Positions 1 to 40,928 of a DNA stretch of 40,928 nt are shown piece after piece; position 1 is the first letter of the stretch, and each line of letters begins with the position of its first letter. Position numbers and translations under genes: made by a program. The DNA comes from an uncultured Lachnospiraceae bacterium (GTDB lineage: Bacteria > Bacillota > Clostridia > Lachnospirales > Lachnospiraceae): positions 1-40,928 of the forward strand of contig CANQPJ010000019.1 of the NCBI GenBank assembly GCA_947625755.1, written 5' to 3'. Under the pieces are notes generated by a model, which worked only from the letters and a program-made list of their open reading frames with translations, made no database searches and was not told where the DNA came from.

Positions 1-97
1 CTTTAAAAAGTTGCCTGCCTTAGACAGCTTATTTAAGTGCGCCCATTTATGGTTTTCCTCTACTTTCTTTCACACTATCCTCCTTTGTTCTACACTT
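1..97 (-). other. Window edge; possible start of a further leftward gene
   Basis: No gene can be called. On the minus strand an AGGAGG ribosome-binding site lies at 79-84. The only start at good spacing is GTG at 71-73, and it opens a frame of eight codons. A different frame stays open from about position 69 to the window edge and reads KKVEENHKWAHLNKLSKAG, which looks protein-like but has no start codon behind the SD. Either a frameshift separates start and body, or the gene is a remnant. Confidence 0.25.
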
Positions 98-1042
98 TTA
101 CAATACAGATAACTCTGTTGTATCTGCGGGAGATTTAAGTTCTTTTGCAATTTCAGTTCGTACATAAGCCTTAAAATATTCTCCTATACTTTCAATCAAG
201 TCATTTGCAGAATTATACATCTGTGTATCCTTTTCCGTCAAAAACTCTTTATAATCATCTTTTAATTCAATTTCTTTAATTAATGCTTTTAATTCATTGA
301 CATCTTCTTGCTTAAAAAGCAACTCTCGTCTTTTTCTACGAATTTTCACTTCAATCGGACTATAATTAAGGTAGTTAATTATAAAACAAAAAAGTGAAGT
401 TGCTATTGGAATCAAACAGAAAAAAATTGTTTGGATAAATTGTTTTATTGTTAAACCCGTTTGGTCCTCATTTACCCTCGTAACTATATTAGTACTATAA
501 CCGATTGTAGCATTCTGTATCCTATAAGCAAAAACAGTAACAAGAAAAATCATAATAAATACAAAACATATTTTATTAAAAACAGATAACACTTTTTTTC
601 TATTCCGTTCTGTTCTATGTAAGTTATGTGCTATAAATATTGGTAAAAAATCAACTGCAATTGTTGTACCAATTGCTATTAAAAAAATTTTATAATCTTT
701 TGAACCTTGTTTTTCTGTAAGCATAAATACATAACAACAGAAGTCTACAATTAAAACAAATAATGTTGCTATTATTGTAATCCAACCTCTTTTGTACATG
801 TTAGTCGGTTTTTTTGATAATTTAATCAATTCTTCTCTGTCATAAGGATTAGGATATGTTGTTCCCAACTGATTAATTCCTGTTTTATCATACATGGTCC
901 TTTCTATCGCTTTGGAATTCATTCCTTTTCTAAAACTAAATTTAACTTTATTATTTTCAATATCAAGCGAATTTAAATCTCCAAATTCGTCAATTTCAGC
1001 ATCAAGACCATTTTTATTAATCTTCATTTCTAATTTATCCAT
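98..1042 (-). CDS. Four-helix membrane protein of unknown function
   Basis: This 314-residue protein is not recognised. The first 80 residues are polar and acidic (GLDAEIDEFGDL). Four hydrophobic segments follow at about residues 87-107, 118-138, 155-173 and 203-224. The last 85 residues are a charged, probably helical cytoplasmic tail containing the basic stretch KIRRKRRE. I chose the ATG at 1042 because AGGAG lies seven bases before it; an upstream in-frame ATG at 1075 lies inside the preceding gene. It is the third gene of a leftward cluster, 10 nt after its neighbour, whose stop codon overlaps the ribosome site. The topology suggests a membrane anchor or sensor for the two soluble upstream proteins. 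That role is inference only. Confidence 0.8.
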   Translation of the reverse strand: MDKLEMKINKNGLDAEIDEFGDLNSLDIENNKVKFSFRKGMNSKAIERTMYDKTGINQLGTTYPNPYDREELIKLSKKPTNMYKRGWITIIATLFVLIVDFCCYVFMLTEKQGSKDYKIFLIAIGTTIAVDFLPIFIAHNLHRTERNRKKVLSVFNKICFVFIMIFLVTVFAYRIQNATIGYSTNIVTRVNEDQTGLTIKQFIQTIFFCLIPIATSLFCFIINYLNYSPIEVKIRRKRRELLFKQEDVNELKALIKEIELKDDYKEFLTEKDTQMYNSANDLIESIGEYFKAYVRTEIAKELKSPADTTELSVL

Positions 1043-1052
1043 ATCATTTCTC

Positions 1053-1472
1053 CTACCAAAACTTTGCTTCCTCATTTTGTTGTCTTAAACACTTTTCGAG
1101 CGTTTCTAGTTCCTCTTTAATTTTCTTAAGTTCTTTTTCATCTGCTTCAAGCCAGTCTTTTGCATTTTGCAAATTAGAATACATATCAGTTGATAAATCG
1201 TTAATTTTTTCCATATGAAAGGCTTTTTGCCTTTCAACCCCATTTCTTGCCCGTTTTTTCCAACATTCAATTATGTTGTCTAGAACATTACCATTTTGAC
1301 CATCGAGGCACTTTGGACTACTATTTAGCATATCGTGAAGTTGTATATCCAACAACTGCTGAAGGTTAGAAGTATATGGACGAATTACATAGGATTCTAC
1401 TGTCATTTCTCCATGTGGAATTCTTGATAAATTGTACTTTCTTTTTTTTCCTTTAGAAACAAATATAGCCAT
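1053..1472 (-). CDS. Small helical protein of unknown function
   Basis: This 139-residue soluble protein is not recognised. It has a basic N-terminus (SKGKKRKYNLSRIPHGEM), a mixed middle part and a C-terminal region of about 60 residues rich in Glu, Lys and Leu that looks like a coiled coil (ADEKELKKIKEELETLEKCL). There is no signal peptide or membrane segment. It sits 11 nt after the upstream coiled-coil gene and 10 nt before the membrane-protein gene, so the three are probably co-transcribed. A shared complex through coiled-coil contacts is plausible but unproven. Confidence 0.75.
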   Translation of the reverse strand: MAIFVSKGKKRKYNLSRIPHGEMTVESYVIRPYTSNLQQLLDIQLHDMLNSSPKCLDGQNGNVLDNIIECWKKRARNGVERQKAFHMEKINDLSTDMYSNLQNAKDWLEADEKELKKIKEELETLEKCLRQQNEEAKFW

Positions 1473-1483
1473 ATTAACCTCTC

Positions 1484-2272
1484 CTATAATGATATATCTT
1501 TAAAATCTGTGTAAATTGATTCAACTCTCTGCTGTAGTTTTTCCAGTTCATCTTTTTTTGCATCTAGATAATCTGTATATGTTTCATATTTAGGCTCTGG
1601 TGCAGTTGGTTTGAGCATTTCTGCCTGTGGATGTTTTAATATGACACCTTGCCAATACCATGATAATCTCATATCTATATTAGAAGCCACTTCCCCGAAT
1701 ATCGGTTCTGACAATTCAATCGTTTTTCTTATAATATCCAAATTTACAAGTATGTTTTTATAAATTTCTATAATCTGAATAGATAAAGTATCTAATTTTG
1801 TCCTATATTTTGATAACCTGTTTTGATACTCTTCAAACCTTCTTTGTCTTATTGATATATCATCTAATTCTGTTTCAAGCTTATGCTTTGATTTTAAATA
1901 ATTTTCAAAATCTGCGTTTTTCGTATAATTAGGAATGTACACACTGATTTCAGAAGGTTTATCTTTTAAAAATTCACTTAATTTTATTGCTTCGTCTACT
2001 TTAGTTTCTAACTCAGCAATCATAGATTGTGATTCGTGATAATAACTAGCATTATGGTTGTTAATAACTCTCATTATATATGCCATATATGCATATACTT
2101 TATCATGTTCTTTTTTTACATTCGGAGATATTATATATTTTTCCTGTATAAAAGGAATAGATTTTTTTCCGTCTTTTTTCCCACTTCGTTTTAATAAAAA
2201 TTTAGATAATATACTTACATTCGAATGAATCCTTTTAAAATTTATACTACTTTTTTTCTTTTGACTTTCCAT
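1484..2272 (-). CDS. Coiled-coil protein of unknown function
   Basis: This 262-residue protein is not recognised. It has a very basic N-terminal 45 residues, then long stretches with heptad-like spacing of Leu/Ile and charged residues at roughly 75-100 and 120-185, and a short helix at the end (AKKDELEKLQQRVESIY). No transmembrane segment is seen. The start is set at ATG 2272 because AGGAGG sits six bases upstream; the GTG at 2278 would overlap that site. It is the first gene of the three-gene leftward cluster. A TATAAT box lies about 30 nt upstream. Confidence 0.75.
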   Translation of the reverse strand: MESQKKKSSINFKRIHSNVSILSKFLLKRSGKKDGKKSIPFIQEKYIISPNVKKEHDKVYAYMAYIMRVINNHNASYYHESQSMIAELETKVDEAIKLSEFLKDKPSEISVYIPNYTKNADFENYLKSKHKLETELDDISIRQRRFEEYQNRLSKYRTKLDTLSIQIIEIYKNILVNLDIIRKTIELSEPIFGEVASNIDMRLSWYWQGVILKHPQAEMLKPTAPEPKYETYTDYLDAKKDELEKLQQRVESIYTDFKDISL

Positions 2273-2284
2273 ATACACCCTCCT

Positions 2285-2614
2285 GTTTACATTTTTTGTA
2301 GGATTATAGTTTAAAAAATTTTTACTTTCTCTGTCTCTAATAACTTTCTATCTTGTATCTTTTTCATACACTTTCATTGTCTTTCCTAAACTTATGGAAA
2401 ATCTCTTATTTAGCATGTGATATTATATCAATACTTTATTTCAAAATCAGTATCTAATACATAAATAAATTGAAATTCATATAATATTTGAGTTTTTTCG
2501 CATAAATGATAAGTAAATTTCCCAACGTGCTATATTTTTCTCTATCAAATCTTTCTGTTGCTAAACGATAGCTCTTTTATAAATACATTTAGTAAATTAT
2601 CTTTCTTTTTTCAT
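2285..2614. promoter_or_regulatory. AT-rich intergenic region with probable promoter of the three-gene cluster
   Basis: No gene is seen. On the minus strand a perfect TATAAT lies at 2303-2308, about 30 nt before the first gene of the cluster, but no good -35 accompanies it. A perfect palindrome, TGATAT-T-ATATCA, lies at 2418-2430 and overlaps a second TATAAT. It could be an operator or just AT-rich chance. Confidence 0.4.
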
Positions 2615-2641
2615 AAAAAAGCCCCTTGCAACTGCAAGGGG
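2615..2641 (-). terminator. Intrinsic terminator for leftward transcription
   Basis: CCCCTTGCA (2622-2630) pairs with TGCAAGGGG (2633-2641). On the minus strand the stem is followed by C and six T. The plus side has no U-run. No full gene lies upstream of it on the minus strand. Confidence 0.75.
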
Positions 2642-2700
2642 AAATAAACTATTATTATTTTTTCATCTCAAGAATTATCACTCACCCCCCTTACGTTCTT

Positions 2701-2729
2701 ATGGTAACATTTACTTTTTTCTTTGTCAA
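2701..2729 (-). promoter_or_regulatory. Candidate leftward promoter feeding the 2615-2641 terminator
   Basis: On the minus strand TTGACA (2724-2729) is followed after 17 nt by TACCAT (2701-2706). A G-rich ribosome-site-like run, AAGGGGGGTGA, follows about 25 nt later. The predicted transcript would be only about 80 nt before the terminator. It contains no ORF longer than eight codons. Confidence 0.4.
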
Positions 2730-3304
2730 CGACATTTTTCGCCTTTTTTCTCACTTATGTCTACAGGGAAATCTCTGAATCTTATCTCCCCAATGCAACG
2801 ATTGTCATTGACAGATTTCATGTCGTCCGCTATGTTACATGGGCTTTGGAAAATGTCCGCAAACGGATTCAGAAGCAGATGCATCCCTCCAAGCGTAAAT
2901 ATTTTAAACGGAGCAGAAAAATCCTTCTTTCCCACTACCGGAAGCTGAAAGAAGAAAACCGTCAGGCTCTGGAGATTATGTTGCAGCAGTCAAACGATTT
3001 AGCTGTTGCCTATTATTTAAAAGAACAGTTTTACGACTTTATGGATTCTAAAAACCGGGACGAAGCTTATAAGAAACTGCGGAAATTTATTATATCCGTA
3101 CAAGCAAGCGAACTAAATGAATTTAATGCTTGTCTAACAATGCTTGCAAACTGGGGACGCTATATTCTCAATTCATTTGAATGTCCATATACCAATGGAT
3201 TTACGGAAGGAACGAATAATAAGATTAAGGTGATTAAGAGGAATGGTTACGGGTTCCGTAATTTTAAGAATTTTAGGAACAGAATCCTGCTTGCCACAAG
3301 ATAA
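2723..3304 (+). pseudogene. ISL3-family transposase, 5'-truncated remnant
   Basis: The C-terminal part of a DDE transposase of the ISL3 family (COG3464 type). Recognisable homology begins about position 2753. The second catalytic aspartate is seen in VIDRFHVVR and the catalytic glutamate in GFTEGTNNKIKVIKRNGYGF. The N-terminal half with the zinc-finger/HTH region and the first catalytic aspartate is missing: about 185 codons remain of the usual 400 or more. There is no ribosome site at the TTG that opens the frame. The 3' end is intact and is followed by the hairpin and inverted repeat typical of the family's right end. It cannot encode an active transposase. Confidence 0.9.
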
Positions 3305-3309
3305 GAAAA

Positions 3310-3340
3310 CACAGTTGTGAACAATTTTTTCACAACTGTG
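3310..3340 (+). terminator. Hairpin at the 3' end of the ISL3 remnant
   Basis: CACAGTTGTGAA (3310-3321) pairs perfectly over 12 bp with TTCACAACTGTG (3329-3340), with a 7-nt loop. It starts six bases after the transposase stop and is probably the element's own terminator. Confidence 0.7.
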
Positions 3341-3348
3341 CCTATAAT

Positions 3349-3377
3349 CTTTTTACCCCCACTCTTGACAAAGAGCC
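3349..3377. repeat. Right terminal inverted repeat of the ISL3-type element
   Basis: Read inward from 3377 the sequence begins GGCTCTTTGTCAAGAG, the typical start of ISL3-family inverted repeats. A convincing left partner is absent: only CTTTGTCAA at 2721-2729 matches, so the left end was lost or rearranged. The end at 3377 abuts the ppdK terminator. Confidence 0.75.
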
Positions 3378-3415
3378 TAAAAAACTCCTGCACACCATAT
3401 CAGTATGCAGGAGTT
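3378..3415 (-). terminator. Intrinsic terminator of ppdK
   Basis: AACTCCTGCA (3383-3392) pairs over 10 bp with TGCAGGAGTT (3406-3415). On the minus strand the stem runs into six T. It lies about 80 nt downstream of the ppdK stop. Confidence 0.85.
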
Positions 3416-3437
3416 CATTGTTTTAATACTTAATACC

Positions 3438-3469
3438 TTTTGAAACGGTAAAGGATGACCGTTTCAAAA
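3438..3469. repeat. Perfect 12-bp inverted repeat downstream of ppdK
   Basis: TTTTGAAACGGT (3438-3449) is complementary to ACCGTTTCAAAA (3458-3469), with an 8-nt loop. On the minus strand no T-run follows, so it is not a classical terminator. It could stabilise the ppdK mRNA 3' end. Confidence 0.55.
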
Positions 3470-3496
3470 TCTATATCATTCCGACCTTGCGGTGCA

Positions 3497-6124
3497 TTAC
3501 TTGTTAGCAATAGCAGCCTGTGCTGCTGCAAGTCTTGCAATCGGAACACGGAATGGTGAACATGATACATAGTCAAGTCCAATCTTATGACAGAACTCTA
3601 CAGATGATGGATCTCCACCGTGCTCACCACAGATACCTACATGGAGGTTCGGGTTAACCGGCTTGCCAAGTTTGATAGCCATTTCCATTAACTTACCAAC
3701 ACCTGTCTGGTCTAATTTAGCAAATGGATCATTCTCAAAAATCTTAGCATCATAGTAAGCATCCAAGAACTTACCTGCATCATCTCTTGAAAATCCGTAT
3801 GTCATCTGTGTCAGGTCGTTTGTACCAAAGCAGAAGAAGTCTGCCTGTGTAGCAATCTCATCAGCTGTAAGAGCAGCTCTAGGGATTTCAATCATAGTAC
3901 CAACCTCGTATGCAAGCTCTGCGCCTGCTTCTGCAATTTCAGCATCAGCTGTAGCAACAACAATATCCTTAACATACTTTAATTCCTTGGAATCACATGA
4001 TAATGGAATCATGATTTCCGGTTTAACACTCCAGTCAGGATGTGCCTTCTGAACTTCAATCGCTGCACGGATAACAGCCTTTGTCTGCATCTTTGCAATT
4101 TCCGGATAAGTTACAGCAAGACGAAGTCCTCTGTGACCCATCATAGGGTTAAATTCATGCAGTGATGCGATAAGAGTTTTAATTTCTTCAACTGATTTAC
4201 CCTGTGCATCTGCTAATTTCTTAATATCTTCTTCCTCTGTAGGAACAAATTCATGAAGAGGAGGATCCAAAAATCTAATAGTAACAGGATTTCCTTCCAA
4301 TGCTTCATAAAGAGCCTTGAAATCTCCCTGCTGATACGGAAGAATCTTCTCAAGAGCAGCTTCTCTCTCTTCCACTGTATCGGAACAAATCATTTCTCTG
4401 AATGCCGCAATTCTGTCTTCCTCAAAGAACATATGCTCTGTACGGCAAAGACCAATACCTTCTGCACCAAGCTCTCTTGCTTTTTTAGCATCTGCCGGTG
4501 TATCAGCATTTGTTCTAACCTTCAGTGTTCTATACTTATCAGCCCAAGCCATGATACGTCCAAATGTACCGGCAATAGTAGCATCAACTGTTTCAATGAT
4601 ACCATCATAGATATTACCTGTTGAACCATCAATTGAGATATAATCTCCCTCATGGAATTCCTTGCCTGCTAATGTGAACTTCTTGTTTTCTTCATCCATT
4701 GCGATGTCACCACAACCGGATACACAGCATGTACCCATACCACGGGCAACTACAGCTGCATGAGATGTCATACCGCCACGTACTGTTAAGATACCCTGTG
4801 AAGCCTTCATACCTGTAATATCTTCCGGTGATGTTTCCAGTCTGACTAATACAACCTTTTCTCCTTTTGCATTCCATTCAACAGCATCATCTGCTGTAAA
4901 TACAATTTTACCACAAGCAGCTCCCGGTGAAGCACCAAGACCTTTACCCATTGGTGTGGCAGCCTTGAGAGCAGCCGCATTAAACTGTGGATGAAGCAGT
5001 GTATCCAAGTTTCTTGGATCAATCATAGCTACAGCTTCTTCTTCTGTTCTCATGCCTTCGTCAACGAGGTCGCAGGCAATCTGTAATGCAGCCTGAGCTG
5101 TTCTCTTACCATTTCTTGTCTGTAACATATAAAGTTTTCTGTTTTCAACAGTAAACTCCATATCCTGCATATCTCTGTAATGATTTTCAAGTGTGGAACA
5201 AACTTCCTTGAACTGCGCAAATGCTTCCGGGAATTCCTGTTCCATCTGAGCGATTGGCATTGGTGTTCTAACTCCGGCAACAACGTCCTCGCCCTGGGCA
5301 TTCTTTAAGAACTCACCCATCAGCTTCTTCTCACCTGTAGCAGGATCTCTTGTAAATGCAACACCTGTACCACAGTCATCACCCATGTTACCAAATGCCA
5401 TAGACTGTACGTTTACAGCAGTACCCCATGAATATGGAATATCATTATCACGACGGTATACATTTGCACGAGGGTTGTCCCATGAACGGAATACAGCCTT
5501 AACAGCACCCATCAACTGTTCCTTCGGATCATCCGGGAAGTCAACGCCGATTTTTTCTTTATATTCTGCCTTAAACTGACCGGCTAATTCTTTTAAATCT
5601 TCAGCTGTAAGGTCAACGTCCTGTTTAACACCTCTGTCAGCTTTCATTTCATCGATAAGTTCTTCAAAGTACTTCTTACCAACTTCCATAACTACATCAG
5701 AATACATCTGAATAAATCTTCTGTAGCAATCCCATGCCCAACGAGGGTTTCCTGATTTTTCAGCAATTGTATTAACAACTGTTTCGTTAAGACCAAGGTT
5801 AAGAATGGTATCCATCATACCCGGCATAGAAGCTCTTGCTCCTGAACGAACAGACACAAGTAAAGGATTTTCCTTATCACCGAATTTCTTACCTGTGATT
5901 TCTTCCATCTTTACAATGTACTCGTTAATCTGTCCCTGAATTTCATCATTAATTTCTCTGCCGTCCTCATAATACTGAGTACAAGCTTCTGTTGTGATTG
6001 TGAATCCCTGAGGTACCGGAAGTCCTAAACTTGTCATTTCTGCAAGGTTAGCACCTTTACCACCGAGAAGCTCACGCATGTTAGCATTACCTTCACTAAA
6101 AAGGTATACCCATTTGTTTGCCAT
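3497..6124 (-). CDS. ppdK: Pyruvate, phosphate dikinase
   Basis: Catalyses reversible conversion of pyruvate, ATP and phosphate to phosphoenolpyruvate, AMP and pyrophosphate. In anaerobic clostridia it can run toward pyruvate and ATP in PPi-linked glycolysis. The 875 residues match the family length. The N-terminal ATP-grasp part shows GGKGANLAEM (21-30), SVRSGARASMPGMMD (91-105) and CGTGVAFTRD (251-260). The central swivelling domain carries the phosphorylated histidine in GGMTSHAAVVARG (His455). The C-terminal PEP/pyruvate barrel has GLCRTEHMFF and CGEHGGDP (Cys about 832). AGGAGG lies before ATG 6124. The gene has its own promoter, a leader of about 160 nt, and a terminator, so it is probably a single-gene unit. 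Confidence 0.98.
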   Translation of the reverse strand: MANKWVYLFSEGNANMRELLGGKGANLAEMTSLGLPVPQGFTITTEACTQYYEDGREINDEIQGQINEYIVKMEEITGKKFGDKENPLLVSVRSGARASMPGMMDTILNLGLNETVVNTIAEKSGNPRWAWDCYRRFIQMYSDVVMEVGKKYFEELIDEMKADRGVKQDVDLTAEDLKELAGQFKAEYKEKIGVDFPDDPKEQLMGAVKAVFRSWDNPRANVYRRDNDIPYSWGTAVNVQSMAFGNMGDDCGTGVAFTRDPATGEKKLMGEFLKNAQGEDVVAGVRTPMPIAQMEQEFPEAFAQFKEVCSTLENHYRDMQDMEFTVENRKLYMLQTRNGKRTAQAALQIACDLVDEGMRTEEEAVAMIDPRNLDTLLHPQFNAAALKAATPMGKGLGASPGAACGKIVFTADDAVEWNAKGEKVVLVRLETSPEDITGMKASQGILTVRGGMTSHAAVVARGMGTCCVSGCGDIAMDEENKKFTLAGKEFHEGDYISIDGSTGNIYDGIIETVDATIAGTFGRIMAWADKYRTLKVRTNADTPADAKKARELGAEGIGLCRTEHMFFEEDRIAAFREMICSDTVEEREAALEKILPYQQGDFKALYEALEGNPVTIRFLDPPLHEFVPTEEEDIKKLADAQGKSVEEIKTLIASLHEFNPMMGHRGLRLAVTYPEIAKMQTKAVIRAAIEVQKAHPDWSVKPEIMIPLSCDSKELKYVKDIVVATADAEIAEAGAELAYEVGTMIEIPRAALTADEIATQADFFCFGTNDLTQMTYGFSRDDAGKFLDAYYDAKIFENDPFAKLDQTGVGKLMEMAIKLGKPVNPNLHVGICGEHGGDPSSVEFCHKIGLDYVSCSPFRVPIARLAAAQAAIANK

Positions 6125-6330
6125 GTTTTCTTCCTCCTAATTAATTAGTATTTAATTTATGTCATGAGCTATTGAATGGCCATCAAAAACAGCTCATACA
6201 CCCATATACCGGCGTCGCCATTTTATGCAGATTTACATAACTTTGCCATGCGAAATCACGCATAAAAAGGCGCAATCGCACCTATATTGCAATTATAACA
6301 TATGCATTCTTTTAGTCAACAAAAAATGTA
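6125..6330 (-). promoter_or_regulatory. ppdK promoter and long structured leader
   Basis: On the minus strand TTGACT (6314-6319) and TATAAT (6292-6297) are separated by 16 nt, a strong sigma-A type promoter just downstream of the GH30 stop. The leader of about 160 nt contains short hairpins: a GGTGCG/TGCGCC stem followed by five T, and ATGAGCT pairing with AGCTCAT nearer the gene. These could allow attenuation, but no known riboswitch was recognised. Confidence 0.75.
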
Positions 6331-7707
6331 TTATTTTTCCACAATAAACGTCGTAATAGAATGAGGCGGCACTTCCGTATTCATTCCCTTTCCATCGACT
6401 GCCACTGCAATTCTGTTTCTCTTGTTCAATTCATTTTGTACTACAACAATAATCTGCCCGTCAGGATTCTTGTAAGCTACGGAATAAATACCTTTATCAG
6501 AGTCATTCAGACAAAGGATTCTCTTTGCCCCCGGTTTAATATATCTGGAAAAATGACCTATATAATAGTAAGAAACATTATAAATCACTTCATTGGTCTT
6601 TGTATTCAGCATAATTGGAGCCTCGCAGTAATTCCCTGCGTAGTTTGGTCCTCCCTGTTCATCTAAAACAAGATTCCAGTCCACCCAGCCTTCTGTATAA
6701 TTATTAAAGTCATTAATCATATTATGTCCATATATTTCGCCATGCTTCCACGCTCCAATACCTGCTTTTGAGCTGGTGCTTCCGGAATTGTTAACCAACT
6801 CTACACACCCTTCTGTAAACACCAGATGCTGTTTTGGATATATCTCATGCGCCATGGTAAGAATTTCAGATTTGTCAGAACCATACCAATGATAAGCAAT
6901 TCCCCAGACAATATCCTTTGCATTTTTATATGCCAGTGTTTCTCTTACGCGGCGAAACATAATATCTCTGTTGTGATCCAGAATAACAATCCTAATCTTA
7001 TCTTCAAGTCCTTCTTTTTTTAGCTCTTCATAAATATAATCCACAGCCAGCATTGCTTCTTCTGTCGGATCATATTTACAGGATGCCCACAACTGTTTTG
7101 CTTCCGGTTCATTCTGAACACTCATGGTTTTAATATCGATTCCCCTCTCAAGCATTCCCTTGACATATCGAACCATATATTTTGCCCATGCGCCATAATA
7201 TTTTCTGAGAAGTCTCCCACCGTGATTCATGTCCTTGTTGTTTTTCATAAAAGCCGGCGGACTCCAAGGTGCGCAAAGAATGCCAATGTCCTCTCCCGCT
7301 TCTTCACTTGCCTGTTTTATAAACGGTACAACATACTTGTCCTCTCTATCCATATTAAAAGTTTTTAATTCAACGTCGCCATCTTCAATATATGTGTATG
7401 GGTCAAGAGAAAAATCACAGCCATTAATGGTAGCACGTCCCAGATTGTATGCCAAACCGGACTCTTTATTAAAGTAGGCACGCAGTATTTCCTCTCTTGC
7501 CTCATCACTGGCATTTGCCATAACATACGCTGCCGATTCCGTAAAGGCACCCCCGAACCCCAAATGGGTCTGAAACTCCTGACTACTGTCTACAACTACC
7601 GTATCCATTCTGAAACTAAAATAATCTCGCAGTTCCAAAATTCCCAAGTCATTCCATTTAATATTATTCCCCTGTGCAGTTTGAATTATTCTAATTGTTG
7701 GTTCCAT
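6331..7707 (-). CDS. Glycoside hydrolase family 30, glucosylceramidase-like, intracellular
   Basis: A retaining beta-glycosidase of GH30; the closest named relatives are glucosylceramidases and beta-1,6-glucanases, so the substrate is uncertain. The TIM-barrel part shows the N-terminal LGFGGAFTES (49-58), SPPAFMK (149-155), the general acid/base in VQNEPEAKQ (Glu200) and the nucleophile in VFTEGCVE (Glu299). A small beta-sandwich follows at about residues 375-458. At 458 residues it is complete. It has no signal peptide, so it should act on short imported glycosides in the cytoplasm rather than on polymers. GAGG lies before ATG 7707. It has its own promoter overlapping the 3' end of glyQS and no transporter gene beside it. 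Confidence 0.92.
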   Translation of the reverse strand: MEPTIRIIQTAQGNNIKWNDLGILELRDYFSFRMDTVVVDSSQEFQTHLGFGGAFTESAAYVMANASDEAREEILRAYFNKESGLAYNLGRATINGCDFSLDPYTYIEDGDVELKTFNMDREDKYVVPFIKQASEEAGEDIGILCAPWSPPAFMKNNKDMNHGGRLLRKYYGAWAKYMVRYVKGMLERGIDIKTMSVQNEPEAKQLWASCKYDPTEEAMLAVDYIYEELKKEGLEDKIRIVILDHNRDIMFRRVRETLAYKNAKDIVWGIAYHWYGSDKSEILTMAHEIYPKQHLVFTEGCVELVNNSGSTSSKAGIGAWKHGEIYGHNMINDFNNYTEGWVDWNLVLDEQGGPNYAGNYCEAPIMLNTKTNEVIYNVSYYYIGHFSRYIKPGAKRILCLNDSDKGIYSVAYKNPDGQIIVVVQNELNKRNRIAVAVDGKGMNTEVPPHSITTFIVEK

Positions 7708-7771
7708 AGAAATACCTCATTTCATAATAAAAGGCACAATTCTCTTGTGAATTATGCTTTTTATTTTTCGT

Positions 7772-7800
7772 ATAATATTTTATAACTTTGCTAATGTAAA
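7772..7800 (-). promoter_or_regulatory. Promoter of the GH30 gene
   Basis: On the minus strand TTTACA (7795-7800) and TATTAT (7772-7777) are separated by 17 nt. The -35 begins only two bases after the glyQS stop codon. Confidence 0.65.
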
Positions 7801-7801
7801 A

Positions 7802-9199
7802 CTAAAATTCCATCTTTTCATCAAAATATGCTTTTAAATCTTCTATCTTAATGCGTTCCTGCTTCATTGTATCACGGTCACGGACTGTAACAGCTCCATC
7901 TTCCACGGAGTCAAAATCGTATGTCACACAAAATGGAGTGCCGATTTCGTCCTGACGGCGATACCTTTTACCGATAGCCCCTCTGTCATCATATTCACAA
8001 TTATAATATTTGCTCAGTTCTGCAAATATTTTCTCTGCTCCCTCATTTAATTTTTTTGACAGAGGCAGCACGCCAATTTTAACCGGCGCAATAGCCGGAT
8101 GAAAATGAAGTACCGTACGTGTATCAGGCTTTTCTTCGGTTCCGATTTCTTCCTCATCATAAGCCGCACAAAGAAACGCCAGTGTCACTCTGTCAGCGCC
8201 CAATGAAGGTTCGATAACATATGGCACATATCTCTCGTGTTTTTCATCATCAAAATATGTCAAATCTTCTTTAGAAGTATTTATATGCTGTGTTAAATCA
8301 TAATCTGTTCTATCTGCAATTCCCCAAAGTTCGCCCCAGCCAAATGGGAATAAAAATTCAATGTCGGTAGTTGCCTTTGAGTAGAATGACAATTCTTCCT
8401 TTTCATGGTCTCTCAATCTCATCTCGTCTTCCTTGATTCCAAGGCTTAATAACCAGTCACGGCAGAAACCTCTCCAATATTCAAACCATTCTAAATCTGT
8501 ATCCGGTTCGCAGAAAAATTCCAATTCCATCTGTTCAAATTCTCTGGTTCTGAATGTAAAATTCCCCGGTGTGATTTCATTTCTAAAAGATTTGCCAATC
8601 TGTCCGATACCAAATGGAATCTTTTTTCTTGATGTTCTTTGAACATTTTTAAAATTCACAAAAATTCCCTGTGCTGTTTCCGGTCTCAAATATACTGTAT
8701 TTTTTGCATCTTCCGTAACGCCCTGAAAAGTCTTGAACATCAGGTTAAACTCCCGAATATCAGTAAAGTTATGTTTGCCGCAGGACGGACAGCAGATATT
8801 ATGTTCTTCTATGTAAGAAGCCATCTGTTCATGTGACCATGCGTCTACAGACTCTTCTATTGTAATTCCATTCTCATCCATATAATCTTCAATTAATTTA
8901 TCTGCCCTGAATCTTTCATGGCACTCCTTACAATCCATCAATGGGTCAGAAAAACTTCCCAGATGTCCGGAAGCTACCCATGTCTGGGAATTCATAAGTA
9001 TGGCGCAGTCCACACCTACATTATATGGATTTTCCTGAATAAATTTTTTCCACCATGCTTTCTTTACATTATTTTTTAATTCCACACCCAGATTTCCATA
9101 GTCCCATGTATTAGCAAGCCCTCCGTATATTTCTGAACCGGGATAAACAAATCCTCTGCCTTTTGCTAATGCCACAATTTTATCCATTGTCTTTTCCAT
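7802..9199 (-). CDS. glyQS: Glycyl-tRNA synthetase, single-chain type
   Basis: Charges tRNA-Gly. This is the homodimeric eukaryote/archaea-like class II enzyme, not the two-subunit GlyQ+GlyS enzyme, and 465 residues is normal for bacterial members. The N-terminus has [13 protein letters not shown] zinc-finger-like insertion follows with cysteine pairs in [10 protein letters not shown] and CCPSCGKH. Class II motif 2 is [20 protein letters not shown] and motif 3 is [13 protein letters not shown]. An anticodon-binding domain occupies the last 110 residues ([16 protein letters not shown]). AGGAG lies before ATG 9199. Only 20 nt separate it from the upstream lipoprotein gene, so there is no room for a T-box leader directly upstream. 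Confidence 0.97.
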
Positions 9200-9219
9200 T
9201 CTATCTCTCCTTTTTTCTA

Positions 9220-9855
9220 TTAATATACAATATAGCTCAGCCCGCTATCAGATTCTGCTGTAGTAATCACACCATTATCACCGGTTTTACAATTTTCACT
9301 GATGTATTTTACATCACCGTCTATTTGTACTCTATACTGACCATTCAAAACAAGAATATTGCTGTCATCCATCTTTCTAATATCAGCGCCCCGGGCAGTT
9401 TTTTTTCTGTCAGGAGAGACAAAGTTTCCTTTAATATGAACCATTCTACAGTCAGATACTTTCCCGGCATAGAAACTTTCTTCATTTTCTTTATTATATT
9501 CTTTGAAATACTCATTAAAATCATAGACTGTTGCAATATTTAAAATCAGATATGCAACGTCATCATCTACATCAAATTTTTCAACCTTTATCGCATCATC
9601 TACAGATGCCATCGTACTGCTGTTATAATCTGACACTTCTTTATTAATATATTCCTCTAATTCCTCTTCATCATAATCATCACTCTGAAAACTCTCGCCT
9701 ACGCCATATCGCACAACTCCGTCTTCATTTATATAAATTGCATTTGTTCCCTTGTTCAGCTTAATATCTCCTACCTTTTTGCCACAACCTGTAACCCCTG
9801 CTGCTACAGCAAAAATTAAAGCTATTGCTAAACTTTGTCTAAAAATGTGCTTCAT
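9220..9855 (-). CDS. Lipoprotein of unknown function
   Basis: A 211-residue exported lipoprotein. The signal peptide ([19 protein letters not shown]) ends in the lipobox VTGC at residues 21-24, so Cys24 would be lipidated and the protein held on the outer face of the membrane. The mature part is acidic, with [15 protein letters not shown] near residue 60, and has no motif I recognise. It sits 20 nt before glyQS and has its own promoter after recO. It is probably co-transcribed with glyQS, although a functional tie is not evident. GGAGG lies eight bases before ATG 9855. Confidence 0.85.
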
Positions 9856-9896
9856 TCATTTTTCCTCCAAATTCCAATAAACATACCTAGTTAGTA

Positions 9897-9925
9897 ATTT
9901 TAAACTTAATACACTTTAATTTCAA
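9897..9925 (-). promoter_or_regulatory. Promoter of the lipoprotein-glyQS pair
   Basis: On the minus strand TTGAAA (9920-9925) and TAAAAT (9897-9902) are separated by 17 nt, directly after the recO stop. Confidence 0.6.
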
Positions 9926-9934
9926 TATATATTT

Positions 9935-10663
9935 TTAAATGAAGTCTAAAGAATTAAATTTTTTATCCACGACCTTTTTTATGTATTGCCCTATAATCTT
10001 TTCCATTTGCTTGAGCACATTGCTCTTTACATTGAATGTAAATAATTTATTCATTGGTGATGTAACAATATATTGGAGGGCATAAACCGTAGATTCCTCC
10101 AGATAATTTTCTTTTTTTCCACTGCTGCATTGTTTACATAATAAAGTATTTCTCTCCGTATCAAAATACACTAATTCTTCTTTTTTTCCACAGCGACCGC
10201 AGCTGAAAACATTTGGATATTCTCCATTAATGACCAGTGTTTTTAACTGATAAATACAGCATATGAGTTTTTTTGGGATTGTACCTTTGCTAAGTTCTTT
10301 CATGGACAAATATAATAATTCCAGGGTATCTCTTGCCTCAATTCCTTCTCGTCCATAGTAGTCTGCCAGTTCCAAAAAATACATTCCGAGATACATACTG
10401 TCAATATCTTTCATCATGTTACTGAAATAATCGCTGATTTTCATTCCCGTAACTGTATAGGCATTCCTTCCTCTGTACAATGTAAACTCGCCAAAAGCCA
10501 TAGGCTGACTTCCCCCGAGGAACTGACTGGTAGGTTTTCTTGCCCCTCTGGCAAAGGCAGTTATCTTGCCAAATTCTTTGGTAAGAATCACAAGACGCTT
10601 ATCATATTCACTTATAGGTTTCCCGGAAATCACCATTCCCACTGCTGTAATCGTCTCTACCAT
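9935..10663 (-). CDS. recO: DNA repair protein RecO
   Basis: RecO works in the RecFOR pathway: it binds single-stranded DNA and helps load RecA at gaps. The 242 residues match the family. The N-terminal OB-fold has EYDKRLVILTKEFGKITAFA and ARGARKP; the helical C-terminal part carries a four-cysteine zinc site, CGRCGKKEE...LLCKQC (about 154-178). The start codon overlaps the end of yqzL by 56 bp and lacks a clear ribosome site, which suggests translational coupling. Gene order era-yqzL-recO is conserved in Firmicutes. Confidence 0.95.
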   Translation of the reverse strand: MVETITAVGMVISGKPISEYDKRLVILTKEFGKITAFARGARKPTSQFLGGSQPMAFGEFTLYRGRNAYTVTGMKISDYFSNMMKDIDSMYLGMYFLELADYYGREGIEARDTLELLYLSMKELSKGTIPKKLICCIYQLKTLVINGEYPNVFSCGRCGKKEELVYFDTERNTLLCKQCSSGKKENYLEESTVYALQYIVTSPMNKLFTFNVKSNVLKQMEKIIGQYIKKVVDKKFNSLDFI

Positions 10664-10793
10664 TTTTATCGCTTTCTATCTTGGAAATAAAGTCCATTCT
10701 TGCCTGATTAATTTTTTTCTCTTTTGCATACTTTAAATAATCTTCCACCTTACCTGTTGATTCAAATATTTTCCAGCTGTCTAAATTATTCAT
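10608..10793 (-). CDS. yqzL: YqzL-like small protein
   Basis: A 61-residue protein encoded between era and recO, as in Bacillus. The N-terminal 25 residues (DSWKIFESTGKVEDYLKYAK) fit the YqzL family pattern of Trp-Lys-x-Phe, Thr-Gly and a final short helix. Its function is unknown. The tail beyond about residue 40 is charged and longer than in Bacillus YqzL; it overlaps the recO start. I chose ATG 10793 because GGGAGG lies five bases upstream; a longer in-frame start at 10835 has no ribosome site. Confidence 0.8.
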   Translation of the reverse strand: MNNLDSWKIFESTGKVEDYLKYAKEKKINQARMDFISKIESDKNGRDDYSSGNGDFRETYK

Positions 10794-10886
10794 TTTATCC
10801 TCCCTGTAACTTATTACTATCTTTATAATTTCCAAGGACGGATTTTGTATGCATGATTATCCTATTAAGAAAATAATGGAAAACAT

Positions 10887-11789
10887 TTATTTTTCTTCTC
10901 TGTATCCATAATTTTTCATCAGCAGTTCGCTGTCTCTCCAGCCTTTTCGCACCTTTACCCAGAGCTGTAAATTAACTTTTGTATTCAACTGCCGTTCTAT
11001 TTCATATCTGGCATTTGCGCCAATTTTTTTTAGCATGCCTCCCTGTTTTCCTATAATAATCCCCTTGTGCGAATCTTTCTCACAGACGATTGTAGCTTCA
11101 ATATCATAGATAGACTTATGCCTTCTTTTTTTCATTCGTTCAATGGTTACAGCAATACCATGTGGTATTTCTTCGTCCAGTGCATGCAATGCCTTTTCCC
11201 GAATCAGTTCTGCCACAATCTGCCGCATAGGCTGATCTGTAACTGTATCTTCATCATAGTACATCGGTCCTTTTGGAAGATATTTAAAAATCTGTTCCAC
11301 AATCGTCTCTACATTATTCCCTCTTAAAGCCGATGCCGGAATAATTTCATCAAAATCGACAATTTTTCTATAAGCGTCAATAACGGTAAGCACCGTTTCC
11401 GGTTTTACCGTATCTGTTTTATTTATTACCAAAATAACAGGTACATCCAGAGTCCCCAGTTGTTCTGCGATATGCTGTTCTCCTGCTCCGATAAATGTAT
11501 CCGGTTCCACCAGCCACAGAATAAGGTCTACTTCCTTTAACGTCTTTTGGGCTACATTTACCATATATTCTCCCAGTTTGTTCTTTGCCTTGTGAATACC
11601 CGGCGTATCCAAAAAAACAATCTGTCCCTGATTGCATGTATACACGGTTTGTATTTTATTTCTGGTAGTCTGGGGCTTTTTGGACGTAATTGCAATTTTC
11701 TGACCGATAATTTGATTCATCAAAGTAGATTTACCCACATTAGGTCTGCCAATCAGCGCCACAAAACCTGACTTAAATTCTTTCTCCAT
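10887..11789 (-). CDS. era: GTPase Era
   Basis: Era is an essential GTPase that binds the 3' end of 16S rRNA and assists 30S subunit maturation. The 300 residues show the full set: G1 GRPNVGKST (14-22), G3 DTPG, G4 NKTD, and a C-terminal KH domain with IIIGKQGGMLKKIG. GGAGAGG precedes ATG 11789. It lies 81 nt downstream of the M16C peptidase gene and is probably in the same transcript, followed by yqzL and recO. Confidence 0.98.
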   Translation of the reverse strand: MEKEFKSGFVALIGRPNVGKSTLMNQIIGQKIAITSKKPQTTRNKIQTVYTCNQGQIVFLDTPGIHKAKNKLGEYMVNVAQKTLKEVDLILWLVEPDTFIGAGEQHIAEQLGTLDVPVILVINKTDTVKPETVLTVIDAYRKIVDFDEIIPASALRGNNVETIVEQIFKYLPKGPMYYDEDTVTDQPMRQIVAELIREKALHALDEEIPHGIAVTIERMKKRRHKSIYDIEATIVCEKDSHKGIIIGKQGGMLKKIGANARYEIERQLNTKVNLQLWVKVRKGWRDSELLMKNYGYREEK

Positions 11790-11870
11790 GCGTACCTCTC
11801 CTGCAATATTTTTTGCATCTTTATAATTTCATTTCATATTCCATGAATCGGATTTTTATATCCGGTATTT

Positions 11871-14795
11871 TTATCCTAATTCCCTGATTTCTTTAAATAA
11901 CTCTGAATCATTTGTAATGGCGCTTTTCCCGCCTAACACGCACACGTGATTTTTCTCCAATGCTTTTTGAAATTTTGGCGCAAGACTCCTAATCTTTTCG
12001 ACATCCGTATGAAGTATATCTTCCCGCTCCTTTTTCAACATTTCATAGCTGACACCGCTCATATACCATGTAAATTCTCTGGCACTTCTGTCAGCTACGC
12101 TCAATGGGGCATCTATATTACTGATGGTTCCAATAATGTATTTTCTGATTTCCCTCTGGCTGGCATCAAAATTTTTAATATACGCAGGCGCGTCAAGATA
12201 AACCTTATCTGTACGTCCCAAATTGGGATCTCTATAAGAAGAAAACATTACATCGCCGCTGCGGGTTACCATACAGCTGCATCCATAAGCTCCGCCCAGC
12301 ACTCTGATATTATTCCACAAATATTCACTGCTCATAATATTAGATAATACCTGCATGCTTCCATCAAACGGTTCCTTTTCGTTATCCATGTAATTACCGC
12401 ATCTGGATACATACTGAACCTGTCCGGATGTAATAAATGCTTCATTTTTTGTGACAGGCTCAAATTTCCATCCATCAAAATAAGGCTGAAAAGCAACCGG
12501 TTCATACATGCATTTCTGTAAATTCTTAATATAACATTTTATATTTTCGTAGCTCTTTCTGTCTCCAGCGTAATTGACAATCATATTATCTTTTCTAAAA
12601 ACAAACTTCACTACATCAGATAATTTTTGTATTACTTCTTCCTTGTGTTCCTCAAAATGTTCGAGAATATCTTCAACAAACTTGTAAAAAGAAATACCGG
12701 ACATTTTTTCTCTAATATAGTAGTTTACGGAATAGTCCGATACTGCACGCATCTTACTGGCAGTATTGCCCGACTTTACTATGCTTTTATTTAACCTCGA
12801 CTTTAATTCTTCAAGGATTTCCTTTAACCTTTTTTCGTCTGAAAAATCAGTCTTTTTTATAACCTCTTCTATAATGTCCACTGCTTTGTTTAGTTTATCA
12901 TTCATTGCTTTTGTATGAACTTCCATCATATACCTTGCTGTCTGTTCCATACTATTTATATAAATTGCAGAACCCCAAAACAGTCCTCCTAAATTTATAT
13001 CAATATCCTTATTTAATTCCGTGTACTTTCTGTCGGTATTCATATAACCTAACACATATTTCAACAATCCCACATACGGTACATATTCTATTGGCAGGGT
13101 TCCAAAATCAAAAGCAATATCCAGATAGCCAATGCCATTGGTAAACAATTCGTTATAAACAGCTGTAAATTCCGGCATCACTTCTTCCTGATGAATAAAT
13201 GGTTTTGGAGTTTTATCAATATCTTCAATTTCGAGTAACGGTATCGTCTCCAGCTCCGCATTTGTAGACGGTGTCTCCTGATATAATTTTAATTGCTTTG
13301 TGTCAGCAATTAATTTTTCTATTTCTGCTTCCGTCATAGAATTTTTCAGCTGCTTTAACTGTTCTTTTAATTGTGCTTCCTTTTGTTCTGTAAGCCCTTT
13401 TTGGGGTACCATAACAACTATGGAACGGTGGCAGTTTTCAATGAAATATTTTTCAATAAGCTGTTCAAAATAATCGGTGTCAATCTTTTTTCTTAATTTA
13501 TCAAAGATTTTGTTTGTCTCCAAAGAAGTAAATGGATCATTTTCATCATAAAGCCATGTGTCCATAACATTTAATCCCCACATCAGTCCCCTTGGAGAAC
13601 CGCCAAAATCTGCTTCTTTTGCTAAAAATTCCAAGCTGTTTAGTCCTGCCCATAAGGCATTTTTATCAATACCTTTTTCTGCAATGCTTTTGAGATTTTC
13701 CCGGATAATCTGATTAAACTTTTCTGCATCTTTTTCATTCGCATATTTTGCAGTAATACTATATACCGGCTGAAATATTTCACTCTCATAAGAGCCAATA
13801 ACATCTCTTCCTATCTCTGCATCAATTAACGCTTGTTTTAAAGGAGCGCCGGGCATCTTCATAATAGCATAATCTAATATTTGAAATGCAATATTTAGTT
13901 CCACGTCCAAGCTGTCTCCGATCACATAATTGGAAATCAGTACAGCGCTTTCTTCTTCTTTTTCGCTATCTGATATTGCATAATTTTTTTTCAACAGACA
14001 TGGTTTCTCAAAAGCTTTCTGTTTTTTAATTTCAGAATCTACCTGCAGATAGTCGTACTTGGACAAGTATTCTCTGTCCATCCACTCCAATCGTTCCTCA
14101 ACATCCATGTCCCCGTATAAATAAATATAACTGTTGGAGGGATGATAATATTTTTTATGGAATTCCAAATACTGCTGGTATGTCAATGACGGTATAAAAT
14201 CCGGATCGCCTCCCGACTCACTGCTGTATCCATTATCCGGAAACAGTGACTGCAAAGATACTCTGGATGCCATTTCGTCAACCGAAGAAAAGAGTCCTTT
14301 CATCTCGTTATACACCACACCATTGATGGTAATATCATCCTCCCTGCTGTTCAGTTCGTAATGCCAGCCTTCCTGCTTAAAAATATTTTCTTCTTTGTAA
14401 ATGTTGGGATGAAATACAGCATCCATGTAGACATGCATTAAATTATTGAAATCTTTGTCATTATAACTTGCTACAGGATAAACAGTTTTATCCGGATATG
14501 TCATGGCATTTAAAAAGGTATTCAAAGAACCTTTTACCAGCTCCATAAACGGTTCTTTTACCGGAAAATTATCGGAACCACAAAGCACTGTGTGTTCAAT
14601 AATATGAGGTACTCCCGTATCATCTGTTACCGGCGTGCGGAATCCAATGTTAAACACTTTGTTATCATCATCATTTGACAACACAACAATTCTTGCCCCG
14701 GTCTTTTTATGCTTTAATAAATATGCCTGTGAATTTACTTCTTCTATGTGCTTGCTGATAATCACATCATATGCCGGTAAGTTATTTACTTTCAT
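11871..14795 (-). CDS. M16C-family zinc metallopeptidase (presequence-protease-like)
   Basis: A large insulinase-superfamily peptidase of 974 residues, the usual size of PreP/Cym1-type M16C enzymes. The inverted zinc motif HxxEH is HIIEH at residues 64-68 and the distal zinc ligand is Glu164 in VYNEMKGLFS. Four homologous domains joined by a helical linker (about 480-530, Glu/Lys-rich) are expected to form a closed chamber that degrades peptides of tens of residues. No signal peptide is seen, so it should act in the cytoplasm. AGGAGG lies five bases before ATG 14795. It heads the leftward block that continues with era. Confidence 0.95.
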   Translation of the reverse strand: MKVNNLPAYDVIISKHIEEVNSQAYLLKHKKTGARIVVLSNDDDNKVFNIGFRTPVTDDTGVPHIIEHTVLCGSDNFPVKEPFMELVKGSLNTFLNAMTYPDKTVYPVASYNDKDFNNLMHVYMDAVFHPNIYKEENIFKQEGWHYELNSREDDITINGVVYNEMKGLFSSVDEMASRVSLQSLFPDNGYSSESGGDPDFIPSLTYQQYLEFHKKYYHPSNSYIYLYGDMDVEERLEWMDREYLSKYDYLQVDSEIKKQKAFEKPCLLKKNYAISDSEKEEESAVLISNYVIGDSLDVELNIAFQILDYAIMKMPGAPLKQALIDAEIGRDVIGSYESEIFQPVYSITAKYANEKDAEKFNQIIRENLKSIAEKGIDKNALWAGLNSLEFLAKEADFGGSPRGLMWGLNVMDTWLYDENDPFTSLETNKIFDKLRKKIDTDYFEQLIEKYFIENCHRSIVVMVPQKGLTEQKEAQLKEQLKQLKNSMTEAEIEKLIADTKQLKLYQETPSTNAELETIPLLEIEDIDKTPKPFIHQEEVMPEFTAVYNELFTNGIGYLDIAFDFGTLPIEYVPYVGLLKYVLGYMNTDRKYTELNKDIDINLGGLFWGSAIYINSMEQTARYMMEVHTKAMNDKLNKAVDIIEEVIKKTDFSDEKRLKEILEELKSRLNKSIVKSGNTASKMRAVSDYSVNYYIREKMSGISFYKFVEDILEHFEEHKEEVIQKLSDVVKFVFRKDNMIVNYAGDRKSYENIKCYIKNLQKCMYEPVAFQPYFDGWKFEPVTKNEAFITSGQVQYVSRCGNYMDNEKEPFDGSMQVLSNIMSSEYLWNNIRVLGGAYGCSCMVTRSGDVMFSSYRDPNLGRTDKVYLDAPAYIKNFDASQREIRKYIIGTISNIDAPLSVADRSAREFTWYMSGVSYEMLKKEREDILHTDVEKIRSLAPKFQKALEKNHVCVLGGKSAITNDSELFKEIRELG

Positions 14796-14832
14796 AACTG
14801 CCTCCTAAAATATACCTTACTCAACATTGTAT

Positions 14833-14861
14833 ATATTACCATATTTTTACTGTTCTATCCA
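14833..14861 (-). promoter_or_regulatory. Candidate promoter of the M16C-era block
   Basis: On the minus strand TGGATA (14856-14861) and TAATAT (14833-14838) are 17 nt apart, with an extended TG upstream of the -10. The -35 match is moderate. Confidence 0.45.
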
Positions 14862-14919
14862 TAAATATATCGTTGTTTATAAAAAAATAATGGGATACAG
14901 ATATAAATAAAATAATTAC

Positions 14920-15477
14920 TTACACATATTTCTTTAACCGGTCTACAACGATTGATGCCGCAATGATTTTAATTATGTCCGGAATAATAAACGGTATGAC
15001 GCACAGGGTTAAAGCTCCTGTAATATTTGTATTTGTCAAGACCATGAACCAGATTGTACCTACTAAAAAGCAGACCGCATCTCCCAAAATCATAGATGCT
15101 GACGAAATAGCAATCCTGATTGCTTTTCTTTTTTTCTTTGCAGTCTGCATTCCCACGCCAATAATTATTGTAGTAAAAATAAAACCTATAATATATCCGC
15201 CGGTTGGTCCAACGATAACGCCTAATCCTCCTGTAAAACCTGAAAATACCGGAATCCCAGCCATACCCAGCAAAATGTATATTACCACTGATACCGAAGC
15301 GCGTTTTGCTCCCAGCAGTCCTGCTGTTACAAATACAGCAAACGTCTGCAATGTAAATGGAATCTGACCTGCTGCCGCCGGAACGGTAATCCACGAACAT
15401 ATTGCAATCAAAGCGGTAAATACCGCTATTAATACCATGTCCTGTACTGTAAAAAATCTTCTTTTGTTCTTGCTCAT
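14920..15477 (-). CDS. bioY: Biotin transporter S-component BioY
   Basis: The substrate-binding membrane subunit of an energy-coupling-factor (ECF) biotin transporter. The 185 residues carry about six hydrophobic segments and family motifs near TVPAAAGQIPFTLQTFAVF (about 31-50) and GGLGVIVGPTGGYIIGF (about 83-99). The EcfA/EcfT energising module is not in the window, so BioY probably uses a shared module encoded elsewhere. AGGAGG lies before ATG 15477. It is transcribed divergently from birA, with a BirA operator over its -35. Confidence 0.96.
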   Translation of the reverse strand: MSKNKRRFFTVQDMVLIAVFTALIAICSWITVPAAAGQIPFTLQTFAVFVTAGLLGAKRASVSVVIYILLGMAGIPVFSGFTGGLGVIVGPTGGYIIGFIFTTIIIGVGMQTAKKKRKAIRIAISSASMILGDAVCFLVGTIWFMVLTNTNITGALTLCVIPFIIPDIIKIIAASIVVDRLKKYV

Positions 15478-15521
15478 TTCTGCCTCCTTATAACTATATC
15501 ATCAATATTTTTATCATTCCC

Positions 15522-15550
15522 ATTCTATGGTATCTGCCTTTGATTGTCAA
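15522..15550 (-). promoter_or_regulatory. bioY promoter
   Basis: On the minus strand TTGACA (15545-15550) and TAGAAT (15522-15527) are exactly 17 nt apart. The -35 lies inside the left half of the BirA operator. Confidence 0.8.
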
Positions 15551-15575
15551 CCATTAGTCAAATAAAGCTAACATT
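15544..15575. promoter_or_regulatory. BirA operator (biotin-responsive)
   Basis: TTGTCAACC (15544-15552), a 14-nt spacer, then GCTAACATT (15567-15575). This fits the Firmicutes BirA site, a TGTTAACC half-site, a 14-16 nt spacer and its inverted partner GGTTAACA. It covers the bioY -35 and ends 13 nt before the birA -35, so it should mainly repress bioY when biotin is plentiful. Confidence 0.8.
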
Positions 15576-15588
15576 TTGACCATTTATA

Positions 15589-15617
15589 TTGATTCAACTT
15601 TCTTTCAATGCTATACT
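15589..15617 (+). promoter_or_regulatory. birA promoter
   Basis: TTGATT (15589-15594) and TATACT (15612-15617) are separated by 17 nt. The transcript would start about 25 nt before the birA start codon. Confidence 0.7.
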
Positions 15618-15647
15618 ACTTATGGGCAAGCCATGACAGGAGGAAAC

Positions 15648-16619
15648 ATGAGCGTTAAGAATGAAGTTTTAAGACAATTAGAACATAACAAGGGAAGATA
15701 TATTTCCGGCGGACAGCTGGCGGGTGACCTGGGAGTCAGCCGCAATTCTATCTGGAAAGCCATCAAATCATTGGAAAAAAGCGGTTATCAAATATCTGCT
15801 GTTCCAAACCGCGGGTATTGTCTTGCAGAAGAAAGTGATATTCTTTCCCCATTCAGCATTTATCAACATCTGAAAAATAAACTGGATATTCACGTGTATC
15901 CAATTGTTTCTTCCACCAATACCGTGTTAAAAGAAATGGCAGAACAGGGTGCTGCAGAAGGAACTGTTGTTATTGCCGAGGAACAAAATGCCGGAAAAGG
16001 CAGAATGGGCAAGTCTTTTTACTCGCCTTCTAAATCCGGTATCTATATGAGTATACTACTGCGCCCTACAATTTCAGCAGAGGAGTCTTTATTCCTCACC
16101 ACGTCAGCTGCAGTTGCCACTGCCAAAGCGATTGAAGATGTATCAGACAAGATTGCCCAAATTAAATGGGTAAATGATGTATACATTGACAATAAAAAAG
16201 TATGCGGTATTTTGACTGAAGGCGTTTTTAACATAGAAACTAATCATTTAGACTATGCCATTGTGGGGATTGGTATCAATGTCTGCTTTCCTGAAGACAG
16301 TTTTCCAAAAGAAATTGAAAATATTGCCACGGCTATCTTTGAAAATCCGACAGATGCTGCCAATAAACGCAGTATTTTAATAGCGCGTCTTCTTGATTAT
16401 TTTATGGAATATTACAAAGACTTCCATTCAAAAAAATATGTAAAGGAATATATTAATCGGTCTATGATTCTGGGAAAAGAAATAAATATTGTAGATAAAG
16501 ATAAAATAATTCCTGCAACAGCAGTAGAAATTGATAAAAAATGCCGCCTCAAAGTAAAACTTAAAGACGGCTCTTACAAATGGCTTTCCTCCGGCGAAGT
16601 CAGTATCCGGATAAATTAA
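15648..16619 (+). CDS. birA: Bifunctional biotin-protein ligase / biotin operon repressor
   Basis: Attaches biotin to carboxylase carrier proteins through biotinyl-5'-AMP and, when loaded, represses biotin genes. The 323 residues make a class II BirA. An N-terminal winged helix-turn-helix covers residues 1-62 (GGQLAGDLGVSRNSIWKAI). The catalytic domain has SSTN, the GRMGKSFYSPSKSGIY biotin/ATP loop, KWVNDVYI and KVCGILTE. A small SH3-like C-terminal domain ends the protein. AGGAGG lies four bases before ATG 15648; longer frames reaching back to 15576 would overlap the promoter. The divergent bioY with an operator in between fits autogenous biotin control. Confidence 0.96.
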   Translation: MSVKNEVLRQLEHNKGRYISGGQLAGDLGVSRNSIWKAIKSLEKSGYQISAVPNRGYCLAEESDILSPFSIYQHLKNKLDIHVYPIVSSTNTVLKEMAEQGAAEGTVVIAEEQNAGKGRMGKSFYSPSKSGIYMSILLRPTISAEESLFLTTSAAVATAKAIEDVSDKIAQIKWVNDVYIDNKKVCGILTEGVFNIETNHLDYAIVGIGINVCFPEDSFPKEIENIATAIFENPTDAANKRSILIARLLDYFMEYYKDFHSKKYVKEYINRSMILGKEINIVDKDKIIPATAVEIDKKCRLKVKLKDGSYKWLSSGEVSIRIN

Positions 16620-16660
16620 CAATCTATTATTTTTATAACTGCTCCATTCATATGGATTCC

Positions 16661-17029
16661 TTATTGATAAATTGCACATTTTCTTGTACTGATTTTTTCC
16701 TGTCTGCCGGTCAGATAAAAAAACTTTTCGGTAACAAGTACGTCCAGCATACCCTCTTTGTAATCTACTCCCATTACTTTTACCTGTATATCTCCGTCAC
16801 TGGAAATAGAAGTACACATATTTTGTATAAATTGTGCTACCATTTCCTTGTCCGATGTAATGTTTGTCTGATTTTGTATCTGGCTGTCTCTGACGGTTTG
16901 TTTTACTGCTGCTGACACTACTCTATCCAATTCATCCTGCCTGTCACTTTTGCTTTCTACACACAACAATATCAGAGATACCAGCATAATTAAAACTGCT
17001 ATTCCTATAACTATAATCGCCTGTTTCAT
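16661..17029 (-). CDS. TadE-like membrane-anchored pseudopilin candidate
   Basis: A 122-residue protein with one N-terminal hydrophobic helix (residues 4-24, IIVIGIAVLIMLVSLILL) followed by a polar extracellular domain. The size and topology fit TadE/TadF-type minor pseudopilins, but similarity is too low to name it. Its ATG overlaps the stop of the beta-helix gene by four bases (ATGA), so translation is coupled. It is the last gene of the Tad-like operon. It could help assemble the filament or hold the beta-helix protein; this is inference. Confidence 0.75.
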   Translation of the reverse strand: MKQAIIVIGIAVLIMLVSLILLCVESKSDRQDELDRVVSAAVKQTVRDSQIQNQTNITSDKEMVAQFIQNMCTSISSDGDIQVKVMGVDYKEGMLDVLVTEKFFYLTGRQEKISTRKCAIYQ

Positions 17030-19551
17030 ATGTCCAACTTTCCAACTACACTTTTATTCATCTGATTATTGATTTTGTAGTTATTCTTTTTTATGTTACT
17101 CTTTATTTCTTTTACCTCACCGCAAGAAATATTTATACTATATACGCTCTTTTCCTTTTCCTTTAAACTCGATATTAATTCATTTTTCAATCCTTTATTC
17201 CACTTTGACGTCCAATCGAGAGTATTGATATATTCATAGGAAATAAATCTTATCTGTCCGTTCGACAGATTGGTGTTTAAAACATACACATACATTTTGG
17301 CGCTTTTCTTAACTTTACTCTCTTCATCTTCTGCTTCAACGGTAACAATATATTGATTAACCTCATCGGTATTCAAATAGCCTTCTGCAGCTATATTATC
17401 TCCTTCGGCAATTTTACCGTGATTTAATTTATCAATTTCCGTTACCCTTAATTCATATTTTTTACCGGTATGTAAATCATCATCTGTAGTAATTTTTTTT
17501 AGTATTTCTTTATTATTTAATATTATCTTTTGGTTTAACACATAATACCTGTCCACTGTATTAATGTATATTTCTTTTATGGTGATTTTCTTCCATATAC
17601 CATATAATGTTACATTGCTGTTTTTCGTGTAAACTGTCCCCGGAGCATAAACACTTCCACTTCCATCCGCCTTACTGTTCCAATGCTTTTTATCCTCTAA
17701 AATATATCCATCTCTTACAATTAAATTTTTACTCAAAGTAATGTTTTCATTCCAGTATTTTTCCTGAATATCCGGTATATTATCCACCTTGTCTGTGGTG
17801 TTTTTGTCATACCGAATTATATATTTTTCACTGATAATAATCCATACTTTGTCATATCCTTCCACATTATCACTGGGTCTAAGCAGTTGATTGCCTGACA
17901 TACTGATACAGCGGTAGCGTTCACTTTTTTTTACATCCGAAGCATACAGCTCTCCACTGCCAGAACCTCCGCTGTAACTGACTTTTACAAGTTTGGTCCC
18001 CGTGGTATTCACCTCGGAATTAATTTTTGCGATGAGACCGGATGCCTTGCTCAATTTACTCATTACTTCTATATAACATCCTTTCGTCAGATACACTTCG
18101 TTATTTTCCTCAATATAGGAATTATCCTTCATTCTTAATATTCCTGCAGCATAAACGCCGCTTCCTTTTCCATTACTCGTGTTATTCCTTACATAGCTGC
18201 TGTTTAACTGAACGATTCCGCTATTGATATAGATTGCTCCACCATTTTTTTTGCTGTCATTTTCTGTGAAAATACTATCTGTTACTACAACAATGCCATC
18301 AGACATTAAGCCTCCGCAATACCCTTCTGTTTTGTTTTTCTGAAAAACACAGTCTGTAATATAAACACTACCGGATTCCATACCTTCTATACCGGAAGGA
18401 ATTTTTACTCCGCCAACTTCCTCTTTACTGCTATTATTAATAATCTGCATATTTTTTAGGAGTATTTTCGAACGATATATACTTCCTTTTGTACCACATG
18501 AAATTCCGCCAACATTCTTCCCTGCATAATTTCCGGATATAGTTCCTCCATAAAAATAACTTGTTCCCCCTTTGTTAGAATTTGTTCCTCCATTGCATCG
18601 GATACCGCCACCGTAAGTTTCTGCTCGGTTATTGGAAATAACCGGTCCGCTTCCATCAGTCTTTCCAATGGTAGTGATTGCTCCCATACCGGTAAAAACT
18701 CCTCCTCCGCTGAGCCCGGCTTTATTATTGCTTATTGTGCCTGCTAAAATTGTACACACGGATTTGCCGCCGGCAAAAATGCCTCCGCCTTCTTCTTTGG
18801 CGGAACAGTTACGAATGACTCCTCCTGCTAAATTAATATTACAGTCAAGCATTCCAAATATGCCTCCACCTTCTGTTTCTGAACTACAGTCATGTATATA
18901 AGCCGTACTGTTGATTAAAATATTTCCTTTCTTCGCCCCAATGGCACCACCATCTGTGCCTTCACAATAACTGATTTCACCATTGACAGTCAGATTTCCC
19001 ATACTAAAAACAGCAGTTCCACCTTCCGTATTTTTATTATTCTTCACATTTGTAAGCAATGTATTTTTATCAATGCTCACTGTAGCATTATCTCCGACAT
19101 ATACAAAGCCGGAACTTTTCTTTTTTCCTGTAAACTTTCCTTTATTTCCACCTAACCTTAATATCTGATTACTGCCATCTTTATAGCCGAAAACAACGTT
19201 GGCGCTTCCATTCACTACAATGCAAAATTTTGGTTCTCCATTGCTGTTGACAGAATCCGAAACATTACCTGAACGTATTATTTTTCTTTCTGCCCCTTTT
19301 GCATATATTCGGAATTTTCCTTTTGGGACAACAATACTTTTTTTAAGCGTAATATTGCTATTTACTGCTATATATTTCCAATTGCTTCCTCCTTTAGCAG
19401 TTAATATCTCTCTAATATCCGATTCCGTGGTCACTATGTATGGTTTCGCTGCGCTTCCGCTTCCTGTATACCCCTGTACAACATGTCGATTGCATATACA
19501 TATCAGGCACATCAGTACAACGATTATAAAATATTTGATTTTACCTTGCAT
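17026..19551 (-). CDS. Large secreted beta-helix protein of the Tad-like operon
   Basis: An 841-residue exported protein. A signal peptide covers about residues 1-27. Residues about 100-490 repeat short strands with GGG turns and Asn ladders (for example GGGIFAGG, LSGGGVFTG, TYGGGIRCN), the pattern of a right-handed parallel beta-helix as in pectate-lyase-fold adhesins. Residues about 577-654 form one Listeria-Bacteroides (InlB B-type) repeat ending in VTLYGIWKK. A Lys-rich C-terminal region follows. No LPXTG anchor or membrane tail is seen. Overlaps with both neighbours (11 nt upstream, 4 nt downstream) tie it to the pilus genes, suggesting a tip adhesin or secreted cargo. Enzymatic activity is not excluded, but no catalytic set is visible. 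Confidence 0.85.
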   Translation of the reverse strand: MQGKIKYFIIVVLMCLICICNRHVVQGYTGSGSAAKPYIVTTESDIREILTAKGGSNWKYIAVNSNITLKKSIVVPKGKFRIYAKGAERKIIRSGNVSDSVNSNGEPKFCIVVNGSANVVFGYKDGSNQILRLGGNKGKFTGKKKSSGFVYVGDNATVSIDKNTLLTNVKNNKNTEGGTAVFSMGNLTVNGEISYCEGTDGGAIGAKKGNILINSTAYIHDCSSETEGGGIFGMLDCNINLAGGVIRNCSAKEEGGGIFAGGKSVCTILAGTISNNKAGLSGGGVFTGMGAITTIGKTDGSGPVISNNRAETYGGGIRCNGGTNSNKGGTSYFYGGTISGNYAGKNVGGISCGTKGSIYRSKILLKNMQIINNSSKEEVGGVKIPSGIEGMESGSVYITDCVFQKNKTEGYCGGLMSDGIVVVTDSIFTENDSKKNGGAIYINSGIVQLNSSYVRNNTSNGKGSGVYAAGILRMKDNSYIEENNEVYLTKGCYIEVMSKLSKASGLIAKINSEVNTTGTKLVKVSYSGGSGSGELYASDVKKSERYRCISMSGNQLLRPSDNVEGYDKVWIIISEKYIIRYDKNTTDKVDNIPDIQEKYWNENITLSKNLIVRDGYILEDKKHWNSKADGSGSVYAPGTVYTKNSNVTLYGIWKKITIKEIYINTVDRYYVLNQKIILNNKEILKKITTDDDLHTGKKYELRVTEIDKLNHGKIAEGDNIAAEGYLNTDEVNQYIVTVEAEDEESKVKKSAKMYVYVLNTNLSNGQIRFISYEYINTLDWTSKWNKGLKNELISSLKEKEKSVYSINISCGEVKEIKSNIKKNNYKINNQMNKSVVGKLDI

Positions 19552-19885
19552 ATCCCTCTATCACCCCCTGTTTATTAAATTTTTCTCCAAACAAGCTAAA
19601 CACGGGAAGTGTCACACTATATTCCAGTGTTATTAATCTGCTGGGCTGCTCATTGTAAATTGTTAAATCCTGCACATTTAATTTATATCCTTTTTCATCT
19701 GCTTCAGATATGCACTGATGAATAACACTATCATTACAATTACTATCTTCTATACGATTGACAGCAACATTGTAAAAATCTCTTGCGTCTGACACTTGGT
19801 TATTACTGCTTATGATAGAAGCAAACAGGATACATCCCAGCGTTATTGCAATAATCATTGAGAACATTTCTATCGCTACTTTCAT
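19541..19885 (-). CDS. TadE-like pseudopilin candidate
   Basis: A 114-residue protein with an N-terminal hydrophobic helix (residues 7-26, MFSMIIAITLGCILFASIIS) and a soluble domain of about 85 residues with two cysteines (SNCNDSVIHQC). The layout resembles TadE/TadF minor pseudopilins. GGAG seven bases before ATG 19885 overlaps the stop region of the upstream gene. Its end overlaps the start of the beta-helix gene by 11 nt. Confidence 0.75.
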   Translation of the reverse strand: MKVAIEMFSMIIAITLGCILFASIISSNNQVSDARDFYNVAVNRIEDSNCNDSVIHQCISEADEKGYKLNVQDLTIYNEQPSRLITLEYSVTLPVFSLFGEKFNKQGVIEGYAR

Positions 19886-19889
19886 ATTT

Positions 19890-20294
19890 TTACTCCACTA
19901 TCACATTTATATATTTTGTACATGCTAACTGATTATCATCCATTACCACACATCTAACTTTGTAAATCCCTTTTTTAAAGGTATCTACTGTTCCATAAAT
20001 TATCACCCGGTCCGTAATGTCTTTTCCATCACAATCCTTTGCTTTTACAAAATCTTTGCAGTTAAAATTTTCTGCTTTATATTGAGCATAGATTATCTCA
20101 TCCACCTCAATTACCGGGTATTTGTCTTTATTTTCTGAAATAAATTTACCATTACTTTTGCTTATATTTGTTTTATATTCCGGAGTCATACTTTTCCATT
20201 TACTTTCACAAACCGAACATATGATAAGAATTACAACAACCCCTATAATGCCATACACCAATGTTTCTCCATGCTCGCCTAACAAATTTTCCAT
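19890..20294 (-). CDS. E-x-G mini-pilin fused to an Ig-like (DUF5011-type) domain
   Basis: A 134-residue protein. The N-terminus MENLLGEHGETLVYG has the same E7-H8-G9 signature as the other small proteins of this operon, followed by a hydrophobic helix (about 12-27). The exported remainder (about 60-134) looks like a DUF5011-type Ig fold: DITDRVIIYGTVDTFKKGIY then YKVRCVVMDDN, as in surface-protein modules with the pattern GDIT...V...VDT..G.Y. It may be a minor or capping subunit. It starts two bases after the stop of the preceding mini-gene, with GGAG overlapping that gene's last codons. Confidence 0.75.
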   Translation of the reverse strand: MENLLGEHGETLVYGIIGVVVILIICSVCESKWKSMTPEYKTNISKSNGKFISENKDKYPVIEVDEIIYAQYKAENFNCKDFVKAKDCDGKDITDRVIIYGTVDTFKKGIYKVRCVVMDDNQLACTKYINVIVE

Positions 20295-20295
20295 A

Positions 20296-20436
20296 TTACT
20301 CTCCTATTATTGAAACTATAGAATAAGCATCCATATTTCCCACAGCAAGAACTACCATAAAAATAATTGTCAGCAAAAAAACAGACACAATTCCACTAAT
20401 CAATACTCCCCCATGTTCAGAAATAAATTCTTCCAT
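20296..20436 (-). CDS. E-x-G mini-pilin, 46 residues
   Basis: A very short gene. The protein begins MEEFISEHGGVLISG, with E7-H8-G9 in the same register as its neighbours. A single hydrophobic helix follows (about residues 11-33), then a 13-residue tail with AYSIVSIIGE. GGAGAG lies five bases before ATG 20436. The stop is one base from the next start. The size and topology resemble Flp-type pilins, but the usual Flp cleavage motif is not evident. It could be the major filament subunit or a small membrane partner of the assembly complex. Confidence 0.75.
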   Translation of the reverse strand: MEEFISEHGGVLISGIVSVFLLTIIFMVVLAVGNMDAYSIVSIIGE

Positions 20437-20447
20437 ATAACTCTCCT

Positions 20448-20552
20448 TTATCCTGTTACAACATTTAAAATTTCATAAAATCCTGCAATTAAGAACAAAA
20501 AGATTATTCCATAAATAATACATTGCCCCAATTCTGATAACAAAAACTTCAA
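20448..20552 (-). CDS. E-x-G mini-protein, 34 residues, TTG start
   Basis: The smallest member of the set: MKFLLSELGQCIIYG, then a hydrophobic helix to about residue 28 and a tail ILNVVTG. Residues 7-9 are E-L-G, matching the E-H-G of the others. Translation probably begins at TTG 20552, with GGAGG six bases upstream, two bases after the stop of the TadB/C-like gene. I see it by position and pattern; its reality rests on the conserved register and tight spacing. Confidence 0.65.
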   Translation of the reverse strand: MKFLLSELGQCIIYGIIFLFLIAGFYEILNVVTG

Positions 20553-20554
20553 CA

Positions 20555-21871
20555 CTAACCTCCATGAATTACATTTGAAATAGATGATGTGAAAACTACA
20601 ATCATAAGTATCATATCAACCATTATTTTTACTACGCCCACTCCCATAGGAACAGCAGTAAACATTGTCGCCGCACCTATCCTGTCATTATTTTTCATTT
20701 CCTCTGCCTGCCTTGTCATTTTATTGTTTCTATCAATAATAGAATGAATCTGTTTTCCGGATTGCTCCTTTCCCAGTTCATGAATAGAATAAAACATTTT
20801 AACAGACGACTTTATATCATCCAGGTCAAACTCCTTTAAAAAATTATCATAAGGTTCTATGCCTACCGGATATTTTTCAAAATCAACTAATAATTTTCTC
20901 ACTGGTCTTTTCAATACAAACGCCAGCTTTTCATAAGAATTTTCTATTGCGGACTGCACCGTCTCATTTTGCAAATTAATCGACACATCCCTAATCCAGT
21001 CAGGAAATACTTTTTTGATTTCATTTTCAAGTGTACGTTTTGCCTTTTTATAAGACATTTTTTCTAAAAATGATAGTGCCTTATAATTTTCATATCCCTT
21101 TTCCACCAGAACATAATATTTGACAATCATATTATCCGGCAGCATTTGTTTTTCCTTAATCCAGTCAATATTCATTTTTTTAATGACAAACAGATAGGAT
21201 ATTAACATGAACATTATCATTACTGTAGAGCATATCTGATACACCGGATGATTGGTATATCTGTATTCCTGCGGAATTAAATATGCCATAAATCCGCATG
21301 TAACCAGTGTTGAAAAAATAGAAATTAATACATTTCTTTTTACTCTGTCAACCTCTTTGATAAATAATGATATTCTGTCACCCCACTGTTTTACATCATT
21401 TAAAAGAATGTCGATATGCTCCTCATAATCTCCACCATGTTCTTCTATTTTAATAAGAAATTCATGCAATGACCTTAATCTCTTACAGTCATATTCCTTT
21501 CCAATAATGTCCAGAGATTCTTTATATATTTTATCTGTCATTTTGGAATCAATATTTACAATAACCTCTTCAATAATTTCCTTCATTCGATTGGAACTGA
21601 CTTTTTGGGCATCCGACAGCGCCAGTCTGATTTTCGGCTGTTTCTTAAATGAATAAATCATTTGTTCCATATACAGAATCACATCATGGAATTTATTTAA
21701 ATATGTAATCCGTTTTGTTTCTTCTTTTTGAAATACAATATTAAAGACTACGGTTGCGATGAAACACGTCAATATGCAAAATATGTTTAATTTATATACC
21801 AGACAGATTATCAGAACCAAAATCATCACTCCGGCAGCATCCTTTAATATGTTTATTATTTTATCTTTCAA
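20555..21871 (-). CDS. TadB/TadC-like (T2SSF-type) inner-membrane assembly protein
   Basis: A 438-residue protein with two hydrophobic segments near the N-terminus (about 13-46), a central pair (about 187-235) and one at the C-terminus (about 405-433). Long cytoplasmic helical regions lie between them. This is the layout of TadB/TadC platform proteins of type IV-like pili. Most Tad loci have separate TadB and TadC; here a single protein seems to serve. Translation starts at TTG 21871, overlapping the ATPase stop by 11 nt, with AGGAG seven bases upstream. It should form the membrane platform on which the ATPase acts. Confidence 0.8.
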   Translation of the reverse strand: MKDKIINILKDAAGVMILVLIICLVYKLNIFCILTCFIATVVFNIVFQKEETKRITYLNKFHDVILYMEQMIYSFKKQPKIRLALSDAQKVSSNRMKEIIEEVIVNIDSKMTDKIYKESLDIIGKEYDCKRLRSLHEFLIKIEEHGGDYEEHIDILLNDVKQWGDRISLFIKEVDRVKRNVLISIFSTLVTCGFMAYLIPQEYRYTNHPVYQICSTVMIMFMLISYLFVIKKMNIDWIKEKQMLPDNMIVKYYVLVEKGYENYKALSFLEKMSYKKAKRTLENEIKKVFPDWIRDVSINLQNETVQSAIENSYEKLAFVLKRPVRKLLVDFEKYPVGIEPYDNFLKEFDLDDIKSSVKMFYSIHELGKEQSGKQIHSIIDRNNKMTRQAEEMKNNDRIGAATMFTAVPMGVGVVKIMVDMILMIVVFTSSISNVIHGG

Positions 21872-22886
21872 TTACACTCTCCTTTACAAAAGGATTATTA
21901 ATCCCCGCCATTCTAAATTTTCTTATAATATCTTTTGGAAGATTTTTTGTTAAAATTTTTCCTTCCTCATAAATCATTACTTTTTCATTTCTTTCTTCAT
22001 TTCTGGACAAACACATGATTTGGGCAATATGCCGTGTGATTTTTTCTCCTTCTTTTACAAAAGATTGTAATAACACTCCAATATCCACAAACGAATAAAC
22101 ATCATTTTCATTAATGTTTTGTCCCATATTTCTTAAACGATCGGGGATTTTACCGGCATCATCCAGATGTATTGTTGTAAGACAATGTACTCCGGCTGAA
22201 ATATTTTCCAACAGATATTTTACCTCCTCTCCTCTGGCTTCTGCCAGCAGTACCCATGTAGGTAATTGTCTTTTACTGGCTTTTAACGCATCTGCGTAAC
22301 CAAAATTTTCACTAACTTTTATTTCCACACAATCTTTATCCGGGTTAATTGCGGCATATCTTAATTCCAGATTATCTTCTATTGTATATACTCTTTCAAA
22401 CGCCGGAATATAATTGGTTAAATATTTTATATATTCTGTCTTTCCCACACCCGGTAACCCGCCTACAATCACGGTGCAGTGTGCTCGTATGGCATTTTCC
22501 ATAAAAGTATCAATCTCCTCCGTGCAATATCTTTCCTGAATTAATCTGTCCCTATTAATTCTTCTGATTGCCGGTGTTTTTCGAATACTAATACTGATTC
22601 CGGTGTTGGTAACAGAATCATGCAGAATTGATATTCGAAGACTATCTGTTTCCGCTTCTAACAGCGGATTATTTTGATTAAACTGCATATTCATCAAATT
22701 ACTTATACGCGTATAAAACTGTTGGATAAAAGTATCATCCAAAACAAAATTTTCTACTTTATATCTGCCTTTCTCCAGATCATTTATCCAAAGTCCGCGG
22801 CTCCAATTAATATCAGTAATATTTTCATCTAAAATATATTTTAATAAATCACCAAAAGCTCTATCCGGTAAAGACAATTTTCTCAT
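21861..22886 (-). CDS. tadA: TadA/CpaF-type secretion ATPase
   Basis: The hexameric ATPase that powers pilus or pseudopilus assembly in Tad systems (GspE/VirB11 superfamily). The 341 residues show Walker A GGLPGVGKT (142-150), the Asp box TIEDNLELR (168-176), a Walker B-like LLAEARGEE (213-221) and the His-box region LTTIH (236-240). It is shorter than typical TadA (about 420 or more), with a reduced N-terminal domain. ATG 22886 is chosen because GGAGAG lies five bases upstream; an in-frame ATG at 22901 has no ribosome site. Confidence 0.9.
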   Translation of the reverse strand: MRKLSLPDRAFGDLLKYILDENITDINWSRGLWINDLEKGRYKVENFVLDDTFIQQFYTRISNLMNMQFNQNNPLLEAETDSLRISILHDSVTNTGISISIRKTPAIRRINRDRLIQERYCTEEIDTFMENAIRAHCTVIVGGLPGVGKTEYIKYLTNYIPAFERVYTIEDNLELRYAAINPDKDCVEIKVSENFGYADALKASKRQLPTWVLLAEARGEEVKYLLENISAGVHCLTTIHLDDAGKIPDRLRNMGQNINENDVYSFVDIGVLLQSFVKEGEKITRHIAQIMCLSRNEERNEKVMIYEEGKILTKNLPKDIIRKFRMAGINNPFVKESVIER

Positions 22887-22948
22887 TAGCACTCTCCCCA
22901 TCTTTTTACTAAAATAATTGTTACTTATAACACAAATACTATTCCTGC

Positions 22949-23131
22949 CTACTTCCCTGTTGGTATCTTGCCGGCAATGGAATCAAATGTAACCGATGAG
23001 GAATAACTATCCACTACATCTTTGACCGCTTCACTGATAATCGGTCCTATAACATACGCCACACCTACGAGCAGTAAAATGCATACTGCAATAAATATGG
23101 TCTTACCATGCTCCTGCAGAAAAACATCCAA
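22949..23131 (-). CDS. E-x-G mini-pilin, 60 residues, first gene of the Tad-like operon
   Basis: The protein starts MDVFLQEHGKTIFIAV: E7-H8-G9, then a hydrophobic helix (about 11-31), an amphipathic stretch ISEAVKDVVDSYSSSV and a short tail. Of the four small proteins it looks most like an Flp pilin in size and helix layout. It uses a TTG start with AGGAGG nine bases upstream. As first gene behind a strong promoter it would be the most abundant product, fitting a major pilin. No prepilin-peptidase gene is found in the window. Confidence 0.75.
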   Translation of the reverse strand: MDVFLQEHGKTIFIAVCILLLVGVAYVIGPIISEAVKDVVDSYSSSVTFDSIAGKIPTGK

Positions 23132-23193
23132 TGGTATCCACCTCCTTATTTATATTCCAAACTTACAACCAAAAGCGGGGATTTTAAAATGTA

Positions 23194-23227
23194 GACATTC
23201 ATAATAGATTTGCCAGCTATGAATGTC
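23194..23227 (-). promoter_or_regulatory. Hairpin in the leader of the Tad-like operon
   Basis: GACATTCATA (23194-23203) is perfectly complementary to TATGAATGTC (23218-23227), with a 14-nt loop. It lies in the 5' leader of about 140 nt between promoter and first gene. I compared it by eye with the c-di-GMP-I riboswitch and did not find that aptamer's conserved parts, so the class is unknown. Confidence 0.6.
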
Positions 23228-23246
23228 ACATATTCATAAACTATAA

Positions 23247-23261
23247 ACATAAACTTTATGT
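23247..23261. promoter_or_regulatory. Palindrome just downstream of the Tad-like operon promoter
   Basis: ACATAAA-C-TTTATGT is a perfect 7+1+7 palindrome. It lies about 13-27 nt after the predicted transcription start and is well placed for a repressor site. Confidence 0.45.
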
Positions 23262-23280
23262 TGTTTTGTTTGGTAAATGA

Positions 23281-23309
23281 ATAATATCACTTTTTGTTTT
23301 TATAGTCAA
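23281..23309 (-). promoter_or_regulatory. Promoter of the Tad-like operon
   Basis: On the minus strand TTGACT (23304-23309) and TATTAT (23281-23286) are exactly 17 nt apart: a strong vegetative promoter. Confidence 0.75.
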
Positions 23310-23352
23310 TACTTTTTTAAATTTTATTTCAGTATTTTTTTTAATTTATTTA

Positions 23353-23361
23353 TGATACAAT
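23353..23361 (+). promoter_or_regulatory. Extended -10 promoter of nth
   Basis: TGATACAAT gives an extended TG-N-TACAAT -10 box about 34 nt before the start codon. No good -35 is present upstream (T-rich run only). Confidence 0.5.
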
Positions 23362-23394
23362 ATTTACAGATTGATTTTTGGAGAGGAAACACAA

Positions 23395-24027
23395 ATGAGA
23401 AAGAAAGATTTAGCACTGGAAGTGATTAATCGATTGGAAAAAGAATATCCGGATGCCGATTGTACCCTTGACTACAATGATGCATGGAAACTTTTAATCA
23501 GTGTAAGGCTGGCTGCCCAATGTACTGATGAGAGAGTCAACAAAATCGTGCCTGAACTATATGCAAAATATCCTACCATTGAATTGATAGCAGATGCTCC
23601 GGTAGAAGAAATTGAAAAGATTGTACGTCCCTGCGGATTGGGAAAGAGTAAAGCGAGAGACATTTCTCTTTGTATGAAGATGCTGCGCGATGTATATGAT
23701 TGCAAAGTCCCTGATAATATGGATGATTTACTAAAACTTCCCGGTGTAGGAAGAAAAAGTGCCAATCTTATCATGGGAGATGTTTTTGGAAAACCTGCAA
23801 TTGTTACAGATACACACTGTATTCGCTTATGTAATCGGATTGGTCTTGTAAATGGCGTCAAAGAACCAAAAAAAGTAGAGATGGAGCTTTGGAAGATTAT
23901 TCCTCCCGAAAAAGGCAGTGATTTTTGCCATCGCCTTGTATACCATGGCCGCGATATTTGTACTGCCAGAACAAAACCACACTGTGACAAATGCTGTTTA
24001 TCCGATATTTGTAAAAAACAGATATAG
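23395..24027 (+). CDS. nth: Endonuclease III
   Basis: A DNA glycosylase/AP lyase that removes oxidised pyrimidines in base-excision repair. The 210 residues show the helix-hairpin-helix LPGVGRKSA (115-123) with catalytic Lys121, catalytic Asp139 in IVTDTHCIR and a C-terminal [4Fe-4S] cysteine cluster, CTARTKPHCDKCCLSDIC. The first cysteine spacing is seven residues instead of the usual six. Translation starts at ATG 23395, preceded by GGAGAGG; an upstream TTG frame at 23371 lacks a ribosome site. It is transcribed divergently from the pilus operon and ends in a terminator that overlaps its stop codon. Confidence 0.96.
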   Translation: MRKKDLALEVINRLEKEYPDADCTLDYNDAWKLLISVRLAAQCTDERVNKIVPELYAKYPTIELIADAPVEEIEKIVRPCGLGKSKARDISLCMKMLRDVYDCKVPDNMDDLLKLPGVGRKSANLIMGDVFGKPAIVTDTHCIRLCNRIGLVNGVKEPKKVEMELWKIIPPEKGSDFCHRLVYHGRDICTARTKPHCDKCCLSDICKKQI

Positions 24028-24050
24028 GCACGATTGCCTATATCTGTTTT
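24019..24050 (+). terminator. Terminator of nth
   Basis: CAGATATAGGCA (24019-24030) pairs perfectly over 12 bp with TGCCTATATCTG (24035-24046), with a 4-nt loop, followed by TTTT. The nth stop codon lies inside the stem. Confidence 0.85.
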
Positions 24051-24323
24051 AACTTATATTAATTTACACAATAGGTTAAGAAAAACTTTATTTTTGCACA
24101 AAAATTCTTGGAGGCTATCAAAATTACTAAAGAAATATAATATTGGCTTTGGTATTTCCAGTCATTATTTGACGGAACACAAAAAACCATACTCATATCC
24201 TCTCACTCTTCTTTATATATAAATTCGACAATATCTCTAAAAATTTGCTTTTCTTATATAAATCAGTATCAATTTACAAAAAAACAACTTATTCTATGGT
24301 AAATATATATTACGAGAACTATA
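24051..24323. other. AT-rich intergenic region before the BclA-like gene
   Basis: No gene is supported. A lone TTGGAGG near 24109 is not followed by a proper start codon. No sigma-A promoter with good -35 and -10 was found. A sporulation-sigma promoter would be expected for the gene that follows, but none could be assigned with confidence. Confidence 0.4.
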
Positions 24324-24930
24324 ATGAGAAAATTAAATTTTTTTAATAATAACTGCAATAATAATTGTAATAATTCCAATTCTAATGAAACAGACAATGA
24401 TAATAACTTCTTCACCGATACAGATAATGACTGCTGTGGCAACGCAGATAATGATTGTACATCCTGGTCCTATAGGGCCACAGGGACCACAAGGTCCTGC
24501 TGGAACCGTATTAAGCTTTGCAGATTTTTATGCATTAATGCCACCAGATAATGCATCTACTATTGCACCTGGTGCTGATGTTTCCTTTCCACAAAATGGA
24601 CCTAGCAGTGGTACAGATATTGTTCGAGCTGGAAATAACTCATTTACGCTTGGTCCAATTGGAACTTACCAGATATTATTTGAAGTAGTTGTAAATCAGG
24701 CAGGACAATTACAACTCACGCTCAATGGGGCTCCTTTACCATATACTGTTGTGGGGCGTGCAACCGGTACAACCCAGATTGTTGGTATGTCCCTTATTAC
24801 AACAGACACAGAAAATTCCACCCTGACTGTGCGAAATCCTGCAGATAATTCTGAAGCACTTATTGTAACACCAAATGATGGTGGCACACAGCCGGTTTCC
24901 GCACATCTTACAATTATACAAATTCAGTAA
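24324..24930 (+). pseudogene. BclA-like collagen/exosporium protein, reading frame disrupted
   Basis: Two frames together make one gene. From ATG 24324 the frame gives MRKLNFFNNNCNNNC and further Asn/Asp/Cys-rich sequence up to about 24465, as in spore-surface proteins, and then stops at 24551 in nonsense. The frame one base further on gives a short collagen-like run GPIGPQGPQGPAG and a complete BclA-type C-terminal domain (ADFYALMPPDNASTIAPG... to ...SAHLTIIQIQ), ending at 24930. The switch lies between about 24465 and 24470 and needs a +1 shift (or removal of one base). A T7 tract at 24338-24344 is a second place where loss of one base would open the whole gene. It may be a pseudogene, a phase-variable gene, a frameshift-translated gene or a sequence error. 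BclA-type proteins form trimeric filaments on the exosporium. Confidence 0.8.
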
Positions 24931-24948
24931 AACAAAATAGTAATAAAT

Positions 24949-24997
24949 CCCCCTATAAGATGAATAAGCCAAGTCATCTTATAGGGGGAAACATTTT
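24949..24997 (+). terminator. Strong terminator after the BclA-like gene
   Basis: CCCCCTATAAGATGA (24949-24963) pairs over 15 bp with TCATCTTATAGGGGG (24974-24988), with a 10-nt loop, then AAACATTTTT. Confidence 0.85.
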
Positions 24998-25058
24998 TCT
25001 GATTTTTTCTCACAAAATTCTTACCATTGCACCTTAGCTGTCCGTTTGTTCTTTTTAC

Positions 25059-25087
25059 TTTACTGTCAACTACACTGGTGCTAAAAT
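25059..25087 (+). promoter_or_regulatory. Promoter of the amidohydrolase-MATE pair
   Basis: TTTACT (25059-25064) and TAAAAT (25082-25087) are 17 nt apart, with a TG one base before the -10 (extended -10). Confidence 0.6.
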
Positions 25088-25152
25088 ATACCTAAACAGG
25101 AAACATATAGATAAATTACTTAATGGGATGAAAAATACAAAGGGAGGATAAA

Positions 25153-27129
25153 ATGCAAAAAGTAAATAAAGAAATTTATTCTATCACAGGAAATTTTGTT
25201 ACGGTAGTGGAAGACCACATACAGCAGTCCTATGGAACCTTATATATTAGAGAGGGCATAATTTGTGCTATTGAAACAACAGATACCCCGCGTACACAAG
25301 ACATAGACTGTATCCGCAATCAATGCAGCTTTTCTATTACATTATCGGATGATGATATTATTTATCCCGGTTTGATTGATTTACATACCCACTATCAATA
25401 CAATATGCTTCCCATCTGGAAACGTCCACAGGAAACTCCTTGGGATAACCGTTTTGAATGGAGAAATCATTCCACATATATACAGGCTATTCCTACTCTG
25501 GAAAAGAAAATCAGTGAAAATTGGAATCGTATGCTTCCTTCCGGCAAGAATACCATGGGAGATTTATTCTTATTTTTTAGTGAACTACAGGCAATAGCTG
25601 GTGGAACAACGGTATTACAGGAACCTTCTGTCTCAAATCCGTCAATAGAACCACAACCGGCTTCTTATTGCTACAGTTTTGCAGAAGATACACATTCCCA
25701 CCTCTTAATACGCAGCACCGGAAATGCAAAAGATTTAGGAATAAATATAAGCGCAGATGATCAGATCTTTTCTATTGTAGATTTTTTTACTCCCATTCCC
25801 CGGGAAAAGACAATGAATGTCACACCACATATTTCCACGCAGGATTGGCAAATTCAGGTTAATACAAAATATCAGGACTTCTTATCCAAACTTCAAAGCG
25901 CGCCGAAAAATTATAACGCTTATCTTGTTCATGTGGCGGAAGGAAGAAGTGGCAATCTGCGTCCGGATAACTTAAATGTTGATGCTTACACAGCAAAAGA
26001 ATTTGAACAATTAAAAACTGATATGGAAAAAAAGATGGCAAAGAACAAGAAAGGGCTGCCTGATAATTTTCATTTTGCTATTATTCATGGTTGTGGTATT
26101 AATTTATCCATGAAAAATCATTATGATTTTCTTAAAAATAACGGAATCGGACTGATATGGTCTCCCGTCTCGAATCTTCTGTTATATGATGACACTCCTG
26201 CTTTTTACGAAAACATTATAAATAATGATATTACTCTGTCTATTGGTTCGGACTGGTCTCCCAGTGGTTCAAAATATGTGTGGGACGAAGGAAAATTTGC
26301 TTACAAATATCTTGAAAGCCGAAGTAAATCTATGCATATTATGTCAGACATCTTTAAAATGATGACTATAAATCCTGCAAAAACATTAGGAAGCAAAAAA
26401 ATCGGTTGTATTACGCCCGGGGCTTTTGCTGATTTATTTATTATCAGTAAACCAAAACTAAATTGTGAAGCTGCTACAATACAGCGAAATGATTCAGAAG
26501 CCTGTCTGACGCCTCTGTTTCGTGGTACAGATGCGCAGACAAAACTGGTTATTATCGGCGGCCATGTTATTTATGGTGAAGAAACATATTTTAAACAATT
26601 TGATATTCCCTATCAGAAATTACCTTCTGATGAACATAGTGCATTTCATAAGGTTGTATATGTTCCTGAAGAATTAGAAATTGATTTAGAAAAAGATACA
26701 CAGGCTTTGGATGAGATTCTGACAGATAGTGGTACGATACGCAGTAAATTTCTTGCCGCTGATGATATTGAATACCGGGAAAATATAGTAAGTCTACGCC
26801 GGAAATTTATTGGTGAGCTTCAGCTTGATGTGCTGCCATCCACAAATAATACACTACGTTTGGGTTCAAAAAATGCCCTAATTCACACCAAAACCGGTCA
26901 AAAAATTAAAAAGGGAGAAAATCTGATTTCTTATTTTCTAACCAGTCAGCATTTACATCTCAAAGAAGTAATTGCAGAAACAGAAAATACACTACTGCTT
27001 ACCTTTGATGCAATCCCCAACGCCGGTGATTGTGTTCTACTTCTTGAGGAAAATTTGTGCAGCACTATGGAAAAGAGTAATCCTTATGCACTGGTCTTTA
27101 CATTTACCGGTTTTTGGAGCGAATGGTAA
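25153..27129 (+). CDS. Amidohydrolase-superfamily metal-dependent hydrolase with C-terminal extension
   Basis: A 658-residue cytoplasmic enzyme of the amidohydrolase superfamily (TRZ/ATZ or cytosine-deaminase-like branch). It has an N-terminal beta-sandwich segment, then the first metal site GLIDLHTH (His78, His80), LVHVAEG (His260, Glu263), IIHGCG (His312) and the metal aspartate in SIGSDWSPSGSKY (Asp367). The sandwich closes at KIGCITPGAFADLFII. About 200 residues follow the usual end of such enzymes (from about 460) and match nothing I know. The substrate is unknown; deamination or hydrolysis of a cyclic amide or amine is the family norm. GGGAGG lies five bases before ATG 25153. A MATE exporter follows after 62 nt, probably in the same transcript. 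Confidence 0.85.
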   Translation: MQKVNKEIYSITGNFVTVVEDHIQQSYGTLYIREGIICAIETTDTPRTQDIDCIRNQCSFSITLSDDDIIYPGLIDLHTHYQYNMLPIWKRPQETPWDNRFEWRNHSTYIQAIPTLEKKISENWNRMLPSGKNTMGDLFLFFSELQAIAGGTTVLQEPSVSNPSIEPQPASYCYSFAEDTHSHLLIRSTGNAKDLGINISADDQIFSIVDFFTPIPREKTMNVTPHISTQDWQIQVNTKYQDFLSKLQSAPKNYNAYLVHVAEGRSGNLRPDNLNVDAYTAKEFEQLKTDMEKKMAKNKKGLPDNFHFAIIHGCGINLSMKNHYDFLKNNGIGLIWSPVSNLLLYDDTPAFYENIINNDITLSIGSDWSPSGSKYVWDEGKFAYKYLESRSKSMHIMSDIFKMMTINPAKTLGSKKIGCITPGAFADLFIISKPKLNCEAATIQRNDSEACLTPLFRGTDAQTKLVIIGGHVIYGEETYFKQFDIPYQKLPSDEHSAFHKVVYVPEELEIDLEKDTQALDEILTDSGTIRSKFLAADDIEYRENIVSLRRKFIGELQLDVLPSTNNTLRLGSKNALIHTKTGQKIKKGENLISYFLTSQHLHLKEVIAETENTLLLTFDAIPNAGDCVLLLEENLCSTMEKSNPYALVFTFTGFWSEW

Positions 27130-27191
27130 ATATTTTCGCTGCATGAAGTAAAGCAGTCAAATATAAAAGAATATAAAAGAGGTTTTAATAT

Positions 27192-28580
27192 ATGGATAAA
27201 AAAGAAATATCACGTGCCGATATGATGTTAAAGGAGTCTTTGCCCAAAGTTATAACAAAAATGGCACTACCGTCAATTATTTCATTTATTATAACAACAG
27301 TATATAATCTTGCAGACACATTTTTTGTCAGTTCTCTCGGCGAAAGTGCAACCGCAGCGGTAAGCGTCAATGCTTCTCTTGACCAGTTTATTATGATGGC
27401 AGGATCAATGCTTGCAGTCGGCGCGGCAAGTTATGCATCAAGGCTCCTTGGTGCGGGGAATAAAAAGAAAGCCGGCAATGTTCTTTCTACAGCTTTTTTT
27501 CTTGCCATGCTTTTTGGCAGTATTATTATGATATTAGGACTTATGTTCAAAGTACCCATGGTGCGGCTTTTGGGTGCTACTGATACCTGTGAAATATATT
27601 CTGTACAATATGCCGAATATGTACTTCTGGTAGCCCCATTAATGGCGGCTAACTTTGTAATGAACCAATGTCTTCGGGCAGAAGGCAATGCCATGCTTTC
27701 TATGATTGGTATGGGATTTGGCGGTATTTTAAACTGTATTTTAGATCCTATCTTTATTTTTAAATTGGGCATGGGAGTTGCAGGAGCTTCCATTGCAACT
27801 GCTATTTCTAAAGCAGTCAGTTTTGTGATACTACTTTTCCCATATATTACAAGAAAGAGTATTATTCATCTTTCAATAAAGAATTTCAAATTCAGCAGGA
27901 ATATTATATTAGAGATTGTTTCCGTAGGCTCGTCTTCCATGTTCCGCTCCGGTCTTGCGGTTATCTCCGCAATTGTTCTCAACAACATAGCCGGAATTAT
28001 ATCTGATTCAGTGCTTGCGGGCATCGGCGTCTCCACAAAAATTATGATGTTTCCGCTGGGTATTATTCTTGGTTTTGGAACAGGATTTCAGCCTGTTGCA
28101 GGATATAACTGGGGAGCAAAAAGATATGACAGAGTTATGGGAAGCTATCGTTTTTCTTCCAGAGTCGCGATCATTGGGTCGGCAATTATGGGGCTTTTTA
28201 TATGGATATTCTCTAAAAATCTGATTGTTATTTTTGCAGGAAATAATCAGGATATGCTGGCAATAGGAATGCTCTGTATACGATTACAGTCGCTTTCTAT
28301 GCCTATACATGGCTGGGTGGCTGTCGTCAATATGTTGTGCGCCGGTCTTGGAAAGGCAAAAGGGGCTCTTCTTTTGTCAACCTCCAGACAGGGAACCTGT
28401 TTTTTGCCTATCGTCTATCCGATGTATTGGATATGGAATGCAAACGGAATTGCAGCAGTACAGGCAGTGGCGGATGTACTTACTCTGTTTTTAGCAGTAC
28501 CGCTCATACACAATCTAAAACGTGAAATCATGATGTTAGATAGAAACGGACACAAAGAACAAAAAATTGAACGAGGATAA
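27192..28580 (+). CDS. MATE-family multidrug/organic-cation exporter
   Basis: An inner-membrane antiporter of the MATE family. The 462 residues carry twelve predicted helices in two similar halves, beginning with MALPSIISFIITTVYNLADT in the first half and GSSSMFRSGLAVISAIVLNN in the second. QCLRAEGNAMLSMIG is typical of the family. Members export drugs or metabolites using Na+ or H+ gradients; the substrate is unknown. AGAGG lies seven bases before ATG 27192. Its position 62 nt after the amidohydrolase gene suggests co-transcription, perhaps to remove a substrate or product of that enzyme. Confidence 0.92.
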   Translation: MDKKEISRADMMLKESLPKVITKMALPSIISFIITTVYNLADTFFVSSLGESATAAVSVNASLDQFIMMAGSMLAVGAASYASRLLGAGNKKKAGNVLSTAFFLAMLFGSIIMILGLMFKVPMVRLLGATDTCEIYSVQYAEYVLLVAPLMAANFVMNQCLRAEGNAMLSMIGMGFGGILNCILDPIFIFKLGMGVAGASIATAISKAVSFVILLFPYITRKSIIHLSIKNFKFSRNIILEIVSVGSSSMFRSGLAVISAIVLNNIAGIISDSVLAGIGVSTKIMMFPLGIILGFGTGFQPVAGYNWGAKRYDRVMGSYRFSSRVAIIGSAIMGLFIWIFSKNLIVIFAGNNQDMLAIGMLCIRLQSLSMPIHGWVAVVNMLCAGLGKAKGALLLSTSRQGTCFLPIVYPMYWIWNANGIAAVQAVADVLTLFLAVPLIHNLKREIMMLDRNGHKEQKIERG

Positions 28581-28618
28581 GTTTCCATCCTGCGCATTAT
28601 GTCAGAATGTCCGTTTCT
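28542..28618 (+). repeat. Inverted repeat spanning the MATE gene end
   Basis: AGAAACGGACA (28542-28552, inside the MATE gene) is complementary over 11 bp to TGTCCGTTTCT (28608-28618), 55 nt apart, followed by TTACTTTT. It may act as a long-loop terminator between the convergent transcripts. Confidence 0.4.
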
Positions 28619-28624
28619 TTACTT

Positions 28625-29044
28625 TTAAGAGTCAGAAGCTGGAACCAGTCCAAGACTATCCACCCAATCTAACACATCATCAGCAGAAGCGCCTGCCGAA
28701 AAACGCTGTCCGTCAAGCCACGTAGCCCCGCTGGCAGCTGACCGGAGTGCTGAATCGCTGTTTCCAAATCCGCTGCTTGCAGAAGTACAAAACGCTGCTA
28801 AAGTCTTGCCGGAAAAATTATAACTCTCGATAAAAGTACTCATAATCCGTGGTGCTTCGCCCCACCAGATAGGATAACCGATAAGCACAACATCATATTG
28901 ATCCATATTTTCCACAGTGCCGGAAATTGCGGGACGGGCATCAGGATCTTCCATTTCTACTGATGTGCGGCTTTTGGAATTACCATAGTCCAAATCCTCT
29001 TCTGTATAGGGCTGTTCAGGCACAATTTCATAAAGGTCAGCGCC
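28625..29044 (-). pseudogene. Flavodoxin-like protein remnant, N-terminal half missing
   Basis: About 140 codons match the C-terminal three-quarters of a flavodoxin (Flavodoxin_4 type): GADLYEIVPEQPYTEEDLDY, VVLIGYPIWWGEAPRIM and FSGKTLAAFCTSASSGFG. The first 25-30 residues, with the FMN-phosphate loop (S/T-x-T-G-x-T), are absent. At the join, an AGGAGATATC that looks like another gene's ribosome site runs straight into the flavodoxin sequence in the wrong frame. No start codon with a ribosome site serves the flavodoxin frame; the GTG at 29023 has none. It probably arose by deletion and is unlikely to bind FMN. Confidence 0.8.
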
Positions 29045-29077
29045 AAGATATCTCCTATTCCTTTTTAACTCATTTAG

Positions 29078-29833
29078 TTATTTTAAGGCAGAATATAAAT
29101 CATCGCTAACCTGTTCAAGCCACTCGTTAGAGCCGTTTTCTCCCGGCACCTCAACAGCCAGATGAGAAAACCAACTATCCGGTGCGGCACCATGCCAGTG
29201 TTTTACACCCTCCGGAATGTTGATACAATCTCCCGGTTTCATCTCCACAGGCTCTTTCCCCCACTCCTGATAATATCCACGTCCACCGACACAGATAAGA
29301 ATTTGTCCGCCGCCTTTATCCGCATGATGAATATGCCAGTTGTTTCGGCAGCCCGGCTCAAATGTCACATTAAAAATGCCTACCTGTTCTTTGGATACTG
29401 GGGCAAGATAGCTCTGTCCGGTGAAATACTGTGCAAAACCGTCATTAGGAGCACCAATAGGGAAAAGAATCGTATTCTGATATTTATCCTTTTGTGTTAA
29501 TTCTGACTCTGTCTCCTTCCACACATCCTTTGCCATACGGAACACAGCCCATGCCTTGGGCCAGCCCACATAGAAGCCAACGTGAGTTACGATAGCGGCA
29601 ATTTCCGCACGAGTCACACCATTGGCTTTGGCATTTTCGAGATGATACACTAATGACGAATCTGTAATTCCGGAAGACATCAACGCCACCACGGTGAGAA
29701 TACACCGGGTTTTTAAATCAATATCCTGATTGTTCCAATTCTCTCCAAAGAGAATATCATCATTAAAATGAGCAAAATCCGGTGCAAAATCACCAAGTTG
29801 ATTTCTGCCCGCCGTTTGAGTAATCTTTTTCAT
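29078..29833 (-). CDS. Carboxymuconolactone decarboxylase-like domain fused to a cupin
   Basis: A 251-residue cytoplasmic protein with two domains. Residues about 30-110 form a CMD/AhpD-like helical domain (KTRCILTVVALMSSG, HLENAKANGVTRAEIAAIVT, YVGWPKAW). Residues about 140-230 are a small cupin with metal-ligand candidates in WHIHHADKGGGQ (His167, His169) and KHWHGA (His212, His214). Such fusions are common beside aldo/keto reductases and flavodoxins. They are thought to act in oxidative or electrophile stress, but the reaction is unknown. AGGAGG lies eight bases before ATG 29833. It lies 22 nt after the aldo/keto reductase gene, in one unit with it. Confidence 0.9.
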   Translation of the reverse strand: MKKITQTAGRNQLGDFAPDFAHFNDDILFGENWNNQDIDLKTRCILTVVALMSSGITDSSLVYHLENAKANGVTRAEIAAIVTHVGFYVGWPKAWAVFRMAKDVWKETESELTQKDKYQNTILFPIGAPNDGFAQYFTGQSYLAPVSKEQVGIFNVTFEPGCRNNWHIHHADKGGGQILICVGGRGYYQEWGKEPVEMKPGDCINIPEGVKHWHGAAPDSWFSHLAVEVPGENGSNEWLEQVSDDLYSALK

Positions 29834-29855
29834 CTTTTTTTCCTCCTATTATTTC

Positions 29856-30866
29856 TTAAACTACATTTCCTGCTTTTTGCTTTCCATTCTGCGCCATGAC
29901 ACCTACAAGAGCATGGGGAACATACAGCTCCTCCAGATAGCTGATTTCATCCTGTGTCAGTTTCAATTCCACAGCTTTTACTGCACCCTCTACATGGGAA
30001 AATTTCGTTGCACCCACTACCGGGGCAGTTACCTTCGTCAGCAGCCATGCAAGGGAAATTTCCGTCATAGAAACGCCACGTTGGTCCGCCAGTTCTGCTA
30101 CGCGGGCGATAATCCTGCCATCCGTCTCTGCTGTGGCATCGTACTTGAATTTGGCATAAGTGTCCTGTTCCAACCGTTTAGAAGTTTCACCGGGGCGTTT
30201 GGAGAGTCGTCCTCCTGCCAAAGCGCTGTATGGTGTCATGGCAATATTCTGGTCGGCACAGAAAGGAACCATTTCCCGCTCCTCTTCACGGGCAATCAGA
30301 TTATAATGCCCTTGGATAGATATGAACTCCGTCAGCCCATTCTCTCTCGCATAGAAATTTGCCTTGGCAAGCTGCCATGCAAAGCAGTTGGATATGCCAA
30401 TATATCGAACCTTTCCTGCCTCGACAACACTTTGCAGCCCTTCCATGATTTCTTCCATCGGTGTGTGATAGTCCCACATATGATAGATGTAAAGGTCAAC
30501 ATAATCCATTCCGAGATTTTTCAGACTCTGATTCAGATAATTTTCTATGTGTTTCTGCCCGCTCACGCCCGCATTAATCTCATTTTGAGTCCGGGGCGTA
30601 AACTTGGTAGCAATTACATAATCGTCCCGTTTGGCAAAGTTCCGCAGAGCCTTTCCTACATACTGTTCACTAGTGCCATTCTGATAAGCAATGGCTGTGT
30701 CATAAAAGTTAATACCATGGTTAAGACCGTGTTTGATGATTTCCCGTGTCTGCGTCTCGTCCACCGTCCAACTGTGCTGACCGTCAGCCGGATTGCCAAA
30801 GCCCATACAGCCCATGCAGATACGGGAAACAGTCAGATTCGATTTACCAAGTTTTGTGTACTTCAT
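29856..30866 (-). CDS. Aldo/keto reductase
   Basis: An NADPH-dependent oxidoreductase of the AKR superfamily that reduces aldehydes or ketones. The 336 residues show the catalytic tetrad: Asp56 and Tyr61 in FYDTAIAYQNGTSE, Lys88 in ATKFTP and His129 in DLYIYHMWD. The cofactor region is near TAPVVGATKFSHVEG. ATG 30866 is chosen because AGGAGG lies eight bases upstream; an in-frame GTG at 30875 would overlap that site. A seven-residue upstream ORF ends inside the ribosome site. The substrate is unknown; its TetR and CMD-cupin neighbours suggest a detoxification role. Confidence 0.93.
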   Translation of the reverse strand: MKYTKLGKSNLTVSRICMGCMGFGNPADGQHSWTVDETQTREIIKHGLNHGINFYDTAIAYQNGTSEQYVGKALRNFAKRDDYVIATKFTPRTQNEINAGVSGQKHIENYLNQSLKNLGMDYVDLYIYHMWDYHTPMEEIMEGLQSVVEAGKVRYIGISNCFAWQLAKANFYARENGLTEFISIQGHYNLIAREEEREMVPFCADQNIAMTPYSALAGGRLSKRPGETSKRLEQDTYAKFKYDATAETDGRIIARVAELADQRGVSMTEISLAWLLTKVTAPVVGATKFSHVEGAVKAVELKLTQDEISYLEELYVPHALVGVMAQNGKQKAGNVV

Positions 30867-30879
30867 TGTCTGCACCTCC

Positions 30880-30903
30880 TTAAAGCAATGATAATCCTAA
30901 CAT
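30880..30903 (-). CDS. Seven-residue upstream ORF before the aldo/keto reductase
   Basis: ATG 30903 preceded by GGAGGAG (eight bases) opens a frame MLGLSLL that ends in TAA at 30880-30882. That TAA directly joins the GGAGG used by the aldo/keto reductase. It could couple translation or be a leader peptide; it could also be the scar of a deleted gene. Confidence 0.35.
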   Translation of the reverse strand: MLGLSLL

Positions 30904-30985
30904 AATAAATTCTCCTCCATATATAAAAATTTCCCAAGCCATTAGACTTCTTCCATGTGGGAACTGCCTTTGATGATTTCGATTT

Positions 30986-31615
30986 TTATTTTTCATCTCC
31001 TAATAGCTTTCTCACACAGTTATAAGTGATTTTATAAATTGACATAAACACATAATTGACACCAGCCGCTTTCATAGCTGTCTGTTGCTTTTCAGTAACA
31101 AAGGTGTAGGGATAAATACCAAACATAAATGGAAAAAAGGTATAAATAAAATCCTGTTTCTGTTGTTCGGGCATATCGGGAAAATACTGATGGAGACATG
31201 CCATTACTGTGTGAATGGATTCTCCATATGCGACCTTAAAATCTCTCAAATGCTCTGGACGACTGCCGGTTTCCATATCGTAGTGATTCATAGACATGAT
31301 TTTCAGCAGCTGGGAGCGTTTCTCCAAAGAGTGTGCGAGCATATCGGCAAATTCATCTTTTGTCATCATATCAACCTCTTCCATTGTCTGTTTCAGGGAC
31401 GCAATCCACAATTCGTACTCCCGCTTCAGCAGGGCTAAAAAAATCTCCTCTTTCGTCTGAAAGTAGTTGTAAATGGATGTACGTGTGAATGTGGTTACAT
31501 TCCCGATTTCCTTGATGGTAATTTTCTTAAAACTCATAGTCTGATAGAGCTTTTCACAGGCATTAATAATTTCTTCTTTGCGGGCTTTTGTCAGCTCCGG
31601 CGATCCTTTTGGCAT
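30986..31615 (-). CDS. TetR/AcrR-family transcriptional regulator
   Basis: A 209-residue repressor-type protein. The N-terminal DNA-binding domain covers about residues 9-55, with the helix-turn-helix in ITIKEIGNVTTFTRTSIYNY and the following FQTKEEIFLALL. The C-terminal ligand-binding helices are variable and the ligand is unknown. AGGAGG lies seven bases before ATG 31615. Its promoter carries two similar palindromes, one at the -35 and one after the -10, fitting self-repression. The aldo/keto reductase and CMD-cupin genes follow on the same strand and are probably controlled with it. Confidence 0.93.
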   Translation of the reverse strand: MPKGSPELTKARKEEIINACEKLYQTMSFKKITIKEIGNVTTFTRTSIYNYFQTKEEIFLALLKREYELWIASLKQTMEEVDMMTKDEFADMLAHSLEKRSQLLKIMSMNHYDMETGSRPEHLRDFKVAYGESIHTVMACLHQYFPDMPEQQKQDFIYTFFPFMFGIYPYTFVTEKQQTAMKAAGVNYVFMSIYKITYNCVRKLLGDEK

Positions 31616-31679
31616 TTTTGTCCTCCTTATTTTCCGGTATTTTTGAAAGTTTTGTTACCTCCCGACTTACTAATATATT

Positions 31680-31694
31680 TTGACACGTTGTCAG
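31680..31694. promoter_or_regulatory. TetR operator candidate 1
   Basis: TTGACACGTTGTCAG contains the inverted repeat TGACA-CGT-TGTCA. It lies downstream of the -10 of the tetR promoter, 36 bp centre to centre from operator 2. Confidence 0.65.
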
Positions 31695-31701
31695 CATAAT
31701 T

Positions 31702-31730
31702 ACTATAACACTGTTCTGACACTGTGTCAA
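31702..31730 (-). promoter_or_regulatory. Promoter of the TetR gene
   Basis: On the minus strand TTGACA (31725-31730) and TATAGT (31702-31707) are exactly 17 nt apart. Operator 2 overlaps the -35 box. Confidence 0.7.
31717..31729. promoter_or_regulatory. TetR operator candidate 2
   Basis: TGACACTGTGTCA is a perfect 6+1+6 palindrome over the -35 of the tetR promoter. It shares the TGACAC/GTGTCA arm sequence with operator 1. Confidence 0.7.
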
Positions 31731-31795
31731 TACATGAATAAAATTAGTCAATGCATTTACTTTAAAATCCCTAACATTGCTGTTTTTTTCCTTTT

Positions 31796-32254
31796 TTGGT
31801 AAAATATAAAAATTCATTTGACGCCATAACCGCATGCCAATGTTTCTGGTATTTTGAGCCTGATGTGATTGTACCAAAAATAAAATCCATGTTGAAAACA
31901 AATGGAATTTTTTTAAAAATATATATGAGTCATTTAAAAGATGACCCTATTGCAAGTTTTTCTTATTCTTTAGTAAAAAAATTAAATTCAAATTATAATG
32001 GTGCCTCTGCATCTATTAAAGATTTGACGACACATTATTTTGATAATCCCCACATGGACAGCTTTATCGTAGATATTCCTTTTACAAAAGAAAAGTGGCA
32101 TGGGCGAATCATGGCAAGTAGAGGTGTTATGGCTTCTATGAACTCTGAACTATTAGTTGAATTTGAAAATGAACATTTTAACTATCTCTCTACTCTGCCA
32201 GATGAATTTACTATAAAACATAAAGTTTTCTTAACCTATTATTATATGAATTAG
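31796..32254 (+). pseudogene. SAM-dependent methyltransferase remnant, N-terminal half missing
   Basis: About 150 codons match the second half of a class I methyltransferase: SFDAITACQCFWYFEPD (the strand-4 region), then MLKTNGIFLKIYMS (strand 5) and a C-terminal lid region. The SAM-binding glycine loop, which should lie about 80-100 residues upstream, is absent. The frame begins at a TTG with no ribosome site, close to the tetR promoter. It converges with the permease gene, overlapping its stop by four bases. It is very likely a deletion remnant. Confidence 0.75.
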
Positions 32255-34488
32255 TTATGGTAACAAACCGCTGCCACTACAAAAAGAATGATGGATTCCC
32301 AAACAATGGAATGAATCGTGTTTCCTATTTTTCCTGACACAAACAGAATCAAAATGGAAACCAAAAACACACAAAAAAGCTGCAAAAGAAATATTCCGAT
32401 AATAAACATCAGAAGGGTCATCCATTCCGGCAGATTTTCAAAACCATGCAAATTTGATACGGATGTAAAAAGTTGATTCATTCCATAATTTGCCTGTGCA
32501 ATATACACGTTTCTGATAAAAAAGCACAGGTGCATCAGGAATACACATACAAGGCTTACAAGCATTTTATTCCGAATCACATTTTTTCTTCCCTTCAATG
32601 TAGCCTGCAAAACTTTTTCCATGCCTTTCTCCTTATCCATGGTAAAAACAGGTGACAAAAACAAAATCAGTATAAACCCGATGAACGTCCACATTCCCAG
32701 ATACATCTGGTCTTTCTTCCCAATCAGTTTATTGTAGCCTTCTTCGTAAACAAATTTCCTATCCTTTTCTTTTCTGACAAATTTATACCGCTCATATACC
32801 CTTTGGAATACAGGATAAAAAACCAATTTATTTTTTAAAATCATTTCCTGACTTTCAAACGTCTCTTCATTGATTTTATTTTCCCTGTATTCTACATTTA
32901 AGTTTTCAATTTTTTTTAAAACATCCTCGTAATATGCTTTTTGCCCCAATATCTCATTTTCTTTTTTCTCTGTCAGATTTCCGCTTAAATTCTGCATCCA
33001 CTGTCGGTAATATTCTTCGCCTGTTGTGAGGTAACAGTTTGTATTTTTTCCGGTCGCAAACATTACCACCACAAAGATTGCCATAAGGATAATCCCCTGA
33101 TTCATAATTAATATTTTATAGCTTTCATATCCCCATATGTGCTTATAAATCCGACCTCTGTACCCTATCCGGGAAGAATCCTTTTTTGCAATCTCCGGCA
33201 ATGCGGCTGTTCTCTTTGCAAATATCCGTGTGCCTGCCATACTTCCGATAATAATTCCTGAACTGATAAAAAAAATCATCATTACACAGACCGATTCCGG
33301 CTTACCGAAAATATTCAGAAGAACATAATTTCCAATCACCTGTTCAGACTTTAAGAACTGCCATACATTCAGGTAATGAAATAGATTCCATCCGGATGCG
33401 CCTGTAATAAAATGATAGAAAAACCATTCTCCTCCTAATAATCCGCCCACGAGGAGAAATGTTATAACCGCATTCGAAACAGCCAGTGCAGCTGCTAATA
33501 ATAAAAGTCCAACAAAAAACAACGTCATCCATTTCACAACCAGTGCAAGAAGCATAAACTGCCATACTGTCAGCCGGTATGGACAGGTAACAAATTCGCT
33601 TACCGACTGTATCGGTGCGTTAAGTCCAAAAACGCCGACAGTTGTGACACTATAAAAAAATATTATTCCATATAAAAGAAACATCAGAATTGCAATGTTG
33701 ATAAAAAGCACAGTTATTTTTGAAACAGCACATTTCACTTTTCCGGATGCAGTTGCACGGATAATAGAAAAAAGCCCTTTTCGTTTTTCTTCATATATCA
33801 TCTGATAAATAATCACACAGAGAAATATGAGCAGCAACAGCTCCGTTATCTCTCCGGCCGTAAAACTTTTTATCCACTGATAACTGTAACGCTGCGGTAA
33901 AACGCCCCTCATCTTCTTATATTTTTCTGCACTCATATGAACAACTTGTTCAGAGAAAGCATCCTTTCCGGTTTTTTTATTATTGTCTTTAAATATGGAA
34001 ATTTCCTGATTATTCTGCTCGTCTTTCAAAACACTGTTTAAGAACGTATCATATTTCATTCCAATGATTCTTGACTTCATTTCTATTGCAAACTGTTGTT
34101 CCAAAAAAATATCTCCGGTAAAAAGTATGTAATCCTTTTTATTCCATTGCTCATAATATTTTTGATAAAGCCGGCGATTCTGATTTTTTAATGCCTTTGC
34201 CATTTTTACATTTTCTTTTCCACCATTCTTATAAAGCAGATTTACATTTTCAATCAGATAAATTGCTTCTGTCTTTTCTGCCCACTGCCGGACATAATTT
34301 TCTTTTTCCGTCTCTGACAAATTTTTCAGGCGTGTATCAAAGGCTTTATATGCACGATTTGGTATTTCATTATTTTGGGACTCATAAAACATGCATGCAG
34401 TTTTTATCATCATTACCGCACACAATAAAACCAAGAACCCTTTTTTTCTCCAGAGTTTTTCCATTTCAAAGGCAATCATGTATCCCAC
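32251..34488 (-). CDS. ABC transporter permease, two fused ABC-2-like halves
   Basis: A 745-residue membrane protein with about twelve hydrophobic segments in two similar halves. Each half starts with one helix (about 16-33 and 463-480) followed by a large extracellular loop of 130-190 residues rich in Tyr, Glu and Lys, and then a bundle of five helices. This looks like two ABC-2-type permease subunits fused in tandem, so one chain plus two ATPase copies could form a transporter. It starts at GTG 34488, three bases after the ATPase stop; an ATG at 34479 is an alternative. The substrate is unknown. The two-component context suggests export of, or resistance to, an envelope-active compound. Confidence 0.85.
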   Translation of the reverse strand: MGYMIAFEMEKLWRKKGFLVLLCAVMMIKTACMFYESQNNEIPNRAYKAFDTRLKNLSETEKENYVRQWAEKTEAIYLIENVNLLYKNGGKENVKMAKALKNQNRRLYQKYYEQWNKKDYILFTGDIFLEQQFAIEMKSRIIGMKYDTFLNSVLKDEQNNQEISIFKDNNKKTGKDAFSEQVVHMSAEKYKKMRGVLPQRYSYQWIKSFTAGEITELLLLIFLCVIIYQMIYEEKRKGLFSIIRATASGKVKCAVSKITVLFINIAILMFLLYGIIFFYSVTTVGVFGLNAPIQSVSEFVTCPYRLTVWQFMLLALVVKWMTLFFVGLLLLAAALAVSNAVITFLLVGGLLGGEWFFYHFITGASGWNLFHYLNVWQFLKSEQVIGNYVLLNIFGKPESVCVMMIFFISSGIIIGSMAGTRIFAKRTAALPEIAKKDSSRIGYRGRIYKHIWGYESYKILIMNQGIILMAIFVVVMFATGKNTNCYLTTGEEYYRQWMQNLSGNLTEKKENEILGQKAYYEDVLKKIENLNVEYRENKINEETFESQEMILKNKLVFYPVFQRVYERYKFVRKEKDRKFVYEEGYNKLIGKKDQMYLGMWTFIGFILILFLSPVFTMDKEKGMEKVLQATLKGRKNVIRNKMLVSLVCVFLMHLCFFIRNVYIAQANYGMNQLFTSVSNLHGFENLPEWMTLLMFIIGIFLLQLFCVFLVSILILFVSGKIGNTIHSIVWESIILFVVAAVCYHN

Positions 34489-34491
34489 AAC

Positions 34492-35232
34492 TTACGCACC
34501 TTCTTTCCTTAAATCTTTTGCTTCTTGAAAAATTTTCATATAGACAGCCTCCAGATTTTCGCCGGGTGCATATTCTCTAATTAATTTTTCCGGCGTAGAA
34601 GCTGCAACAACATAGCCCTGTTTTAACAGAATAATCTGTTTTGCAATCGTTTCCACATCCGACACCACATGCGTCGCTACAAGAATGATTTTTTTATCAG
34701 ACAATTTATTTAACACTCTTCTCATTCGCACTCTCTCTTTGGGGTCTAATCCGGCAGTAGGTTCATCAAGTATAATAAGTTTTGGATTTCCCATAAAAGC
34801 CTGCGCCGCCAAAAGCCGCTGTTTCATTCCTCCGGAATATTTTTTGATGGTAACGCCAAGCTTATCTGTTAAATTAAAAAGTTCCGCCATCCGTTCTATT
34901 TCTTCTTTCAGGTTCTTATGGGGAATCCCTTTTAATGTCCCCATATAACCAAGGAATTTTCTGCCTGTAAAACCGTCATACAGTCCCTGCTGCTGCGGTG
35001 CATATCCAAGAATCTTCCGATAATTTCGATTTTTCTTAAAGATTGTTTTTCCTTCCCACAGGATTTCCCCTTTTGTAGGCGCCAGATTATCTGTAATAAT
35101 ATTCATCAATGTAGATTTGCCTGCACCATTGGGACCTAATAACCCATAAATTCCCGGTTCTAATGTGAGAGTCACATCACTTAACACCGTGTGGATACCG
35201 TATTGTTTTGTAATATTCTTTATTTCCAACAT
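34492..35232 (-). CDS. ABC transporter ATP-binding protein
   Basis: A 246-residue ATPase with Walker A GPNGAGKST (about 33-41), the Q-loop region YAPQQQGLYDGFTG, signature YSGGMKQR, Walker B LIILDEPTAGLDP and the switch histidine in VATHVVSD. It is of the type that works with ABC-2 export permeases. GGAGG lies seven bases before ATG 35232. It is encoded between the lipoprotein and the fused permease and is clearly in one operon with them (3-nt gap to the permease). Confidence 0.96.
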   Translation of the reverse strand: MLEIKNITKQYGIHTVLSDVTLTLEPGIYGLLGPNGAGKSTLMNIITDNLAPTKGEILWEGKTIFKKNRNYRKILGYAPQQQGLYDGFTGRKFLGYMGTLKGIPHKNLKEEIERMAELFNLTDKLGVTIKKYSGGMKQRLLAAQAFMGNPKLIILDEPTAGLDPKERVRMRRVLNKLSDKKIILVATHVVSDVETIAKQIILLKQGYVVAASTPEKLIREYAPGENLEAVYMKIFQEAKDLRKEGA

Positions 35233-35307
35233 TTCTTTTCCTCCGGGTTTTCTCTAAACATTTCTAATTACCGGTTCTGTACGACATTTTTTATTTGTGT
35301 GTCATTT

Positions 35308-36762
35308 TCATAAGCTGTCATTTAACCAAATGTAATTCAGTTCACTCTCTCCTTTAAATTTCACATCCACTTTTCTATAATCAGGTCTGTTATTCAGAAA
35401 ATCTTTTTTTGATATGATACTGAATGTGTTTTCTAAAATGTTTCCTTCTTTATCTTTTTTCATTTCGCTGATTACAAACAGTTCTTCTTTATTTTGCGAA
35501 ATAATCCAAAGTTCATTGTTTGCTTTATCTTTTAAGGTACTTTCCGTAATTTCATTTGTTTTCGTATGGAAGAAAATCCTTTTTTGATTATCATTGCTCC
35601 TTCCCAGAATTCTTGTTTCCTCTCCCGGGATTTGTATTGTTGTTTCCAGCACCAGATAATCATTTGTTTGAATCCTTTTTACTTCACCGGTATTTAGATT
35701 AATTTTCTCTACCTCTTTTTTATTGTCATCCGTGTAATAAAGAAATCCATTGGAAATACATGCATTATATTCCCTGTCATTTTTTATTGTTTTTATGTCG
35801 TTCCATTTTCCTGTGTCCACATCATAAGTACGATAAATCTCTAATGAATTGCTATATAATTTTTCATATTCTTTTTCATGTTTATATTTATAGTCTTCAG
35901 AAATGTTTTTTTCATATATTCTTTCACTGATAAGAAGGCTTCTTCCATTACAACCGATAATATTCTGATAAGCATTTAGTTCAAGAATCTTCTCAATATT
36001 TTGTTTTTCTAAATCGATTCGCACAAGCTGTTTGTCATAGGCAGAGGAATAAGTGATATTTCCATCCGATAATGTTTTGCTTTTTAATATGAAAAAATAT
36101 AAATATTTTTCGTCTTTGAATGCTATCTCTGTGTTTACATAAAACCCGCTTGGAAATGTGTAAACCGCTTTTCTATCTGTTCCATCCTTTTTCATCCGAT
36201 ACAGTATCGGTGGCAGCACTTGTTCCGTTTCCGGTTCAAAATCAGCATTAGCATCACTAACATTCATCCCACCATCCGAATAACTCATTTCCATAAAAAG
36301 GTACAAAAAATTATTATCTTGAAAAATCATCGACTCGTCCCGAATCCGGCAATCATCGGGCAGAACTGCAGTACAATCATAGTCTTTATGAAGACAATTT
36401 GATTTGTTACACAAATAAACCTCCTTTCCTGCTTTATAATCAATAAATTTAATACAGGGAAATTCGATACTTCCTCCATTTTCATACTCATGAATATAGT
36501 ACATTCCCTGTTCATTTCCGGTATATGCGTCGCTGCCTCCGCTTGAAATAATCCTTAAATCTCCATACTTTTTATTCTTTTCATTCATTGACGCCTTTTT
36601 TATTTTTGCTGCATGATTTTTTTCCTCTGTCTTTTCTTCCGTAACTGTATCTGCTGTACTTTTTTCTGTCTGATTATTTTTTCTGCACGCCGTAAAAACA
36701 ATCATCATGAAAAGAAATAGAACTGTAAAAACAACTGTTTTTCTTAATAAAACTTTTTTCAT
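35308..36762 (-). CDS. Lipoprotein, probable beta-propeller (DUF5050-like)
   Basis: A 484-residue exported lipoprotein. The signal peptide ends in the lipobox FTAC (Cys about 26). The mature part has repeated short motifs such as YRMKKDGTDRKAVYTF, LVRIDLEKQNIEKILEL and KINLNTGEVKRI, the pattern of beta-propeller blades. It also has YLCNKSNCLHKDYDC, a cysteine motif seen in many Lachnospiraceae surface propeller proteins. ATG 36762 follows a GGAGGG site; the longer frame to 36948 overlaps the promoter and the upstream gene. It is the first gene after an internal promoter with the same direct repeats as the regulator gene, and the ABC genes follow, so it may be the transporter's extracellular partner or sensor. 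Confidence 0.85.
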   Translation of the reverse strand: MKKVLLRKTVVFTVLFLFMMIVFTACRKNNQTEKSTADTVTEEKTEEKNHAAKIKKASMNEKNKKYGDLRIISSGGSDAYTGNEQGMYYIHEYENGGSIEFPCIKFIDYKAGKEVYLCNKSNCLHKDYDCTAVLPDDCRIRDESMIFQDNNFLYLFMEMSYSDGGMNVSDANADFEPETEQVLPPILYRMKKDGTDRKAVYTFPSGFYVNTEIAFKDEKYLYFFILKSKTLSDGNITYSSAYDKQLVRIDLEKQNIEKILELNAYQNIIGCNGRSLLISERIYEKNISEDYKYKHEKEYEKLYSNSLEIYRTYDVDTGKWNDIKTIKNDREYNACISNGFLYYTDDNKKEVEKINLNTGEVKRIQTNDYLVLETTIQIPGEETRILGRSNDNQKRIFFHTKTNEITESTLKDKANNELWIISQNKEELFVISEMKKDKEGNILENTFSIISKKDFLNNRPDYRKVDVKFKGESELNYIWLNDSL

Positions 36763-36811
36763 TTTCTCTTTCCCTCCAAAAAACAAATACTTCTTGCCCC
36801 AACCTTTTTTT

Positions 36812-36845
36812 AGAATAACATCTGCCTGCATCAAAATTGCATAAA
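36812..36845 (-). promoter_or_regulatory. Activated promoter of lipoprotein-ABC genes with direct repeats
   Basis: On the plus strand TGCATCAA (36827-36834) and TGCATAAA (36838-36845) repeat with 11-bp period. On the minus strand the proximal repeat is followed after exactly 9 nt by the -10 TATTCT (36812-36817). No separate -35 at 17 nt is needed. The arrangement is that of OmpR/PhoB-type class II activation. Confidence 0.7.
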
Positions 36846-36846
36846 G

Positions 36847-36885
36847 AAAGACGTCATGTTGTTCATAAAACAGCATCACGTCTTT
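36847..36885 (-). terminator. Imperfect hairpin, probable partial terminator
   Basis: AAAGACGT (36847-36854) pairs with ACGTCTTT (36878-36885), extended inward by ATG/CAT and TGTT/AACA around single mismatches. On the minus strand it is followed by CTTTATG. It may reduce read-through before the internal promoter. Confidence 0.5.
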
Positions 36886-36892
36886 TCTAATT

Positions 36893-37594
36893 TTAATAAT
36901 AATTGATTTCAAAATAATACCGCACACCGGTTTTTTCGGGTTTTGCAACCAGCCTTAATTTGCATCGACTTGATTGCAGTTCCCACTTAAAATTATCAGA
37001 AATATCTTCCTCCCGGATTTTTTGATAATTATATTCAGAGTTTCCATCTTCTGTAAAGTCACTCCAATCACTGAAAAAAGTCCAGTCCTCAATTACATTC
37101 ATTCCTAAATATTCTATAAATTGACGCATCTCCTTTTCTATTTTTTGCTCGCCTTTTTTCGTACATAAACTCTTAATATATTCTATCCGATTATAGTTTT
37201 CAGGCTGATAAATGACCTGCACTGCCTTTCTAAATTTCTCATCATAAGAGAGAATAAGTATATCTTTTTCCACCTTTTTTCTGACTGTCTTTAATCCCTG
37301 CGCTTCATTTTTTAAATGATTATTTTTAGAAAAACTCTTTTTTTCTGTTACCAATTCTCCGGCTTCATAAACGTCTATCTGAAATGGGCTGCCAAGAAGC
37401 CGGTGCAGTTCTCTGACCGCTTCGATATTTCTCACATCTGTATCCAGCGCAAATGTAATCTGCTCCATATACTTTCTGGTCTGATAGTTTTTTTCATCCA
37501 TCTTTTTAAAATAAATGCGCGGTAAAAACATTGTAAAAATTACAATACAAACTCCGGCAAAAATAAAAATAAATCTATTTCGTATCTTTTTCAT
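36893..37594 (-). CDS. Membrane-anchored protein next to the two-component system
   Basis: A 233-residue protein with one N-terminal membrane helix (about 8-26, FIFIFAGVCIVIFTMFLPR) and an extracellular domain that I do not recognise. That domain has about 200 residues with mixed alpha/beta character and a Trp/Asp-rich stretch WTFFSDWSDFTEDGNSEYN. ATG 37594 is chosen because GGAG lies six bases upstream; the ATG at 37606 has its purine run too close. It lies 52 nt after the histidine kinase gene in the same direction. An accessory sensor role is possible but unproven. Confidence 0.8.
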   Translation of the reverse strand: MKKIRNRFIFIFAGVCIVIFTMFLPRIYFKKMDEKNYQTRKYMEQITFALDTDVRNIEAVRELHRLLGSPFQIDVYEAGELVTEKKSFSKNNHLKNEAQGLKTVRKKVEKDILILSYDEKFRKAVQVIYQPENYNRIEYIKSLCTKKGEQKIEKEMRQFIEYLGMNVIEDWTFFSDWSDFTEDGNSEYNYQKIREEDISDNFKWELQSSRCKLRLVAKPEKTGVRYYFEINYY

Positions 37595-37646
37595 GTAACG
37601 CTCCATCCTGTTTTTCCCAAGCGGCTTTACCGTCAGCTGCTGATTT

Positions 37647-39089
37647 TTAATCTTTTGGATTTTGAATATCTTTTGCCTCCGGAAATGTCAGGCAGACTGT
37701 CGTTCCGACTCCGGGCATACTTTCAATCTTCATTTCAATGTCCAGAAACTGACAGATTTTACTACAGATTGCCAGTCCGATTCCACTTCCGCCTTCGCTT
37801 CTCGCCCGCGATTTATCAATCCTATAAAAAGGCTCTGTGATTTTTGTAATTTCTTTCGGTTCCATACCACATCCGGTATCCGTCACGAAAAATAAGTATT
37901 TACCGGCGGTTTCATCCATTTTTCCAAGGACTTTTACCTCATCACTTTCTTTTGTACTGCATGCTCTGTCCCCATTATTTACGAGATTTCTGATTAAGGT
38001 GACAACCAACTCCACATCTGTATATATCTGTTTATTTTCCACTTCTATGACCAGCTTTGATTTTTGCATTTCTTCCAGACAGATTTTTTCCAGTTGTTCT
38101 CCAATCCACTCTGTGTATATCCATTTTTTTGTAATCGTTTCTTCTAAAATCCCCAGCATTTTGAGTAAGGTATTAGACAGCTTCTGCAGTCTGCTGCATT
38201 CGCTGTAAATATAACCTAACGCCTTTTCCTTTTCTTCCTTGTCTAAAGAATCCCCCAATAGCAGCTGGGAATAACCCATCATGGATGTCATAGGCGTTTT
38301 CAGCTCGTGGGAAAAATCTGATACAAACTGCTCCCTTGCTTTCACATCTCTTTCCAATTTGTGGATATGGCTTTCTATGGAATTTGCCATCCGGTCAAAA
38401 TTCCGGCTTAATTCTCCAATTTCATCATTCCCGGATATTTTGGTCCTAAGCCCATAGGACCCCTCGGCAATTTCACTGCTTACAGTGCTTAATTTTTTGA
38501 TATTCCGAGTCAGCAGGTGCGCTAAAAGAAATAACAAGAAGAACGCAATCGTCATTCCAATGATGTCTGCTTTGATAAAAGCATTTAACTGACGATCACG
38601 CTCTGCAAAGATTGTGCTAATATCATACCGGTTGACTATTTTAATTTTATCTCCATAAAAATCAATCAGAGATGCCAATAAAAGATAATGTTTTTCATCT
38701 TTTTCATAAACTTCATAATGAATCACCCCGCCGGTTTTAATAAAATCCAATATATTTTTGTCTGTACCAATATTTTTATAAAAAATCTGATTTTCCGCTT
38801 TTTCTTTAATTTCAGTTAAGATAACTCCTGTATCTTCCTGTCCGTAATCTTCAATTTTTTTAACACATTTTTCTACCAGCTTTATGGAAAAGTCGTCCTC
38901 TTCTTCTACCTTTCCACGCACATCGGATTCCAAAGAATAACGGTTTACGAGATGTTGCCTCTGTTTGTTTTCAATGATACTGTCATAGGAAAACTGAAAA
39001 TTATTCCTGACTATATAGAGGCTACCTAAAGAAAAGCACAATGCCATAATCATCCATGTGCCTAAAATAATCTTTGTTGCAAACTTCAT
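37647..39089 (-). CDS. Sensor histidine kinase
   Basis: A membrane-bound kinase of 480 residues. TM1 is at about 6-28, an extracellular sensor domain at about 29-172, TM2 at about 175-195, and HAMP at about 195-247 (NDEIGELSRNFDRMANSI). The HisKA motif is FVSDFSHELKTPMTSM, with phospho-acceptor His261. The ATPase domain shows the N box RNLVNNGDRA (368-372), G1 DTGCGM (404-409), F box EPFYR and G2 GGSGIGLA (433-440). GGAG lies six bases before ATG 39089. It follows the response regulator after 41 nt. The signal is unknown. Confidence 0.96.
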   Translation of the reverse strand: MKFATKIILGTWMIMALCFSLGSLYIVRNNFQFSYDSIIENKQRQHLVNRYSLESDVRGKVEEEDDFSIKLVEKCVKKIEDYGQEDTGVILTEIKEKAENQIFYKNIGTDKNILDFIKTGGVIHYEVYEKDEKHYLLLASLIDFYGDKIKIVNRYDISTIFAERDRQLNAFIKADIIGMTIAFFLLFLLAHLLTRNIKKLSTVSSEIAEGSYGLRTKISGNDEIGELSRNFDRMANSIESHIHKLERDVKAREQFVSDFSHELKTPMTSMMGYSQLLLGDSLDKEEKEKALGYIYSECSRLQKLSNTLLKMLGILEETITKKWIYTEWIGEQLEKICLEEMQKSKLVIEVENKQIYTDVELVVTLIRNLVNNGDRACSTKESDEVKVLGKMDETAGKYLFFVTDTGCGMEPKEITKITEPFYRIDKSRARSEGGSGIGLAICSKICQFLDIEMKIESMPGVGTTVCLTFPEAKDIQNPKD

Positions 39090-39130
39090 TGTACACTCCA
39101 TTCCGCCATCTGTGCCGAAAACATTTTGTA

Positions 39131-39790
39131 TCAGCTTTTTTCACTCAACATAAACCCTATTTTATAAATTGTCTTCAGTTCTTTCTTTAATCCCAATTTA
39201 TTTCTCAATCTCTGTATGTGAAGTTCCACCGTTCTGCTGTTTCCCACATACTCGGTTTCCCAGACCTTTTCATACAAATCCTCTTTGCGAATAACATGAT
39301 TTTTGTTCTGAACCAAAACAACCAGTAATTGAAATTCCTTCGGCGTTAATGGAATCATTGTTTCATTCTTTTTTACCTCATGGGTATCTAAACAGATTTT
39401 AATTTTCTGAAACTGCAGCTTGTCCGTTCCTTTGCCATATCTTCGCAGCACCATCTCGACCCGCGCCAGCAGTTCTCCCATATCAAAGGGTTTCGTAATA
39501 TAGTCATCTGCTCCCATCTTTATTCCCTTGATTTTATCCTTAATGGTATCCTTCGCTGTCAAAAAAATAACCGGTATTTTCATAGGTTGAATAAATTCCA
39601 TCAATTCATACCCATCTACCTTTGGAATCATAATATCTAAAAGTACCAAATCAAAATCCATATCTTCAAGCAGCCTTCCGGCATGTTCGCCATCAAAAGC
39701 ATGGGTGCAAAGATAGCCGGCACTGCTTAACTGCATTTCAATCATTTCAGTAATTGCAATTTCATCTTCCACGATCAATATCCGATACAT
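39131..39790 (-). CDS. OmpR/PhoB-family response regulator
   Basis: A 219-residue DNA-binding regulator. The receiver domain has the acidic pocket VEDE, phospho-acceptor Asp52 in LVLLDIMIPKVDG, Thr78 and Lys100 in DYITKPFD. The winged-helix output domain shows IPLTPKEFQLLVVLVQN, EDLYEKVWE and RTVELHIQRLRNKLG. AAAGGAG lies before ATG 39790; the longer frame to 39856 would run into the promoter. Its promoter carries the same 11-bp-period direct repeats as the lipoprotein-ABC promoter, so it probably activates both. Confidence 0.97.
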   Translation of the reverse strand: MYRILIVEDEIAITEMIEMQLSSAGYLCTHAFDGEHAGRLLEDMDFDLVLLDIMIPKVDGYELMEFIQPMKIPVIFLTAKDTIKDKIKGIKMGADDYITKPFDMGELLARVEMVLRRYGKGTDKLQFQKIKICLDTHEVKKNETMIPLTPKEFQLLVVLVQNKNHVIRKEDLYEKVWETEYVGNSRTVELHIQRLRNKLGLKKELKTIYKIGFMLSEKS

Positions 39791-39847
39791 TGACTGCTCC
39801 TTTCGAAGATTTCGTCTTATCTTTATTTTCTGCACTTTATCATAACA

Positions 39848-39881
39848 AATATACAATGAAATTGCATCAAACCTGCATCAA
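39848..39881 (-). promoter_or_regulatory. Activated promoter of the response-regulator operon with direct repeats
   Basis: On the plus strand TGCATCAA occurs twice (39863-39870 and 39874-39881) with 11-bp period. On the minus strand the proximal copy is followed after exactly 9 nt by the -10 TATATT (39848-39853). The geometry is identical to the promoter at 36812-36845. Confidence 0.75.
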
Positions 39882-39967
39882 TAAAACACCTGTTAATTTT
39901 TTCATAGTGTTTTTCTTCCTGCTACAATTTAGATATTCACAAAATATCTATTTTCATATTTGCTATT

Positions 39968-40840
39968 TTACCAAAAATCACTGGGGGAATCGAGTTTATC
40001 ATCATCAAATATATATGTGGCCTCTAAGCCCGCCTCATAGCCGATATCATAATAAATCAAACCATATCCCTTTTCCCATCCCATATTCTCTCCGTGTATT
40101 GTAGGAATTCCTGTCCAATACCGACAATATCTTATTCGATTCTTTTTTCTTTCTATTTTTTCATGCCAAATCACTTCTGGATTGTTAAGATCCGGATCTT
40201 GGCCTAAATCTTTTTTCATTTCCTTCTCTTGGCATACAATAGATGCATCTTTCGGAAGCGTTCCCATTTTAATCAATATATTTTTTTCACTGTCTGACAA
40301 TTTTTTCATTCGATATATCCGGTCTTTCTTTACAAAAAAATAACCAAGATTACTGTCTTCTTTAGGGATATTCTCACCTTTAATCCGATTAAATGATATA
40401 TGATATAATGTACCATAATGCGATTCATTCAGAAATTTAAATTTCATCGTTACATTACGTATAGCCTCGCTATAATCACCGCCGTAATACAAAAACCGCC
40501 CTGAATAACTCTTTTGATAGCTCTTTTGATTTTGCGGAATCGGAAAATAAGGATTCCCTTCCACGTATTGGATCCTCTTTTGTTCCGTTTTAACATTCTT
40601 TGTCGTTAATTCTGTATTCTTTTCTGGTTCTTCTGTCCTGCTGATGGTGCCACTTCCCTCATTTGCAATTTGTTCTTCGCTTTTTTCTTTAGTACTTTTA
40701 TTTTTAGTTTCCTCTTCTTTCTGCGTAACAGTATGATGCGCTTGCGTCATACTCTGCATACCAGATTGATTTTTTTCCATTTTGCACCCGGAAATACAGA
40801 AAACTGATAATATTACAAAAAAGCATATGATTCTCTTCAT
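39968..40840 (-). CDS. Lipoprotein of unknown function
   Basis: A 290-residue exported lipoprotein. The signal peptide (MKRIICFFVILSVFC) ends in the lipobox ISGC (Cys19). A low-complexity, Lys/Glu/Thr-rich linker of about 70 residues follows, then a folded domain from about residue 90, beginning near NPYFPIPQNQKSYQKSY, with Tyr- and Trp-rich strands (CRYWTGIPTIHGENMGWEKG). I do not recognise the domain. ATG 40840 is chosen because a GGGAAAG ribosome site precedes it and the signal peptide begins there; the longer frame to 40909 adds a non-signal segment. It lies upstream of the two-component operon, separated by that operon's promoter. Confidence 0.8.
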   Translation of the reverse strand: MKRIICFFVILSVFCISGCKMEKNQSGMQSMTQAHHTVTQKEEETKNKSTKEKSEEQIANEGSGTISRTEEPEKNTELTTKNVKTEQKRIQYVEGNPYFPIPQNQKSYQKSYSGRFLYYGGDYSEAIRNVTMKFKFLNESHYGTLYHISFNRIKGENIPKEDSNLGYFFVKKDRIYRMKKLSDSEKNILIKMGTLPKDASIVCQEKEMKKDLGQDPDLNNPEVIWHEKIERKKNRIRYCRYWTGIPTIHGENMGWEKGYGLIYYDIGYEAGLEATYIFDDDKLDSPSDFW

Positions 40841-40928
40841 TTTTCTTTCCCTTTCTACTACAATATATTTATGGTTAATATCCCTTACAGCCAGTAAGGA
40901 ATTACCCATCTTGTTGCTTAAGCTGTAT
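40841..40928. other. Window edge upstream of the last lipoprotein gene
   Basis: A short hairpin CCTTAC-TGGCT-GTAAGG (minus strand, near 40880-40897) is present. No TGCATCAA repeat was found here, so this gene is probably not under the same regulator through this segment. Confidence 0.3.

Follow-up and report, generated by a model that had tools for sequence, protein, structure and literature searches.

How could a type IV filament-like machine be built from subunits that appear to carry no removable leader? Type 4 filaments are described in PMC10790768 as sharing four universally conserved parts, namely pilins, a prepilin peptidase, an extension ATPase and a platform protein, and leader processing is presented in PMC10191384 as the step preceding assembly. 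The question arises from a minus-strand operon (16661-23131) in a 40,928-nucleotide stretch of DNA, here called the window, in which an ATPase gene and a platform-like gene are flanked by four tiny open reading frames (ORFs) with glutamate at residue 7 and glycine at residue 9 (E7-x-G9). All nine genes of the operon were found in the window, and the papers listed by our literature searches gave no account of this operon. The first-pass annotation had described a compact Tad-like set of four matching small proteins with a secreted partner; this description was supported, and the set is conserved. The features are as follows:

23281..23309 (-): promoter-like site before mini-1, TTGACT-17-TATTAT with extended -10
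23194..23227 (-): 5'-leader inverted repeat with arms of 10 bp and a loop of 14 nt
22949..23131 (-): mini-1, 60 aa, MDVFLQEHG, Flp-sized putative major subunit; TTG start behind AAGGAGGTG
21861..22901 (-): T2SSE-family assembly ATPase (PF00437, 4e-18)
20555..21871 (-): putative platform protein of the membrane with a pair of helical, T2SSF-like repeats (AF2 model, EpsF/OutF/PilC domain matches)
20448..20552 (-): mini-2, 34 aa, MKFLLSELG, nearly all membrane helix; TTG start at 20552
20296..20436 (-): mini-3, 46 aa, MEEFISEHG (ORF and motif)
19890..20294 (-): mini-4, 134 aa, MENLLGEHG; Ig-like surface domain at the C-terminus by a PF16403 match (6.8e-6) of 26.5 bits, below the cut-off of 27
19541..19885 (-): subunit S1, 114 aa, MKVAIE, helix 2-47 followed by a small beta sheet; member in 53 loci
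17026..19551 (-): large secreted protein of 841 aa with a signal-peptide-like start; its matches to List_Bact_rpt and the PMP repeat are weak
16661..17029 (-): subunit S2, 122 aa, MKQAII, without Glu near +5 (member search across loci)

The shared motif of the four tiny ORFs was borne out in the window, where 1355 possible starts are followed by at least 28 residues, E7 and G9 coincide at eight, and the minis account for four of these eight. The motif is also kept in homologous operons. In the relaxed form [DEQN]7-x-[GS]9, it stands at the exact distance from the start in 175 of 185 mini-proteins from 55 loci, a count biased towards the motif by a seed profile of 14 sequences chosen for bearing it (the profile set no distance from the start codon, yet every seed started at its own Met). 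These 175 comprise 169 with a start chosen by its Shine-Dalgarno site and 6 more with another in-frame start; strict E7-x-G9 with a Shine-Dalgarno-chosen start was found in 139 of the 185. The mini set itself comprises 197 profile hits less 12 non-minis (ten S2, one S1 and one unrelated lipoprotein-like ORF). At L076, one of 56 loci, the ATPase is accompanied by S1 and S2, and no mini was found.

This signal had been thought unlike that of known Flp pilins, a view that found no support, as distant minis carry E-Y-G and several alignments place the motif on E5-Y6-G7 of mature Flp pilins. A PDB search with a distant mini returned three hits, the top two being Tad/Flp pilins and the best of them the Tad pilin PilA (E=0.0032), with EYG placed on E5-Y6-G7. 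Weak PF04964 (Flp_Fap) matches fell in the same register in three of seven minis scanned, these being three of the four weak alignments obtained, and one match, at L064, lies neither in this register nor in that of a leader end. Complementarily, a mini-1 profile (52 rows) matched a profile of ordinary Flps (18 rows) with probability 83 and an E-value of 8.7e-6. The similarity is remote: the top scores of distant minis were 16.0 bits for PF04964 (cut-off 32.2) and 14.4 bits for PF16982 (cut-off 33.5), and the window minis gave no match to either family at E<=1.

We then scored the class III signal as [GAS]-x4-[DE] (PMC3244431) plus 14 uncharged residues, the stretch being our own choice, with one rule for all sets. 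Motif and stretch were present in 3 of 185 minis versus 17 of 18 ordinary Flps over the full length, and, when only the first 40 residues were counted, in 1 of 185 versus 13 of 18; S1 (0/53), S2 (0/51) and the six window subunits (0/6) gave none. Two findings speak against the leaderless reading given below. The bare motif, with no hydrophobic stretch required, turns up within 40 residues in 33 of the 185 minis, and two of the six window subunits have it. At residue 6, taken as +4, 93 of 169 minis have a charge, whereas the class III motif is uncharged from +1 to +4. The leaders of the 18 ordinary Flp pilins, with starts chosen by the analyst, span 11 to 30 residues, nine of them measuring 14. 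In our reading, the operon encodes a diverged member of the Tad-like (type IV filament) machines, with subunits that would be made without a cleavable class III leader, a proposition we regard as evenly balanced.

Regarding the peptidase, the earlier statement that none is present applies to the operon, in which no gene matches one, and not to the genome, which has three elsewhere; both of its ordinary Tad loci carry a linked peptidase. In none of 53 genomes was a prepilin peptidase found close to the operon, and one is present elsewhere in every operon-bearing genome checked (16/16, 37/37). The enzyme occurs in 23 of 23 genomes of the genus. Since 295 of 299 family genomes have it, its presence is uninformative. 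In two genomes, G007 (96% complete) and G008 (76%), no T2SSE match at E<=1e-8 other than the operon ATPase was found, nor an ordinary Flp at E<=0.001; both keep a full-length orphan peptidase.

These orphans are among the observations that favour processing in trans, in which M-x5-E-[YH]-G would act as a very short leader. A peptidase encoded elsewhere would remove it behind G9, and the product would be a usual Tad-like pilus of subunits without Glu5. Among the 169 motif-bearing minis, 166 have glycine and 3 have serine at residue 9, as expected at -1, the first residues resemble the ends of ordinary leaders (for example, KEILNDESG), and two alignments (PF16982 and one with the Flp profile) lean the same way by placing the mini N-terminus on or near the leader end rather than on E5. 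There is also a precedent in MSH loci, all of which are described in PMC6668835 as lacking a peptidase and possibly borrowing that of another system. We nevertheless judge this alternative unlikely: besides the near-ubiquity of the peptidase in the family, taking G9 as -1 makes +5 (residue 14) acidic in 3% of minis and +1 (residue 10) charged in 38%, the conserved E7, Y/H8 and exact length go unexplained, and S1 and S2 have no class III motif. The suggestion that the motif is a processing signal is thus possible and not favoured, the class III motif being missing in 182 of 185 minis.

Turning to the motor, the ATPase had been labelled TadA-type. Its T2SSE membership stands, with 65.6 bits for PF00437 (cut-off 24.9), and its assignment to TadA does not: the TadA model TIGR03819 gave 67.4 of 373 bits, and the ATPase tree has a clade of 53 rows apart from the seven of TadA (support 100/100, identity 27-29%). 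The best score among NCBIfam models, 93.3 of 250 bits, was for VirB11 (TIGR02788). Within the genus, 20 of 23 genomes have the ATPase, as do 38 of 299 sampled from the family, one of the latter being a canonical TadA (L099 in G077) that was left out of operon counts, and the hits in G061 and G291 lying at contig edges. Among 398 genomes sampled from the phylum, only the window's own has it. The AF2 model of the platform protein has a mean pLDDT of 92.2, and PF00482 was matched at E<=0.1 by five of 40 members.

For gene content, 8 of 56 loci were left out as cut or short. S1 was found in all of the remaining 48 and S2 in 47, with minis upstream in 44 and downstream in 47; by a crude rule that admits some unrelated ORFs, 34 also have a large signal-peptide-like ORF. 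Not every locus yielded the large partner, and the domains of this protein vary. In the window, the InlB-type repeat announced by the first-pass annotation stays below the Pfam cut-off (PF09479, 19.8 against 27 bits) and exceeds it in three of six relatives scanned. Similarly, the beta helix gained a PF13229 match in two of these six, the window protein showing only the weak PMP repeat.

Alternatively, the ATPase, platform and single-helix proteins might make up a complex in the membrane for exporting or anchoring the large protein, comparable to the piston of type II secretion and lacking a pilus. Mini-2 is hardly more than a helix, and the VirB11 score and the frequency of the large ORF point in this direction. 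This reading seems improbable to us, since mini-1 has the size of an Flp pilin and similarity to it, a Sec-secreted protein in a monoderm needs no second export step, and the large partner was not found at some loci and is variable in its domains. As monoderms are not expected to have a secretin, its reported absence, confirmed for all nine genes, fits the host. Finally, ORFs of 34 and 46 codons are often spurious in general, but that these go untranslated, or share a motif by ancestry without function, is barely credible given that residues 2-13 of mini-1 are identical in 13 genomes although 11 of 12 codons vary, a constancy that argues for translation, that Shine-Dalgarno sites precede most minis (none by the rule used in 16 of 197 raw hits), and that four paralogues retain one motif across 55 loci.

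On our preferred reading, uncleaved subunits encoded by the operon would form a Tad-like filament or pseudopilus, accompanied by a secreted protein resembling an adhesin. Mini-1 would be the main subunit, inserted in the membrane with its short N-terminus in the cytoplasm and E/Q7-Y/H8-G9 at the membrane face of a helix of ~19 residues (11-29). This motif would play the role of E5-Y6-G7 in Flp, docking the subunit on the platform and on its neighbour, and the ATPase would drive the two-repeat platform such that subunits rise out of the membrane to build a short filament or pseudopilus. The minor or starter subunits may be minis 2-4 together with S1/S2, mini-4 bearing an exposed Ig-like domain, and the large Sec-type secreted protein may be attached through minor subunits and act as an adhesin at the tip or surface, for which PilY1 offers a parallel. 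A stricter version, which we would sooner doubt than assert, is that the machine never uses a prepilin peptidase, the four minis and two S subunits being assembly-ready as translated, with Met1 retained and E7-Y/H8-G9 replacing the pair of free N-terminus and Glu5.

If true, this stricter version would be an exception to the textbook rule of cleavage before assembly, spread through a gut-bacterial family. A conserved leaderless Tad-like machine would make the need for cleavage, and for a free amine pairing with Glu5, directly testable. The findings also suggest that this Lachnospiraceae surface system may escape pilin finders relying on the class III motif; perhaps it could also be overlooked by gene callers that pass over ORFs of 34 codons.

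Among known systems, the Tad/Flp pilus (type IVc; TadA-TadB-TadC-TadV-Flp1, or PilA-CpaF of Caulobacter) shares with the operon a T2SSE ATPase, a platform that in the operon is putatively T2SSF-like, Flp-sized helix proteins of ~60 aa with E-Y-G, minor single-helix subunits and a large surface partner. The operon differs in its rare class III motif, several EYG paralogues, separate ATPase clade, lack of a linked TadV (neither TadV nor a secretin was matched among the nine window genes) and a single platform protein in place of TadB plus TadC. MSH pilins, for their part, have ordinary leaders. MSH pili resemble the operon in a locus without prepilin peptidase and, unlike it, are described as derived from type IVa pili (PMC6668835). 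Gram-positive tad-like loci without any prepilin motif are known (Imam et al. 2011, PMC3244431) and likewise combine a pilus ATPase locus with the lack of a recognisable prepilin signal; they are reported there to have tadV, tadZ and rcpC homologues, whereas the operon has no linked tadV. The Com pilus (type IVd), presented in PMC10790768 as a minimal type 4 filament, has a similarly minimal core and several minor pilins, but its pilins are cleaved by ComC, whereas the class III motif is missing in the operon's subunits. Archaellum FlaF and FlaG are single-helix membrane proteins beside a type IV-like motor, and the Ig-like soluble domain of FlaF resembles mini-4; the archaellum differs in being archaeal, and that domain is described as interacting with the S-layer (PMC4307647).

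The remaining observations concern single features. S1 and S2 had been called TadE-like, which found no support: PF07811 was matched by none of 53 S1 members at E<=0.1, nor by S2, scanned as the window's protein. The S1 model has a mean pLDDT of 88.9, and no solved pilin is among the 50 structure matches listed for it, which counts against the filament reading. Residue 6 of S1 is E or K in 44 of 53 members with chosen starts, several of the other nine reflecting a start rule that picked an inner codon, and S2 mostly starts MK or MR and continues with hydrophobic residues. An internal ATG at 22886 may be the true start of the ATPase, and the TTG start of mini-2 follows GGAGG by 6 nt and is an ATG at the same place in close relatives. 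Promoter-like sites of the kind seen before mini-1 number 34 in the region versus 34.7 expected by chance; TTGAC and GTGATAATATT-like boxes are also visible upstream of mini-1 in relatives. At L015, the inverted repeat of the 5' leader has different arm sequences with the pairing kept.

The operon comprises nine co-directional genes on the minus strand of the window, running from 23131 down to 16661: mini-1, the T2SSE-family ATPase (PF00437), the T2SSF-like membrane platform protein, mini-2, mini-3, mini-4, the conserved single-helix subunit S1, a large secreted protein and a second such subunit, S2. Going by sequence, we take its flanks to be a BirA-like gene on one side and an endonuclease III-like gene on the other. 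The window is an entire contig of a 2.25-Mb genome that is 99.5% complete. A profile of the ATPase matched 20 of the 23 genomes of the genus (E ≤ 1e-60) and 38 of 299 family genomes (E ≤ 1e-30), one of which, G077, proved to hold a canonical TadA (locus L099); in a phylum sample of 398 genomes, it matched the window's own genome only (E ≤ 1e-35). A further, distant locus (L030) comes from a record titled Erysipelotrichaceae. The operon ATPases formed a single clade of 53, separate from seven TadA proteins. Among the 48 loci with uncut context, S1 was present in all 48, S2 in 47, and a mini-protein upstream of the ATPase in 44 and downstream in 47; a large signal-peptide-like ORF accompanied 34, under a crude rule that lets in some unrelated ORFs. 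Six large partners were scanned and their domains differ, with List_Bact_rpt in three, ChW plus beta helix in two and a PMP repeat in one. Since List_Bact_rpt is joined by a thioester domain (PF08341) in the large ORF of L063 and by a subtilase domain (PF00082) in that of L077, the large partner is widely different between species.

The first-pass annotation had taken the E-x-G register shared by the four minis as something other than chance, and counting bears this out: E7 together with G9 occurs at eight of the 1,355 possible starts of the window, and four of those eight are the mini genes. For mini-2, the start was placed at the TTG at 20552 and not at the preceding GTG, because of the spacing to GGAGG and the ATG found there in close relatives. 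Altogether, 185 mini-proteins were counted across 55 loci (four in 30 loci, three in 16, two in 4, one in 4 and five in 1). The pattern [DEQN]7-x-[GS]9 was found in 169 of them with the start chosen by Shine-Dalgarno sequence and in six more with an alternative start; of the remaining ten, eight keep the spacing with a different residue at 7 or 9, and two are off with the chosen start. Of the 169 motif-bearing minis, 141 have E at residue 7 and 166 have G at residue 9, while at residue 8 there is Y in 85 minis and H in another 53; the distance from Met1 to G9 is constant in 175 of all 185. Mini-1 residues 2–13 were invariant in 13 close relatives, with 11 of those 12 codons varying. Locus L080 carries two tandem mini-1 copies, which start 455 and 229 bases upstream of the ATPase and are identical over the compared residues.

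Distant mini-1s resemble mature Flp pilins, for example MKTFMEEYGVIIVAAIVIMIIVVAATPLGNSIRDG. With this query, a PDB-wide sequence search ranked PilA top (8u1k, E = 0.0032) and another Flp pilin second (E = 0.066); EYG was aligned to E5-Y6-G7. Pfam Flp_Fap gave weak matches in the same register for three of seven scanned minis and one in another register. Profile–profile comparison of 52 mini-1s with the 18 ordinary Flps of these genomes (probability 83, E 8.7e-6) placed the mini N-terminus over the leader end, as did Pfam Flp1_like for one mini. No significant match was found between the downstream minis and either the ordinary Flp profile or Flp1_like; they did match the mini-1 profile (probability 97, E 4.5e-11). 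We regard homology of mini-1 to Flp pilins as fairly well supported and, given these differing alignments, the register between them as tentative. In the register we favor, with E7 on Flp E5, residue 6 would take position +4, yet 93 of 169 minis have a charged residue there; if instead G9 is the −1 residue of a leader, residue 14 becomes +5, acidic in 3% of minis, and residue 10 becomes +1, charged in 38%. A classical pilin is given by neither register.

For the class III signal, we searched for the motif used by PilFind (PMC3244431), followed by 14 uncharged residues. Over the full length, this combination was found in 3 of 185 minis versus 17 of 18 ordinary Flps, and within the first 40 residues in 1 of 185 versus 13 of 18; it was found in none of 53 S1 and 51 S2 proteins. 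The bare motif, without the stretch, lay within 40 residues in 33 of the 185 minis. In contrast to the constant Met1-to-G9 distance of the minis, ordinary Flp leaders in these genomes span 11 to 30 residues (14 in 9 of 18). Flp and TadE-type proteins in the ordinary Tad loci of the window's genome have leaders that, as read from sequence, end in G. Of the 53 S1 proteins, 44 carry E or K as their sixth residue; S2 proteins mostly open with MK or MR and continue with hydrophobic residues.

On the basis of contig and position, no prepilin peptidase (Peptidase_A24) gene was found close to the operon across all 53 genomes compared (the window's genome plus 16 plus 36, with G077 left out), some of which may have a break near the operon because certain contigs are short. 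Where both share a contig (G007, G120, G154 and G298), they lie more than 600 kb apart. A peptidase is encoded elsewhere in all 53 operon-bearing genomes, and in 295 of 299 family genomes; in the single-contig genome G298, the sole one is part of an ordinary Tad locus. The class III signal expected of type 4 filament pilins is rare among the operon subunits, and because of this and the missing linked peptidase we do not file the operon as a Tad pilus. Cleavage in trans draws its strongest argument from two genomes, G007 (G708, 96% complete) and G008 (G711, 76% complete), in which the operon ATPase is the sole T2SSE match (E ≤ 1e-8), no ordinary Flp was found (E ≤ 0.001) and an orphan peptidase is nonetheless retained, adjoining ilvC-like and leuC-like genes. 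Our preferred reading is a diverged, minimal Tad-like machine whose subunits are probably used uncleaved and whose secreted partner is displayed at the surface; on this reading it works like a Tad pilus without being classed as one.

Orphan single-domain prepilin peptidases with no pilus ATPase nearby were seen at L014 (G000:C1:264412), L105, L106 and L108. Those of L105 and L106 sit next to ilvC-like and leuC-like genes, and that of L014 next to a leuC-like gene. Ahead of mini-1, the 5' leader contains a stem-loop (window 23194–23227), with a counterpart region upstream of mini-1 in L015–L017. Its loop side (AGCTGGC..TCTATT) is constant in the four sequences and its arms vary, spanning 10 bp in the window and 9 bp, changed yet still paired, in L015; exact arms of 8 bp were not found in the L017 leader. 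A search of Rfam returned no match for this element, which may be a regulatory RNA. On the plus strand, the region 24324–24930 contains a collagen-like ORF whose BclA C-terminal domain (PF18573) scores 39 bits against a cut-off of 38, and the Asn/Asp-rich stretch ahead of it (24324–24551) is in a different frame.
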